Below, in pieces: positions 1-64,000 of a DNA stretch of 64,000 bases. The position numbers and the translations under genes were made by a program. The DNA comes from Pseudomonadota bacterium (GTDB taxonomy: Bacteria > Pseudomonadota > Alphaproteobacteria > Rhizobiales > Aestuariivirgaceae). Each line of letters begins with the position of its first letter. Position 1 is the first letter of the stretch. The stretch covers positions 1 to 64,000 of the forward strand of contig CAUJIO010000020.1 of the NCBI GenBank assembly GCA_963205315.1, in the 5' to 3' direction. Below the pieces are notes generated by a model that searched no databases, was not told where the DNA came from, and saw only the letters and a program-made list of their open reading frames with translations.

Positions 1-980
1 AGAAGCGCGATGGCGAACAGCTTCGGCGCCAGCAGCGAGCCGACCAGCGGTGCCAGCATCGAATGGGCATCGCCGATTTCTGCCACCGTCGTCCGGCCGT
101 TGGCATGGAAGGTCGCCGCAGCGAGAATGAGGATCGAGGCATTGACCAGCAGCGCGAACATCAGCGCCACGGTCGAATCCCAGGTAGCGAAGCGCAGGGC
201 CTCGCGCTTTTCCGGCAAGCTGGTGCCGTAGTCGCGCGTCTGCACGATGCCGGAATGGAGATAGAGATTGTGCGGCATCACCGTGGCGCCGATGATGCCG
301 AGCGCCAGGTAGAGCATGGCCGGATTTTTGACGATCTCGACGGTCGGCGCAAAGCCGAGGATCACGCCCCGCCAGTCCGGATCGGCCAGCGCGATCTGGA
401 AGAAGAAGCAGACGAAGATCACCCCCAGCAGCGCGATGATGAAGGCCTCGATCCAGCGGAAACCGAGGCGCTGCAGCCACAGAATCAGGAAGACGTCGAG
501 AGCCGTGATGATGACGCCCAGTTCCAGCGGAATGCCGAACAGCAGGTTGAGCCCGATGGCCGTGCCGACGACTTCGGCGATATCGGTGGCGATGATCGCC
601 ACTTCGGCGAACAGCCACAGCACGAAGGCGACAGGCCTTGGAAAGGCGTCCCGGCAGGCCTGCGCCAGATCGCGGCCCGAGCCGATGGCCAGACGCGCGC
701 AGAGCGATTGCAGGATGATCGCCATGATGTTGGACATCAGCGCCACGGCAAGCAGTGCGTAGCCGAACTGCGCGCCCCCGGCGATGGAGGTCGCCCAGTT
801 TCCGGGGTCCATGTAGCCCACCGACACCAGATAACCGGGTCCGATGAAGGCCAGCGCCCGGCGCCACATCGAGCCTGAGCGAGCGACATGGATGGAACGG
901 AACACATCGACCAGAGACGGTTCACCGCGCTGGCGGCGCCATCCCCTCGCGTCTTCGACCGTAGCAGCGTCCTGAGACAT
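1..980 (-). CDS. mntH: Nramp-family Mn2+/H+ symporter MntH (3' end cut by window)
   Basis: The reading frame starts at the ATG at 980 and runs off the left edge, so about 326 residues are visible and the C-terminus is missing. It imports divalent metal, chiefly Mn2+, with protons at the inner membrane. The Nramp hallmark DPGNW lies at residues 58-62 and MPHN near residue 233, separated by several hydrophobic membrane segments. It is divergent from a DtxR/MntR-type regulator across about 58 bp that holds two palindromes, which argues for manganese-repressed transcription. No clear Shine-Dalgarno precedes the ATG. Family assignment is secure; Mn as substrate is inferred from the neighbour. Confidence 0.93.
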
Positions 981-988
981 GCATGGAA

Positions 989-1019
989 GTTTAGCATTGG
1001 CTAAACCTATTGCAATAGG
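989..1019. promoter_or_regulatory. Putative MntR operator: two adjacent palindromes between mntH and mntR
   Basis: Positions 989-1006 read GTTTAGCATTGGCTAAAC, a perfect 7-4-7 inverted repeat. Positions 1006-1019 read CCTATTGCAATAGG, a perfect 14-bp palindrome sharing one base with the first. The first lies only 8 bp upstream of the mntH start. On the minus strand TTGCAA and TAAACT, 16 bp apart, could act as -35 and -10 for mntH, so a repressor here would block the promoter. Regulator binding is inferred from position and family, not shown. Confidence 0.65.
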
Positions 1020-1038
1020 GTAATTTTGCAGCCGCAGT

Positions 1039-1491
1039 ATGGAGACCGATTTGCCGCAGCGCGCGAAAAAAGCCGGCACCGCCAAGATCCGCTCGGCCGC
1101 CTTCCGGCGGATCCGGGCGGACCACAGTTCCGAACTGGCGGAAGACTATGTCGAGTTGATCGCCGACCTGATCGACGAGAAGGGCGAGGCGCGCGGCAGC
1201 GAGGTTGCCATGCGGCTGGGCGTTGCCAACGCCACCGTGGTCAAGACGCTGAAGCGCCTGCAGGATTCAGGGCTGGTGACGCAGGAGCCCTACCGCTCCA
1301 TTTTCCTCACCGGCGACGGCTGGAAGATGGCCGAGGACGGCCGCCGCAAGCACAAGATCGTCGAGGGTTTCCTGCTGGCCTTGGGCATCTCGGAAGAAAC
1401 CGCCCGCATCGATTCCGAAGGCATCGAACACCACGTCAGCGAGGAAACGCTGCGTGCCATGGCAAGGTTTCTGGCGCGGAAGGGGAGTTAA
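1039..1491 (+). CDS. mntR: Manganese-responsive DtxR-family regulator MntR
   Basis: This 150-residue protein has the N-terminal winged helix of DtxR/MntR regulators (about residues 28-88, with [20 protein letters not shown] as the helix-turn-helix) followed by the helical dimerisation and metal-binding region, containing EGFLLALGI and a [10 protein letters not shown] segment. There is no C-terminal SH3-like domain, as in the short MntR subgroup. It is divergent from mntH with palindromes between, so it most likely represses mntH when Mn2+ is sufficient. The ATG at 1039 gives the expected N-terminal length. Confidence 0.88.
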
Positions 1492-1494
1492 GAG

Positions 1495-1649
1495 CCCTCA
1501 TCCGGCCTTCGGCCACCTTCTCCCATTCTGCGAATGGGAGAAGGCACTTGTGGTTCAAGATTTTCTGACGACTGGCAATGTGCTTCCGGTTCCTGCGCCT
1601 TCTCCCGTGGCAAGCCATGGGAGAAGGTGGCCGACAGGCCGGATGAGGG
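1495..1649. repeat. Dispersed intergenic repeat, two inverted copies
   Basis: The left arm (about 1495-1525) begins CCCTCATCCGGCCTTCGGCC and runs into an ACCTTCTCCCA block; the right arm (1619-1649) is its near-exact reverse complement, ending GGCCGGATGAGGG. Small internal hairpins (CCCATTCTGCGAATGGG; CCCGTGGCAAGCCATGGG) sit between them. From general knowledge this repeat type is abundant between genes in rhizobial and related genomes. It fills the space between mntR and the convergent methyltransferase gene and may act as a bidirectional terminator. Confidence 0.75.
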
Positions 1650-1652
1650 CAG

Positions 1653-2939
1653 CTACCCGCGCTGCATCACCGCCACGAAGAACCCGTCGGTGTCATGTTG
1701 TGCCGGAGTGAGCAGCAAGGTGTCCGCCGCGCCGTCGGCCGAAAGTGGCGCCTCGCCGCCGATCGTCCTCGTCCATTGATCCTTGTACGGAATGATTTTC
1801 ATCTCCGCGTGGCGCGACAGGAAGGCCCTCACCTGATCGGTGTTTTCCTCCGGCAGCACCGAGCAGGTGATGTAGGTGAGGCGGCCGCCCGGTTTCACCA
1901 GATTGAATCCCTTTTCAAGCACTTGGCGCTGATCCTTGAGACGCTGGTCGAGCTGCTTTTGCGTCAAGCGCCACTTGGCATCGGGCTTCCGCCGCCACGA
2001 ACCCGAACCCGAACACGGCGCGTCGATTACCACGCAGTCGAACGGCCCCGCGGCATCCAGCTTTCCCTGGTCCTGCGCCGAGATCACCTCGCAGTTCGTG
2101 ACCCCTGCCCGCGTCAGCCGCTCGAAGATCGGCCGCAGGCGGAAGCGGTCGACGTCATGCGCCACGAGCTTGCCCTGGTTCCGCATCATCGCCGCCAGCG
2201 CCAGCGTCTTGCCGCCCGCACCGGCGCAAATGTCGGCCACCGTCTCGCCCGGTGCGGCCCCCGACAGCAGGGCCGCGACTTGCGAGGCCGCATCCTGCAA
2301 TTCGTACCAGCCGAGCCCATGCGCCGTCTCGGCTTCGACATTGGCATTGCGCGTGTCGTGGCCCGGCGCCGCGATCCGCACACACTGCGGCGACAGCGGT
2401 CCTTCCACGGCCCCGAACCGCGCCAGCGCTTCCAGCACCTGCTGGCGCGTCGCCTTGAGCGTGTTCACCCGCAGATCGATCGGCGCGCGCGACGCGATGG
2501 CCGCCCCCTCCTCCACCGCACGCTCACCGAAGGCCCGCTCGAAAGACGGCACCAGCCACTCCGGCACATCGCCTTTCACCGCCACGGAAAGATCATCAGG
2601 AATCGCGCGGGCCAAGGTTTGCGTCTCGGAGTCTGTCAGGGCACCGGGCCCATGCGCTTCGCCAGCCAGGGCGGCAATGTCCACGACGGACGCGTTCCAG
2701 CAATCATGCAAGGCGGCCAGCACCAATGCCCGCGGCCGGCCATCACCCATGCGGGCGCCAAGCGAGTTGCGCCGCCGCAAACTGTCATAGACCAGCGTGC
2801 CGATGGCGTGGCGGTCGGTCGAGCCGGCAAAGCGATGCGCCTTCCCCCAGTCCTTCAATGCCTCGGACGCTGGGCGGTGCCGCTCCAGAATTTCGGTGAG
2901 AATGTCGATGGCTGCTTGAGCGCGGCCTGCAAGGCGCAT
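1653..2939 (-). CDS. RsmB-type RNA (cytosine-C5) methyltransferase
   Basis: The 428-residue protein has an N-terminal NusB-like helical region followed by a Rossmann methyltransferase domain. The SAM-binding stretch is DICAGAGGKTLALAAMM. Both catalytic cysteines of the RsmB/RsmF/NOP2 family are present: motif IV DAPCSGSGSWRRKPD near residue 308 and motif VI TCSVLPEEN near residue 359. It should methylate a cytosine in 16S rRNA or another structured RNA. It is the last gene of the guaB operon, 3 bp after the MAPEG gene. The exact target base is uncertain because alphaproteobacteria carry several such paralogues. Confidence 0.88.
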   Translation of the reverse strand: MRLAGRAQAAIDILTEILERHRPASEALKDWGKAHRFAGSTDRHAIGTLVYDSLRRRNSLGARMGDGRPRALVLAALHDCWNASVVDIAALAGEAHGPGALTDSETQTLARAIPDDLSVAVKGDVPEWLVPSFERAFGERAVEEGAAIASRAPIDLRVNTLKATRQQVLEALARFGAVEGPLSPQCVRIAAPGHDTRNANVEAETAHGLGWYELQDAASQVAALLSGAAPGETVADICAGAGGKTLALAAMMRNQGKLVAHDVDRFRLRPIFERLTRAGVTNCEVISAQDQGKLDAAGPFDCVVIDAPCSGSGSWRRKPDAKWRLTQKQLDQRLKDQRQVLEKGFNLVKPGGRLTYITCSVLPEENTDQVRAFLSRHAEMKIIPYKDQWTRTIGGEAPLSADGAADTLLLTPAQHDTDGFFVAVMQRG

Positions 2940-2942
2940 GAC

Positions 2943-3368
2943 TTATCCGATCACATAAAGCCGGAGGCCGAACCACGCCCACATCACCACCACGATGGCA
3001 AAGCCGAAGACGAAGACCCGGAACCGCCGGATGACGATGTTGGAGCCGAGATGGATGTAACTGTGAACGAGGCGGCTGGCCACGAAGACCCAGGCCAGGG
3101 CCACGTTGACGGCATCGGCCAGCCCCGTCACCAGCAGCAGCGGCAGCAACGCATAGAACAGCACCGGCACTTCGAACTGGTTCTGGTAATTATTGGCGAC
3201 CTTCTTCACGTCTTCCGGCCAGCGCGAATTGTCTGCGGCAATGTCCTTGACCTTCACCCGGCCCGCGCGCGCAGCCCGGAACCGCGCCCGCCCCATGAGC
3301 GCGCCGACGGCGAACACCAGCGCCACATGCGCGAAGGCCGGCAGCAGCAGCCATTGGGCGGTGGTCAT
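2943..3368 (-). CDS. MAPEG-family membrane protein
   Basis: This 141-residue protein has about four hydrophobic helices (near residues 5-27, 70-90, 95-112 and 120-140) and a conserved N-x-x-E type segment (NNYQNQFEVPVLFYALLPLL). It matches the small bacterial MAPEG family, related to eukaryotic microsomal glutathione transferases and eicosanoid enzymes; bacterial members are mostly uncharacterised. It sits between the 191-residue secreted protein and the RsmB-type gene with 3-bp gaps, so it is surely co-transcribed with guaB. No substrate can be given. Confidence 0.82.
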   Translation of the reverse strand: MTTAQWLLLPAFAHVALVFAVGALMGRARFRAARAGRVKVKDIAADNSRWPEDVKKVANNYQNQFEVPVLFYALLPLLLVTGLADAVNVALAWVFVASRLVHSYIHLGSNIVIRRFRVFVFGFAIVVVMWAWFGLRLYVIG

Positions 3369-3371
3369 GCC

Positions 3372-3947
3372 TTACTCCGGAAGTCCGAGGGCTTTCGCCA
3401 CCAGTTTGGCCTGATCCGGATTGAACGGGAAATGCCTGTACAAAACCCAGCTCAGGTCTTCGTCAGACAGATTGAGCCAATCTTCCGACAGGAACGGCTT
3501 GATGGACACGGCATCGAACGGACATTTGCGGGTATTGGACACCGAAACAGCTGTGGGGTTTCGCATGTCGACGGTGGCCTGCACCATCACGCCGTTCTTT
3601 TCGCCCCGGTGCTCGATGTAATAGTCATATTTGCCCCAGTTCGATTTCTCGACATTGCAATGCTCGGTCTTCTTCTCCGGGGAATATTCGCAAGAGCCGG
3701 TCTCATAGGGGTGAAACAGCGCCTGGCTCTTGCCGATTGCATCCGTGTCAAGGTGATAGGCCGTATAGGTGCCGTCCGCCCGCTGGATATTGAACGACGC
3801 GAGACACGCGAACTTGTCCATTCCGTAATTTTCTTCCGCCGCAGCCTCCAGCACGCCGAACACGCCGGCGAACGGATAATCGCCGGCCGCCATTGCCGGG
3901 GTTGCCCCACACATCAGGGCAAGAGCGATTGCGGGCCGGAAAATCAT
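3372..3947 (-). CDS. Secreted protein of unknown function
   Basis: I do not recognise this 191-residue protein. It begins with a clear signal peptide (about residues 1-20, ending PAMA) and the mature part contains four cysteines (FACLAS, GSCEYS, EHCNVE, RKCPFD) that could form two disulfides in the periplasm. It lies 5 bp downstream of guaB and 3 bp upstream of the MAPEG gene, so it is part of the same minus-strand operon. The C-terminal stretch SDEDLSWVLYRHFPFNPDQ looks helical. The frame is well supported by spacing and the signal sequence. Confidence 0.75.
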   Translation of the reverse strand: MIFRPAIALALMCGATPAMAAGDYPFAGVFGVLEAAAEENYGMDKFACLASFNIQRADGTYTAYHLDTDAIGKSQALFHPYETGSCEYSPEKKTEHCNVEKSNWGKYDYYIEHRGEKNGVMVQATVDMRNPTAVSVSNTRKCPFDAVSIKPFLSEDWLNLSDEDLSWVLYRHFPFNPDQAKLVAKALGLPE

Positions 3948-3952
3948 GGCGT

Positions 3953-5434
<1,482 letters not shown>

Positions 5435-5561
5435 TCAGCAAACAGGACTCGAGTGGAGATTGGCGGCTGTCCTTAACACCCGTATGGCATTCGGATCAAG
5501 CGCCGACTGGATTGGCCCGGTCGCGGCCTCCTCGGGCGGCTTCATTTGCCTGAACCCCCGC

Positions 5562-5587
5562 TGAACCATTGCGTCACTTTTGGTTCA
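5562..5587. promoter_or_regulatory. Inverted repeat upstream of the RTX gene
   Basis: TGAACCA at 5562-5568 and TGGTTCA at 5581-5587 are perfect inverted arms with a 12-nt spacer, about 95 bp before the RTX start. A further TGAACC lies at 5551-5556. The position in the divergent guaB/RTX promoter region suggests an operator, but no regulator can be assigned. Confidence 0.35.
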
Positions 5588-5680
5588 AGCCCTGCCCGCC
5601 AAATTCCTCACATTCGCCACACGGTGGCAAATTTGGGCCTTTTCCGGGCCTGGATTCACAACAGCAAAAGGGAACGCAAC

Positions 5681-7141
5681 ATGACGAAAACACCGCAAGA
5701 GGTCGAGGCCCACCCAATCTACGGTACCTCCGAAGACGACATCATTCTGGATACGGAAACGCTCTCCGAATTCTTCGGACTGCAAGGCGATGATGTGTTC
5801 ATGGCGTCTGAAAACGATGCCTATGGCGTGCCCGGATACTACACGTTTATCGACGATTATTTTCATGGTGGCAGCGGCTCGGATACCATCAGCTACCAGC
5901 TCTCCGACAAGAAGATCATGGCCAACCTCGGCAGCGGCATTGCCCATCGCATCTTCCAGGGGCAGGCGCAGTCGACGGACTATCTCGACAGTATCGAGAA
6001 CCTCAACGGTTCGAACTTCGGCGATACGATCTACGGTTCGGACGGCGACAATCTGCTGCGCGGGCTTGCCGGCAATGACACGGTGTCCGGCTTTGGCGGC
6101 AGTGACCACCTCTGGGGCGACAGCGGCAACGACACGCTCGACGGCGGCGACGGCAACGATATTGCCGAAGGCGGCTCCGGCAATGATACCATCGAAGGTG
6201 GAGACGGTGCGGACAGCTTGAATGGCGGAGATGGCATCGACATCATCGAGGGTGGAAACCAGAACGACACGATCAACGGCGGCGGTCACGACGACCAGCT
6301 CTCGGGCCAATCCGGCAATGACCGGCTTGAAGGCGGCATCGGCAACGATGAGATTGATGGCGGTGCCGGGTTCGACACCGTTGTCTATACCGGAGCAGGC
6401 GACGTCACGGTCAACCTCCTCTGGGGGACGTCATCGGGTGCCATGGGCAATGATACGTTGTCCAGTATCGAAAAAGTCGAAACCGGTTCGGGCGACGACA
6501 CGATCTATGGCAGCGACGACGGAGACCAGATCAACGCTGGAGAAGGCGATGATGTCGTCTATGCACTTGGCGGCAGCGATCTCATATCAGGAGAAGGCGG
6601 CAACGACCTGCTCTTCGGCTACAACGGAATTGACATCGTCTATGGCGGTGCGGGCAATGACACCATCGGTGGCGGCAACGGTGCCGATACGCTGCAAGGC
6701 GAGAACGGCAATGATGAGATAGACGGCGATGCCGGCAATGATTTCATCATGGGCGGCGCCGGCACGGACCAGTTGCGCGGCGGCGACGGACTCGACATCA
6801 TCAACGGCGGCACGGGTGCCGACGTCATCGCCTGGGACGCCGGTGATACCGGCGCCGACACGATTGCGGGCTTCGTCCTTGGTGAGGATAAGCTGTGGTT
6901 CGGCACTGGCTACTTCGCTGACGAACCGGTGGGCGATGTCGAACTGATCGATGTGCTCACCGTCTTCGACCAGGGGGACGATGCCATCCTCGCCGCCAAT
7001 ACCGCCAGCGGCGGCTGGGTTGTGATCGCCACACTGGAGAATGTCGACGCCTATGAGCTCGGCCAGCTGATCGCCAGTGAAAACATTCTGGCCCCTGCCG
7101 AGGTCAATTTCGGTGGCATGCCGGATGGTCTCGGAATGTGA
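5681..7141 (+). CDS. RTX calcium-binding protein (hemolysin-type repeats)
   Basis: From the ATG at 5681 (AGGGA about 8 nt upstream) the protein is 486 residues, acidic and without an N-terminal signal peptide. Roughly residues 120-420 consist of about twenty nonapeptide repeats of the GGxGxDxUx type, such as GGDGNDIAEGGSGNDTIEGG, in two blocks separated by a beta-rich segment. Such repeats form Ca2+-loaded parallel beta-rolls after type I secretion. No catalytic domain is visible at either end, so it may be a surface or matrix protein rather than an enzyme. No type I secretion genes are nearby. An in-frame start at 5546 exists but lacks repeat-family features. Confidence 0.85.
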   Translation: MTKTPQEVEAHPIYGTSEDDIILDTETLSEFFGLQGDDVFMASENDAYGVPGYYTFIDDYFHGGSGSDTISYQLSDKKIMANLGSGIAHRIFQGQAQSTDYLDSIENLNGSNFGDTIYGSDGDNLLRGLAGNDTVSGFGGSDHLWGDSGNDTLDGGDGNDIAEGGSGNDTIEGGDGADSLNGGDGIDIIEGGNQNDTINGGGHDDQLSGQSGNDRLEGGIGNDEIDGGAGFDTVVYTGAGDVTVNLLWGTSSGAMGNDTLSSIEKVETGSGDDTIYGSDDGDQINAGEGDDVVYALGGSDLISGEGGNDLLFGYNGIDIVYGGAGNDTIGGGNGADTLQGENGNDEIDGDAGNDFIMGGAGTDQLRGGDGLDIINGGTGADVIAWDAGDTGADTIAGFVLGEDKLWFGTGYFADEPVGDVELIDVLTVFDQGDDAILAANTASGGWVVIATLENVDAYELGQLIASENILAPAEVNFGGMPDGLGM

Positions 7142-7159
7142 TTGTCTTCCCGACATTGG

Positions 7160-7196
7160 CTTTCCGCACCAGCCACGCCGGTCCTGGTGCGGAAAG
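7160..7196 (+). terminator. Hairpin terminator after the RTX gene
   Basis: CTTTCCGCACCAG (7160-7172) and CTGGTGCGGAAAG (7184-7196) form a perfect 13-bp stem with an 11-nt loop, 18 bp after the stop codon. There is no long T-run, so termination efficiency is uncertain. Confidence 0.65.
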
Positions 7197-7267
7197 ACGA
7201 TAGCCTTGTCTTGCACGCACGCACCACGGCGATCGCGGTCTGCCATTGCGCGTGTCGTCCACGTCGG

Positions 7268-7513
7268 TCAGATGTTCCGGTTCAACATGGCATCGAACGA
7301 GGCCCCGTAGGCGGCGGTCTGCCGATCGGCGGCCAAAGGCATTTCGGGCCTTCCCAAGCCGGCTTCGGCATCATGCCGGAGCCAGTCGTTCGGATACGCC
7401 GCATGGAGCGCCGACCCTGCAGGCTTGAATATCCCGGTCAGGTGCCGCCAGAGATTGCCCAGCGTGTTGCCATTGCCGGTGTTCCAGACGTGTTGATGTG
7501 CGATTTTGCTCAT
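7268..7513 (-). CDS. Small protein of unknown function
   Basis: I do not recognise this 81-residue ORF. It is preceded by a perfect AGGAGG (plus-strand 7524-7529) 10 nt before its ATG, strong evidence that it is translated. It has no signal peptide or membrane helix and contains many His, Asn and Trp residues in its first half (MSKIAHQHVWNTGNGNT). It is divergent from the BTAD/TolB-domain regulator with under 60 bp between starts, so the two may share control. It could be a target of that regulator. Confidence 0.6.
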   Translation of the reverse strand: MSKIAHQHVWNTGNGNTLGNLWRHLTGIFKPAGSALHAAYPNDWLRHDAEAGLGRPEMPLAADRQTAAYGASFDAMLNRNI

Positions 7514-7571
7514 GGCCTTGTGTCCTCCTGTTGATGCAGGCAGAATGCCAGTGAACCGTCAGCCGGATGTC

Positions 7572-9581
7572 ATGACCAGCATCAGGACGCCGCAAAATCG
7601 GCAATTGCGCCCCGTTGACGCGCGTCCATTGCGTCTGCGTCTGCTTGGGCCGTTCGCCGCCGAGATCGACGGCGCTCCGGTCATGCTCACAGCCAAACGT
7701 GCGAAGGCGCTTGTTGCCTATCTGGTCCGGAGAGGCGGGACTGAGACGGCCCGCAATCTGCTTGCCGGCTTGTTGTGGGGTGAGCGCGGCGAAGATCAGG
7801 CGCGTGCCAGTCTGCGCCAGACGCTTTCGGAACTGCGCGCGGCATTTGCCGCGTCCCCTCTTCAACCGATCACCTCGACATCGGAAGGCGTTGCGTGGAC
7901 GCCGGAGTCCGCCTGGGTCGACTGTCAGGTTGTCGAAGAGGCCGCGAAATCCGGGGATCACGAACGATTGGCAAGTGCAGCTGACTTGTTGCGTGGCGAA
8001 TTCATGGAAGGCATTTCCACCGGCGAACCGGGTTTTGAACAGTGGTTGTCCGGCGAACGCGAATATTTTCGCCGCAACGCAGCAATCATCCTGGCGAAAT
8101 TGATGGACCATGCAGAAAGGACCGGCGACCTTTCCGGGGCACTCAGCCATGGTCAGCGCCTGCTAAGTCTCGACCCGCTGCAGGAGCACGTGCATCGCAG
8201 CCTGATGCGGATATATGCTGCCCAGGACCGCTCCGATGCGGCCCTGGCTCAATATGAACGCCTGAAGCGGGAACTGTCCGAAAATCTCAACGTCTCACCG
8301 GATTCCGCCACTGACGCTCTGGCCCGCACCATTCGGGCCGCACGACGGGAGGCCTCACCGACAGCGCCGGGTCCGGCAGTTCCAGCGCTCCCCGACAAGC
8401 CGTCCATTGCCGTCTTGCCCTTCCAGAATCTCAGCCCCGATCCCCGCCACGAATTCTTCGCAGATGGCATGACCGAGGACATCATCGGCGCGCTGTCGCA
8501 TCTCAGCGAACTTTTCGTCATCTCGCGAAGCTCCAGCTTTGCCTACAAGGGCCGCGCCGTCCGCGGCATCGATGCGGCACGCGAACTCGGCGTCCGCTAC
8601 ATCCTGGATGGCAGCGTGAGGGTGGCAGGCGAACGGGTGCGCGTTTCGGCGCAGTTACTCGACACGCAGGGAGGAACCGGCAACACCGCCTGGTCCGAGC
8701 GCTTTGAAGGCGACCTCGCCGACATTTTCGCGGTGCAGGATCACATCACCCACGCCATTGCGCTTGCCCTGCAGATCAAGCTGGCACACGGCGATTCCGC
8801 CAGGCTGTGGGACGGCCGCACCACAAACCTCGCCGCATGGGAAAAGCTGGTTGTCGGCCGCAGCGTCTTCCAGCGTTACAGCACCGCTGACAACAGCATT
8901 GCGCGGGTTCTGTTGAGTGAAGCGCTCGAGCTTGATCCGACCTGCGCTGCCGCCATGACCTACATCGGCATCAGCCACTATTGGGACGCCCGCTTCAGTG
9001 TCAGCTTGGACCAGCAGAAGTCGCTTGCCTTGGCCGAGGAGCATCTGGCCCGCCTCACAGCAGCCCACCCCGCCTCGCCCGGCCGGCACCTGCTGAGGGG
9101 GATGATCGGACTGGTGAAGGGCGAATACGAAGACGCCATCGCTTCCATGGCGCGCGCCGCCGAACTTGCTCCAAGCGATGCCTTCTCCGTGGGCCTGCAG
9201 GGACTGATCAATCTCTATGCCGATGAACTCCAGACGGCGGAGCGTCTGCTCCAGACAGCCATGCGGCTCAATCCTGTAAGGCCAGCTTGGTCGATCTACT
9301 ATTTGATGATTGCGCAATTCTGGCTTGGGCACCTCGGCGAGGCCCGCGCCGGCTCTGAAGCGTACGGCCGGCTCGAGCCCGAAGAGCCCTACGGCCATGC
9401 GTACCGCGCCGCCATGCTGGAGCAATCCGGTGACCAACAAGGGGCCATCGCCTGTATTCGGCGCATCAATGACACGTCTCCGGCTTTCGGCCTGGCCAAT
9501 ATCAGGTCCTCGGAACTCTACCGCGACCTGGCAAAGCGCGAGCACCTGCAACAACTCCTCGCCAAGGCAGGCCTGACGTAA
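7572..9581 (+). CDS. BTAD-type transcriptional regulator with TolB-like and TPR domains
   Basis: About 669 residues from the ATG at 7572. The N-terminus (residues ~5-100) is an OmpR/PhoB-type winged helix (LRLLGPFAAEIDG...), followed by a bacterial transcriptional activator (BTAD) helical domain to about residue 240. Next is a TolB-like N-terminal domain starting KPSIAVLPFQNLSPDPRHEF (~280-390), of the type seen in adenylate cyclase-like regulators, then TPR-like helices to the end. No cyclase catalytic domain is present. ATGs at 7512 and 7545 are alternatives; 7572 leaves room for a promoter beside the divergent gene. It is probably a cytoplasmic regulator of unknown signal. Confidence 0.82.
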   Translation: MTSIRTPQNRQLRPVDARPLRLRLLGPFAAEIDGAPVMLTAKRAKALVAYLVRRGGTETARNLLAGLLWGERGEDQARASLRQTLSELRAAFAASPLQPITSTSEGVAWTPESAWVDCQVVEEAAKSGDHERLASAADLLRGEFMEGISTGEPGFEQWLSGEREYFRRNAAIILAKLMDHAERTGDLSGALSHGQRLLSLDPLQEHVHRSLMRIYAAQDRSDAALAQYERLKRELSENLNVSPDSATDALARTIRAARREASPTAPGPAVPALPDKPSIAVLPFQNLSPDPRHEFFADGMTEDIIGALSHLSELFVISRSSSFAYKGRAVRGIDAARELGVRYILDGSVRVAGERVRVSAQLLDTQGGTGNTAWSERFEGDLADIFAVQDHITHAIALALQIKLAHGDSARLWDGRTTNLAAWEKLVVGRSVFQRYSTADNSIARVLLSEALELDPTCAAAMTYIGISHYWDARFSVSLDQQKSLALAEEHLARLTAAHPASPGRHLLRGMIGLVKGEYEDAIASMARAAELAPSDAFSVGLQGLINLYADELQTAERLLQTAMRLNPVRPAWSIYYLMIAQFWLGHLGEARAGSEAYGRLEPEEPYGHAYRAAMLEQSGDQQGAIACIRRINDTSPAFGLANIRSSELYRDLAKREHLQQLLAKAGLT

Positions 9582-9635
9582 GAACGCCTTGAAACGGCTT
9601 GCAATTCACCCACTATCTCTCCTATCTCTGTCGTC

Positions 9636-10103
9636 ATGATCTCCCAGCGCGCACGTTATGCCTTCAAGGCGGTGGTAGCCCTTGCCCGGGCCAAGCCGGG
9701 CGAAGGCTTGCAGATCAAACAGTTGTGCGAGCAGGAAAAGCTGCCGCGCAAATTCCTCGAGCAAATTCTCCTGACCCTCAAGGCCGCCGGCTACATTACC
9801 AGCCGCCGTGGCCGCGATGGCGGCTATGAGATCCTGAAACCCCCGTCACAAATCATGGTCGGCCCGATGCTGCGCGCGGTGGACGGGCCGATTGCGCCGC
9901 TCCCCTGCCTGTCGCGCACCGCCTATCGCCGCTGCGACGATTGCCGCGACGAAGTCTCCTGCGAGGTCCGCATCGCCTTCGACAAGGCCTATTCGGACTA
10001 CCTTGGAACGCTGGAACACTTGTCTTTGGCTGACGTCATGCGGAAGTCGGATGAGGCGGTAACCCATCCCGCAGCGAGAACTGTGGACGTGTTGGGGGTC
10101 TAA
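9636..10103 (+). CDS. Rrf2-family transcriptional regulator with a cysteine cluster
   Basis: This 155-residue protein has the Rrf2 winged helix (residues 1-70, ISQRARYAFKAVVALA...SRRGRDGGYEI) and four cysteines at 91, 100, 103 and 109 (C-x8-C-x2-C-x5-C). In this family such cysteines often bind an iron-sulfur cluster that senses iron, NO or redox state, so Fe-S sensing is plausible but not shown. Its stop codon overlaps the stop of the convergent rlmE. No iron-sulfur assembly genes are adjacent, so the regulon cannot be guessed from context. Confidence 0.85.
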   Translation: MISQRARYAFKAVVALARAKPGEGLQIKQLCEQEKLPRKFLEQILLTLKAAGYITSRRGRDGGYEILKPPSQIMVGPMLRAVDGPIAPLPCLSRTAYRRCDDCRDEVSCEVRIAFDKAYSDYLGTLEHLSLADVMRKSDEAVTHPAARTVDVLGV

Positions 10104-10795
10104 CCCCGGAAGCCCATCGCCAGCACGAAGAGTTCGGCTGAATCGTCGCGGCTGGCCATTGGCTTCACATGCCGGACGGATGCGAAGTCCTTCTTCATCA
10201 GCTTGAGAATTTCGCTTTCGGTACCGCCGCGAAGCACCTTGGCGAGATAGGTGCCGCCCGGTTTCAGGACCTGCTTAGCGAAATCATAACCCGCCTCGGC
10301 CAGCGCCATGATGTTGATGTGATCGGTCTGGCGGTGACCGGTGGCGTGCGCCGCCATGTCGGACAGGACGCAGTCGGCCTTCTCGCCACCCAGCGCCTCG
10401 ATGAGCAGCTGCGGCGCGTCCTCGTCGAGGAAGTTCTTCTTGAAGATGGTGACGGAGGAGATCGGGTCCATGCCATGCATGTCGATGGCGATGACCTTGC
10501 CTTTGCCCTCTTCGGCCTTCACCCGCTTGACCGCCACCTGGCACCAGCCGCCCGGTGCGGCGCCGAGGTCGACGATGCGGCCGCCGGGTTTGAGGAATTT
10601 GTACTTGTCGTCGATCTCGGTCAGCTTAAAGGCGGCACGTGACCGGTAACCGAGTTTCCGCGCCTCATGTACGTAAGGATCATTGAGCTGCCGCTCCAGC
10701 CAGATCTTTTGCGACGGCGTGCGGCCCTTGCCGGTCTTGACGCGCACCTTGAGGCTCTTGCCCGCTGGCTTGGTTCCACTCCCTGGCCTGCTCAT
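10100..10795 (-). CDS. rlmE: 23S rRNA (uridine-2'-O) methyltransferase RlmE (FtsJ/RrmJ)
   Basis: The 231-residue protein methylates the ribose of a uridine in the 23S rRNA A-loop. SAM-binding motif DLGAAPGGWCQVA, the DMHGMDPI strand, and catalytic residues within CVLSDMAAHATGHRQTDH and YLAKVLRGG fit the K-D-K-E methyltransferase family. A basic N-terminal extension (about 30 residues rich in K and R) probably binds rRNA. Its start overlaps the end of the ppx/gppA-type gene by 4 bp, indicating translational coupling; this gene pair is common in alphaproteobacteria. Confidence 0.93.
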   Translation of the reverse strand: MSRPGSGTKPAGKSLKVRVKTGKGRTPSQKIWLERQLNDPYVHEARKLGYRSRAAFKLTEIDDKYKFLKPGGRIVDLGAAPGGWCQVAVKRVKAEEGKGKVIAIDMHGMDPISSVTIFKKNFLDEDAPQLLIEALGGEKADCVLSDMAAHATGHRQTDHINIMALAEAGYDFAKQVLKPGGTYLAKVLRGGTESEILKLMKKDFASVRHVKPMASRDDSAELFVLAMGFRG

Positions 10796-11886
10796 GCCGC
10801 ACTCCCATAGGTTCCATCCTGCTTCATCAGCAAGGTGAGTATGCCTTCGCGCAACCCGCGATCGGCGACGCGGATGCGCTCGGCCGGGAACGCCAGCCGG
10901 ATTTCTTCGAGGATCGCACAGCCCGCCAGAACGAGGTCAGCCCGCTCCTTGCCGATGCAAGGGTTGGCGGCGCGCTCTTCATAGGTCATGTGCAGCAGCC
11001 GGTGCGTCACGGCGCCAATGTCGTCGTTGCGCAGCCAGCAGCCATCGACACGCGAGCGGTCGTAGCGCGGCAGGCCCAGCTGCACGCCGGCAATGGTCGT
11101 CACCGTGCCGGACGTGCCCAGCAGGTGAGACGGAACCGGCGGCAATCCGCCATTGGCGGCCGACACGCGCGCCGCAAACTCCTGCAGCATCGGCCTCAGG
11201 TAATTGCGCATCGCTTCGAACGACGCCGGAGTCACGTCAACGCCGCCGCCGAACTGTTCCGAGATTGTCACGACACCCGCCGCCAGCGATGTCCACGCCA
11301 CGGTGTCGAAGCGCGCACCGTTGCGCCGCATCCACAGGACCTCGGTCGAACCGCCTCCGATATCGAAGACCAGCGCCGTCTCGGCCTGGCGGTCGACAAG
11401 AGGCTCGGCCCCCACGGCGGCAAGCCCGGCCTCCGTCTCGCGGTCGATGATCTCGAGGCCCAGGCCCGTTTCGTTGCGCACCCGGGCGATGAAATCCGGC
11501 CCGTTTTCCGCCATGCGGCAGGCTTCCGTCGCCACCAGCCGTACCTTGGTGACCTGCCGCCATTTCAGCTTGTTGGCACAGACCCTGAGCGCATCGATCG
11601 TGCGGCTCATGGCGTCGTCGCTCAATCGTCCCGTCTGCTGCAGTTTTTCACCCAGCCGCACGATGCGCGAAAAGGCATCGACCACGGAAAACCCGTTTCC
11701 AGCCGGCGTGGCGATGAGCAAGCGACAGTTGTTGGTTCCCAGATCCAGGGCACCATAAAGCGAGCCCGCATCATGCTTGGCGGGGGCATGTTGCTGCTGT
11801 GCGGATGGACCGTTCGAACCTGGCTTCCGCCTCGAACGATGCCAACCCGACCGATTGGTCGCGTCCACGTCGTCAAAACCTTTCAC
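10792..11886 (-). CDS. Ppx/GppA-family phosphatase
   Basis: A 364-residue exopolyphosphatase / guanosine pentaphosphate phosphatase-like protein. The ASKHA fold is shown by the phosphate-binding motifs ALDLGTNNCRLLIA near residue 47 and VFDIGGGSTEVLWM near residue 190, plus the glycine-rich LGTSGTVTTIAG near residue 260. It lacks the long C-terminal HD-like domain of full-size Ppx, matching the short form. It precedes rlmE with a 4-bp overlap. The first ~40 residues are low-complexity, so an internal start is possible. Substrate (polyP or pppGpp) cannot be decided. Confidence 0.87.
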   Translation of the reverse strand: MKGFDDVDATNRSGWHRSRRKPGSNGPSAQQQHAPAKHDAGSLYGALDLGTNNCRLLIATPAGNGFSVVDAFSRIVRLGEKLQQTGRLSDDAMSRTIDALRVCANKLKWRQVTKVRLVATEACRMAENGPDFIARVRNETGLGLEIIDRETEAGLAAVGAEPLVDRQAETALVFDIGGGSTEVLWMRRNGARFDTVAWTSLAAGVVTISEQFGGGVDVTPASFEAMRNYLRPMLQEFAARVSAANGGLPPVPSHLLGTSGTVTTIAGVQLGLPRYDRSRVDGCWLRNDDIGAVTHRLLHMTYEERAANPCIGKERADLVLAGCAILEEIRLAFPAERIRVADRGLREGILTLLMKQDGTYGSAA

Positions 11887-12074
11887 GGATTCCCGGCACT
11901 CAACGGCCCTCAGGGCACGGAGCGGCGGCGGTCATCCGACAATCATTGCGTTAATGGGAATGTAACAGGTTCAAAGCCCCGGAACAAAGCAAATATGCAA
12001 GGCGAATGCGGCCTTAGGTGTTAACCCGACATTGAGACGTTACTGCCTATGTAGAAGGCAAGGCAGGGGTAAGT

Positions 12075-12929
12075 ATGCGTACATTCGGTCCGAAATGGTT
12101 CAAGGAAGGTTCGCTGATCGGCGAATTCTCGGACCATCTTGGCGTTGCAGTGACCCAGAAAAAGCAGGCGATCGCGCTCCATGCCGCCAAGGTCGATGCC
12201 GAACTGGCCTCGAAGGCCAAGTCGGAATTCATCGCCAACATGAGCCACGAACTGCGAACGCCCCTCAATGCCATTATCGGCTTTTCCGACATGCTGCACA
12301 CCCAGACGGTGACCTCGCCGGAAAAGGTCCACCAGTACTCGGGTTACATCAAGCAGGCGGCGGAGCATCTGCTGGCGCTCATCAACGGCATTCTTGACGT
12401 TTCCAAGATTCAGGCCGGCAAACTTTCGGTTGACCGCGAACCAATCGATCTGGCCCCGGTTCTGTCCTCCTGCCTGCTCATCATCGAGGCCAAGGCGCGG
12501 GAAAAGGCCATCACCGTCGAATCCAGCGTTCCGGCCAACCTGCCGCGGATCATGGGCGATTCGCTGCGGCTGAAGCAGATCCTCATCAACCTGCTCGGCA
12601 ACGCCGTGAAGTTCACGCCCGAGAACGGCCGCATCCGCGTCGAGGCCCAGATGCTGCAGCAGGGCTACGCAGTCATCTCGGTCACCGATACCGGTGTGGG
12701 GATGTCGCCCGCCGAAGTCGAAACCGCCATGCGGCCTTTTGGCCAGATCGATACCGCCTTCAACAAGCGGCACGAAGGCACCGGACTTGGCCTTCCCATC
12801 GCCTATGCGCTCGCCCGCCTGCATGGCGGCGACCTACGCATCGACTCGCAAAAGGGTGCGGGCACCCGCGTCTCGATCATCCTGCCGGCGGCCGACGGCA
12901 CACCCCTGGCAGAACCTCACATCCATTAA
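12075..12929 (+). CDS. Soluble sensor histidine kinase
   Basis: This 284-residue kinase consists almost entirely of a HisKA dimerisation domain and a HATPase_c domain. The H-box NMSHELRTPLNAIIGFS places the phospho-histidine at residue 58. The N-box (LINLLGNAVKFTPENGRI), G1 (VTDTGVGM), F (PFGQID) and G2 (GTGLGLPIA) boxes are all present. The N-terminal ~45 residues are too short for a sensory domain and no membrane segment is seen, so it probably responds through a partner protein. No response regulator is adjacent. It ends 15 bp before the HerA-like ATPase gene, suggesting an operon. Confidence 0.85.
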   Translation: MRTFGPKWFKEGSLIGEFSDHLGVAVTQKKQAIALHAAKVDAELASKAKSEFIANMSHELRTPLNAIIGFSDMLHTQTVTSPEKVHQYSGYIKQAAEHLLALINGILDVSKIQAGKLSVDREPIDLAPVLSSCLLIIEAKAREKAITVESSVPANLPRIMGDSLRLKQILINLLGNAVKFTPENGRIRVEAQMLQQGYAVISVTDTGVGMSPAEVETAMRPFGQIDTAFNKRHEGTGLGLPIAYALARLHGGDLRIDSQKGAGTRVSIILPAADGTPLAEPHIH

Positions 12930-12944
12930 GAGATTGAACGCCCA

Positions 12945-14867
12945 ATGTATCGCCAGCAAGTGACACCGCCGCCCAGCACCGCCGCACGGTCCCAGTCCGT
13001 GGAACGTGTTGGCCGCATCGTCGCCGTGACTGGTGCCCACGCCGTGATCCTGATCGATGCCGAGGACAACAGCAGCCATCTCAAGTCACCCGAAATCGGC
13101 ACGCTGCTGAAGGTCGACACCCAGAAGTCGATCTCGCTCTGCATGGTTTCGGCCCTGTCCTCGCCCATGCCGTCGCATTCCAAGGACGACAAGGAACTGC
13201 GCATCATCGAGGTCGAGTTCATCGGCGAATTGCCGAAGGACGAGATGGGAAGTCCGGTGGGATTCCGCCGCGGTATTTCCTGCTATCCCTCGCTCGGCGA
13301 CATCGTCTTCCGCGCCTCGAAGCATGAACTCGAAAAAGCCTATGCCTGCGACGCCGAGACCGCCATCCGCGTCGGCCACATCACCCAGGATTCGACCATC
13401 CCGGCGATGATCAAGATCGACGAGATGCTGGGCAAGCATTTCGCCATCCTCGGCACCACCGGCACCGGCAAGAGCTGCACCGTCGCGCTGATCCTGCGCC
13501 GCATCCTCGAGAAGAACCCGCAGGCCCACATCCTGCTGCTCGACGTGCACCGCGAATACACCAACGCCTTCCAGGAATATGCCGAGGTCATCACCCCGGA
13601 CAACATGAACCTGCCGTTCTGGCTGCTGAACTTCGAGGAGATCGTCGAGATCCTCATCGGCCAGCAGTCGAACCGCGAGGCGGATACAGAAGTGCTGCGC
13701 GAGCTCATCCCGCTCGCCAAGATGCGCTACATGAACAACCAGCGCCGTGACCGCAACGGCATCGTCCGCGGCCGCGAATTGTCCGATCCCACCAACATCG
13801 GCGTCGACACGCCGATCCCCTATCGCACCTCGGACCTCACCGGCATCCTCGAGGAATATATCGGCAAGCTCGAACTGCGTGGCGAACTGGCGCCCTACAA
13901 GCGTCTGAAGGCCCGCATCGAAACCATCACCCGCGATCCGCGCTACGCCTTCATGTTCGGCTCGCTCACCGTGCAGGATACCATGGCGGCGGTGCTCGCC
14001 CGCCTGTTCCGCATTCCCGTCGCCGGCAAGCCCATCGCCATCCTCGAGCTCGGAGGCCTGCCCTCCGAAATCATCAACGTCGTCGTCTCCGTGCTCGCCC
14101 GCTTGGCCTTTGATTTCGGTGTGTGGAGTGCCGGCCAGATCCCCATCACCTTCGTCTGCGAGGAAGCGCACCGCTATGTGCCGATCGACAAGACGCTGGG
14201 CTTCGAACCGACCAAGCGCGCCATCAGCCGCATCGCCAAGGAAGGCCGCAAATACGGCGTGTCGCTCTGCATGGTGACGCAGCGCCCGGCCGAACTCGAT
14301 CCCACCATCCTGTCGCAGTGCAATACCATCTTCTCGATGCGCCTCACCAACGAGCGCGACCAGGACATCCTGCGCGCCGGCATTTCCGATGCCGCCGCCA
14401 GCCTGCTCGAATTCATGCCCACCATGGGCACCGGCGAGGCCATCACCTTCGGCGAAGGTGTCGCACTCCCCACCCGCATCAAGTTCGACATGCTGCCCGC
14501 CGACAGCTGGCCCAAGAGCAACACGGCCTCCTTCACCAAGTCTTGGGCGAAGGAATTGCCGGACGACAACTACCTGCACGACATCGTCATCCGCTGGCGC
14601 GCCCAGAGCCACAATCCCGATTCACTGAATTACGAGGCGCCGCCGCACCAGGCAGCGGCCCCGCAGGCGCCGGTGCCGCCGCCCGTGGCCCCTCAGGCCC
14701 AGCCGCAGCTGCGCCGCGCCGTCCCCCAACCCGGAACCGCCGCTCATGGCTTCGGCCAGCAGGCGCCGCAGCGCGGCGCGGCACCTCCTCCGCCTGCCCC
14801 GCCGCCCGCCGGCGCTCCCGGCCAGCAGCAGAGCCTCGCCAGCCTCATCCGCCAGTTCCGCACCTGA
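12945..14867 (+). CDS. HerA/DUF87-type ATPase with a proline-rich tail
   Basis: This 640-residue protein has an N-terminal beta-barrel (HAS-barrel-like, ~residues 18-130), then a RecA-type motor: Walker A GTTGTGKSC at 170-178, a DVHREY strand, and a Walker B-like ITFVCEEAHRY. It belongs to the HerA/FtsK clade of hexameric DNA translocases. The last ~100 residues are rich in Pro, Ala and Gln (PQAPVPPPVAPQAQPQLRRA), probably disordered. No NurA nuclease or other defence partner is adjacent; its neighbour is a histidine kinase. Its role (DNA repair, translocation) is inferred from family only. Confidence 0.83.
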   Translation: MYRQQVTPPPSTAARSQSVERVGRIVAVTGAHAVILIDAEDNSSHLKSPEIGTLLKVDTQKSISLCMVSALSSPMPSHSKDDKELRIIEVEFIGELPKDEMGSPVGFRRGISCYPSLGDIVFRASKHELEKAYACDAETAIRVGHITQDSTIPAMIKIDEMLGKHFAILGTTGTGKSCTVALILRRILEKNPQAHILLLDVHREYTNAFQEYAEVITPDNMNLPFWLLNFEEIVEILIGQQSNREADTEVLRELIPLAKMRYMNNQRRDRNGIVRGRELSDPTNIGVDTPIPYRTSDLTGILEEYIGKLELRGELAPYKRLKARIETITRDPRYAFMFGSLTVQDTMAAVLARLFRIPVAGKPIAILELGGLPSEIINVVVSVLARLAFDFGVWSAGQIPITFVCEEAHRYVPIDKTLGFEPTKRAISRIAKEGRKYGVSLCMVTQRPAELDPTILSQCNTIFSMRLTNERDQDILRAGISDAAASLLEFMPTMGTGEAITFGEGVALPTRIKFDMLPADSWPKSNTASFTKSWAKELPDDNYLHDIVIRWRAQSHNPDSLNYEAPPHQAAAPQAPVPPPVAPQAQPQLRRAVPQPGTAAHGFGQQAPQRGAAPPPPAPPPAGAPGQQQSLASLIRQFRT

Positions 14868-14938
14868 CGCACAAACCCGCGACAAGAGGCTTGCGCATCC
14901 GGTCCGCTGCGGCTATCTAGCCGCTCGGCCGAACCCGT

Positions 14939-15012
14939 TGGGGGATCGTCTAACGGTAGGACCGCGGACTCTGACTCCGCTAGTCTAGGTTCGAATCCTA
15001 GTCCCCCAGCCA
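14939..15012 (+). tRNA. tRNA-Gln (anticodon CTG)
   Basis: A complete cloverleaf can be drawn. The acceptor arms TGGGGGA and TCCCCCA pair fully, the anticodon stem GCGGA/TCCGC encloses the loop CTCTGAC (anticodon CTG, reading CAG), and the T-arm contains GGTTCGAATCC. CCA is encoded at 15010-15012. The DNA downstream is patchy and rich in gene remnants, consistent with the tRNA as an insertion point, though no integrase or duplicated 3' end was found. Confidence 0.95.
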
Positions 15013-15083
15013 TTTGAAATTCCTAGATAATTTCGGATTTTGCCAGATCGCTCCGCGACAGTGTGTAAGCATAGAGCAAGCAG

Positions 15084-15335
15084 ATGCCACCAGGACCCGT
15101 CACCATTGCCGACTGTGCCCGGATTGGCCGATTGCTGCTGGTTTGGTGCGTCTGCGGCCATCGCGCGGAGCTCGATTGCGGCGCCCTCCCAATGCGGCCG
15201 ACGACGCCTATTCCGAAGATCGAGAACCGGTTTCGGTGCACCGCTTGTGGAGCCAAGAATTCCCACGGCTCGCACGCGATCAAGGCGCTGATGGACCCGC
15301 GCCAGCCGAGTCAGAACGTCCGATACCCCGGATAA
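15084..15335 (+). CDS. Small zinc-ribbon-like hypothetical protein
   Basis: An 83-residue ORF of unknown function. It has two cysteine pairs, CVCGHRAELDC and FRCTACGAKN, arranged like a zinc ribbon. The gene lies about 70 bp downstream of tRNA-Gln in a region of broken genes, and no good ribosome-binding site is obvious. Similar short zinc-ribbon ORFs occur widely in Rhizobiales by general recollection; I cannot verify it. It could be functional or a remnant. Confidence 0.45.
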   Translation: MPPGPVTIADCARIGRLLLVWCVCGHRAELDCGALPMRPTTPIPKIENRFRCTACGAKNSHGSHAIKALMDPRQPSQNVRYPG

Positions 15336-15668
15336 TCATGGGTTAGGCGTTGCCTGAAGCGGAGAGGAACTTTCCTTGATGCCGAGGATTGACAGGGAAC
15401 CGGCCACATCACCCCAACCCCCCGGTTGCCCTTCGGCCGGTTTCTTGGCCTCGGCTCCGATCGAAAGACCGGGTCGAGGCCATCCTTCCGGTGATTCACG
15501 AATCGGGTCCGTCCAATCTGTCAGCTGCCCAGCTCCGGGGTATGGCCAAGGCCGGCCAGCCGAATTGCATCCTGCAGTGCACCCTTCAGCGCCCGTTCAG
15601 GGGCGAAATCCTGCTGGGAGCCCGAAACACTGTCGGCAGCCAGCGACAGCTTTACCACGAGGCCCAGC

Positions 15669-16040
15669 ATGGTCGTGGCGGGCGTGCTGCAGATGGTCGA
15701 TGTGAAGGCCTCGGGCTCGGTCAAGGACTATTACCAGGACGATTGCGCCGTCCAGGTCTATGTGGCCCGGAAAGCCGGCCTCCCGCTCGCCGAACTGGCA
15801 CTCGCTCATCTCGATACGAAGTGGGTCTATCCGGGCGGCGGCGACTACAAGGGCCTGCTGGTCGAGAACGACCTGACCAAGGACGTGTTCGGGCGCGCAA
15901 AGGAAGTCGAGGAATGGATCGCCACGGCGCGGACCGTCGCATCGAAGCGCAAGGAGCCCGAGAGCGGCACCGGAAGCCACTGCCATGACCCTTACGACTG
16001 CGGCTTTGTCGGCTATTGCGAGAGCCTGCGTGAAGCATAG
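15669..16040 (+). pseudogene. Fragment of a DUF2779-type (RecB-like nuclease) protein
   Basis: The frame encodes about 123 residues resembling the middle and end of DUF2779 proteins, which carry a PD-(D/E)xK-like nuclease core. The segment MVDVKASGSVKDYYQDDCAV matches the E/D-V-K catalytic strand and following helix, and HCHDPYDCGFVGYC resembles the family's Cys-rich segment. A full-length family member is several times longer and should continue on both sides; here the N-terminal half and the C-terminus are absent and no initiation signal is visible. I call it a decayed fragment in the accessory stretch after tRNA-Gln. Confidence 0.6.
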
Positions 16041-16472
16041 TAGCGAGATTGGTCTTCAATCTCCTTTGGCATGGCGGCGGATAAACTTTGGCACATGCGC
16101 CTGAACAGAACACGGGACCTGGCGGAAAAGACCCTTACAGCTTATCACCATCGGTCCGGCATGGTGGCTGCCAGCTCCTCTGCGAAGTAGACCGGCACCG
16201 GGTGCCGGAACATGGCCGTGGATACGGCAACATTTCTTCCCACGTATCTGCGTTCATCACCACTCACCAATGCCATGCACGCCCTTTCAGGTTGCATAAT
16301 GCAGTGTAGAGATCACTGCTCAGCTATGCGTCATTCGTCTGACACCGGCTGATCGATTCTATTGCAGATGATTTAAAAATAGCCTTTTATGCATGAGTTA
16401 TGGACGTGCCATCCAGGTTCGGAAACTGTGTTTGCACGGTTCGACAAGGCAGATAATCACAGGGAGTATGTA
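16041..16472. other. Gene-free stretch upstream of the polyamine-type ABC operon
   Basis: No reading frame here has recognisable content or a ribosome-binding site. It contains a perfect inverted repeat CCGGCACC-G-GGTGCCGG at 16192-16208 and becomes AT-rich towards 16290-16390, which probably holds the promoter of the following transporter genes. Confidence 0.5.
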
Positions 16473-17513
16473 ATGAGAGCCAAGCTTCTTTCATCAGCCT
16501 TCATCATCGCCGCCCTCACACTGCCAGCGTGGGCTGCAGACAGCGTCACGGTCGTGTCCTGGGGCGGCTCGTATCAAGATAGCGTCCGCAAGGCCTTCTT
16601 CGAGCCCTTTATGAAGGAGACCGGCGACAAGGTCATCGAGGAAGAATTCAACGGCGAGATCGCCAAGATCCGCGCCATGGTCGAGTCCAACAACGTCACA
16701 TGGGACGTGGTGGAAAATGACTCGATGACCACCATTGCCGCCTGCGCCGAAGGCATCGTCGAGAAGATCGACTGGGACAAGCTGGGATTGAAGCGTGAGG
16801 ATTTCATCAGCGCGGATGCCAGCGACTGCGTAGTGCCCAGCATCCTCTATGCCACGGTTCTGGCCTATGACACCACCAAGGTGAAGGAAGCGCCCACGTC
16901 AGTCGCTGCTTTCTTCGACCTTGAAAAATATCCTGGAAAACGCGGGCTTCAGAAGAGCCCGTTCGTCAATCTTGAGTGGGCGTTGATTGCGGACGGCGTT
17001 GCCGTGAACGAAGTCTACAACGTGCTGTCCACACCAGAGGGTGTCGACCGCGCATTTGCCAAGCTCGACACCATCAAGAAGGACGTCGTGTGGTGGGAAG
17101 CTGGTGCGCAACCGCCGCAATTGCTGGCGGATGGACAGGTAACGCTTACGTCAGCTTGGAACGGCCGAATCTACAAGGCTGCAACCGAAGACAAGAAGCC
17201 GTTTGCGGTGATGTGGGATCATCAGGCGCTCGATTGGCAGGGCTGGAACGTGGTGAAGGGTTCGAAGAACCGTGATGCGGCCTATCGCTTCATTGCCTTC
17301 GCAGGCCGTGCGGACAGGCAGGCAGACCAGACCAACTACATTTCCTACGGTCCTGGCAACAAGGCAGCGATCGCAAACACAAACCCCAAAATCCTTCCGG
17401 ATCTGCCAACCAATCCGGAAAACATGAAGAACGGCTTCATCATCAACGCAACGTTCTGGGCAGACAACCTCGACACGTTGCGCGAACGCTTCAATGTCTG
17501 GGTGGCGCAGTAA
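16473..17513 (+). CDS. Polyamine/spermidine-type ABC transporter substrate-binding protein
   Basis: From the ATG at 16473 (AGGGAGT 7 nt upstream) the protein is 346 residues with a clear signal peptide ending LPAWA. The mature start SVTVVSWGGSYQDSVRKAFF is characteristic of PotD/PotF-like periplasmic binding proteins of the type 2 fold, as are YGPGNKAAIANTNP and the final LRERFNVWVAQ. It should capture a polyamine or similar cation and pass it to the two permeases that follow. An upstream in-frame start at 16389 would hide the signal peptide. No ATPase gene accompanies it. Confidence 0.9.
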   Translation: MRAKLLSSAFIIAALTLPAWAADSVTVVSWGGSYQDSVRKAFFEPFMKETGDKVIEEEFNGEIAKIRAMVESNNVTWDVVENDSMTTIAACAEGIVEKIDWDKLGLKREDFISADASDCVVPSILYATVLAYDTTKVKEAPTSVAAFFDLEKYPGKRGLQKSPFVNLEWALIADGVAVNEVYNVLSTPEGVDRAFAKLDTIKKDVVWWEAGAQPPQLLADGQVTLTSAWNGRIYKAATEDKKPFAVMWDHQALDWQGWNVVKGSKNRDAAYRFIAFAGRADRQADQTNYISYGPGNKAAIANTNPKILPDLPTNPENMKNGFIINATFWADNLDTLRERFNVWVAQ

Positions 17514-17564
17514 GAAGCCAGGAGCGCGGGAGAATGTCTCCCGCGCCCTTCTTCGCTACAGACA

Positions 17565-18797
17565 ATGCTTCAATCAGCAGCGAACGGTATCGAGCTAAAA
17601 CGGCAGCTGGCCGCTTCAGAGCGCAAGGGGCATATTCGTGCAACGCTGCTCATTTTGCCGCTGCTGCTTTTCATTCTCGTGACCTTCGCGGCGCCCGTCG
17701 TGCTTCTGCTGACGAAAGCCGTTTATGATCCCAGCATTGCCGACACCCTCCCCCGCACGGCCGCCGCCCTGAAAGATTGGGACGGCAAAGACCTGCCCGA
17801 CGAAGCCGCATTCGCTGCACTCGTCCAGGATCTGAAAAAGGTCAAGGAGGACAATACAGCCGCATTCGTCGGAAAGCGGCTGAACTACGAAATTCCGGGC
17901 GTGCGCAGCAAGGTCATTTCCAGCACGAACAAGGCTGCAGCCATTACCGAGGCACCCTTCAAGGAAAAACTCATCTCAGCTGACAAGCTGTGGGGAGACA
18001 AGCTGATCTGGACCAAGATCAAGCAGGCCGCACAGCCCGTCACGGACTACTATGTATTGAGGTCGCTCGATCTGGAGCGGGATGCGGATGGCAACGTGAC
18101 GTCCGTAGCCAAGTCTCAGGCCATCTACCTGACCGTTCTGGGTCGGACATTCTACATCAGCGCTCTCGTCACAGTGATCACACTGTTGCTGGCCTATCCG
18201 GTGGCCATGATGCTGGCTCACGCGCCGATGAAGCTGGCAAGCATATTGCTGATTTTCGTCCTCGTGCCGTTCTGGACGTCGCTGCTGGTCCGGACAACGG
18301 CGTGGTTCGTGCTGCTTCAGGACAATGGTCCGGTCAACGACTTCATCCAGTATCTGAATCTTTCGGATGGACCGTGGAAGCTCATTTTCAGCCGCTTTGG
18401 CACGGTCACAGCAATGGTGCACATCCAGCTGCCATTCACATTGCTGCCGATCTACGCGGTGATGAAGGGTATCTCGCCCAACTATGTGCGGGCTGCACGA
18501 TCTCTGGGCGGTGGGCCCTTCTATTCGTTCTTCCGTATCTACCTTCCCATGACCTTGCCGGGAATAGGCGCCGGCTGCCTTCTGACCTTCATCCTCTGCC
18601 TTGGATATTACATCACGCCTGCCCTGGTGGGCGGCGCCAGCGATCAGATGGTGAGCGGCGTCATTGCATCTGCGATGAACCAGGAGAACAATTGGGGCAA
18701 GGCAAGCGCACTGAGCGCCATACTACTGATTGCCACGCTGGTGCTTTTCTTCGTCTACAATCGCCTCGTCGGCATCGACAAGGTGAAGCTGGGATGA
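17565..18797 (+). CDS. ABC transporter permease, PotB type with large periplasmic loop
   Basis: A 410-residue inner-membrane permease. After one membrane segment (~residues 26-48) comes a hydrophilic insert of about 130 residues, probably periplasmic, before the five-helix permease core. The EAA-type coupling loop is visible as ARSLGGGPFYSFFRIYLPMT, where the ATPase should dock. The insert is a known feature of some rhizobial PotB-like permeases. It lies 51 bp after the binding-protein gene and 4 bp before the second permease gene. Confidence 0.88.
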   Translation: MLQSAANGIELKRQLAASERKGHIRATLLILPLLLFILVTFAAPVVLLLTKAVYDPSIADTLPRTAAALKDWDGKDLPDEAAFAALVQDLKKVKEDNTAAFVGKRLNYEIPGVRSKVISSTNKAAAITEAPFKEKLISADKLWGDKLIWTKIKQAAQPVTDYYVLRSLDLERDADGNVTSVAKSQAIYLTVLGRTFYISALVTVITLLLAYPVAMMLAHAPMKLASILLIFVLVPFWTSLLVRTTAWFVLLQDNGPVNDFIQYLNLSDGPWKLIFSRFGTVTAMVHIQLPFTLLPIYAVMKGISPNYVRAARSLGGGPFYSFFRIYLPMTLPGIGAGCLLTFILCLGYYITPALVGGASDQMVSGVIASAMNQENNWGKASALSAILLIATLVLFFVYNRLVGIDKVKLG

Positions 18798-18801
18798 TGC
18801 A

Positions 18802-19632
18802 ATGCTGAAGCCTGCTTCATATGCAACGCCTGTCGAGAAGCTTCTGTTCTATGCAGGCTGGCTGTTCACGGCCCTGGTGCTGGCATTCCTCATTGCGCCC
18901 ATTCTCGCCGTCATGCCGCTGTCTTTCAACGCCGAACCCTATTTCAGCTACCCGATGCCGGGCTTGTCCCTTCAGTGGTATCGCGACTTCTTCACCAATG
19001 AGCGCTGGATTGGATCGCTGTTTCTCAGTCTGAAGCTTGCAGTCACCGTCACCCTGCTCGCGACCATGCTTGGCACAATGGCGGCGCTTGGCCTGGCACG
19101 GGCCAAATTGCCGTTTCGAACCGTGATATTCGGCCTGCTCCTATTGCCGATGATTGTGCCTGTCATCATCGTCGCAGTGGCCGTCTTCATGTTCTACGGA
19201 TACCTGAACCTGATCGGAACATTCACGGGGCTCGTGCTGGCGCACACCGCCCTTGCCACACCATTCGTAGTGATCACGGTGACCTCGACGCTCACGGGCT
19301 TCGACTGGACGCTCCAGCGGGCAGCGCAGGGCCTGGGGGCCACACCCGCCTTCACATTCCAGAAGGTGATCCTGCCGCTCATCATTCCCGGTGTCGTCAC
19401 CGGAGCGCTGTTCGCATTCGTAACCTCGTTCGACGAGGTTGTCGTGGCGCTTTTCCTCGCAAGTGCGGAGCAGCGCACCCTTCCGAAGCAGATGTTCAGC
19501 GGCATACGTGAGCAGATCAGCCCCACCATCACAGCAGCCGCCACTTTTCAGGTCGTGCTTTCAATTTGTCTGCTGGTGGGCACCGAGCTGTTGCGGCGGC
19601 GGTCCGAAAGGTTGCGCGGAATTTCCTCTTGA
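18802..19632 (+). CDS. ABC transporter permease, PotC type
   Basis: A 276-residue permease with six predicted membrane segments and an EAA loop AAQGLGATPAFTFQKVILPL. It pairs with the upstream PotB-type permease to form the channel of a polyamine-family importer. The C-terminus (RRRSERLRGISS) appears complete. The operon would normally include a PotA-like ATPase, but downstream lies only an IS3-family remnant; the pump must borrow an ATPase from elsewhere or be non-functional. Confidence 0.9.
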   Translation: MLKPASYATPVEKLLFYAGWLFTALVLAFLIAPILAVMPLSFNAEPYFSYPMPGLSLQWYRDFFTNERWIGSLFLSLKLAVTVTLLATMLGTMAALGLARAKLPFRTVIFGLLLLPMIVPVIIVAVAVFMFYGYLNLIGTFTGLVLAHTALATPFVVITVTSTLTGFDWTLQRAAQGLGATPAFTFQKVILPLIIPGVVTGALFAFVTSFDEVVVALFLASAEQRTLPKQMFSGIREQISPTITAAATFQVVLSICLLVGTELLRRRSERLRGISS

Positions 19633-19766
19633 TAGTCGACCAAATCGTTCCGCGCCCGACGTGATGAACTGGCACTACCGGTCCTGCCAAAGAGCATCAA
19701 ACCAGATGCCCCAGATCCTCTCTTCGATCATAAAGCCATCAATCTCAAATTATCTGACGACGGACA

Positions 19767-20002
19767 ATGAAGCAGCTCGAGGACGAGAATGCGAAGTTCA
19801 AGAAGCTCGTAGCAGATCAGTCACTAGACAAAGCGATGCTTCAGGACGTGCTGCGCCGAAGAACCTGAGGCCTGTCCGCAAGCGCGAGCTGGTGGACAAG
19901 GTTTGCAGTGAATGGGACGTGTCGATGCGCAGGGTTTGCCGTATTCTGTCGGTAGACACATCGACCTACCACTACATATCCCACCAACGCAGTTCGCCTT
20001 GA
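19767..20002 (+). pseudogene. IS3-family transposase remnant (orfA end and orfB start)
   Basis: The first part (19767-19868) encodes the end of an IS3-type OrfA, starting MKQLEDENAKFKKLVADQSL and ending at a TGA. In another frame, overlapping the end of the first, follows the start of OrfB (RPVRKRELVDKVCSEWDVSM, then CRILSVDTSTYHY). This arrangement is the frameshift junction of IS3-family elements. The orfA HTH region upstream and the DDE catalytic domain downstream are both missing, so it is a dead fragment. It sits exactly where the missing ATPase gene of the transporter would be expected. Confidence 0.8.
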
Positions 20003-20297
20003 GGAGGTGATGGGGCACGCGCAGGTTATCGAATCAACGGCGAATGGGGTCCTGGTGGGCGGCTGTGATCCAATATCCGACAGGCAGGTCTGTTCAATTT
20101 AGGCGCCGCACCCGGCGAATGCTGCGGAGGAAGTGGTTGATGCCCGCATGAGACACTCCAGCATGAAGCCACACGGAACGCACTCTGTGCCCAAACCTTG
20201 ACGGGTGTTGAGGGCCATGCATTACTTGCTGTGTCGCCAAGGGAGAGCGCCGGAGGTTGCAGCAGTTTGCCATTTCCCGGCGAGTGGAGCATCAGGA
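20003..20297. other. Gene-free stretch between IS remnant and AraC regulator
   Basis: I see no supportable gene. The first ~40 bp may be further degenerate IS3 orfB sequence. The rest probably contains the promoter of the AraC-family gene. Confidence 0.4.
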
Positions 20298-21335
20298 ATG
20301 AAAGAAGGGTTCACCAGCAAGGAGGTGGACGTTTCCGCGCAGACAGTGTGGTCCAGCTCCGAATGCGAGGACATACATGCGCAGGCCGGTCTGCTGGATA
20401 AGTGGAACCAGAGTTATTCGCAGCTCTCGAGCGGGGCCTTCAGGGGTGGCGTGAGCATGCTCGGCTTGCCCGGCATGCACCTGTTTGTCGAGAAGATGAA
20501 CCAGTCCGTTTATCAGTCAGGACAGATCGCGGGGATGCGCCTCGGGTTCGGCATCGCCGCCCGCGCATCCGGCAATTGCAGCATGTGCGGAGAGAGGGCC
20601 CAAGCAAGCGACCTGATCGTGTTTTCCGGTGCAGGCGGCTTCGAGTTCATCTCGCCGCGCGATTTCATCTTCCTCGGCGTAGAACTCGACGTCGCGGAGC
20701 TGACCTCGGATGCCGTCGAACTGGCGCAAGCGCTCGAAAGCCGCCTCCACGCCCGCAGGAAGGTGATCAGGCTCGATCCATGCCAAGCCGATGGGCTCGC
20801 CAGGTTATTCAGGTCGATGTTCCAGTCGGGCGGCCCTGGAGGCGGCTCGATGCCGTCGCAGAACCACCTGAAGGCGATGCAGCGGCAATTCCTCGGCTCG
20901 GTAATTGACGATATCGACACCACCAGCGCACGCGATCCGCGGGGCCAGCCGGGCGGTAGCCACTGGGCGATCATCAGCCAAATCCGCGAAAGCGTGATCG
21001 ACAATCCCGATTGCCCGCTGACGGTGGCCGAACTCACGTTACAATTGAACCTCTCGCGGCGCACCATACAGAACGCGGTCGCGAACACCCTCGACATGAG
21101 CCCGCTGACCTTCTTGCGTGCGCTGCGCCTGAGCGAAGTGCGCCGCGAGATCGCCACGGCTGCCTCGGTGACGGAAACCGCCACCCGCTGGGGGTTTTGG
21201 CACTTCGGCTATTTCGCGCGCGATTATCGAGCGATGTTCGGGGAATTGCCGTCTGAGACGCTGACGCGCGCGCGTGGGGCGGCAAGGCAGCGCAACGGGC
21301 GTACGGCACCCGGAGCTGCGGCAAGGCCACGCTAG
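20298..21335 (+). CDS. AraC-family transcriptional regulator
   Basis: Taken from the ATG at 20298 the protein is 345 residues. Residues ~240-340 form the double helix-turn-helix of AraC regulators (LTVAELTLQLNLSRRTIQNA; then ATRWGFWHFGYFARDYRAMF). The N-terminal ~200 residues, with LPGMHLFVEKMNQSVYQSGQ, resemble the sensory part of EutR-like AraC proteins that respond to small amines. Just downstream, on the same strand, is a Liv-type ABC transporter and beyond it amine-like catabolic genes, so it may control that locus. An in-frame upstream start at 20205 is possible but unlikely. Confidence 0.82.
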   Translation: MKEGFTSKEVDVSAQTVWSSSECEDIHAQAGLLDKWNQSYSQLSSGAFRGGVSMLGLPGMHLFVEKMNQSVYQSGQIAGMRLGFGIAARASGNCSMCGERAQASDLIVFSGAGGFEFISPRDFIFLGVELDVAELTSDAVELAQALESRLHARRKVIRLDPCQADGLARLFRSMFQSGGPGGGSMPSQNHLKAMQRQFLGSVIDDIDTTSARDPRGQPGGSHWAIISQIRESVIDNPDCPLTVAELTLQLNLSRRTIQNAVANTLDMSPLTFLRALRLSEVRREIATAASVTETATRWGFWHFGYFARDYRAMFGELPSETLTRARGAARQRNGRTAPGAAARPR

Positions 21336-21472
21336 GGCGCCGGCATTCGTGCCTCCCCTGCCGCGGGGGTGGCCTGACAGGAGCAGGATGACTCGTGCCG
21401 AAATTGGATAGCAGCGATAACGGCGTTACAAATATGAAATCGTGATAACAAAAGTCTGGGAGATAATGCATC

Positions 21473-22720
21473 ATGGAAGCAAAGAGCAACATGGCGGCGC
21501 CTCGTTCCTCATGGCGGCCGTCCCGCAGAACGGCTCTCAAGGCTGGCGCTGCATCGCTGATAGGCCTGTCCGCACCCGCCATCATTTCTGGACGCGCCTT
21601 CTCCGCGCCCAAGACCATCAAGATCGGGGGTGCGGTTCCGCTGTCGGGGCCGGTGGCTTACTGGGGCATTTCCACCATGCAGGGCTTCGTGGACGGCGCG
21701 GCGGTGATCAACGAAGCAGGCGGCGTCGTCATCAACGGCGAGCCGCACATGCTCGAGATCATCAACTATGACACGAAGGGTGAGACTGCGGACGCGCGTG
21801 CCGCCACGTTGCGCCTCGTCGAGCAGGACAAGGTCAAGTACGTCTATAGCCAGGCCGCCGCCAGCACGGTCGGCATGCTGCAGGTCACCGAGCCGGCCGG
21901 CGTGCTCTCGATCGTCGCCTGCTGGGGCTATCTCAAGCTGTTCGGCAAAGACTATCCGCTGCATTTCCGCGCCGAGATGTCGGACTATGAGCAGGGCTTT
22001 GCCTACATCCCCTTCATGCAGGAGCATTACGGCAAGGACAGTCTCAAGTCGGCCGCCTTCATCGGGCCGGACGACCAGGACGGGAAGGACTGCAACTATT
22101 CCTATCAGCGCCTGATGAAGTATTACAGTATCGAGGACAAGGGTTCCGAATACTTCAACTGGGAGGACACGGACTTCTATCCGATCGTGGCCAAGACCCT
22201 GCGCACCACCCCTGATTTCATCGTCACCAGCCCTACGCCTCCGGGCATTACCGGCAGCATCGTGAAGGCGGCGCGCGAACTGGGTTACAAGGGCCCGATC
22301 GCCTCGCCGGCAGCGTCCGAAACCAAGACGATCCTGGAAGTGGTCGGCGAACTGGCAACCGACGTCGTACTTCCCGTAACCAATGTCGATCCGACGACAC
22401 CTTCCCAGGTCGCGATCCGGGACCGGTTCATGAAGCGCTTCGGCGACTTCAACGCGCTTGCCGGCAACTATTCCTGGTGGATCTACTCCCTGAAGGCCGC
22501 CTTCGAGGCGGCGGGCACGGCGGATGATCCGAAGGCGGTGGCCGAGGCGCTCGGCAACGTGGTCCTCGAGGACACCTATTGCGGCAAGGTCGCCTGGGCC
22601 GGCGAGAAGTCCTTTGGCGTCAAGCGCCAGGGCGTTTATGACTGCTACACGACGCTGATCGAAAATGGCAAGGCACGCCTCGCCGACGTTCGCTTTCCGG
22701 CTCTTCCGGCCGACTACTGA
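21473..22720 (+). CDS. Branched-chain amino acid-type ABC transporter substrate-binding protein
   Basis: A 415-residue periplasmic binding protein of the Leu/Ile/Val/urea/amide family (type 1 fold). The leader has a twin-arginine-like RRTALKAGAA followed by a hydrophobic stretch and AFSAP cleavage site; the mature part starts KTIKIGGAVPLSGPVAYWGI, typical of the family. It is the first gene of a five-gene import operon with two permeases and two ATPases. Ligand is unknown; neighbouring genes point to an amine, amino alcohol or amide. Confidence 0.9.
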   Translation: MEAKSNMAAPRSSWRPSRRTALKAGAASLIGLSAPAIISGRAFSAPKTIKIGGAVPLSGPVAYWGISTMQGFVDGAAVINEAGGVVINGEPHMLEIINYDTKGETADARAATLRLVEQDKVKYVYSQAAASTVGMLQVTEPAGVLSIVACWGYLKLFGKDYPLHFRAEMSDYEQGFAYIPFMQEHYGKDSLKSAAFIGPDDQDGKDCNYSYQRLMKYYSIEDKGSEYFNWEDTDFYPIVAKTLRTTPDFIVTSPTPPGITGSIVKAARELGYKGPIASPAASETKTILEVVGELATDVVLPVTNVDPTTPSQVAIRDRFMKRFGDFNALAGNYSWWIYSLKAAFEAAGTADDPKAVAEALGNVVLEDTYCGKVAWAGEKSFGVKRQGVYDCYTTLIENGKARLADVRFPALPADY

Positions 22721-22820
22721 GGGAGGCGAGTCCCCTGCTGCGCCCATTTACCGTCCTGCATCTCACGATGCAGGGCGGGACCTCGGAGCGCAGCAAATTC
22801 CATTTTTGGGAGGACAATTC

Positions 22821-23690
22821 TTGTCGTTCGATGAAATTCCCCAGATGCTCGTCACGGGACTGAGCCTCGGACTCATGTACGCCCTGATCGCCATCGGGCT
22901 CACCCTCATATTCGGCGTCATGCGCATCGTCCAATACGGGCATGGGGAGATGTACATGCTCGGCGCATTCTTTCTCTATTACTGGACGGCCAAGTGGGGC
23001 CTTCCCTACTGGCTGGGTGTGGCGGCGAGCGCCAGCGTGATCTTCGTCCTCGGTGCAATCCTGCAGCAGACCCTGTTTCAGGCCGTGCATGGCAGGAACA
23101 TCCTGTATTCGCTGGCCATCGGCATGGGTCTTATCTTCATCTTCTCAAGTGGCGGCCAGATCATCTTCGGGACGACGGTGAAGGGAATACCGAAATTCGC
23201 CACCGGCGGGATCCTCGTCATGGGCGGCTTCCTCTCCTATGAGCGGATCGTGATTTCGATCGTCTCCGCGAGCCTCGTGGTTGGCCTCTGGCTGTTTCTC
23301 CAGAAGACGCGAACGGGCATGGCGATCAGGGCGGTGTCCGAAGATCCCGAGACGAGCGCTCTGCAGGGAATCAGGACACGCCAGATCCACTGGGTGGCCT
23401 TCGGCCTGGGCAGTGCGCTCGCGGCCATTGCGGGCTGCCTGATGGGCACGCTGCTGTCGATCGTTCCCACGATGGGCTTCGTTGCTACCATCAAGGCCTT
23501 CATGATCGTGATCATGGGCGGCCTCGGAAGCATTCCAGGGGCGCTCGTCGGCGGCATCATCCTGGGCATGATCGACAGCGTGGTCACCACCGTCATCAGC
23601 GCCGACATCGCTATCATCATGAGTTTCGTCGTGATCTTCCTGATCCTGGTGTTCAGACCCTCAGGTCTCTTCGGTCAGCAATGGACTTGA
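22821..23690 (+). CDS. LivH-type ABC transporter permease (TTG start)
   Basis: A 289-residue permease with eight or so membrane helices, typical for LivH. I choose the TTG at 22821 because a GGAGG stands 8 nt before it and the following MLVTGLSLGLMYALIAIGL matches the usual N-terminus. An ATG-like start upstream at 22665 would overlap the binding-protein gene and add a non-family segment. The core motif GLGSIPGALVGGIILGMID is the conserved permease signature. It is followed 3 bp later by LivM. Confidence 0.9.
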   Translation: MSFDEIPQMLVTGLSLGLMYALIAIGLTLIFGVMRIVQYGHGEMYMLGAFFLYYWTAKWGLPYWLGVAASASVIFVLGAILQQTLFQAVHGRNILYSLAIGMGLIFIFSSGGQIIFGTTVKGIPKFATGGILVMGGFLSYERIVISIVSASLVVGLWLFLQKTRTGMAIRAVSEDPETSALQGIRTRQIHWVAFGLGSALAAIAGCLMGTLLSIVPTMGFVATIKAFMIVIMGGLGSIPGALVGGIILGMIDSVVTTVISADIAIIMSFVVIFLILVFRPSGLFGQQWT

Positions 23691-23693
23691 ACC

Positions 23694-24713
23694 ATGAAGG
23701 TTGAGCAAGGAACTGCCGCTGCGCAGGCCGACGGCAAAGGAAATGCCGCGCCCCCTTCCTTGAACCGGTATGCTTGGGCCGCGCTCTTCGCGTTCACCCT
23801 GGCCTACCCCGCCGCCGTGAGCTTCGACAACTATCTCCTGCATGTCGGCATCACGATCGCGTTCAACGTGGCGCTGGCCGCCAGCATGTGGCTCATATGG
23901 TCTCTGGGACTGGTCTCCTTCGCTCATGCGGGTTTCATGGCGATTGGCGCCTACACTTCGGCCTTGCTGTTGACGAAGCTGGGCTGGCCGATGTGGATCG
24001 GCATGCCGCTGGGCGCAATTCTCGCAGGCGCCGCGGCCGTGGCCATCAGCTTGCCGCTCATGCGGACACGCGCCGTCTACTTCTTCATGGCAAGCTGGTC
24101 CGTGGGTGAAGTGATCAAGCGCACCATCGCCTATTTCGACGGCCTGACCGGAGGGTGGAACGGCGTCTTCGACATCCTTCCTCCGACCATCGACCTCGGC
24201 CCCATCCAGATAAATTTTGCTGACCGGATCGCCTACTACTACTTGGCTGTCGTGATCTGCGCCATCATCGTGCTCTGCATCTACCGCATCAACGATTCGC
24301 GCACTGGAATGATCCACTGGAGCATCAGCGAGAATGAGCTTCTCGCGGAGCACATCGGCATCAACGTCTTCAAGCACAAGGTCATCGGCTTCACGATCGC
24401 TTGCGTCTTCGCGGCGGTCACTGGCGCTCTCTACGCCCACTACCAAACCTTCATCAGCCCGAAGTCCTTCGATATCTGGAAGTCGGAGTTCGCGCTGGTG
24501 CATATCATCGTGGGCGGGCTCACGACGGTCGGAGGTCCGGTGGTGGGGGCGATCTCGCTCACCGTCATTGACGAGACGCTGAGAGCCACGGGCCCATTTC
24601 GCGTCATCCTCTTCGGCGTTATCCTGATCGCCACCGTCCTCCTGCTGCCTGGCGGACTGGAGACGATCCCGGGCAGGATCCGCCGTGCGCTGCGGGGAAG
24701 AAAATCGTCGTGA
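23694..24713 (+). CDS. LivM-type ABC transporter permease
   Basis: A 339-residue inner-membrane permease, partner of the LivH-type protein. It has about nine hydrophobic helices and the conserved segments SLGLVSFAHAGFMAIGAYTS and GGLTTVGGPVVGAISLTVID. Its stop codon overlaps the GTG start of the LivG-type ATPase, showing coupled translation. The N-terminal 20 residues are hydrophilic and cytoplasmic. Confidence 0.92.
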   Translation: MKVEQGTAAAQADGKGNAAPPSLNRYAWAALFAFTLAYPAAVSFDNYLLHVGITIAFNVALAASMWLIWSLGLVSFAHAGFMAIGAYTSALLLTKLGWPMWIGMPLGAILAGAAAVAISLPLMRTRAVYFFMASWSVGEVIKRTIAYFDGLTGGWNGVFDILPPTIDLGPIQINFADRIAYYYLAVVICAIIVLCIYRINDSRTGMIHWSISENELLAEHIGINVFKHKVIGFTIACVFAAVTGALYAHYQTFISPKSFDIWKSEFALVHIIVGGLTTVGGPVVGAISLTVIDETLRATGPFRVILFGVILIATVLLLPGGLETIPGRIRRALRGRKSS

Positions 24714-25489
24714 GTACACGCATGCATCTTCTGGAAACACGCAATCTGACCGTCAGGTTCGGCGGCGTCACGGCGATCGACAACCTGAGCCTCACCGTTG
24801 GTGAAGGTGAAATCCGCGGGCTCATCGGCCCCAACGGCGCGGGCAAGACCACCTTCTTCAACGCCGTGAGCGGCCGTTATCCGAGTTCGGGCGAGATCCG
24901 CGTCCGCGACCATGTCGTCAGCGGCCTCAAGCCCAACGAGATCGTAGCACAGGGCTTGGCCCGTACCTTCCAGCACGTGACGCTGTTCAAGTCCTTCTCG
25001 GTGCTCAAGAACGTCATGGCCGGTTGCCACCTCCGCTCCGGCTACAGTTTCTGGGGGGCGCTGCTCGGCACCCCGCGCACACGGCAGAATGAGGCAGACA
25101 ACGAGCGCAGGGCGCGGGAAATCCTCGACTTCGTGGGACTGGGCGGCCTCGCGGACGAAACCGCCGCCAACCTGCCCCACGGGCTGCAGCGTGCCGTCGG
25201 CATCGCCGTTGCGCTCGCCTCCGAGCCCCAGATGCTCATGCTGGACGAGCCGTGCGCGGGCATGAACACTGCCGAGACCCGCTCGATGAGCGACCTGATA
25301 CGGCGCATCCGTGGGAATGGCACGAGCATCATCCTCATCGAGCACGACATGAAGGTGATCATGGGAATCTGCGACCAGATCACGGTGCTCAACTTCGGCA
25401 CCAAAATAGCCGAGGGAAGCCCCGAGGAGATCCTGAGGAACACGGCGGTGCACAAGGCCTATCTGGGGAGCGCCGCCGATGCTTCTTGA
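24710..25489 (+). CDS. LivG-type ABC transporter ATPase
   Basis: A 259-residue ATPase. Walker A is GPNGAGKTTFF, the signature region reads LPHGLQRAVGIAVAL (degenerate LSGGQ, as LPHG in several LivG members), and Walker B is MLMLDEPCAGMN. The C-terminal extension (HKAYLGS) is typical of LivG. The GTG at 24710 overlaps the LivM stop; an ATG at 24722 is an alternative. It energises import together with the LivF-type protein, whose gene overlaps by 11 bp. Confidence 0.92.
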   Translation: MSTRMHLLETRNLTVRFGGVTAIDNLSLTVGEGEIRGLIGPNGAGKTTFFNAVSGRYPSSGEIRVRDHVVSGLKPNEIVAQGLARTFQHVTLFKSFSVLKNVMAGCHLRSGYSFWGALLGTPRTRQNEADNERRAREILDFVGLGGLADETAANLPHGLQRAVGIAVALASEPQMLMLDEPCAGMNTAETRSMSDLIRRIRGNGTSIILIEHDMKVIMGICDQITVLNFGTKIAEGSPEEILRNTAVHKAYLGSAADAS

Positions 25490-26186
25490 GATCAGGAACA
25501 TCCGGGTCCACTACGACAAGATCGAAGCGGTGAAGGGCGTCAGCCTGCAGCTCGGCAAGGGCGAGATCGTCACGCTGATCGGCGCCAACGGCGCGGGAAA
25601 AACGTCGATCCTCAAGGCCATATCCGGCCTCGTGCGTCCGAGCGCCGGTGAAATCCTCTACGATGGCGCCGACATCACGCGACGCAGCCCGTCAGACATC
25701 GTCGCACGAGGCATCTCCCATGTGCCGGAAGGCCGCCGCATGTTCAAGCTCATGAGCGTCCAGGACAATCTGCGGCTGGGCGCCTACCTCATCCGAGACA
25801 GCAAGGTGATCGCCGAGGGATTGGCGTGGGTCTACGAGCACTTCCCCATCCTGAAACAGAAGTGCAACCAGCTGGCCGGGCAACTGAGCGGCGGCCAGCA
25901 GCAGATGGTGGCCATCGGCCGGGCCATGATGGCAAGGCCGCGGGTGATCCTCATGGACGAGCCCTCACTGGGCCTTGCCCCGATCATTGTCGACGAGATC
26001 GCGGCGATCATCACCACGCTCAAGCAGTCGGGGCTCTCGATCGTTCTCGTCGAGCAGAACGCGCATCTCGCGCTGAAGCTTGCCGACAGGGGCTTCGTGC
26101 TGGAGACCGGCTCCGTGACCCTGAGCGGGAAGTCGGCGGACCTTCTCGGCAACCCCGAGGTCATCAGAGCCTATCTCGGCGCGTGA
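25479..26186 (+). CDS. LivF-type ABC transporter ATPase
   Basis: A 235-residue ATPase with Walker A GANGAGKTSIL, signature LSGGQQQMVAIGRAMM and Walker B VILMDEPSLGLAP. Its start lies inside the end of the LivG-type gene, so the two subunits are made together. It is the last gene of the five-gene operon and is followed by a strong hairpin terminator. Confidence 0.94.
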   Translation: MLLEIRNIRVHYDKIEAVKGVSLQLGKGEIVTLIGANGAGKTSILKAISGLVRPSAGEILYDGADITRRSPSDIVARGISHVPEGRRMFKLMSVQDNLRLGAYLIRDSKVIAEGLAWVYEHFPILKQKCNQLAGQLSGGQQQMVAIGRAMMARPRVILMDEPSLGLAPIIVDEIAAIITTLKQSGLSIVLVEQNAHLALKLADRGFVLETGSVTLSGKSADLLGNPEVIRAYLGA

Positions 26187-26198
26187 GAAAACGGCCCG

Positions 26199-26229
26199 GC
26201 CACGCCCCCGCTGAGGGGGCGTGGCTTTG
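26199..26229. terminator. Hairpin terminator between convergent livF-type and alcohol dehydrogenase genes
   Basis: GCCACGCCCCC (26199-26209) pairs perfectly with GGGGGCGTGGC (26215-26225) around a 5-nt loop, followed by TTTG. The two genes converge here, so the stem may serve both strands. Confidence 0.8.
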
Positions 26230-26233
26230 TCCA

Positions 26234-27409
26234 TCAGGCTATGGCGAGATTGCCGGCAACTGCGGCAGCGAAGATCTTCTTCATGTCCTCAGGCGTGGTC
26301 TTGCGCGGGTTGGCGGATGTCGAAGGGTCCGCCTGTGCCTTGACTGCGACCGCGTCGGCGCGATCAAGGCCAATGCCCAGGCCGGAGAGGCTGTGCGGAA
26401 CGCCTAGTTTCCGGCGAAAATCCAGAACCCACTGCAGCAGGTCGTCGAAGGTGCTGCCGACCCCGAGCGTCCGCGCAACGCGTTCCGCCTTCTCCTCGAT
26501 GGTCGGGCGATTGAACATCATCACATATGGAAGCAGAACGGCATTCGTCAGCCCGTGGTGGACGCCGTACATCGCGCCAAGCGGATGGGCCAGCGAATGG
26601 ACCGCGCCCAAGCCCTTCTGGAATGACACGCCGCCCATCAGCGCCGCCGCCATCATCATGGTGCGGGCTTCCATGTCCTGGCCATCGGCCACGGCCTTCG
26701 GAAGAAAGGCCTTGATGAGCCGCAGCCCCTCCAAGGCGATCCCATCGGCCATGGGGTGGAAGGCGTCCACGCAGAAGGTCTCGAAACAGTGCGTCAGCGC
26801 GTCCATGCCGGTGGCGGCGGTCAGGTGGGGAGGAAGGCCCGCCATGAGCTCCGGATCGGCGATCACCAGCTCAGGCATCATACTGGGATGGAAGATGATC
26901 TTCTTCTCTTCCGTCTCCTCATTGGTGATGACTGCGCAGCGCCCCACCTCGGAGCCCGTGCCTGCCGTCGTCGGCACCGCGAGCACCGGCGCGATGGCAC
27001 TGGCGTCCGCCCGTGTCCACCAGTCGCCGATGTCCTCGAGATCCCAGACGGGGATGGTCTGCCTTGCCATCACCGCGATGAGCTTCGCGATGTCCAGCCC
27101 CGAACCACCCCCGATCGCCACAACCCCGTCATGCTGGCCGGCGAGGAACACCTTGTTGCCAGCCAGAAGGTTGGCGTGGACGGGATTTCCCTGAACATCG
27201 GCGAACAGCGCGCTGTCGATGCCGGCGGCCTCCAACATGCGGCGTGCGCTCGCGATCATGGGGTGGCCCGCTAGGCCCGCATCGGTGACGATCAGCGGAC
27301 GCTTCATACCGAGCGCCGCGCAGTATTCGGCGAGGCTTGAGAAACAGCCTGCGCCTACGTAGATCTTGGTCGGGTAGTTCCAGACGGCTTGTGGTGTGTT
27401 CCTTGACAT
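26234..27409 (-). CDS. Iron-containing alcohol dehydrogenase
   Basis: A 391-residue group III (Fe-dependent) alcohol dehydrogenase. The NAD-binding loop GGGSGLDIAKLIAVM, PTTAGTGSEV, and the metal-binding histidines in GMDALTHCFE and GAVHSLAHPLGAMYGVHHG are intact. It would interconvert an alcohol or diol and an aldehyde. It is downstream of the glutamine-synthetase-like gene (35 bp apart, same strand), so it probably works in the same pathway, dealing with an aldehyde or alcohol released from an amine. Exact substrate is unknown. Confidence 0.9.
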   Translation of the reverse strand: MSRNTPQAVWNYPTKIYVGAGCFSSLAEYCAALGMKRPLIVTDAGLAGHPMIASARRMLEAAGIDSALFADVQGNPVHANLLAGNKVFLAGQHDGVVAIGGGSGLDIAKLIAVMARQTIPVWDLEDIGDWWTRADASAIAPVLAVPTTAGTGSEVGRCAVITNEETEEKKIIFHPSMMPELVIADPELMAGLPPHLTAATGMDALTHCFETFCVDAFHPMADGIALEGLRLIKAFLPKAVADGQDMEARTMMMAAALMGGVSFQKGLGAVHSLAHPLGAMYGVHHGLTNAVLLPYVMMFNRPTIEEKAERVARTLGVGSTFDDLLQWVLDFRRKLGVPHSLSGLGIGLDRADAVAVKAQADPSTSANPRKTTPEDMKKIFAAAVAGNLAIA

Positions 27410-27444
27410 GCGGGAGCAGATCCGTTGCGTGTTGAAAAGGTGGC

Positions 27445-28803
27445 TCAGATGATTTCCATATAGCGTTCGAGTTCCCAGTCGGTCACGTGCCGGCGGAAGG
27501 ACTGCTCTTCGGCCTCGCGGCTAAGGGCGAAATGCTCGACGAAGTCAGGCCCGAACCAGTCCCGCGCCATGGCGGACGCGCGCAGGCGGCCTGCCGCTTC
27601 GTGAAGCGTCCGCGGCAGGCGCAGGTCCTCTCCCGCAACCTGATCATAGGCGTTGCCGTCCGTGGCTTCATGAGGTTCGAGACCTTCCTCGATGCCGGCG
27701 AGACCGGAAGCCAGCGCGGCAGAGAGGACGAGGTAAGGATTGGCGTCTGCGGAGGTGACCCGATACTCGACCCTGATCGACTTGGGGGATGAGCCCACCA
27801 CGCGCAAGGCGCAGGTGCGGTTGTCGTAACCCCACGTGGCAGCCGTCGGCGCCCAGTAGCCAGGTGTCAGCCGTGTGAAGGCGTTGATGGTGGGTGCGGT
27901 CATCGACAGCAGCTCGGCCATGTATTTCTGCTGGCCCGCCACGAAGGCGCGTCCGGTCTTCGACAGCCCGCCGCGGCTTCCGGCGTCATGGAACAGCGCG
28001 TTGCCGTCTTCATCCCACAACGAGAGGTGCAGATGCCCGCCGCAGCCCGGCAAATCGGCGACCGGCTTGGCCATATAGCTCAGCAGGATGCCGTTGCGCT
28101 GCGCCCAGGCTTTGCTGAAGGTCTTGAAGATCGCCGCGCGGTCTGCGCTGTCGATCCCCTCTGACGGGCTCAAGGCGTATTCGAGTGCGCCTTCACCCGC
28201 TTCCGGGTGCAGGCTTTCGATCGGTGTCTTCAGCGTGCGGGAGAGGTCGAGCATGCCGAGGAAGAAGTCTGAATGCACACTGGACCGCAGCACCGAATAG
28301 CCCCCGGTCGTCGGCGTGAGCGGCGCGAGGTTGCGGAAGTCCTTGGCGCGCGCCGACTCCACCGTCTCCCGGAAGCCATAGAATTCATATTCGAAGCCGC
28401 CCTTCACATTCAGTCCCATACTGCCGGCGCGCGCCAACACGCGGCCGGCCAGGTTGCGCGGGCAGATCCTCGCGCCGTCCCCGGTGAATTCCGCCAGCAG
28501 AAAGGGCGTGCCACCCTCGGGCAGGAACCGCAGGCTTTCAGGTACGATCCGCAGGCCATCGTCAGGAAAGCCGTTGAACCATCCTGTGTAGGGCGTCGTG
28601 TACAGCCGGTCGCGCGAGTCCCAGCCGAAGACGACCCGGCACATCGCCGTGCCCCCGACGAGGGCCGACAGCAGCTTCTCCTTTTCAAGATACTTGCCGC
28701 GGATCACACCGTCGATGTCGGTGACGCCGATCATTACATGGCTGGCGGCTGCCTCTCGCACCGCACCTGCCGCGGCTTCTATTCCAGCTTCACCCATGGT
28801 CAT
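27445..28803 (-). CDS. Glutamine synthetase-family gamma-glutamyl-amine ligase
   Basis: A 452-residue member of the glutamine synthetase family, probably ligating glutamate to an amine other than ammonia (PuuA/IpuC/GlnA-like). Family motifs are present: ESLHPEAGEGALEYAL, the ATP/ammonia-site region GCGGHLHLSLWDEDG, and NAFTRLTPGYWAPTAATW with YDNRTCALRV. The spacing of neighbours (an alcohol dehydrogenase downstream, a GMC oxidoreductase divergent upstream, an ABC importer nearby) fits gamma-glutamylation of a polyamine or amino alcohol. Ordinary glutamine synthetase is unlikely given sequence divergence and context. Confidence 0.85.
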   Translation of the reverse strand: MTMGEAGIEAAAGAVREAAASHVMIGVTDIDGVIRGKYLEKEKLLSALVGGTAMCRVVFGWDSRDRLYTTPYTGWFNGFPDDGLRIVPESLRFLPEGGTPFLLAEFTGDGARICPRNLAGRVLARAGSMGLNVKGGFEYEFYGFRETVESARAKDFRNLAPLTPTTGGYSVLRSSVHSDFFLGMLDLSRTLKTPIESLHPEAGEGALEYALSPSEGIDSADRAAIFKTFSKAWAQRNGILLSYMAKPVADLPGCGGHLHLSLWDEDGNALFHDAGSRGGLSKTGRAFVAGQQKYMAELLSMTAPTINAFTRLTPGYWAPTAATWGYDNRTCALRVVGSSPKSIRVEYRVTSADANPYLVLSAALASGLAGIEEGLEPHEATDGNAYDQVAGEDLRLPRTLHEAAGRLRASAMARDWFGPDFVEHFALSREAEEQSFRRHVTDWELERYMEII

Positions 28804-29039
28804 GCATACGTCCCTGCTGAATTTTCGTTAGAGCAGTGAGAGGTTCGGCCCGCACTCGCAATCCAATTTCGGCACGCGAGCATTCCGCGCCTGAATGTCT
28901 CCGCACCCGTGGCCGTAGGTTAAGAAGGAAGTTCGGCGATGGACCGCCCCTGCTGCAATGTATAGACTTCACCCCATCACCTCTACTTAGCCCGGCAGCC
29001 GCCAGTGGCATTTGCGGGGCGCGGAGCGAGCGAGGCAGG

Positions 29040-30728
29040 ATGAGCGAAGCAGGCAGGCGCAGAGGATCGCCGGACATCGAGTGCGATTACGTCATCGTGG
29101 GCTCGGGCTCGGCCGGTTCAGCCCTAGCCTATCGCATCGCAGAAACGGGAAAGTACAAGGTTCTCGTGCTGGAATTCGGAGGCAGCGACTGGGGCCCCTT
29201 CATCCAGATGCCCGCGGCCCTATCCTATCCGATGAACATGAAGCGCTATGATTGGGGCTTCATGTCGGAGCCCGAGCCGCATCTGAATGGACGGCGGCTC
29301 ATCTGCCCGCGCGGCAAGGTGGTGGGTGGGTCCTCCTCGGTCAACGGCATGGTCTATGTGCGCGGCCATGCCGGTGACTACGACCAATGGGAGAAGCTAG
29401 GCGCCAAGGGCTGGGCCTTTCGTGACGTGCAGCCCTATTTCAAGAGAATGGAAAGGTCGCACGGGGGCGAGGAGGGCTGGCGCGGCAGGTCGGGCCCGCT
29501 GCATGTCACGCGGGGCGACGGACGGAACCCGCTCTATGCCGCCTTCATCCGCGCCGGTGTCGAGGCAGGCTATCAGCATACCGAGGATTACAACGGTTCC
29601 AACGGCGAGGGCTTCGGATCGATGGAGCGCACCGTCTACCAGGGCAAGCGGTGGTCGGCGGCCTCGGCCTATCTGCGGCCAGCGCTCGCCACCGGGAACG
29701 TGCGCCTCGAGACCGGCGCGCTTGCGCATCGCGTGCTGATGGAGGGAAGCCGCGCGACGGGCGTCGAGTTTTCGCAGGGGGGTTTGGTGCGGGTCGCCCG
29801 GGCACAGCGGGAGGTCATCCTCGCGGCCAGTTCCATCAACTCCCCCAAGCTGCTGCATCTCTCGGGGATCGGCGATCCCCTGCGCCTGAAGCAGCTCGGG
29901 ATCGAGGTTCACCACAGCCTGCCGGGAGTCGGCGAAAACCTGCAGGACCACCCGGAGGTTCACATCCAGTGGCAATGCAAGCAGCCCGTCACGCTCAACA
30001 GGCACATGAACCTACTTTCGAAAGGATTGATCGGGCTTCAGTGGCTGCTCTTCCGGAAGGGTCTCGGCGCCACCAACCACTTCGAGGCCTGTGCCTTCAT
30101 CCGCCACAAGGCCGGCGTCAGCTATCCCAACATCGAATATCACTTCCTGCCGGGCGCGATCCAGTATGACGGAAAGTCCACCGCCTCGGGGCATGGATTT
30201 CAGGTGCTGTGCGCGGTGAGCAGGCCGCGCTCCCGCGGCTATGTAAGGACGCGCTCAGCCGACCCCCGGGTGGCGCCGGCGATCCTCTACAACTTCATGG
30301 ATGACGAGCAGGACTCGGAAGAAATGCGGGCCGGCATCAGGCTGATTCGCGAGGTGATGTCCATGCCCGCCATGCAGCCCTTCGCGGGCGAAGAGATCAG
30401 GCCCGGCAGGCAGGTACAGTCGGATGAGGAGATCGACGCATATATTCGCGACAAGACCGAGAGCGCCTATCACCCGTGCGGTACGTGCCGCATGGGCTCG
30501 CCGTCAGATTCGATGGCCGTCGTCGATCCGCACTGCCGCGTCATCGGCCTCGAGGGACTGCGGGTGATCGACTCCTCCATCATTCCGCTCCTCACCATGG
30601 GCAACATCAATGCGCCCTCGCTACTGATCGGCGAAACGGGGGCGGACCACCTCCTCGGCCGAACGCCTCTTGCACCCTCGAACGACGAGCCCGCCTACCA
30701 CCCTCACTGGCAAACCGCCCAGAGATAG
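29040..30728 (+). CDS. GMC-family FAD oxidoreductase (choline dehydrogenase-like)
   Basis: From the ATG at 29040 the protein is 562 residues. It starts with an FAD-binding Rossmann motif ([19 protein letters not shown]) and contains the GMC signatures [20 protein letters not shown] and, near residue 478, [10 protein letters not shown]. Such enzymes oxidise alcohols to aldehydes at FAD. It is divergent from the gamma-glutamyl ligase gene across 236 bp, so it could oxidise the hydroxyl of a gamma-glutamylated amino alcohol. A longer upstream frame begins at 28836 but its first 68 codons lack family similarity. Confidence 0.9.
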
Positions 30729-30764
30729 GCCGCAGATAACCGCACCAGCCGGAAGGACCTGAAC

Positions 30765-30860
30765 ATGACATCCACACCCAACCGCTGGAAGCGCTACGTC
30801 GACTGGGATAACAGACCATTGTGTCTCGACCAGTTCGCCGCGGAAGAGCCCGCACACTGA
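30765..30860 (+). pseudogene. Possible 5' fragment of a diol/glycerol dehydratase large subunit
   Basis: Starting 36 bp after the GMC gene with a ribosome-binding-like GGAAGGA, this 31-codon frame reads MTSTPNRWKRYVDWDNRPLC then LDQFAAEEPAH and stops. The pattern R-x-K-R-(Y/F)-x6-RP-x3-D-x-F resembles the N-terminus of B12-dependent propanediol/glycerol dehydratase large subunits, from memory of that family. The several-hundred-residue remainder is missing, replaced by gene-poor DNA. It could be a real small peptide, but a truncated gene is more likely. Confidence 0.4.
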
Positions 30861-31764
30861 TCAGCCTCCAACGAGTGGTCCATTTGAATGTTAGTGCACG
30901 GGCGGCCTTGGAGCCAGCGCGGGCGGCGAGACCGGTTGGGTTAACGCAGCCGCCCGCGCGGACTGCGGAATGAAGGCATCCCCGGAGACACCGCACGGTG
31001 ACGCGGATCGAGCGCGGCGTCGGGAATGGCGGCGAACCCATCGGGAGCCTGCCAGTCGGGCTCGCGGTTTCGCCGGCCGGAGATGGCGGATATCCCGGTC
31101 CTACGTCCACCCCCTACGCGACCGCCGGGAAGGATGGCTGGCTTTCACCGATCGCGGCGTTTTCAGCACGCCAGGCCGGAACGGGATCGGAGGCGGTGCG
31201 GACGATCTTTGTCTTCTGGGTATCGAGGATCGCTTGGATCGTCGCGAAACGCTTCGCCATCCGCCATTCGTACGCATTCGACGGAAGCCGTCGTTATGTA
31301 AACTGTGGACTTGGAAGTTCCGAGCTGGTTTGACTTGAGTCAATTGCCGGCATCGAAAGCCATTCCGGCTATTCTGAACTCAAGTCCTGCTTGGACGAGG
31401 TTCGTTATGCTCAATGATGCGCAGGGTTGGGAGAAATTTGGAGTGGAAAGATGCCCGATAGGCTTTCAGGGTTTCCGGTTCAAGTTGATCACAGGGAGGC
31501 CGGCTCTGCACTGATGCAGGTTTATTGAAACACCAGTTGCAGGCTGGCGGTCAGCAGACACGAACCGGCAATGTCCCAACCATACATCTGGTTTTGAGTT
31601 TGCACCGCATTTCTCCGACCAGAATAGCTTTGCTATCTCCACAATTCTGTAGTGTTTTCCATTTCATTCAACGTCCCTCTTTCGTATGCTCTCACCCCCC
31701 CCCCACCTACCCAAACCCTCCCCACTGTGCTTAACGGCGCCAAACCAACAAGGACCCCTCTCCC
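30861..31764. other. Gene-poor stretch of about 900 bp
   Basis: Several open frames exist but none shows a ribosome-binding site, recognisable domains or codon pattern like its neighbours. Base composition shifts: GC-rich to about 31330, then more AT-rich, with a C10 tract near 31688. The sequence around 30870-30905 could be the end of a mobile element. This looks like the scar of a deletion or insertion after the dehydratase-like fragment. Confidence 0.5.
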
Positions 31765-32562
31765 ATGAATTTCGCCCTCAACCACATGGTGGCTCCAAAT
31801 CTCGGCTACGAGGCCTTCTTCGATCTGGCCGGCTCGCTCGGCATCTCCGGCGTCGAGATCCGCAATGACATCGCCACAGCGCGGATGGACCTGGGCACTG
31901 CAGCGCAGATCAAGGGCTGGGCGGCGGCGCGCGGGATCACCATCGTTTCCGTCAACGCCCTGCAGCGCTTCAACCAGTGGTCAGCCCAGCGCGCTGCCGA
32001 GGCGCAAGAACTCGCGGCCTATGCGGCGGCGGCGGGTGCCAAGGCCCTTGTCCTCTGCCCGGTCAACGATACCGCCTTCACGCCCGCGACCGCCGAACGC
32101 CTCGCCGGCTTGCGCGAGGCGCTGACGTCGCTGGCGCCGATCCTCAACGCCCATGGCCTCAAGGGCCTGGTCGAGCCGTTGGGCTTCGCCGAATGCTCGC
32201 TGCGGCTGAAGTCCGAAGCGGTCGCCGCCATCGACGCCACCGGCACGGCGTCCACCTACTCGCTGGTGCACGACACGTTCCATCACTTCGTCGCCGGCGA
32301 AACCGAAATGTTCCCCGCCCGCACTGGCCTCGTTCACATTTCCGGCGTGACCGATCGCAAGCAGACCGCCGCCACGATGCGCGACCCGCACCGCGTTCTG
32401 GTCGATGCCGCCGACATGATCGACAATATCGGACAGATGCGGAAGCTGGCTGCCGCAGGTTATGCTGGCGTGTTCTCCTTCGAGCCTTTCGCCGCCGAAG
32501 TGCACAAGGATTCAACCATCGTCTCGTCGCTGCGCGCCAGCCGGGATTATCTCTCGGCCTGA
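31765..32562 (+). CDS. TIM-barrel isomerase/epimerase, IolI-like
   Basis: A 265-residue sugar-phosphate isomerase/epimerase (AP endonuclease family 2 fold). Family features are EIRNDIATARMD early, VEPLGFAECSLRL in the middle, HDTFHHFVAGE and VFSFEPFA near the end, supplying the metal-binding Glu/His/Asp set. The closest functional type I recognise is 2-keto-myo-inositol isomerase IolI, but no other inositol catabolic gene is adjacent, so the substrate is open. It converges with the ATP-grasp-like gene with almost no spacer. Confidence 0.8.
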   Translation: MNFALNHMVAPNLGYEAFFDLAGSLGISGVEIRNDIATARMDLGTAAQIKGWAAARGITIVSVNALQRFNQWSAQRAAEAQELAAYAAAAGAKALVLCPVNDTAFTPATAERLAGLREALTSLAPILNAHGLKGLVEPLGFAECSLRLKSEAVAAIDATGTASTYSLVHDTFHHFVAGETEMFPARTGLVHISGVTDRKQTAATMRDPHRVLVDAADMIDNIGQMRKLAAAGYAGVFSFEPFAAEVHKDSTIVSSLRASRDYLSA

Positions 32563-32564
32563 GG

Positions 32565-33887
32565 TCAGCAACCGGCCTTGCAGATGCCACGCTCCACCGC
32601 GCCGATCTCGAAGACCGGCGCGAAACCGCCGCCGGGCGTGCGGAAATTCGTGGCCTGTCCCTGATACAGCCTAGCAGCGATGAGCAGCGTCTCCCTGCCA
32701 TAGGCGTAGAGGCGCACGTCCATCTTGCGCGAGGTCTCGACGCCGTCGACCAGCATCCGGCGTTCACCGGGTGTGGCAAACTCCTGGGCCACATAAGTGC
32801 CCTCGACGATCTCCTGCCATACGCCGCGCGTCAGCTTGTCTCCGCGATAGACAGCCTTGCTGCCATGGCCGCTGGCCGGCTTGAAGAACAGGTGCTTGCG
32901 CTTCTGCCACAGGTCATCGGCACTGGCGGGCGTCACCAGAACCGTGCGCGGCACGGCTCTCAGCGCCTCCCGCAGGCCGGCCGGAACATTCATGGCTGCC
33001 AGGGCCGCGGGGTCTGACAGCAGGATCAGATTGCGCTTGTCAGCCAGCAGCGCGTGATTGCGCGGATTGGGCGTCACCGCCACAGCACCGCTTTCGTAAG
33101 CCCGCCGCAGCGCCTCGTGTTCCGGCATGGCAAGCGCGAAATCGACCAGGCGGTTGTAGACGAGATCGATCACATCTCCCTGATGCAGGAGGCCATGCGG
33201 CGACAACTCCAGGCTGGCCGGATCGGCAATCACCGCATCGATACCCGCCTGCTTCAGGACCTGCCGTGCGAGGATGAATTCCGGATAGAGGAATTGCTTG
33301 TCCGGTTCGTCGTCGACAATGGCGATGCGGGCAAGTGGCCTCCCTTTGCCGGCAAGCTTCCATTCAGCCTCGAACATCGTGACGGCGGCGGCGTTGAAAT
33401 CGGCAGCGCCCGGCAGATCCGGAGCCCGCTCCATCTCCGCGCAACAGGCCTGTTGCGCCCGCGCCAGCAAGGCATTGAGAAAGGCCCCTCCGGCATTGGT
33501 GTTCACCTCGATCAGCCGCGCACCCTGCTCATCGAGATGGAAATCATATCCCATGAAGGCCCCGGCGGGTCCGTGGTCGGCATGGGCAATGGCCGGCGCC
33601 CAGGAGAGGACCTGCTGCTGATAGGCCGGCAGGCCGCTGATCTCATGAATCGCCGCCACCACCCGCTTCATCGCGAGAATGTCCGACGCCGCCAGAAACA
33701 CCGGCACGTTCGAGAACAGGTTGTGCCGTGGCCGCACATGAGCGCGGCAGAAACCGGGGTCGTTCGCTTCGCGCTCAAGGGCGCCGCACAAGGCCTCGCG
33801 GTCGAGCGTGATGCAAAAGCAGCTCTGGTTCAGCCGCTCGGACGCCTGGACCTCGTTGCTGACCGTTGATGCACTGCGCGGGACCAT
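32565..33887 (-). CDS. ATP-grasp-like protein of unknown function
   Basis: About 440 residues from the ATG at 33887, chosen because AGGTG lies 6 nt before it (a GTG at 33896 is the alternative). I do not recognise a characterised orthologue. The C-terminal half has ATP-grasp features: KPASGHGSKAVYRGDKLT as the phosphate-binding loop and YVAQEFATPGER as the next strand. An N-terminal GYDFHLDEQGARLIEVNTNA resembles the acidic metal-binding E-x-N motif of the fold, suggesting a permuted arrangement. It probably joins a carboxylate to an amine; substrates are unknown. Confidence 0.65.
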   Translation of the reverse strand: MVPRSASTVSNEVQASERLNQSCFCITLDREALCGALEREANDPGFCRAHVRPRHNLFSNVPVFLAASDILAMKRVVAAIHEISGLPAYQQQVLSWAPAIAHADHGPAGAFMGYDFHLDEQGARLIEVNTNAGGAFLNALLARAQQACCAEMERAPDLPGAADFNAAAVTMFEAEWKLAGKGRPLARIAIVDDEPDKQFLYPEFILARQVLKQAGIDAVIADPASLELSPHGLLHQGDVIDLVYNRLVDFALAMPEHEALRRAYESGAVAVTPNPRNHALLADKRNLILLSDPAALAAMNVPAGLREALRAVPRTVLVTPASADDLWQKRKHLFFKPASGHGSKAVYRGDKLTRGVWQEIVEGTYVAQEFATPGERRMLVDGVETSRKMDVRLYAYGRETLLIAARLYQGQATNFRTPGGGFAPVFEIGAVERGICKAGC

Positions 33888-33960
33888 GTCGCTCACCTGT
33901 CAGCTATTGCTGCCAATCGGCATTTGTGCCTGAAAATTTCAAAGGATCATTGCAATTCTT

Positions 33961-33980
33961 GTATATTAGAATATACTAAT
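33961..33980. promoter_or_regulatory. Putative BigR/SqrR operator upstream of the DUF2892 gene
   Basis: The palindrome ATTAG-AATATA-CTAAT spans 33965-33980, inside an AT-rich promoter region 80 bp before the DUF2892 start. The 11-mer GTATATTAGAA (33961-33971) recurs inverted at 34578-34588, in front of the repressor and pump genes. This sharing is the basis for the call. Confidence 0.6.
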
Positions 33981-34059
33981 CTAATTGATCGAGATCAAGG
34001 GCGACCAGGTCGCGATCGTCTAGCGTTACTCCAATTCACAGAGTTGAAAGGTCAAGAAC

Positions 34060-34263
34060 ATGAATGTTGATCGCGCCGTTATGGCATTTGCGGGTGTGAT
34101 GATTCTGCTGTCGATCGCCCTCACGCACTATGTTTCCCCGTGGTTCTGGCTGCTGACGGCCTTTGTCGGGCTGAACTTGCTGCAGGCTTCCTTCACCGGT
34201 TTCTGCCCGGCCGCAAAGATTTTCAAGTCGATGGGCCTCAGCTGCGGAAACGCGTTCCGCTGA
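34060..34263 (+). CDS. DUF2892 small inner-membrane protein
   Basis: A 67-residue protein with two hydrophobic helices (about residues 8-24 and 28-46) and the conserved FTGFCPAAKIFKSMGL tail of DUF2892, the membrane domain found in YgaP-type rhodanese proteins. These often accompany sulfide or persulfide genes. A GTTGAAAGG stretch precedes the start. It converges on the ArsR-type repressor and is preceded by a candidate operator of that repressor. Confidence 0.85.
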   Translation: MNVDRAVMAFAGVMILLSIALTHYVSPWFWLLTAFVGLNLLQASFTGFCPAAKIFKSMGLSCGNAFR

Positions 34264-34266
34264 GAA

Positions 34267-34566
34267 TTACGTCGGAGTGCAAAACATGCTCTCGAGCAAC
34301 TTCAGCATGCGCCGGACGTTGCGGTCGGCCAGTTGGTAATAGACCGTCTGGCCCTCGCGCCGGGAGGTGATCAGGCCTTCCTGCCGCATCCGCGCCAGAT
34401 GTTGCGACACCCCACTCTGGCTGAGGCCGGCGGCTTCAGCCAGATCTCCCACCGGGCGCTCCTGCTCCATGATGAAGCATAGGATGCGAAGCCGGTGTGC
34501 ATTTCCCAGCGACTTGAGAAAGGCGCTGGCCCGTTCTGCAGATTCTTCGAGGGTACGTGGATTCAT
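34267..34566 (-). CDS. ArsR-family sulfide/persulfide-responsive repressor (BigR/SqrR type)
   Basis: A 99-residue winged-helix repressor (LAEAAGLSQSGVSQHLARMR as recognition region). It has cysteines at residues 30 and 96, 66 apart, the same separation as the redox-sensing pair of SqrR (41/107) and BigR (42/108), which form a polysulfide bridge on exposure to persulfide. The local context RILC and ESMFC also fits. It is divergent from an RND operon ending in sulfide:quinone oxidoreductase, making sulfide sensing likely. The metal sites of metal-type ArsR proteins are absent. Confidence 0.88.
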   Translation of the reverse strand: MNPRTLEESAERASAFLKSLGNAHRLRILCFIMEQERPVGDLAEAAGLSQSGVSQHLARMRQEGLITSRREGQTVYYQLADRNVRRMLKLLESMFCTPT

Positions 34567-34600
34567 ATTTGATAATCTTCTAATATACGAATATATGAAT
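34561..34600. promoter_or_regulatory. Putative BigR/SqrR operator between repressor and RND operon
   Basis: ATTCATAT (34561-34568) and ATATGAAT (34593-34600) are perfect inverted arms. Between them TTCTAATATAC (34578-34588) is the reverse complement of the 11-mer at 33961-33971. The site spans the repressor's own start region and precedes the adaptor gene by about 27 bp, so it could control both directions. Confidence 0.6.
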
Positions 34601-34626
34601 GCTATGAGCTATATGAGGGGTTGTCA

Positions 34627-35615
34627 ATGAAGCACATTGTGGCACTGTCCGGAGCAATCGCACTGCTGTGCTTGGCCGGTCCGCTTGCGGCACTGTCCGC
34701 CAATGTGACCGATCGCCCCGACCTGAAAGCCGTCTTCGCCCAGGTGGAGAGCCGCGATGTGGTCCCTGCCCGCGCCCGCATCGGCGGCACCATCGTGTCG
34801 CTCACGGTTGAGGAAGGCAGCGCCGTGAAAGCGGGCGATGTGATGGCCGTCGTGGTTGACGACAAGCTCGCCCTGCAGCTCGCTGCTGTCGATGCGAGAA
34901 TACAGGCGCTGCAGGCCGAACTTGGAAACGCCACAACGGAACTCGCCCGCGCCACGAAACTCTTGCAGGGCGGCGTCGTCGCCAAGACGAGAGTTGACCA
35001 GTTGCAGACCCAGGTGGACGTTCTCACCAATCAGATCGCCGCATCGCGCGCCGACCGCGCCGTGCTCGAACAGCAACAGAGCGAGGGCGAAGTCATCGCT
35101 CCGGCACCGGGCCGCGTCCTCAGCGTGCCACTCACCAAGGGCTCTGTTGTCATGCCGGGCGAGACCGTCGCCCGCATTGCCGGCGGCGGCTATTTTCTCC
35201 GCTTGTCGCTGCCCGAGCGCCACGCTGCCCATATCAAGGTGGGCGACAGCGTGATTGTCGGCAGCCGCGGCATGACCAGCCTTGAAGGCACCGATCCGGT
35301 CGGCACGGGCAAGGTCGTAAAGGTCTATCCCGAGATCGATGGCGGCCGCGTGCTGGCCGATGTCGAAGTCGAGGGCCTGGGCGACTTCTTCGTGGGCGAA
35401 CGCACACGCGTCTGGATTCCGGTCGCCAGCCGCAAGGTGATCACCGTTCCTGAGGCCGCAGTGGTGAACCGCTACGGCATCGATTACGTCCGCGTCGCCT
35501 CCGCCACCGGCGAAGTCGACGTGCCGGTGATCATTGGTGCCAGCTTCGAGGAAAATGGACAGAGGTCCGTCGAGATCCTGTCGGGCCTCGCACCCGGCGA
35601 CAAGGTTGTCCAGCC

Positions 35616-35619
<4 letters not shown>
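34627..35619 (+). CDS. RND efflux periplasmic adaptor (membrane fusion protein)
   Basis: A 330-residue adaptor starting at the ATG at 34627 (GAGGGG upstream). A signal peptide or anchor (residues ~1-25) precedes a lipoyl-like barrel (RIGGTIVSLTVEEGSAVKAG), a coiled-coil hairpin (about 75-140) and the beta-barrel (GRVLSVPLTKGSVVMPGETV). It should link the inner-membrane pump to an outer-membrane channel, whose gene is not here. Its stop overlaps the pump start (ATGA). Transcription is probably controlled by the divergent BigR-type repressor. Confidence 0.9.
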
Positions 35620-38870
<3,251 letters not shown>

Positions 38871-38872
38871 TC

Positions 38873-40159
38873 ATGGCTCATGTCGTCGTCCTCGGTGCCG
38901 GACTGGGAGGCACCCTCATGGCCTACGAGATGAAGGAAAAGCTGCGCCCGGGCGATACGCTAACCGTCGTCACCCGTGATCCGAAGTATCACTTCGTGCC
39001 CTCCAATCCGTGGGTCGCGGTTGGCTGGCGCAAGCCCGCCGACATTGAAGTCGATCTGGCGCCAATCCTCGCGAAGAAAGGCATTGCCTTCAAGCCCGTG
39101 GCAGCGGCCAAGCTCGATCCGGCCAACAACCGCATCGAGCTCGCCGATGGTTCAGCCGTCGATTACGACTACCTGATCAACGCCACCGGCCCGGACCTCG
39201 CCTTCGACGAGATTGAAGGTTTCGGACCGCAGGGCCACACGCAATCGGTATGCCACGTATCGCATGCCGAAAAGGCGGCCGAGGCTTTCGAGGCGTTCTG
39301 CAAAAATCCTGGCCCCATCGTCGTGGGCGCTGTGCAGGGCGCGTCCTGCTTCGGCCCGGCCTACGAGTTCCTCTTCATCCTTGAAACCGAACTGCGCCGC
39401 CGCAAGATTCGTGACAAGGTTCCCATGACCTTCGTGACGGCGGAACCCTACATCGGCCACCTTGGCCTTGATGGCGTGGGCGACACCAAGGGCCTGCTCG
39501 AGAGTGAGATGCGCAGCCATCACATCAAGTGGATGACGAGCACGCGCGTGAAGAAGTTCGAGGCCGGCAAGGTGACGGTCGAAGAGATAGCCGATGACGG
39601 CACGGCGAAAGCCGAGAAGGAACTGCCCTTCGGCTTTGCGATGATGCTGCCGGCCTTCCGCGGCGTGGCGCCACTGCGCGGCATCGAGGGACTTTCCAAC
39701 CCGCGCGGCTTCACCCTCATCGACAAGTTCCAGCGCAATCCCAAATATCCGAACATCTTTGCAGTCGGGGTATGCGTTGCCATCCCTCCGACAGGCCCCA
39801 CGCCGGTTCCGTGCGGCGTGCCGAAGACCGGCTTCATGATCGAGTCGATGGTGACGGCGACCGCTCAGAACATCGGCGTCCTGCTTCGTGGCGAGGAACC
39901 GCGCCACCAGGCGACATGGAACGCCGTCTGCCTCGCCGACTTCGGCGACTCCGGCGTCGCTTTTGTCGCCCAGCCGCAGATCCCGCCACGGAATGTCAAC
40001 TGGTCCTCGTCCGGAAAATGGGTGCACGGCGCCAAGATCGGCTTCGAGAAATACTTCCTGCACAAGGTTCGCCGCGGCACCAGCGAGACGTTCTATGAGA
40101 AGCTGGCGCTCGACATCCTTGGCATCGACAAGCTGAAGGAAACGATCGAGGTCAAGTAA
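38873..40159 (+). CDS. sqr: Sulfide:quinone oxidoreductase
   Basis: A 428-residue FAD protein of the disulfide oxidoreductase superfamily. The N-terminal Rossmann motif is VVVLGAGLGGTLMAYEM. Cysteines at 127 (SVCHVSHA), 159 (GASCFGPAYEF) and 353 (NAVCLADFG) match in spacing and context the three catalytic cysteines of characterised type I enzymes (128/160/356 in Acidithiobacillus). It oxidises sulfide to polysulfide and passes electrons to quinone at the inner membrane. It starts 2 bp after the RND pump gene, so it is in the same operon, under BigR-type control. Confidence 0.9.
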   Translation: MAHVVVLGAGLGGTLMAYEMKEKLRPGDTLTVVTRDPKYHFVPSNPWVAVGWRKPADIEVDLAPILAKKGIAFKPVAAAKLDPANNRIELADGSAVDYDYLINATGPDLAFDEIEGFGPQGHTQSVCHVSHAEKAAEAFEAFCKNPGPIVVGAVQGASCFGPAYEFLFILETELRRRKIRDKVPMTFVTAEPYIGHLGLDGVGDTKGLLESEMRSHHIKWMTSTRVKKFEAGKVTVEEIADDGTAKAEKELPFGFAMMLPAFRGVAPLRGIEGLSNPRGFTLIDKFQRNPKYPNIFAVGVCVAIPPTGPTPVPCGVPKTGFMIESMVTATAQNIGVLLRGEEPRHQATWNAVCLADFGDSGVAFVAQPQIPPRNVNWSSSGKWVHGAKIGFEKYFLHKVRRGTSETFYEKLALDILGIDKLKETIEVK

Positions 40160-40164
40160 ACCGC

Positions 40165-41211
40165 TCAGCCCTCGTCTTCGATCCCGTCCTGCCCGGAGTC
40201 AGTAGCTGACGGCACCTTTTCACTGGTGAAGTGGTGGATCATGTCCTTGGCCTGCGCGACGAACTCGTTCCATTCGTCGCGCTCTGGGCCCTCTGCCGAC
40301 TGAGGATCGAAGACACTGAGCGGGCGCGCCACCTCTTCCTCATCGGCAAAGTGGTTGCGCCAGGAACAGTTCCACGCACGCCGCGCCATGCGTTCGTTGC
40401 TGTCGGCAAAGTGAGCCACGATCGAGCGGTGCAAATCGGCATCGACACCATAGAACGGCCGGTCGTTCCAGCCCATCCCGTCGGCGATCTTGATCAGCGG
40501 CGTCGTCAAGGGCGACAGCTCCCGGCCTGTCAGATGCGGCAGCTCGGCCCAGGTCCAGCGCCGCAGCGCCAGCAGTGCGGCCACGGTCTTGGCACCGGGC
40601 GAGCGGTTGAAATTGCCAGTCTCGGCAAAGGCGCCCGGCCGCGGTTCGGCAACGCCGATCACCTGAAGGAAATCGGCCACCAGGCCCGTTTGCAGGATGC
40701 GGCGCGAAAAGGGCCGGAAACTGGTGGCAATGCCGGAATGATCGACGACCTCGGCGAACAGCGATGAGTAGTCGTGCCGCCCGGACTGGATTTCGGCGGC
40801 GGCGAACTCCGTCATCGTCATCGCATGCGTCCAGTGCTTCAGGTTCTGGCAATAGCGCGAATTGATGGCACCGGGCTGCGCGCGCAGATAGGCGGCGACA
40901 TGAAGGTCATAGCCGAGCTCAGTCCAATATTGCGCGAGCTTGTCCACGTAACCGGTTTCGGGAAATCGCAGCGAGAAATTCTCGGCCGTCAGCAATGCGC
41001 GTGGTGGCAAACCTGCCTGCCGGAACTCGCGCCGCAATGGTCCCAGCAGTCGATTGCCGTTCTTCTGCGGCGAGAAGGCCGCGACAAGGCTGCGATGATT
41101 GTGCGCATGCTGGATGGTGCCGGTAAGCGGTATGAACAGGCCGGCCTCCGCCACGGCATCACGGTTGTCTTCAAGAAACTTCTGGATCGTGGTCGATCCG
41201 CTTTTCACCAC
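40165..41211 (-). CDS. Sulfotransferase-like protein (start uncertain)
   Basis: The frame from the first usual start (GTG at 41211) gives 348 residues and begins MVKSGSTTIQKFLEDNRDAV. This is the second half of the PAPS-binding P-loop of sulfotransferases; the first half, ILHIHAGV, is encoded in frame just upstream, where only CTG (41241), ATC or ATT could initiate before a stop at 41278-41280. AGGGG lies 8 nt before that CTG. The protein is cytoplasmic, with no signal peptide. It transfers sulfuryl groups to an unknown acceptor, if functional. Confidence 0.65.
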   Translation of the reverse strand: MVKSGSTTIQKFLEDNRDAVAEAGLFIPLTGTIQHAHNHRSLVAAFSPQKNGNRLLGPLRREFRQAGLPPRALLTAENFSLRFPETGYVDKLAQYWTELGYDLHVAAYLRAQPGAINSRYCQNLKHWTHAMTMTEFAAAEIQSGRHDYSSLFAEVVDHSGIATSFRPFSRRILQTGLVADFLQVIGVAEPRPGAFAETGNFNRSPGAKTVAALLALRRWTWAELPHLTGRELSPLTTPLIKIADGMGWNDRPFYGVDADLHRSIVAHFADSNERMARRAWNCSWRNHFADEEEVARPLSVFDPQSAEGPERDEWNEFVAQAKDMIHHFTSEKVPSATDSGQDGIEDEG

Positions 41212-41420
41212 GCCGGCGTGAATATGGAGGATCCTGTCCAGTACTGCAGCCCCTGCTTTGGATGAGTGTCGCGTGGGTTAGTAACCCGCGCCCGAAGTGC
41301 CGTCCAGCGGCGATATTCTCACGCTGAAGCTCCAGCCGGCGCATGCTTCGTTAACGTATCGCCATCTACTCTTCTTCCCCAACAATCCAGAAAGAAATTA
41401 CAGTGGGAGACAGCAGGAGC

Positions 41421-41786
41421 ATGCGCGCATTCGGATGGAAGGCCTTGGCCGTTCTGAGCCTCTCGGTTGCAGGGCCCGCCATGGCCAGCGGCCTCGATTT
41501 CAAACTTGGAAACGCCACCGGCTATGATATCGCCTCAGTGCAGATGAGTCCGGCAGGCAGTGACCAGTGGGGCGAGGTCAACATGGGCGAAGACGCGCTC
41601 GACGACGGCACGGCCGTCGAGATCTCCTTCACCGGCGATCCCGACAGCTGCAAGTGGGACCTGAAGGTCGATTGGGCCGAGGACTATCCCGCAACCGTCT
41701 GGCAGAGCGTCAACCTCTGCAATGTTTCCGAAATCACGCTCCACTACGACCGCGACACTGACGAAACCACGGCCGAACTGAAATAG
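41421..41786 (+). CDS. Secreted protein of unknown function
   Basis: From the ATG at 41421 the protein is 121 residues, with a signal peptide ending AMASG. The mature part is small, acidic and beta-rich, with two cysteines (DSCKWDLKV and NLCNVS) that could pair. A conserved alphaproteobacterial family with the pattern NATGYDIASVQMSP, DSCKWDLKV, ITLHYDRDTDET is familiar to me, but no function is known. An in-frame start at 41403 is less good. Confidence 0.72.
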   Translation: MRAFGWKALAVLSLSVAGPAMASGLDFKLGNATGYDIASVQMSPAGSDQWGEVNMGEDALDDGTAVEISFTGDPDSCKWDLKVDWAEDYPATVWQSVNLCNVSEITLHYDRDTDETTAELK

Positions 41787-41939
41787 CACAGTGCCTTCGA
41801 CGCGGCCTGACGCGATCTCCGCTCAAGCAAACGAAGTGACAGGATAAGAGGTGAAGCGCCCGCAGGCGCCGGCGCTTCCCCTCCTCGGGCAATCCTGCTA
41901 TCTCCCGCGCCCACACCAGATTTCCAGGGAAGTGCCACC

Positions 41940-42737
41940 GTGTCGTCACCCGTTCTCACCGTTATGACCGCCGCTGTCCGCAAGGCAGCGCGCGCCGTTC
42001 AGCGCGATTATGGCGAACTCGCCAATCTTCAGGTTTCCCTGAAGGCGCCGGGCGACTATGTCACCGCCGCCGACAAGCGGTGCGACAAGATCCTGCGCGA
42101 AGAACTGGCGAAAGTGCGCCCGGGTTACGCGTTCCTCACCGAAGAAACAGGAACGGTGGCGGGGACCGATCCCGATCACCGCTTCATCATCGATCCCATC
42201 GACGGCACGATGAACTTCATGCATTCGGTGCCGTTCTTTGCGATCACCATTGCCCTCGAGCGCAAGGGGGAACTCGTCGCCGCCATCACCTATAATCCGG
42301 TGTCGGACGAAATGTTCATGGCCGAGAAGGGCGGCGGCGCTTTCCTCAACAACCGGCGCCTGCGCGTCGCCCAGCGCCGCGATATCCACGACACGCTGCT
42401 GAGCTATGAGATTCCGCATCGTGGTGGCAAGGAACATGCTCTGTCGCGCGCCGAAATCTCGGTCTTCCAGGGCAAGGTCGTCGGCATTCGCGGGCCGGGC
42501 TCGGCAGCACTCTCGCTTGGCTATGTTGCCGCCGGCCGCTTCGACGCCATGATCTGCCGGAACCTCAACAAGTGGGACATCGCCGCCGGCATTCTGCTGG
42601 TCAAGGAAGCCGGAGGCTTCGTCAGCGATCCCGACGGCGAACGCGATCCGATGGAAACCGGCAACATCCTCGCCACCAACGCCGACCTGCTGCCGCAATA
42701 TCGCGATGCGCTGAAACAGGCCCGCGCCGCCGGCTGA
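41940..42737 (+). CDS. Inositol monophosphatase-family phosphatase
   Basis: A 265-residue Mg2+-dependent phosphatase with the family motifs FLTEETG (Glu ligand), FIIDPIDGTMNFMH (central D-P-I-D-G-T) and NKWDIAAGILLVKEAGG. It may hydrolyse inositol-1-phosphate or related phosphoesters, or act as SuhB. GTG is used as start, with AGGGAAG upstream. It is followed 42 bp later by an amidase gene, also starting with GTG in the same GCCACCGTG context. Confidence 0.92.
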   Translation: MSSPVLTVMTAAVRKAARAVQRDYGELANLQVSLKAPGDYVTAADKRCDKILREELAKVRPGYAFLTEETGTVAGTDPDHRFIIDPIDGTMNFMHSVPFFAITIALERKGELVAAITYNPVSDEMFMAEKGGGAFLNNRRLRVAQRRDIHDTLLSYEIPHRGGKEHALSRAEISVFQGKVVGIRGPGSAALSLGYVAAGRFDAMICRNLNKWDIAAGILLVKEAGGFVSDPDGERDPMETGNILATNADLLPQYRDALKQARAAG

Positions 42738-42779
42738 AACCGGTCTTCGACTTCACGACATCTGACGGAGTACGCCACC

Positions 42780-44183
42780 GTGAGCGATCTCAACTGGAAA
42801 TCCGCAGCCAAGCTGATCAAGGGTTACGCCAAGAAGAAGTTCTCGCCGGTTGATGTTGCAAAGGCCTGCTTTGCGCAGATCGAGAAGCACGAACCGGCAC
42901 TCAACGCCATGGTCGAAGTCCGGAAGGCCGAGGCGCTCGAAGCCGCAAGATCAAGCGAGAAGCGCTGGCTGAAGGGCGAGCCGCAAGGCCCGGTCGATGG
43001 CGTACCGGCCCTCGTCAAGGATTTGCTGCTGGTGCGCGGCTGGCCCACCTTGCGTGGCTCGAAGACCGTCAGTCCAGATCAGGCCTGGGATCAGGATGCG
43101 CCGAGTGTCGCCCGCCTGCGCGAATGCGGCGCAGTGTTCTTGGGATCCACGACCACCCCGGAATTCGGCTGGAAGGGCGTCACCGATTCACCTCTCACCG
43201 GCATCACCCGCAATCCGTGGGATGTGAGCAAGACGCCGGGCGGTTCGTCGGGCGGATCCTCCGCGGCCGCCTCTGCCGGTTACGCTCCGTTGACGCTTGG
43301 CACCGATGGCGGCGGCTCGATCCGCATTCCGGCCGGCTTCACCGGCATCTTTGGCTTGAAGCCGTCCTTTGGCCGCGTGCCGGCCTATCCGCTGTCGCCG
43401 TTTGGCACTGTCGCGCATGTCGGCCCGATGACGCGGACGGTGGAAGACGCGGCCCTGATGCTGAACGTCATCAGCCAGCCCGACGCCCGCGACTGGCATT
43501 CCCTGCCCTACGATGGCAGCGATTATACTGCGAAGATGAAGAAGGGCATCAAGGGCCTGCGCATTGCCTACAGCCCGGCGCTCGGTTACGTCGATGTCGA
43601 TCCGGAAATCGCCGGTCTTGTCGATGACGCCGTGCGCGTGCTGGAACGCCTCGGCGCCACTGTCGAACGTGTTGATCCCGGCTTCGAGGATCCGGCCCAG
43701 ATCTTCAGGATCCTGTGGTGGTCTGGCGCCCGCGCCGCGCTCGGCCATCTGCCGGCGGAAAAGAAGAAGCTTCTCGATCCCGCGCTGGCCGACGTCGTCG
43801 AGCAATCCATGTCGATTTCTCTCGATGACTATGCCGATGCGGTGAAGCAACGCGGATTGCTCGGCTCGCAAATGCGGCAGTTCATGGAAAACTACGACCT
43901 GCTGGTCACGCCGACGCTGCCCATTCCTGCTTTCGACGCCGGATTGCTCTCGCCTGCCGCTGTCGACCAAACCGGCAAATGGGTGAACTGGACACCCTTC
44001 AGCTACCCCTTCAACCTCACGCAGCAGCCTGCAGCCAGCGTACCATGCGGCTTCACCAAGGCGGGCCTGCCCGCAGGCCTGCATCTGATCGGCCGCATGT
44101 TCGATGATCGCATGGTCCTGAGAGCATCACATGCCTATCAGGATGCCACTACCTGGCACACGCAGCGCCCACCCGGATTCTGA
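42780..44183 (+). CDS. Amidase signature family protein
   Basis: A 467-residue amidase. The Ser-cisSer-Lys triad is visible: Lys80 (PALVKDLLL), Ser near 156 (KTPGGSSGGSSAAASAG) and Ser180 (TDGGGSIRIPAG). It hydrolyses an amide, or could be a GatA-like paralogue, but lacks GatB/C neighbours, so a stand-alone amidase is more likely. Start is GTG with GGAG about 11 nt upstream. Confidence 0.92.
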   Translation: MSDLNWKSAAKLIKGYAKKKFSPVDVAKACFAQIEKHEPALNAMVEVRKAEALEAARSSEKRWLKGEPQGPVDGVPALVKDLLLVRGWPTLRGSKTVSPDQAWDQDAPSVARLRECGAVFLGSTTTPEFGWKGVTDSPLTGITRNPWDVSKTPGGSSGGSSAAASAGYAPLTLGTDGGGSIRIPAGFTGIFGLKPSFGRVPAYPLSPFGTVAHVGPMTRTVEDAALMLNVISQPDARDWHSLPYDGSDYTAKMKKGIKGLRIAYSPALGYVDVDPEIAGLVDDAVRVLERLGATVERVDPGFEDPAQIFRILWWSGARAALGHLPAEKKKLLDPALADVVEQSMSISLDDYADAVKQRGLLGSQMRQFMENYDLLVTPTLPIPAFDAGLLSPAAVDQTGKWVNWTPFSYPFNLTQQPAASVPCGFTKAGLPAGLHLIGRMFDDRMVLRASHAYQDATTWHTQRPPGF

Positions 44184-44271
44184 TGGTTCTCCACATCGGC
44201 AGCTGCTCCAAAACGTGCTGGAGCGTCTGCCTGCGGCTGTGTCAGAAAATCCGGAAGACGGCTTAGGAGCT

Positions 44272-44448
44272 TCAGGCCGCCTGTTGGCGTTCCAGCCTGG
44301 AAATCTCGTCTTTCAGCTTGAGTTTCTTGCGCTTGAGTTCAGCGATTTCAGCATCGCTTGACGCCGGGTGATTGATGGCTTCCGCAAGCTCGAGCTCAAG
44401 AGCCTTATGCTTTGCGTAAAGTTCACCAAGGTGCGCTTGAAGACTCAT
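44272..44448 (-). CDS. DUF465 (YdcH-like) small coiled-coil protein
   Basis: A 58-residue helical protein from the ATG at 44448, preceded by GGAGGATC. It reads MSLQAHLGELYAKHKALELE followed by AIAELKRKKLKLKDE-type heptads, the DUF465 hallmark. Function is unknown; members form alpha-helical hairpins. A second, divergent DUF465-like gene starts 128 bp away. Confidence 0.85.
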   Translation of the reverse strand: MSLQAHLGELYAKHKALELELAEAINHPASSDAEIAELKRKKLKLKDEISRLERQQAA

Positions 44449-44576
44449 GCGATCCTCCCTCTGGTCTATATGACCGTTTGATGATGACATAGACTTGGGG
44501 GCTTGTCGAACCCTTGAAAAGGGCATTAGTGAAGAATTACAAAATCTTTATGTGAGACTCCGGGGGACTGCCGCCG

Positions 44577-44792
44577 ATGCCAAAGCTGGACATGCTTCAG
44601 GAGCTGCAATTGCGCACGCAACTGCAACTTCTCATTCAGCAGCATCGTGATCTCGACACGGCCATTGTGTCGCTCGAGCAAACCGGAACGAGCGATCAGT
44701 TGCAATTGCGCCGCCTGAAGAAAATGAAACTCGACATCAAGGACAAGATCCAGCAGATCGAGAATATGCTGATCCCCGACATCATTGCCTGA
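44577..44792 (+). CDS. Second DUF465-like small protein
   Basis: A 71-residue helical protein ([20 protein letters not shown], then [20 protein letters not shown]), with the same H-x-x-L-D and K-K-x-K-L-x-I-K-D-x-I pattern as the neighbouring DUF465 gene. It lies 16 bp before purE and is probably co-transcribed with purEK. Confidence 0.85.
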
Positions 44793-44808
44793 GGACCGAA
44801 TTTCCAAC

Positions 44809-45318
44809 GTGACCGCCGCATCATCAGCCAAGACTCCACCCGTCGCCATCATCATGGGCAGCCAATCAGACTGGGCGACCATGAGACACGCCGCCGCCAC
44901 GCTCGATGCTCTCGGCATCGCCCACGACGACCGCATCGTCTCAGCCCACCGGACGCCGCAGCGGCTGTATGACTTCGCCACCACGGCGAGGGCGGAAGGC
45001 TTCAAGGTGATCATCGCCGGCGCCGGCGGTGCCGCCCATCTGCCCGGCATGACGGCCGCCATGACCAGCCTGCCGGTGTTCGGCGTGCCGGTGGAATCGA
45101 AGGCCCTGTCGGGACAGGATTCTCTGCTGTCGATCGTCCAGATGCCAGGCGGCATCCCGGTCGGAACGCTGGCCATCGGCAAGCCCGGCGCCATCAATGC
45201 CGCACTCCTCGCCGCCAGCGTCCTGTCACTGTCGGATGAAGCTCTGGCTGCGCGACTCGACGCCTGGCGCGCCGAACAGACGGCCAGCGTCGCCACAAGC
45301 CCGAAGGACGAGTCGTGA
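44809..45318 (+). CDS. purE: N5-carboxyaminoimidazole ribonucleotide mutase
   Basis: PurE moves the carboxyl from N5-CAIR to give CAIR in purine synthesis. From the GTG at 44809 it is 169 residues. The nucleotide-binding [21 protein letters not shown] and [11 protein letters not shown] motifs are intact. Its stop overlaps the start of purK (GTGA), so they are coupled. A TTG at 44785 could also start but would overlap the upstream DUF465 gene. Confidence 0.95.
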
Positions 45319-46400
45319 GAACCATTCAAACGGCCCTGCCCCCCGGCTCCACCGTCGGCATCCTCGGCGGAGGTCAGCTTGCCCGCATGCTGACTCTCGC
45401 CGCCGCACCGCTCGGCATCAAGTGCCACATCTTCGCGCCCGAAGCCGACAGCCCGGCCTTTCAGGTCTCTGCCGCCCATACCCTGGCCGCTTATAGCGAT
45501 ACCGAGGCGCTGGCTGCATTTGCGGCTGCGGTGGACGTCGTCACCTATGAGTTCGAGAACGTGCCGGCGGCCACAGCGGCCTTCCTCGCAACGCGTGTCC
45601 CTGTGGCGCCCGGTGTCTTTGCTCTCGAAACCGCGCAGGACCGCGTCACCGAGAAGACATTTATAGCCAGCCTCGGCGTGCCCGTCGCGCCATTTGCTGC
45701 CGTGGATGACATCGAAAGCCTCGAAACGGCTCTGGGCACCATCGGCCGGCCCTCGATTCTCAAGACCAGGCGTTTCGGCTATGACGGCAAGGGCCAGACC
45801 CGCATCGACAGCGACACATCGGCGGCTGCCGCCTTTGCCGAAATCGGCCAGTCTCCGGCCATTCTTGAAGGCTTCGTCCGCTTCGACAAGGAAGTCTCCG
45901 TCATTGCGGCGCGCAGTTGGGACGGATCGATTGCCGTCTTCGACGTGCCGGAGAACCACCACGAGCACCACATCCTCAAGACCTCCACGGTTCCTGCCGA
46001 CATCTGCCCCAGTGTGGCCGAAGAGGCCCGGACCATTGGTGGGCGCATCATCGCAGCACTCGGCTACGTCGGCGTCATCGGCATCGAGATGTTCGTCTCG
46101 GGAGAGCAGCTGACCGTCAACGAGATTGCGCCGCGCGTCCACAATTCCGGCCATTGGACCATGGATGCCTGCTGCGTGTCGCAGTTCGAGCAGCACATCC
46201 GCGCCATCTGCCGGTGGCCGCTGGGCTCGGCTGAGCGCCACTGCGACGTGGTCATGACCAATCTGCTTGGTGACGACGCCGGGCGCTGGCAGGCACTGGC
46301 AGCTGAACCGGACGTCCGGATTCACCTCTATGGCAAGTCGGAAGCCCGCCGGGGCCGGAAAATGGGCCACTTTAACCGCCTGACCCCTCGACAGGCCTGA
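45315..46400 (+). CDS. purK: N5-carboxyaminoimidazole ribonucleotide synthase
   Basis: A 361-residue ATP-grasp ligase. N-terminal [16 protein letters not shown] binds the ribonucleotide substrate, [16 protein letters not shown] is the ATP-binding loop, and [19 protein letters not shown] is the conserved C-terminal motif. It uses ATP and bicarbonate to carboxylate AIR, the step before PurE. Confidence 0.96.
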
Positions 46401-46489
46401 AAACCTGTGCTAACCCGCCGCCACGTCTGAAGCCCGCTGAGGGCCTCAATACCCAAACTAAACCTTTCTTCCGATCCCAGAGGTATCAC

Positions 46490-46750
46490 TTGCAAGTTGT
46501 AGTTCGTGACAACAATGTCGATCAGGCCCTGAAGGCGCTCAAGAAAAAGATGCAGCGCGAGGGCATTTTCCGCGAGATGAAGCTGCGCGGCGCTTACGAG
46601 AAGCCATCGGAGAAGAAGGCCCGCGAGAAGGCGGAAGCCGTACGCCGCGCCCGCAAGCTGCAGCGCAAGAAGCTGCAGCGCGAAGGCCTGCTGCCAATGC
46701 CGAAGAAGGTCGAAGGCGCCCCGATGCGCGGTCCCCGCGGCCCGCAGTAA
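46490..46750 (+). CDS. rpsU: 30S ribosomal protein S21 (TTG start)
   Basis: An 86-residue basic protein. It starts with TTG at 46490 after CAGAGGTATCAC (AGAGG as ribosome-binding site); the encoded [20 protein letters not shown] is the family's N-terminus, so no earlier start is needed. The tail is Lys/Arg-rich, longer than in enterobacteria, as usual in alphaproteobacteria. S21 binds near the anti-Shine-Dalgarno end of 16S rRNA. Confidence 0.96.
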
Positions 46751-46778
46751 GCGCTACCTCCCAACATTGCCGAATTTC

Positions 46779-46815
46779 AGGGCCGCCTCCTCCGGGAGCG
46801 CGGCCCTTGTGTTTT
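46779..46815 (+). terminator. Hairpin terminator after rpsU
   Basis: AGGGCCGC (46779-46786) pairs with GCGGCCCT (46800-46807), followed by TGTGTTTTCT. It begins 28 bp past the stop. Confidence 0.7.
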
Positions 46816-46941
46816 CTGGGACAACTCTTTTTGGCGCCCAATTATGGCAGTTGCCGTAATTGCCATAACTCAGCCACAGCTTCCCACAAATCCGTAACAC
46901 ATCCGTCCCAGAGCTGGACGACTCAGCCTCTAGTTAAACCT

Positions 46942-46972
46942 CAGATGAACGGCGCATTCAGTCTGGGTTCCA
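46942..46972 (+). promoter_or_regulatory. Upstream element shared by small exported protein genes, copy 1
   Basis: This 31-bp stretch begins CAGATGAACGGCGCATTCAG and ends GTTCCA. It matches the copy at 47891-47921 at 24 of 31 positions by eye, and TAAAC precedes both. It lies 86 bp before the start of the first paralogue; the other copy is 87 bp before the third. A promoter or regulator site is the simplest reading. Confidence 0.6.
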
Positions 46973-47027
46973 CCTGCCCCTTCTAATGTGGCCTCAACAT
47001 CGAGACACCACAGAGGGACGCTGCATC

Positions 47028-47228
47028 ATGATCCGCTACACACTCTTCGCCCTGGCAATCCTTGCCACAACGGCCACAGCGATCGCTGCAGTGCAGCCCC
47101 TCACCGCCCCTGCTCCGTCGGACCCGGCCAACGTCACCGTCGTTGCCAAAAACAGCCCCTTCCCGGTGATGGGCCCCATCGTCGTCGAGCAATGTGCTGT
47201 GGAGGATTGTTCCGACGCGACCAACTGA
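47028..47228 (+). CDS. Small exported protein with C-x4-C tail, paralogue 1
   Basis: A 66-residue protein with a signal peptide of about 21 residues (MIRYTLFALAILATTATAIA). The mature part is about 45 residues: a Pro/Ala-rich stretch, then NVTVVAKNSPFPVMGPIVVE and C-x4-C-S-D near the C-terminus (Cys56, Cys61). I know no described family. Two paralogues follow within 1 kb with the same tail. An in-frame start at 46986 would place the leader internally, so 47028 is preferred. Confidence 0.75.
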   Translation: MIRYTLFALAILATTATAIAAVQPLTAPAPSDPANVTVVAKNSPFPVMGPIVVEQCAVEDCSDATN

Positions 47229-47355
47229 ATTTGTCGGGCGGTGACGCCAGACAAGACCGGAGTGCGGGGCGAAGCGCTCTAACCAGCCCCCTCTCAGAGC
47301 TTGAAGTTTCGCACTCCGGTCACGATCTCTTCCCTATCCCCAGGCAGTACTTCCC

Positions 47356-47372
47356 CCCATCCCCTGCAAACG
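47356..47372 (+). repeat. 17-bp repeat downstream of paralogue 1
   Basis: CCCATCCCCTGCAAACG occurs here and identically at 47806-47822, after paralogue 2. Such shared 3' flanking DNA supports duplication of the gene and its flank. Confidence 0.7.
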
Positions 47373-47386
47373 CTGCCTGCACCTGA

Positions 47387-47417
47387 AGCCCCGAGCACAG
47401 TCTCGGGGCTTTTTTTC
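47387..47417 (+). terminator. Rho-independent terminator
   Basis: AGCCCCGAG (47387-47395) pairs with CTCGGGGCT (47402-47410), followed by a T-run. It ends the transcript of paralogue 1. Confidence 0.9.
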
Positions 47418-47478
47418 GGGCAACATTCCTGAAACGCCTCTCGCCGGGCGCCGAGCCGCCTGAAACAATAATTTCAGA

Positions 47479-47506
47479 GTCACACGATGGTGTGACCTGC
47501 GTTACA
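47479..47506. promoter_or_regulatory. Palindrome and CRP-like site upstream of paralogue 2
   Basis: GTCACAC-GATG-GTGTGAC (47479-47496) is a perfect 7-4-7 inverted repeat. Overlapping it, TGTGA-CCTGCG-TTACA (47491-47506) fits the CRP consensus TGTGA-N6-TCACA at 9 of 10 bases. It is about 80-105 bp before the start, a usual position for an activator. Confidence 0.45.
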
Positions 47507-47584
47507 GTCTTGTGAGCGGCATCGGCGTATTAAATCACCATATCGAGACAGCCGGGAAACACCGGCGTCTCCGGGAGACGTCAG

Positions 47585-47788
47585 ATGAAACGCTATACAC
47601 TCTTTCTGCTGATTGTTGCGGGCTCCGCCGCCAGCGCCATCGCCGCGATTGCCCCCGATCAGCGCACCGCTTTCGAATCGAACCCGCGCAACGTCACCGT
47701 CGTCGAGAAGAACCAGGCGTTCCCGCTGGTCGGGCCGCTGGTCGTCGAAGCCTGCGGTGTCGAGGATTGTTCCGACGTCCGAAGCTAG
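47585..47788 (+). CDS. Small exported protein with C-x4-C tail, paralogue 2
   Basis: A 67-residue protein, preceded by CGGGAGACGTCAG (GGGAG about 8 nt before ATG). The signal peptide (MKRYTLFLLIVAGSAASAIA) closely resembles that of paralogue 1. The mature tail NVTVVEKNQAFPLVGPLVVE then ACGVEDCSD keeps the two cysteines (57, 62). DNA near the end (GAGGATTGTTCCGACG) is identical to paralogue 1. Expected to be periplasmic or secreted; function unknown. Confidence 0.78.
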   Translation: MKRYTLFLLIVAGSAASAIAAIAPDQRTAFESNPRNVTVVEKNQAFPLVGPLVVEACGVEDCSDVRS

Positions 47789-47805
47789 CAGATCCCCAAG
47801 GGCGG

Positions 47806-47822
47806 CCCATCCCCTGCAAACG
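47806..47822 (+). repeat. 17-bp repeat downstream of paralogue 2
   Basis: Second copy of CCCATCCCCTGCAAACG; the first is at 47356-47372. Confidence 0.7.
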
Positions 47823-47840
47823 ATACCGCCCGCAACTCAA

Positions 47841-47872
47841 GGGCCCCGGTCCTCCCCCGGGGCCCGCTTTTC
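47841..47872 (+). terminator. Rho-independent terminator
   Basis: GGGCCCCGG (47841-47849) pairs with CCGGGGCCC (47857-47865), followed by GCTTTTCC. It ends the transcript of paralogue 2. Confidence 0.85.
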
Positions 47873-47890
47873 CTAACGAATTCTAAACGC

Positions 47891-47921
47891 CAGATGAATG
47901 CCGCATTCAGCACCTGTTCCA
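47891..47921 (+). promoter_or_regulatory. Upstream element shared by small exported protein genes, copy 2
   Basis: Begins CAGATGAATGCCGCATTCAG and contains TGAATGC-C-GCATTCA, a perfect palindrome. The match to 46942-46972 and the equal distance to the start (87 bp) point to common control of paralogues 1 and 3. Confidence 0.6.
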
Positions 47922-47977
47922 GCCACGAGATGCAACTTTAATCCACACTGAGCGTTCTCTTTGAAGGAGAGAGAAAA

Positions 47978-48178
47978 ATGAAGACCCTGACCACATCGCT
48001 GATCCTGAGTGTCATGTTCCTGTCGGCCGGCGCCTTCGCCGGGGCCAGCAGCCACGCTCCGGCCACCGCCGTGGCAGACCCCGCCAACATCACGGTGATC
48101 GAAAAAAATCAGGCCTGGCCGCTTCCCGGCCGCATCACCGTCGACCCCTGCAACGCCAGCCGCTGCATCGACGTGTGA
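47978..48178 (+). CDS. Small exported protein with C-x4-C tail, paralogue 3
   Basis: A 66-residue protein, with GAAGGAGAGAG before the ATG (strong ribosome-binding site). The signal peptide (residues ~1-22) differs from the other two, but the mature tail ANITVIEKNQAWPLPGRITV then DPCNASRCIDV follows the same pattern, with cysteines at 58 and 63. It is the most divergent of the three. No known family recognised. Confidence 0.75.
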   Translation: MKTLTTSLILSVMFLSAGAFAGASSHAPATAVADPANITVIEKNQAWPLPGRITVDPCNASRCIDV

Positions 48179-48379
48179 TCGTTCCAGAAACACAGCTCAA
48201 TTTCTCCATCATCTCACTGAAACGGATGACGACAGGCGCACCCGGCAAATCATAGCGTTGGACCGTCAGAGGATTCTGAACCCTCGTTTCCTCTTTCTAG
48301 CGAAATGGCGGGGAGCGCAGCCGTCTCCAACTGTTTTCCCGGCGGCGTCATCCGTCATTTCGCGTTTTTTTTGAAGGCA

Positions 48380-49510
48380 TCAGACGCCAACAGGCGGCAA
48401 CAGCCCGTTGACCAGCGCACCCAATGAAGGCTGGTCCTGAGCACCGGTCTTGGCGAAGCATCGCGCAAGATGCGTTCGCACCGTATGAACCGAAACGCCG
48501 ACAACATCGGCAATTGCAGCCGGACTTTCACCTTGCGCCACAAGCGCCGCGACCCGGGCCTCGGCTGGCGTGAGATCGAAGATTGTCCGCAAGACTTCCA
48601 GCAGGATCGGCTGCTGCTCGCCCCGCTGGGCCACGAACACGGCGGCATAGCCTTGCCCAAGGTCACCACGCAGATCCTTTCCCGCAATCGGCAACACGTA
48701 GGCGGCGGCACGTCTGCCATCTTTTCCGACAAGCGGCACACCAATTCCCGCGATGCCAACAGCGCTATCGCCTTTGATCGCCCGTTCGAGCGCCGCCTCG
48801 AGTGCCGAGATGCCCCGCCCCGAGCGCCGTTCAAACACGGCGCCACCCTGCAGCTGCAGAAGATCGCCCTTTGACAACAGTGCCGATCCCGCCTCGTTGG
48901 CGAACACCAGCTTGCGTCCCAGTCCGATAACCAGAACAGGCGCAAGCATGCTGTCAATGACGCTGCGATACAGCGCTGTTGCCAGGCGCCCTTTGTCGAC
49001 AATGTCGTTGATGGCCATGGCCCGGCGCAGATGCGGAGAAATGCGCTCCATCAGCACGCGATGTTCGGCTTCGAACAGTCCGTTGTCCTCGTGCCGCGCC
49101 GTCGAGACTAGCCCCATGATTTTGCTGCGCTTCAGATAAGGCATCATCAAACAATCACGCAGCCGCTTCGGCTGGACCCATGCGCGGTAGAATTCGGTCT
49201 GGCGGAATTCGTCCTCGCTCATGTGTTGCATCTGCGTCCAGCAATTGTCGACATCGACCTGCATCGCCAGCTCGTATTTAGGTACGATCGGCAGCAGTTT
49301 TTCCAACCGCATCAACCATTCCACGTCCCAGGGGCTGTTGTGAAAAACAAAGGTCGGCGACTGTTGCTGGTCGAGTGGCGACATGTCGGCAAACCCGGCC
49401 ATGACGAAATCAGAGCGCAAATGATCGCGGATCGCAACAAGGGTGGAAGGCCAGAGTTCTGGATTGGCGGCACAGTCATAGATTGAGCCGACGATTGTGT
49501 CGTAGTCCAT
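48380..49510 (-). CDS. LuxR-family transcriptional regulator
   Basis: From the ATG at 49510 (AGGGGAG 5 nt upstream) the protein is 376 residues. The C-terminal ~60 residues are a LuxR-type helix-turn-helix (LTPAEARVAALVAQGESPAA, then SVHTVRTHLARCFAKTGA). The long N-terminal part has no receiver domain and looks like a helical plus PAS-like sensor (about 170-290). It is divergent from the collagen-like gene across 152 bp that holds TCATTC-AAAT-GAATGA at 49587-49602, a candidate operator. It is a stand-alone regulator with unknown ligand. Confidence 0.85.
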   Translation of the reverse strand: MDYDTIVGSIYDCAANPELWPSTLVAIRDHLRSDFVMAGFADMSPLDQQQSPTFVFHNSPWDVEWLMRLEKLLPIVPKYELAMQVDVDNCWTQMQHMSEDEFRQTEFYRAWVQPKRLRDCLMMPYLKRSKIMGLVSTARHEDNGLFEAEHRVLMERISPHLRRAMAINDIVDKGRLATALYRSVIDSMLAPVLVIGLGRKLVFANEAGSALLSKGDLLQLQGGAVFERRSGRGISALEAALERAIKGDSAVGIAGIGVPLVGKDGRRAAAYVLPIAGKDLRGDLGQGYAAVFVAQRGEQQPILLEVLRTIFDLTPAEARVAALVAQGESPAAIADVVGVSVHTVRTHLARCFAKTGAQDQPSLGALVNGLLPPVGV

Positions 49511-49662
49511 GTTCGCTCCCCTAAGCACTTATGAAACAAGTTTTTTCTGCATTCTCCATATTGGTCAAGAAGGATATTTTTTGCGTCTCATTCAAATGAA
49601 TGATGACATTGAAACCGGACGTTGCCTAGCGTTGTGGTGTTGGATTGTGAGGATTCCGTCCC

Positions 49663-50718
49663 ATGTACCGCAGAGCATCTGTTCGGGTTTCGGTTTCCCT
49701 TGCTATGGGACTTTGCTCCGCTGCTCATGCGGCGGTAACGGTCGACTCCGCCAAGATCGTTGGCGGCAAACTGGTGGTTACGGGCTCGAGCACCACAGGA
49801 GCCAAGATCAAGCTGGACGGCAAGTTCGGCGCGGCCATCGATGATGCCAATGACAAGTTTTCCTTCTCGCTGACCTACCTGCCGCCGGATTGCATCGTCG
49901 ACCTGCAGGTGGTTGGCGAAACCGCCACCACAACAGCTGTGATCGCCTTTTGCGGACCTAAGGGCGTCAACCCGCGCGGCGAATGGACGGCAACCGCTGC
50001 CTATGCCGTCGATGACGTTGTCACCAATCAGGGTTCAAGCTGGCGCGCACTGGCTCCCACCACGGGCAAGCTGCCGACACTCGCCACGCCCGAATGGGAA
50101 CGCTTCGTCGCCAGGGGCGATACCGGGCAGGCGGGCCCCGCAGGCCCGCAAGGCGCTGCGGGCGTACAAGGCCCGGCAGGTCCAAAGGGCGATACGGGAA
50201 GCACTGGCGCGGCAGGACCAGCGGGCGCTACGGGTCCGGCTGGTCCCAAAGGCTCAACAGGAGCAACAGGCCCGGTCGGGCCGCAAGGCCCCGAGGGTCC
50301 TGGAGCTAGGCCACCAATGTGGCTCTACGGGCAATACCATTCCGCACTCGATTCAACCATGGCGGACAGTGGCCAGGTGGCAAACTCCCCCCTGCTCTAT
50401 TCGCCCGTCAGCGGCTATGCGGTGTTCCGCGTAACGGGAAGCTGCTTTGTGCATGGCGTCCTGAAGGGTACGTATCGAATCAAGGTCAGATCCCTTACCG
50501 ATATTAATATACCCGCTGACGATTCGATGGATGCCCGGTTTTCAATTCCGATCGTGATTGGAGCTGATTCGGCTTTTCAACAGGTGCCGTTTACCGCGAC
50601 ATGGATTTCTGCGGTAACTGCCAATTCGCCTTTCCTGGCATCGGTTCAATACGAAAAGGACGACGACGGGAGTGCCAGCGCCGACTGCGCCTACAATATC
50701 TTTGTGGAAGTATTCTAA
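49663..50718 (+). CDS. Secreted collagen-like protein with carbohydrate-binding-like module
   Basis: A 351-residue protein with GAGGA before its start. Signal peptide residues 1-23; a ~75-residue beta domain with two Cys (77, 97); residues ~107-150 ([20 protein letters not shown]...) resemble CBM5/12-like modules; residues 152-214 are 21 uninterrupted Gly-X-Y triplets ([20 protein letters not shown] and on). The C-terminal ~137 residues form a beta-rich domain with two Cys that could trimerise. The order module-collagen-knob resembles phage tail fibres and surface filaments, but no phage genes are nearby. Probably a surface or extracellular adhesin. Confidence 0.83.
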
Positions 50719-50823
50719 CAAGCTTGGGCCAGCAGGGATCTGTGGGAAGTTTATCCTGCTGGCGGTTTCGCTTGGAATCCCCGTTGCCATTGTGTAGTGA
50801 GACCAAAATTCAGGTTTCCCCAC

Positions 50824-54207
<3,384 letters not shown>

Positions 54208-54230
54208 CTCCGGCCTGGGCTCGCGCCTCT

Positions 54231-54255
54231 GGCCGCCGGCCGAAATCCGGCGGCC
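54231..54255. terminator. Hairpin between carB and the convergent PPOX gene
   Basis: GGCCGCCGG (54231-54239) and CCGGCGGCC (54247-54255) form a perfect 9-bp stem, inside a larger imperfect palindrome. No T-run is present, so a bidirectional terminator role is likely but not certain. Confidence 0.55.
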
Positions 54256-54272
54256 CAGCGAGGCCCGGCTCG

Positions 54273-54899
54273 CTAATATAACCGCTCGATCTCGTTCCGC
54301 CGGATGCCGTCTTCCATATCATCCAGGGTGCGGTCCAGTTTGCCGTGGGTGATCAATGCTTCGGCATAGGTCGGTGTGTCGCCGACATCGGCCCAGCTCT
54401 CGGGCCGCCACATGCCTGACCGGATCATCGCCTTCCCGCAATGATAGAAAGCCTCCTCGACCCGCACCAGAATGGCCAGCGGCGGGACCCGGCCATTGAT
54501 GGCCATCTGCGCCATCAACGGCGCGTCTTGTACGACCTGTGCTGATCCGTTGACCCGCATGACCTCCGAGCGCTTCGGAATGATGAAGCAGAGACCGATG
54601 CGGCCCGTTTCAATGATGTTGACGAATGTGTCGAAACGAAAATTTCCGGGCCGGTCCGGGATCGCGAGCGTCTTCTCATCGAGCACCTTAATGAAGCCCG
54701 GCGGATCGCCCTTGGGCGACACATCCACTTGCCCGGCAGCATTGACCGTGGCGATGGATACGAAGGGAGAGCGTTCGATCCAGATACGGCACAACGGATC
54801 GATGAAGTTGATCACTTTGCGCGTCTGGCTCTCGAAGGACTCCGGATGAATCTGGCGGAGCTGGTCTTCTGACGAAACGACATCTGTTGGCCTGTACAT
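54273..54899 (-). CDS. PPOX-class flavin-binding protein (MSMEG_1061-like)
   Basis: From the ATG at 54899 it is 208 residues. The split-barrel fold of pyridoxamine phosphate oxidase-like proteins is indicated by FVSIATVNAAGQVDVSPKGD, DRPGNFRFDTFVNII and GRIGLCFIIPKRSEVMRVNG. Such proteins bind FMN or related cofactors and act on varied small molecules. It converges on carB and stands 76 bp downstream of the broken DUF4242 gene on the same strand. No partner suggests a substrate. Confidence 0.82.
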   Translation of the reverse strand: MYRPTDVVSSEDQLRQIHPESFESQTRKVINFIDPLCRIWIERSPFVSIATVNAAGQVDVSPKGDPPGFIKVLDEKTLAIPDRPGNFRFDTFVNIIETGRIGLCFIIPKRSEVMRVNGSAQVVQDAPLMAQMAINGRVPPLAILVRVEEAFYHCGKAMIRSGMWRPESWADVGDTPTYAEALITHGKLDRTLDDMEDGIRRNEIERLY

Positions 54900-54975
54900 G
54901 GATCGCGTCCCCGGCTGATTCAAAAATGCCGGTCCGCACAGGATCAAGAAGCGGACCGTTCGCTGTCTCTCGATG

Positions 54976-55257
54976 TCAGGCGGGAGCGTGTGCCGTCGTC
55001 GGGTCGATCATGGTCTTGATCTCGGTGATCTTGTTTGCCGGAAAGCCTGAGAGTTCGGCATGGCGGCGAATGACGTCCTCGTTGGTGGCGAGGTAGACGC
55101 AGTGCGTGCCGTCTGCCGAAACGTAGGACTCGATCCATTGCACTTAGGGCGACAGTTCGGCCAGAGCCGCGTTGCTCTTGGCCGCCGCCTCGCACAATTG
55201 CTGCGCCGTTAGCCCACCCACGCCTGGCAGCGAACGTTCAATCATATATCTGCGCAT
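54976..55257 (-). pseudogene. DUF4242 (nickel-binding-like) protein gene with an in-frame stop
   Basis: An ATG at 55257, 7 nt after AGGAG, opens a 93-codon frame that is intact except for one TAA at 55144-55146 (codon 38). Before it: MRRYMIERSLPGVGGLTAQQ; after it: VQWIESYVSADGTHCVYLAT and an intact end. Both parts fit the short DUF4242 family, in which the stop position is normally Gln, Glu or similar, one base away from TAA. It follows the 81-residue gene by 40 bp on the same strand. Confidence 0.72.
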
Positions 55258-55297
55258 GTTCAGTCTCCTGTTTTTGAAGATTTGGTTGGTTGCAAAG

Positions 55298-55543
55298 CTA
55301 GAAGCTCCGGCGCATCACCTCGCGCTCGAAGTTGCCACGGTGGCTGACGTCCTCGGCGCGAATGCAATCAGGATTGATGTCCAGTTCGCCGAGGTCATAG
55401 CGAAGCCGGCTGGACAATGACCGCGTGCCAGCTGCGGAACGCGCGCCGAAATCCGAAAATGCCGACCGGAAAAACGCGATGAGATGCTGGAGGCTGGAAG
55501 CCAGGGTTGTGGTCGAGAAGGAATTGCTGAGGATTTTGGCCAT
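55298..55543 (-). CDS. Small hypothetical protein
   Basis: An 81-residue ORF with a very good ribosome-binding site (AAGGAGAACGAAG before ATG). The N-terminal half is Ser/Thr-rich and amphipathic (SLQHLIAFFRSAFSDFGARS); the second half ends SRLRYDLGELDINPDCIRAE and a basic tail. I do not recognise it. It lies upstream of the broken DUF4242 gene and is divergent from a LysR regulator 118 bp away, so it may be a LysR target. Confidence 0.62.
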   Translation of the reverse strand: MAKILSNSFSTTTLASSLQHLIAFFRSAFSDFGARSAAGTRSLSSRLRYDLGELDINPDCIRAEDVSHRGNFEREVMRRSF

Positions 55544-55661
55544 CTTCGTTCTCCTTGGTTGAGGTGCTGTGTTGCTGTCTTCGATGGTCCGAGAATGACG
55601 GCAGCGGCCGATAAAGGGAAACGAGTTGCTTTAATCTTGCTTATGAGTGATCCTCATTCCC

Positions 55662-56606
55662 ATGGCCCTGCCTCTCAGCCTTGATCTTGATCTGCTGCGG
55701 ACCTTCGTGGCGATTGCCGAGGAAAAGAGCTTTACCCGTGCCGCCGAGCGCGTGGGCCGCACCCAGTCAGCCGTGTCCCTGCAAATGCAGCGGCTTGAAA
55801 CGGTCCTGGAGCAGAAGCTGGTTGACCGGGGCAAGGGCGGCAGCGTTGAACTCAGCTCTCAGGGTCAGGCCTTGCTCGTCCGGGCGCGTGACATCCTCGC
55901 CATGAACGATGGCATCCTGAATGACTTGCGCCGCGCCACGGCAACCGGCAGCGTCAGGATTGGCGTCGACACCGAGTTTCCGGTCCGGGCCCTCTCCGGG
56001 ATTCTCCGCGCATTCGCGGATCGTGCACCCGACGTCGAAGTCGAGATGATGAGCGGTGCCTCCTGCGCCGTGTCCATGAAGCTCAAGACCGGCGAGCTCG
56101 ACCTTGCCATTCTCAAGGAGGGGCTGGAACCCAGGCAATGGCCGGCCGAATTGCTCCGGCAAGAACGCATGTGCTGGGTCTCTTCCGTCGTCCACAAGCA
56201 GCACTTGCAAGAGGTCTTGCCGGTGGCCCTCTCCACCAGGGAATGCGAATGGCTGCCGCCCTGGCTTACGGAATGCCTTTACAGCAGCAGGGTTCAACGG
56301 GCTGTCGAGATCAGCGGCCGCAGGCACCGCATTGCCGCGCGCTCCGCATCGACAAGCGGCCTGGCTGCTCTGGTCCAGGCCGGAGTGGCCGTGATGGCCT
56401 TACCCGAAGCCAGCGAACTGCCGGAGGGTCTGTGCCGGGTATCGGGTGACGGACTGCCTGAACTCCCGATCGTGGATTATCTGATGCTGACGGCGCGTGA
56501 GCCGCGCCAGCCGATGACCGATTTGCTGCTCGCCGAAATCCGGAATTTCCACGCTCACCCGGCGGAGTTGAGCGCCGATTCGGCACCGCCACCCCCTCCC
56601 CCTTGA
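55662..56606 (+). CDS. LysR-family transcriptional regulator
   Basis: From the ATG at 55662, 314 residues. The N-terminal winged helix ([20 protein letters not shown] then [17 protein letters not shown]) is typical; the rest is a periplasmic-binding-protein-like effector domain. It is divergent from the 81-residue gene and the DUF4242 gene, which are probable targets. Effector unknown. It ends with a short proline run. Confidence 0.9.
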
Positions 56607-56760
56607 AATTTGGGGCGATTTGGGCCATCTTCTGTTCTCGCCCGGCCTCATGCGTATTTCCGTATGGCCGGGCGCCGTTTTTCCGCGACACGGACAAGCG
56701 TTAATCTCGGGCCTTGCGGCCGGAGATTTGAAAAGAACTGGAAATTATTGGACGAGACCG

Positions 56761-57234
56761 ATGGAAAAAGTGCCAATGACTGCCGAAGGCCACGCAACCA
56801 TGATGGAAGAGGTGAAACACCTCAAGACCGTGGAGCGTCCGCGCATCATCAAGGCCATCGAGGAAGCTCGCTCGCACGGCGACCTGTCGGAAAATGCCGA
56901 GTATCATGCGGCCAAGGAACAGCAGGGCTGGACCGAGGCCCGCGTCGCCGAGCTTGAAGACAAGCTTTCGCGCGCCGAAATCATCGATATCACCAAGCTT
57001 TCAGGCGACACCGTGAAGTTCGGCGCCCGCGTCACGCTGATCGATGAGGAAACCGAGGGCACGACCTCTTACCAGATCGTCGGCGAGTTTGAAGCCGACG
57101 TGAAGAAGGGCAAGATCTCGGTTGCCTCGCCCATCGCCCGCGCCATCATCGGCAAGAAGCTGGGTGACTCCGTGGAAGTGAACACGCCGGGTGGCGGCAA
57201 GTCTTACGAAATCGCCAAGGTCGCGTGGCGCTGA
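56761..57234 (+). CDS. greA: Transcription elongation factor GreA
   Basis: A 157-residue protein with the N-terminal coiled coil (about residues 8-77) carrying the tip acidic residues in [19 protein letters not shown] and a C-terminal FKBP-like domain ending [12 protein letters not shown]. It rescues backtracked RNA polymerase by stimulating transcript cleavage. The start ATG at 56761 gives the family N-terminus. Confidence 0.96.
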
Positions 57235-57400
57235 GCGCCGTCACGGTGCGGTTGCAGGGCCGCGCATTTTTGTGAGTCATTGTGCAGAGTTTGACCGCTA
57301 TGTTCAAATTGCACGGTTTTTTGTAGGTCTTTTGTCATCTCGCCTGGTGAAAAAGCTCCAACGACGGCATTTGCCAACTCGTCGTAGGAGATTTCAAACC

Positions 57401-58006
57401 ATGACAAAATTCAACATCTCGACATTCGCGCGGCTTTCCGCCGCCGCTCTGCTCGGACTGTCTCTGGCCGGTGCTCCCGCCTTTGCCGACAAGGGCGGCA
57501 ATGGCGGCGGTAACGGAGGGGGCAATGGCGGCGGCAATAGCGGCAGCCACGGCAACTCCGGCGGCAATGGCAACTCCAACGCCGGGGGCCAGGGCAAGTC
57601 CGGCACCAGCCAGGGCAGCACCAAATCGAACGCCGGCAAGGCCCAGGCTGCGGCCGCCAAGGCCGAGAAGACCAACGCGTCGGTCTACGGCAAGCTCAAT
57701 GGCTTCCTGCACGCGTCGCCCAAGGCGCTTGCCAAGGCGTCTCCCAACTCCGCCATCGGCAAAGTGGCCAAGGTCTATGCCGGTCTGCTGAACAGCTACC
57801 TCAACCCTGCTGAAGGTACGACAGCCCCAACCGCCGCAGAAGTGGCCGCTGCCCTTGCTGACGCGGCCAACAAGCCGCTGACGGCCGAGGTGATCGCGAA
57901 GGTCAATGAACGGCTTCTGGCCACCAACCCCGATCTCGCCGCCAGCCTCACAACGTCTGGCAAGACCGCGGGAGACGTCGCAGCAGAACTCGCTGCGGCA
58001 CTCTAG
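57401..58006 (+). CDS. Secreted Gly/Asn/Ala-rich protein
   Basis: A 201-residue protein with a signal peptide ending APAFA. The mature N-terminus is a low-complexity Gly/Asn/Ser run (NGGGNGGGNGGGNSGSHGNS), followed by Ala/Lys-rich helix and a helical C-terminal domain with VYGKLNGFLHASPKALAKAS. It is followed by a perfect hairpin terminator. Similar glycine-rich exported proteins are common in Rhizobiales; function is unknown. AGGAG lies 9 nt before the start. Confidence 0.78.
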   Translation: MTKFNISTFARLSAAALLGLSLAGAPAFADKGGNGGGNGGGNGGGNSGSHGNSGGNGNSNAGGQGKSGTSQGSTKSNAGKAQAAAAKAEKTNASVYGKLNGFLHASPKALAKASPNSAIGKVAKVYAGLLNSYLNPAEGTTAPTAAEVAAALADAANKPLTAEVIAKVNERLLATNPDLAASLTTSGKTAGDVAAELAAAL

Positions 58007-58027
58007 TTCTGCGCCTCAAATGACGAC

Positions 58028-58056
58028 CCGCAGGGTGGCAACGCCCTGCGGTTTTC
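58028..58056 (+). terminator. Rho-independent terminator
   Basis: CCGCAGGG (58028-58035) pairs with CCCTGCGG (58044-58051), followed by TTTTC. It ends the transcript of the Gly-rich protein. Confidence 0.9.
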
Positions 58057-58067
58057 TGTTTGGCATC

Positions 58068-58619
58068 TTATTTCGTGCTGCTCAGTGCGGCTTCGACGGC
58101 TGACTTGATCTTCGGCCCCATGGGCTTTGCCTGTGTCGAGAACCAGCCGATGAACCGGCCATCCGCCCCGATCAGGTATTTATGAAAGTTCCACTTCGGT
58201 TGCCCTTCTGGGCCCGCCTGTTCGCCGGCCCAGACGTAGAACGCGTCCGCCGCGCTACCCTTGACCACCGTCTTTTCGGCCAGCGGAAAGGTGACGCCGT
58301 AGTTGATCTTGCAGAATGTAGCGATCTCCTGAGCAGTCCCCGGCTCCTGCGCACCGAAATCGTTCGACGGCACTCCCAACACCACGAGCCCCTTGTCCTT
58401 GTAGGCCTGATACAGTTCCTCGAGCCCCTCGTACTGCAGCGTGTACCCGCATTCCGACGCGGTATTCACCACCAGCACCGGGTGTCCCTTGAACTGCGCC
58501 AGCGGCAGGGGCTTGCCGTCGATGCCGGTCAGCGTGAAATCATATGCAGTCGTCTCGGCCATGGCGGGAACACTCGCAAAAAACAGGATCAGGAATGACA
58601 GGACTAGCAGCGGCTTCAT
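58068..58619 (-). CDS. Exported glutathione peroxidase (Cys type)
   Basis: A 183-residue thioredoxin-fold peroxidase. A signal peptide (~1-21, ending PAMA) directs it to the periplasm, unlike most cytoplasmic homologues. Catalytic Cys57 is in NTASECGYT; the Gln in VPSNDFGAQEPG and Trp in KWNFHKYLI complete the active site. It probably reduces peroxides with thioredoxin or another thiol. It lies 35 bp downstream of the benE-like gene on the same strand. Confidence 0.88.
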   Translation of the reverse strand: MKPLLVLSFLILFFASVPAMAETTAYDFTLTGIDGKPLPLAQFKGHPVLVVNTASECGYTLQYEGLEELYQAYKDKGLVVLGVPSNDFGAQEPGTAQEIATFCKINYGVTFPLAEKTVVKGSAADAFYVWAGEQAGPEGQPKWNFHKYLIGADGRFIGWFSTQAKPMGPKIKSAVEAALSSTK

Positions 58620-58654
58620 GATCCTGAAACGGCAAAAAGCGGCGGCCGGATCTC

Positions 58655-59845
58655 TCACCCCCGCCGCATCTCCTTCAAATGCCTGACCCCGAACAGCACC
58701 AGCCCCGCGACCAGCCCCCAGAATGCCGAGCCCACACCGGCGATCGTCAGCCCGCTGGCGGTGACCAGAAAACACACCAGGGCACTTTCGATGTCCCTGG
58801 GCTCGCGCATCATGGCAGTGACGCCACCCATCAACGGCGAGAACAGGGCCAGCCCCGCGATCGCCGTGATCAGCTCCTTCGGCAGCGCCCCGAGAATCTC
58901 GACAAAGCTGGCGGCCATCAATCCGATGAGGCCGTAGAGAACAAGATAGGGCCAGGCCACCAGCCAGCGCTTCGCGGGGTCAGGATGGCAATCCGGGCCG
59001 GTCACAATCGAGGCGGTGATTGCCGCCAGGTTGATGGCATGACTGCCGAAAGGCGCCATCAATGCGGAACCCAGTCCGGTGACCAGCAGCGACGGCTGCA
59101 CCGGCGGCTGATAGCCGGATGCGCGCAGCACCGCGAAACCGGGAAGGTTCTGGGAAGCCATTGTCACGAGAAACAGCGGCACGCCAATCGACAGCATGGT
59201 TTGGATGTCGAATGTGGGCGTCGTCCATTGCAGCGCGGTGAGGCCGAAACTGCAGCAACTCTCGGCGAAGCCACCGCCCAGTGCCGCCATCGCAACCCCC
59301 AGCACGACGATGACCGGCACCGCGAACAGCGGCCATGACATGCGCAGTGCAAAGAATGCGACGATCAGCGGAAGCACGAACAGCGGCATCGCCATGGCAG
59401 CACCCGGAACGCCAAGAGTGTAACGCAGCAGAACGCCCGCCAGCATCGCGGCGGCAATCGGAGCCGGGATTTTCTCGATGGCCTTTTCCAAGGGTTTGAT
59501 CAGCCCCGCCACCACCATCAGCACGCCCGCGACGACAAAGGCGCCAAGCGCATTGGAATAGGTAACGCCGGTAGCACCCGTCGCGATCAGCACGGCTCCT
59601 GGCGTCGACCATGCGGTAATGATCGGCATCCTGTAGCGCCACGACAAGATGAAGGTGGTGATTGCCATGCCGATGCAAAGCGCGGCGGCCCATGACGCCT
59701 GTTGCGAGGGCGTCGCCCCCACGGCACGCGCCGCCTCCATGATGACGAGGATCGTCGAGGCAAAGCCCACCACCACGGCAGTGAGCGTCGACGAGATCAG
59801 GCTGAACCAGCCGGAACGGGATGAGGCAGCAACAGGGACGGTCAC
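58655..59845 (-). CDS. BenE-family transporter
   Basis: A 396-residue membrane protein with about 12 helices. The family signature ITAWSTPGAVLIATGATGVT and SQNLPGFAVLRASGYQPPVQ fits the benzoate/H+ symporter family (BenE), a branch of the nucleobase transporter fold. Start is the GTG at 59845, overlapping the stop of the Lrp-type gene by 4 bp. No aromatic catabolism genes adjoin it, so the substrate is open. Confidence 0.87.
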   Translation of the reverse strand: MTVPVAASSRSGWFSLISSTLTAVVVGFASTILVIMEAARAVGATPSQQASWAAALCIGMAITTFILSWRYRMPIITAWSTPGAVLIATGATGVTYSNALGAFVVAGVLMVVAGLIKPLEKAIEKIPAPIAAAMLAGVLLRYTLGVPGAAMAMPLFVLPLIVAFFALRMSWPLFAVPVIVVLGVAMAALGGGFAESCCSFGLTALQWTTPTFDIQTMLSIGVPLFLVTMASQNLPGFAVLRASGYQPPVQPSLLVTGLGSALMAPFGSHAINLAAITASIVTGPDCHPDPAKRWLVAWPYLVLYGLIGLMAASFVEILGALPKELITAIAGLALFSPLMGGVTAMMREPRDIESALVCFLVTASGLTIAGVGSAFWGLVAGLVLFGVRHLKEMRRG

Positions 59846-60315
59846 GGGATCGGCACTCCGGGTTCGTATTTCGACACGCGCAGGATCAACGTGGTCTTGA
59901 CGTTCTCGACATTGGGCGCGGCGGTCAGGTCGCGGATGATGAAATCCTGGAGAGCATTCAGATCGCGCGCCACGCACTTGAGCAGAAAATCGGCTTCGCC
60001 TGAAATGGCATAAGCCTCGCGCACCAGCGGCCATTGCGCCACCAAAGCCTCGAACCCCCTCAGTTCACTGTCGGCCTGTCGCTTCAGCCCCACGAAAGCG
60101 AACATTCTTACATCGAAGCCCAGTACCCCCGCGTCGAGCAGGGCCCGGTAGCCGGAGATCACCCCTGCCCGCTCCAGCGCCTGCACCCGCCGCAGGCAAG
60201 GTGGCGGCGACAGGCCGACACGTCCTGCCAGATCGACATTGGTGATGCGGCCATCACGCTGAAGTTCCCGAAGGATCTTCCAGTCGGTGGCATCAAGGTT
60301 GAAGGAGAGAGTCAT
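59842..60315 (-). CDS. Lrp/AsnC-family transcriptional regulator
   Basis: A 157-residue regulator from the ATG at 60315, 6 nt after GGAGAG. The HTH is in LDATDWKILRELQRDGRITN and VGLSPPPCLRRVQALERAGV; the RAM ligand domain follows (AYAISGEADFLLKCVARDLN). It overlaps the BenE-type transporter gene by 4 bp, so it probably controls that transporter. Confidence 0.9.
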   Translation of the reverse strand: MTLSFNLDATDWKILRELQRDGRITNVDLAGRVGLSPPPCLRRVQALERAGVISGYRALLDAGVLGFDVRMFAFVGLKRQADSELRGFEALVAQWPLVREAYAISGEADFLLKCVARDLNALQDFIIRDLTAAPNVENVKTTLILRVSKYEPGVPIP

Positions 60316-60513
60316 GGTTCTGCGTGATAGCAAGTCCCAACCCGCGTGGCGACAGGTTGGTCGGCGTCTCCAATGTTTCGTCCAGAGTTAATTCAATCGT
60401 AAAGCGGATAGCGCAAAACTTGACGCGACCAAGGTGGGCGTCAGATCCGAGCGCGGAGCATCAATCATAGCCATTTCCCAACAGGCATCGCGCAGAACGG
60501 CGAATCACTCATC

Positions 60514-62733
60514 TTGATTTATTTTCGCGCCACCAGGTCAAAGCAACGGTCCGGGCCACAGGCTGAACCGCCTCCGCCGGTGCGCGATGCATTGCTGAAA
60601 CTTGTTGCCTGCGCTCATCAGGCCGCCGCGCAGTGCGACAAGCGCCTCGTCGACCGCGAACACTCCGCCGCCATGGCAGACCTCCGCGCCACGCTGGATA
60701 CCATAAATCAGGGCATCGTCCTGGTGGACGCGACTGGCACCGTTCAGTTGTGTAATGCACGTGCCGCAGAATTCTTTCGCCTGCCCGATGGCCTCATTGG
60801 CCAGAGCCTCGACCTCCGCCGCCTGACCGCGGAACTTCTCGAAGCAGACTTTACCGTCAGTGGCTCCGGTCGCACCGCCACGCTCTATCGCCCGGGAGGC
60901 GACGTGTTCGACCTGCACATCGAACCGCGCGCCGATGGCGGGACAACCATTCTCGTCGAGGACGTTACTGCAAACTTCCGCCGTGAAGAGAGCCTGCATC
61001 TGGCGGAATCGGAATATCTGAGCCTGTTCGAGAATGCCGTGTGCGGCATCTATCGCGACAAGCCGGATGGGACGCCGCTGCGCGCCAACCGCGCCCTCGT
61101 CGCGTTCAACGGCTATGAGTCCGAGCAGCAGTACCGGACCGCCGTGAAGCAGAGTGGCGGCAACTGGTATGTCGACCCTGATCGCACGAAACTGTTTCAG
61201 CACTTGCTGACGACAACTGGCGAGGTGCGCGATCTGGTGTCGGAAGTCTATCGCCATCGCACACGCGAGAAACGCTGGATCACCGAGAACGCCTGGTATG
61301 TGCGCAACAAGGCCGGTGTTCCCATCTACATCGAAGGCACCATCCAGGACGCAACCGAGCGGGTCGAGGGACTGGCCGCGGTGGAGCAACAGGCAAACAC
61401 CGATCAATTGACCGGGGCCGCCAGCCGCTTCCATTTCCTCAATACCCTGAACGCCATCACCCGGGATGCCAATGGTGCCTGCGTGCTGTTCATTGTCGAT
61501 CTCGACAAGTTCAAGGATGTCAATGATGCGCTGGGCCACGGCGCCGGGGACGCTGTACTGTCAACGGTCGCCCAGCGCCTGCGAAAACTGGCAGGTCCGG
61601 CGGCCACTGTGGCGAGGCTCGGCGGAGATGAGTTTGCGATCATCACGCCGGGGGCATCCGCATCGATGCAGGCTGACATGAAGTGCGCGGACATCGTCAG
61701 GGCCATGCGCGAGCCGATCGAGATCGAGGGACACAATGCCATTGTCGGCGCCAGCGTGGGCGTTGCGATCTTCCCGGCCCATGCCGCCACGACGGAAGAG
61801 CTGCTCAACAATGCCGATATCGCCCTGTATCATGTGAAGACCAATGGCAGGAACAATGCCTGCATTTTTGATCATGCCATGAAACTGCGGCTGCAGCAGC
61901 ACAAGGCGCTCGAGGCCGACCTGCGCTCGGCAATCCCCGCCGATGCGCTGGAACTCTATTATCAGCCGATCGTCGCGGCGAAGACCGGCAGCGTGCTCGG
62001 CTACGAAGCGTTGATGCGCTGGAACCATCCGCGCCGCGGTTTCCTGCCGCCCGACCAGTTCATCGGCATCGCCGAGGACGCAGGCCTCATGACCGAACTC
62101 GGCAACTGGGCCATTCGCCGGGCCTGCCAGCAGGCGGTTGCCCTGCCCGGCCATATTTCCATCGCCGTCAATGTCTCGCCCAGCCAGTTTCGCTCTTCCG
62201 GCATCGTGGAACAGGTGAAGCGTGCCCTGGGCGATACCGGGCTGAATGCGTCGCGGCTGGTCCTGGAGGTAACGGAAAACGTCTTGATGACGAGCCAGTC
62301 CATCGCCACGCGCGTCATGGATGATCTCACCGCTCTCGGCGTCAAACTGGCACTCGATGATTTTGGCACCGGCTACAGTTCGCTCAGCTACTTGCAGCGC
62401 TATGCCTTTTCGAAAGTGAAGATCGACCGGTCCTTCGTCGCGGGGATCGAGTCCAAGCCAGCCAATACGGCCATCATCCGCGCCATCATCCGGCTGGCGG
62501 CCGATCTTGGCATGGATGTCGTGGCTGAAGGCATCGAGAGCGAGCACCAGGCCGCCCTGCTGCGGGCCGAAGGCTGCGAACTGCTGCAGGGCTATCTGTT
62601 CGGCCGTCCCCGGCCCTTCGTCGACATTTGCGCTGATCTTGCACTGCACAATTTGCAGACCTGCATGCCGCAACGTCCTCTCGGCACACTTCAGGATGCG
62701 CCTGAGGAGCGAACTGTTCACAAGACCTTGTAG
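60514..62733 (+). CDS. PAS-GGDEF-EAL cyclic-di-GMP enzyme
   Basis: A 739-residue cytoplasmic protein if the TTG at 60514 is used (an ATG lies at about residue 54). Two PAS-like sensor domains (~55-160 and 165-285) precede a GGDEF domain with intact RLGGDEFAII near 369 and an EAL domain with GYEALMRW near 496, LEVTENVLM and LDDFGTGYSSL. Both catalytic sets look complete, so it may make and degrade c-di-GMP, depending on a PAS signal. No membrane anchor is present. It is followed by trxB. Confidence 0.87.
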   Translation: MIYFRATRSKQRSGPQAEPPPPVRDALLKLVACAHQAAAQCDKRLVDREHSAAMADLRATLDTINQGIVLVDATGTVQLCNARAAEFFRLPDGLIGQSLDLRRLTAELLEADFTVSGSGRTATLYRPGGDVFDLHIEPRADGGTTILVEDVTANFRREESLHLAESEYLSLFENAVCGIYRDKPDGTPLRANRALVAFNGYESEQQYRTAVKQSGGNWYVDPDRTKLFQHLLTTTGEVRDLVSEVYRHRTREKRWITENAWYVRNKAGVPIYIEGTIQDATERVEGLAAVEQQANTDQLTGAASRFHFLNTLNAITRDANGACVLFIVDLDKFKDVNDALGHGAGDAVLSTVAQRLRKLAGPAATVARLGGDEFAIITPGASASMQADMKCADIVRAMREPIEIEGHNAIVGASVGVAIFPAHAATTEELLNNADIALYHVKTNGRNNACIFDHAMKLRLQQHKALEADLRSAIPADALELYYQPIVAAKTGSVLGYEALMRWNHPRRGFLPPDQFIGIAEDAGLMTELGNWAIRRACQQAVALPGHISIAVNVSPSQFRSSGIVEQVKRALGDTGLNASRLVLEVTENVLMTSQSIATRVMDDLTALGVKLALDDFGTGYSSLSYLQRYAFSKVKIDRSFVAGIESKPANTAIIRAIIRLAADLGMDVVAEGIESEHQAALLRAEGCELLQGYLFGRPRPFVDICADLALHNLQTCMPQRPLGTLQDAPEERTVHKTL

Positions 62734-62794
62734 CGGGCTTGAAGCGGCCCGGAAATGAGCTATGTTAATTTCTCATAGCAACCCGGAGTTTGAC

Positions 62795-63757
62795 ATGTCC
62801 GCCCGTCACGCGCGGGTCTTGATCCTTGGATCAGGTCCTGCAGGTTATACCGCTGCCATCTATGCTGCCCGCGCCATGCTGAAGCCTTTGCTGGTGCAAG
62901 GCATCCAGCCGGGCGGGCAACTGACCATCACAACCGATGTCGAGAACTATCCGGGCTTCGCCGATGTCATCCAGGGCCCTTGGCTCATGGAGCAGATGCA
63001 GGCCCAGGCCGCGCATGTCGGCACCGAGGTCGTGTCTGATACCATCACCGACGTGAAGCTCACCGCCAGGCCGATCTGGCTCAAGGGAGACTCGGGCCAG
63101 GAATATACCTGCGATGCGCTGATCATTTGCACCGGCGCACAGGCCAAGTGGCTGGACCTGCCCTCCGAACAGGCATTCCGCGGCTTTGGTGTCTCGGCCT
63201 GCGCGACATGCGACGGCTTCTTCTACCGCAACAAGCGCGTCGTCGTGGTCGGCGGCGGCAATACCGCTGTCGAGGAAGCGCTCTTCCTGACCAATTTCGC
63301 CAGTGAGGTGATCGTCGTCCACCGCCGCAACGAGTTCAAGGCAGAGCGGATCCTGCAGAACCGTTTGTTTGCGAATCCGAAGATCAAGGTGATGTGGGAC
63401 ACGGCCCTCGCTGATGTTCTGGGTACGGACAATCCCCGCAGCGTGACGCATGCCCGCCTGAAGAACGTCAAGACCGGTGCGACGGAGGACATCGCCGTCG
63501 ACGGCATCTTCATCGCCATCGGCCACAAGCCGGCGACCGAACTCTTCGATGGACAATTGCCATTCAAGCAAGGCGGCTACCTCATCACCGAGCCGCGCTC
63601 GACGCAGACGGCGATCGAAGGCGTCTTCGCCGCGGGCGACGTCACCGACGATATCTACCGGCAGGCCGTCACGGCTGCGGGAATGGGTTGCATGGCGGCA
63701 CTCGAAGCCGAACGTTGGCTGCACACACGCGAGGAGGTTCGTCATGCCGCTGAGTAG
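62795..63757 (+). CDS. trxB: Thioredoxin reductase
   Basis: A 320-residue FAD/NADPH enzyme that reduces thioredoxin. FAD-binding GSGPAGYTAAIYAARAM, the redox-active CATC at 136-139, NADPH-binding VVVGGGNTAVEEALFL, and the C-terminal FAAGDVTDDIYRQAVTAAGM are intact. The start ATG at 62795 follows CGGAG. Its last codons overlap the start of the lysR gene, a pairing familiar in Rhizobiales. Confidence 0.96.
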   Translation: MSARHARVLILGSGPAGYTAAIYAARAMLKPLLVQGIQPGGQLTITTDVENYPGFADVIQGPWLMEQMQAQAAHVGTEVVSDTITDVKLTARPIWLKGDSGQEYTCDALIICTGAQAKWLDLPSEQAFRGFGVSACATCDGFFYRNKRVVVVGGGNTAVEEALFLTNFASEVIVVHRRNEFKAERILQNRLFANPKIKVMWDTALADVLGTDNPRSVTHARLKNVKTGATEDIAVDGIFIAIGHKPATELFDGQLPFKQGGYLITEPRSTQTAIEGVFAAGDVTDDIYRQAVTAAGMGCMAALEAERWLHTREEVRHAAE

Positions 63758-64000
63758 TGTGATGGACTGGGACAAGCTTCGAATCTTCCATGCCGTGGCG
63801 GACGCAGGAAGCTTCACCCACGCGGGCCATGAACTGGGCCTGTCGCAATCGGCGGTCAGCCGCCAGATCAGCGCGCTGGAAGACGCACTCAACGTTCCCC
63901 TCTTCCATCGCCATGCGCGCGGCTTGATCCTCACCGAACAGGGCGAGATGCTGTACCGCACCGCGCATGAGGTTTTCACCAAGCTGACTGCCGCCCAAAC
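63744..64000 (+). CDS. LysR-family transcriptional regulator (cut by window end)
   Basis: Only the first 85 residues are in the window. They contain the LysR winged helix (DWDKLRIFHAVADAGSFTHA, LGLSQSAVSRQISALE, then LFHRHARGLILTEQGEMLY). It starts with ATG at 63744, 14 bp inside the end of trxB, with GAGGAGG 7 nt upstream. Target genes are unknown. Confidence 0.9.
   Translation, partial: MPLSSVMDWDKLRIFHAVADAGSFTHAGHELGLSQSAVSRQISALEDALNVPLFHRHARGLILTEQGEMLYRTAHEVFTKLTAAQ

Follow-up and report, generated by a model that had tools for sequence, protein, structure and literature searches.

Background

In Escherichia coli, MicF and OmrA/B are small RNAs (sRNAs) that lower outer-membrane proteins within an osmotic two-component control. 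The same control logic is proposed here for a locus of the genus Aestuariivirga (order Hyphomicrobiales); the genes of MicF and OmrA/B are, however, free-standing, with no co-encoded protein. MalH of E. coli, which comes from the 3' end of malEFG and lowers ompC and ompA according to passages of a review of 3'-end sRNAs (PMC9438474), shares with the RNA proposed here its origin from an mRNA 3' end and its action on porin mRNAs. The host of MalH is an uptake operon of gamma-proteobacteria, whereas the element described below is multi-copy and lies behind genes for tiny exported proteins, with its target element a long way upstream of the start codon; the two are likened by description. The available passages of the same review (PMC9438474) list porin-acting MalH together with SorX and PcrX of Rhodobacter sphaeroides, and nothing like the present family was found in them.

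Alphaproteobacterial sRNAs that derive from the 3'UTR of a small-protein gene are represented by CcsR1-4 of R. sphaeroides. Their host gene ccaF1 encodes a DUF1127 RNA-binding protein and their targets are C1 metabolism and pyruvate dehydrogenase, as stated in parts of one account (PMC8625941), whereas the three proteins of the present locus (t1 to t3) match no Pfam family above cut-off. In Caulobacter, SisA-D are four sibling alpha-r8 sRNAs, of which SisA represses a TonB-receptor mRNA among others (PMC12559287); in the available part of that account nothing was found on exported small proteins, and no Rfam model reaches its gathering score at the locus studied here. In Sinorhizobium meliloti, the motif TTCA-N7-TTCA, proposed as the site of the regulator FeuP in the available part of one report (PMC3616915), resembles the core of a promoter box found at our locus. 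According to parts of a second report (PMC12486126), the FeuP regulon answers osmotic stress, and one of its members is the periplasmic protein FeuN, which binds the sensor FeuQ and holds it in check. At the present locus t1 to t3 are not adjacent to a two-component pair, and the available parts of these two reports contained no sRNA or porin link. No paper on small RNA in Aestuariivirga was found in the open-licence literature, nor did the open-licence titles and abstract openings listed describe an RNA-porin pair of this kind. A 3'UTR sRNA acting on a porin is thus a known arrangement; the family, its host genes and the visible joint drift of RNA and target appear to be new.

We consider it most likely, with fairly high confidence, that the locus consists of mRNAs which encode a tiny exported protein and carry a 3'UTR sRNA that would pair with the leader of a porin-like mRNA and repress it. 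The small ORF set would then most likely be the protein half of a conserved RNA circuit. Genome sequences alone rarely reveal that a bacterial sRNA base-pairs with its target. In the present case both sides change together across species, which provides a natural test of specificity. Through the circuit, outer-membrane permeability would also be tied to a widely conserved family of tiny exported proteins. One mRNA may couple a periplasmic peptide to control of the porin, and this in a free-living lineage that has received little study, within the same order as Sinorhizobium.

A family of tiny exported proteins

The window, i.e. the whole 64,000-nucleotide stretch of DNA that was analysed, comes from a 4.67-Mb genome (G000) and contains three neighbouring ORFs:

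47028..47228, + strand: ORF t1, tiny exported protein of 66 aa with C-x4-C (ORF list, alignment, relatives, dN/dS)
47585..47788, + strand: ORF t2, tiny exported protein of 67 aa with C-x4-C (alignment, relatives, dN/dS)
47978..48178, + strand: ORF t3, tiny exported protein of a second subfamily, 66 aa (alignment, relatives, dN/dS)

An earlier note on this DNA had described these three ORFs of 66, 67 and 66 aa, with a common N-[VI]-T-V tail and C-x4-C, and both the ORFs and the tail are present in all three window copies. In the alignment, copies 1 and 2 form one subfamily and copy 3 a second. Neither Pfam nor NCBIfam has a family above cut-off for any of the three proteins, and comparison with relatives bears out the suggestion of the note that they form an unnamed family of small exported proteins. 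With copy 2 as sole query, matches at E<=0.001 occur in 34 of the 37 genus genomes; a family profile of 28 members matches 36 of the 37, and across the taxonomic family it finds members in 53 of 69 genomes, which represent 7 of 10 genera. These relatives include Aestuariivirga litoralis KCTC 52945 and Aestuariivirga MAGs; none was found in the viral contigs searched. Values of dN/dS range from 0.06 to 0.40 over 20 hand-picked pairs (19 between genomes and one paralogue pair of G010), indicating purifying selection rather than the Ka/Ks near one that chance ORFs would give. The three window paralogues compared with each other give 0.39, 0.57 and 0.69. Because relatives are widespread and dN/dS is low, t1 to t3 are taken as genes, and the comparison supports a real family, as yet without a name, of exported proteins of about 66 residues under purifying selection.

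The part of the protein on which selection acts differs from what the note had expected. It had described a leader that varies and a tail that is held. Of the 20 pairs, 18 show a lower pN in the signal peptide (residues 1-22), whose sequence is among the best-kept parts of the protein (MIRYTLFVLAVLGSAATAIA; MKTL..FLSAGAFAG), so that the description fits, at best, the paralogues of the window itself. Family rows were collected from 35 fetched loci and the window (76 in all: 25 t1, 25 t2 and 26 t3). The Cys pair is missing from 5 of the 26 third-type rows (L046, L047, L048, L050 and L054), from one broken second-type row and from the first-type-like genes of G032 and G033; some copies have lost the Cys tail and retained the signal peptide, which argues against selection focused on the tail. 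An AlphaFold2 model built with 20 aligned sequences has a mean pLDDT of 60 and a pTM of 0.25, the signal-peptide helix being moderately confident and the mature part not.

Gene order was compared in 36 stretches, of unequal lengths, around family members. The genes purK and rpsU, the family and carB occur together in 8 of these, purK-rpsU only in 5, carB only in 9 and neither in 14. In the window, t1 to t3 are not beside a two-component pair, and the seven neighbour proteins scanned are purE, purK, rpsU, two DUF465 proteins, a LuxR-type regulator and a collagen-repeat protein.

A conserved hairpin loop in the 3'UTRs

The regions downstream of the three ORFs contain the following elements:

47231..47254, + strand: t1 3'UTR hairpin I (predicted fold)
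47255..47321, + strand: t1 3'UTR hairpin II, 16-bp outer stem, loop with GCCCCCTCTC (predicted fold)
47341..47379, + strand: t1 3'UTR hairpin III, showing the porin-complementary loop (predicted fold, motif)
47353..47372, + strand: 20-nt seed CCCCCCATCCCCTGCAAACG, perfect complement of the porin leader on contig C47
47387..47416, + strand: t1 intrinsic terminator (predicted fold; consensus stem)
47800..47831, + strand: t2 3'UTR hairpin, showing the porin-complementary loop (predicted fold, motif)
47806..47822, + strand: 17-nt seed CCCATCCCCTGCAAACG, complement of the porin leader
47841..47872, + strand: t2 intrinsic terminator, stem 47841-47865, short T-run (predicted fold)
48179..48374, + strand: t3 3'UTR, which has a long stem and a T-run of its own and no TCCCCTGCAA (predicted fold, motif search)

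The terminators (hairpin and T-run) behind the first two ORFs were found, as was the 17-bp flank common to copies 1 and 2 (CCCATCCCCTGCAAACG) that the note had reported. This flank forms the loop of a predicted hairpin directly before the terminator. Rather than being a mere residue of duplication, it is conserved across the genus: TCCCCTGCA occurs in 48 of 50 t1/t2 3'UTRs, the exceptions being that of G019 and one of the two G009 copies, while a search for the loop motif in t3 3'UTRs gave none in 26. The loop alignment comprises 43 of 47 rows, those with CCCCTGCAA (4 were left out), so CCCCTGCAA is fixed in it by the selection of rows; the T that precedes it is also fixed, and the loop core reads UCCCCUGCAA. 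The stems flanking the loop differ in sequence from copy to copy, and in the alignment consensus the terminator stem alone survives, with two-sided changes in 6 of 8 pairs. The motif GCCCCCTCTC of hairpin II represents a second C-rich loop, which also occurs behind other family members.

The element therefore lies between the stop codon and the intrinsic terminator of an mRNA, and offers a conserved and, by prediction, unpaired seed complementary to an unlinked mRNA, as expected of a 3'UTR sRNA. As a candidate 3'UTR RNA element complementary to a porin leader, the shared flank would be the most informative part of the locus. An Rfam scan of positions 46400-48600 gave nothing near a gathering score; alpha-r15 (AbcR, RF02345) was rejected at 17.5 bits against a gathering score of 40. 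The loop motif of the CcsR/ccaF1 family is CCUCCUCCC. Membership of that family was also rejected, since the loop core is UCCCCUGCAA and not CCUCCUCCC, and t1 to t3 contain no DUF1127.

The proposed porin-like target and its leader

The window's genome contains CATCCCCTGCAAACG at three exact places and one with a mismatch. Of the exact copies, one is on the other strand and falls within the leader of an unlinked gene whose 398-aa product has a signal peptide. This leader reads CGTTTGCAGGGGATGGGGGG, 51 nt upstream of the ATG, and in the porin-like leaders of other species the element is located 47-63 nt upstream of the start. Taken alone, the 398-aa protein matches no Pfam or NCBIfam family above cut-off. 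Among 18 aligned relatives, two match Pfam Porin_2 (best 2.8e-9) and two Porin_4 (3.7e-6), and a few others match weaker barrel models; the profile of the family aligns with the solved DcaP-like porin 6eus over 307/406 positions (E 0.0024), while an NCBIfam search of the family gave no porin model. On these similarities the target protein is classed as porin-like. A porin paralogue with an altered site occurs in G016, and one without the site in G036.

In the window's genome the unbroken pairing with the porin leader extends over 20 bases for t1 and 17 for t2, and over all motif-bearing leaders the longest unbroken pairing measures 11-21 nt. When motif-bearing leaders were tested against 200 dinucleotide shuffles, the longest match was unreached in 27 of 29 genomes; the exceptions are G032 and G033, where 4 and 3 of the 200 shuffles, respectively, reach the 11-nt match. 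The decamer TTGCAGGGGA is not enriched in the window's genome (8 places versus 5 for the reversed form): four of its places precede terminators of exported-protein genes, one is the porin leader and three are inside ORFs. The RNAduplex energy of t1 with the porin leader (-64.2) is below those of all 300 shuffles and of all 47 other window leaders. That of t2 (-54.3) does not stand out: 8 of 300 shuffles are at least as low and 3 of the 47 window leaders lower, because a C-rich RNA pairs with many GC-rich leaders. Across genomes the RNAduplex z-scores range from -7.9 to +0.9, the weak cases being t2 of G014 and those of G016, G018, G032 and G033. Since energy discriminates poorly in the case of t2 and of several genomes, unbroken pairing and co-variation are relied on. 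Together they make pairing of the RNA loop with the porin leader a well supported prediction.

Co-variation of loop and leader

The pattern TTGCAGGGGANNGGGG, which leaves two bases free, was searched in the 37 genus genomes with the reversed pattern as control. It occurs at 68 places in 31 genomes and its reversed form at none. These places comprise 35 porin leaders (two of which, in G025 and G030, are at contig ends and identified by likeness only), 30 t1/t2 3'UTRs and 3 other RNA-like copies (G000:C62, G001:C20 and G035:C53). Both parts are present in 29 genomes, and in 28 of these one or more RNA copies agree with the leader at both free bases. All RNA copies match the porin leader in 27 of the 29, and 40 of 42 RNA copies match both free bases. 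The matched RNA/porin states are CA/TG, GA/TC and GG/CC, with porin states TG in 12, TC in 11 and CC in 6. Random pairing of the 29 genomes in 20,000 trials gave a mean of 10.2 matches and a highest value of 20. One copy of G028 is exact and one half-matching, and in G003 one of the two variable bases is matched.

The remaining genomes present several situations. G024 has retained the RNA loop and the one porin found there is without the element; G019 has neither RNA loop nor porin element. In G009, G015, G020, G022 and G023 the RNA is present and the porin search gave none or fragments only; from their RNAs, leader states of TC, TC, CC, TG and CC, respectively, would be predicted. Neither RNA nor leader was found in G005, which is 66% complete.

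Because relatives share ancestry, the 28 matches in 29 genomes are not 28 independent events. The porin tree was rooted at its midpoint; its backbone is not resolved and some of its branches are long. On it the TG rows cluster together next to the TC rows, and the CC rows stand in two places. This topology suggests that joint changes took place separately two or three times rather than 28 times. The same tree places G019 and G024 as sisters, in keeping with an order of events in which the target would have been lost first and the RNA loop, in G019, afterwards. As judged from this comparison, seed and target site do co-vary between species.

Promoter box and candidate regulator

Two promoter boxes are located upstream of the ORFs:

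46937..46970, + strand: promoter box 1 (AACCTCAGATGAACGGCGCATTCAGTCTGGGTTC), beginning 91 nt before ORF 1 and holding TTCA-N7-TTC
47886..47919, + strand: promoter box 2 (AACGCCAGATGAATGCCGCATTCAGCACCTGTTC), beginning 92 nt before ORF 3

The box is 34 nt long with the consensus AACGGCAGATGAACGGCGCATTCAGCCTGGGTTC. It precedes 48 of the 76 family genes (19 of 25 t1, 12 of 25 t2 and 17 of 26 t3), against a chance expectation of 0.013 per 220-nt region, and its TGAA lies 73-97 nt before the start codon in all boxed rows but one. The strict form occurs at two places in the window's genome, upstream of copies 1 and 3; apart from the two boxes themselves, a scan of the 64-kb window gave scores above 12 only on their reverse strands. 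Copy 2 of the window has no box upstream and would depend on read-through or on another promoter. This distribution does not agree with the duplicated transcription units that the earlier note had seen in the first two copies.

The core TTCA-N7-TTC, which the box holds beside further conserved bases, fits the candidate FeuP site TTCA-N7-TTCA. In the window's genome TTCATCTTCAGTTCA precedes a PmrA/PhoP-type regulator (below the cut-offs of the PmrA/PhoP models), an ORF that is kinase-like by look and a small exported protein whose PepSY match is sub-threshold. By analogy, we infer a FeuP-like regulator of the box. The tiny proteins might perhaps act like FeuN, as periplasmic modulators, although this is a guess by the same analogy.

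Proposed mechanism and alternative explanations

Each t1/t2 gene would give a double-purpose transcript. Its ORF would yield the tiny protein, exported to the periplasm, and the hairpin that ends its 3'UTR would expose the C-rich loop NN-UCCCCUGCAA, either in a small RNA or at the end of the mRNA itself. In trans, this loop would pair with a G-rich element of the porin-like mRNA, UUGCAGGGGA-NN-GGGG, which lies some 50 nt upstream of the start codon. In most species the porin leaders carry an inverted repeat, ACTCCAA...TTGGGAG, across the Shine-Dalgarno sequence. When the G-rich site is barred from pairing in folding predictions of 32 leaders (28 of the genus and 4 of other genera), openness of the Shine-Dalgarno sequence goes down in 21 and up in 3; the mean open probability falls from 0.38 to 0.30, a small effect. 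Pairing upstream would therefore favour the closed form of the leader, with the ACUCCAA...UUGGGAG repeat over the Shine-Dalgarno sequence, and repression of the porin is the likeliest outcome; these folds point weakly to an RNA that probably represses the porin. As many of the genes stand behind an OmpR-type, FeuP-like box, an osmotic or envelope signal could raise the tiny proteins and lower the porin together.

Control in the opposite direction, with the porin activated by pairing or its leader acting as a sponge for RNAs that have other targets, is unlikely. It would agree with a site about 50 nt distant from the start codon, with the G024 RNA retained without a porin site and with the few porins that have the loop motif in their own 3'UTR. 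The three other decamer places of the window's genome are, however, inside ORFs, and a blocked site tends to close the Shine-Dalgarno sequence (21 of 32 leaders versus 3). Purifying selection on the ORFs and the presence of the proteins in most of the family could also mean that the tiny exported protein is the whole point and the loop merely a conserved part of the terminator region. This is improbable, given that the loop core lies behind 48 of 50 t1/t2 genes, is exactly antisense to the porin leader and co-varies with it, and is also found behind an L,D-transpeptidase gene, the gene of an 89-aa exported protein and a gene upstream of t3 in G004.

Co-variation at two bases alone would equally fit sites of one DNA- or RNA-binding protein, present in opposite orientations and drifting in specificity. 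It is quite improbable that both elements are such sites, since one lies in a hairpin loop between stop codon and terminator and the other inside an mRNA leader, their orientation is opposite throughout the 65 assigned places, and the pairing of 11-21 nt extends past the core to differing extents. The proposal of the note that the tiny proteins are secreted bacteriocin-like or signalling peptides draws on their signal peptide, two cysteines and tandem copies. Against it stand their slow evolution and a genomic place that is kept over species (purK-rpsU in 13 and carB in 17 of the 36 stretches, neither in 14), while the seven neighbours scanned include no immunity or export protein and the one bacteriocin-named NCBIfam match reaches 12.8 bits against a cut-off of 40; this reading is very improbable.

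Other hosts of the loop element and its range

In the window's genome the loop core is likewise found ahead of the terminators behind an L,D-transpeptidase gene (Pfam YkuD) and behind the gene for the 89-aa exported protein. The boxes before these two genes are weak, scoring 14.9 and 15.9 where the lowest training score is 28.8; a better one (25.3) precedes a 76-aa neighbour of the 89-aa protein, and a good one (30.8) a DUF1127 gene. These loci were chosen for the decamer or for adjacency to it and do not amount to a genome-wide count. In G004 the element lies behind an uncharacterised gene upstream of a t3 copy, and in G001 and G035 a further copy has no tiny exported ORF seen in front. Among 29 porin 3' ends, ACCCCTGCAAACG is found right behind the stop codon in G001, G034 and G035 and a variant in G024; a fifth regex match (G026) is past the terminator. 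With so few of the 29, the loop motif was rejected as a general rule of porin 3'UTRs. Separate searches showed one more copy at a porin 3' end, in G036.

A tentative possibility, held with less than even confidence, is that the C-rich loop hairpin and terminator form a movable 3' cassette for porin silencing, fitted to several genes of an envelope-stress regulon. It would be carried by the genes of the tiny exported proteins, of the 89-aa exported protein and of the L,D-transpeptidase, and in some species also by that of the porin. Porin translation would then be set by the total transcription from the regulon, with the peptides acting in the periplasm within the same stress pathway, and inside this single bacterial family seed and target would have changed in step on at least two occasions. 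If true, this would show an sRNA function spread over many 3' ends of one regulon.

A stricter pattern, blind to the TG type of the window itself, was scanned over 397 genomes of the order and matched in 9, of which 6 are in the family and 3 outside; the 3 outside matches are inside ORFs. Porin-like leaders of other genera carry variants of the element: TTGCAGGGGACG in g7 (G049 and G050), TTGTAGGGGATC in g9 (G055 and, by likeness, G053 and G057) and TTGCAGGGGATC in g10 (G061 and G068). In these three genera no partner was found behind the t-like genes read. A possible fourth genus with the porin-leader element is g3 (G043). In g2, a porin leader with the element was looked for and none found; the RNA element itself is present behind the t-like genes of G038, G041 and G042 (L193, L197 and L203). 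Repeated copies of the element also occur elsewhere in g2.

C-rich loops and their possible pairing partner

Another C-rich loop, reading GCCCCCTCTC or GCCCCCTC, was seen in 3'UTRs of the tiny exported-protein family. A long stable hairpin carries it 3' of several t1- and t3-type genes and likewise 3' of a gene for a 76-aa exported protein; the upstream gene at locus L060 is also listed for this loop. The copy in the window lies in the t1 3'UTR:

47255-47321, long, stable hairpin with the second C-rich loop

Judged by eye, this loop could pair through 6-7 bases with the G-run to which the first loop is complementary, in the 5' leader of an unlinked porin-like mRNA.

A loop motif is also present at the 3' ends of a few porin genes themselves. 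TTACCCCTGCAAACGA occurs in the porin's own 3'UTR, directly after the stop codon and ahead of the terminator, in genomes G001, G034 and G035, and GATCCCCTGCAAAAG with a terminator is found in G053 at the approximate position of the putative porin ORF end.

L083, L135, L146, porin 3' ends with the loop motif
L149, variant
L236, also grouped here

In a neighbouring genus (G037, G038, G040, G041, G042; loci L206-L210, L232-L235, L246), the C-rich element is clustered in several copies, three of them inside 2 kb in G041.

Related genes and loci

Some t3 and t1-like proteins retain the signal peptide and lack the Cys tail (L046, L047, L048, L050, L054; L204, L205).

Two further loci of the window's own genome (G000) were noted:

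L266, contig C78, around 81109, regulator and kinase-like ORF preceded by a small exported, weakly PepSY-like protein
L093, contig C3, around 35383, gene for an L,D-transpeptidase; its promoter box is weakly related, and TCCCCTGCAAG stands ahead of the terminator

L266 contains a TTCA-N7-TTCA site, and its three genes are a candidate equivalent of FeuNPQ, the two-component pair FeuP/FeuQ and the FeuQ-restraining periplasmic protein FeuN of Sinorhizobium meliloti.

In the window, a collagen-like repeat protein (49663-50718; Pfam Collagen) is encoded between the tiny-protein locus and carB.
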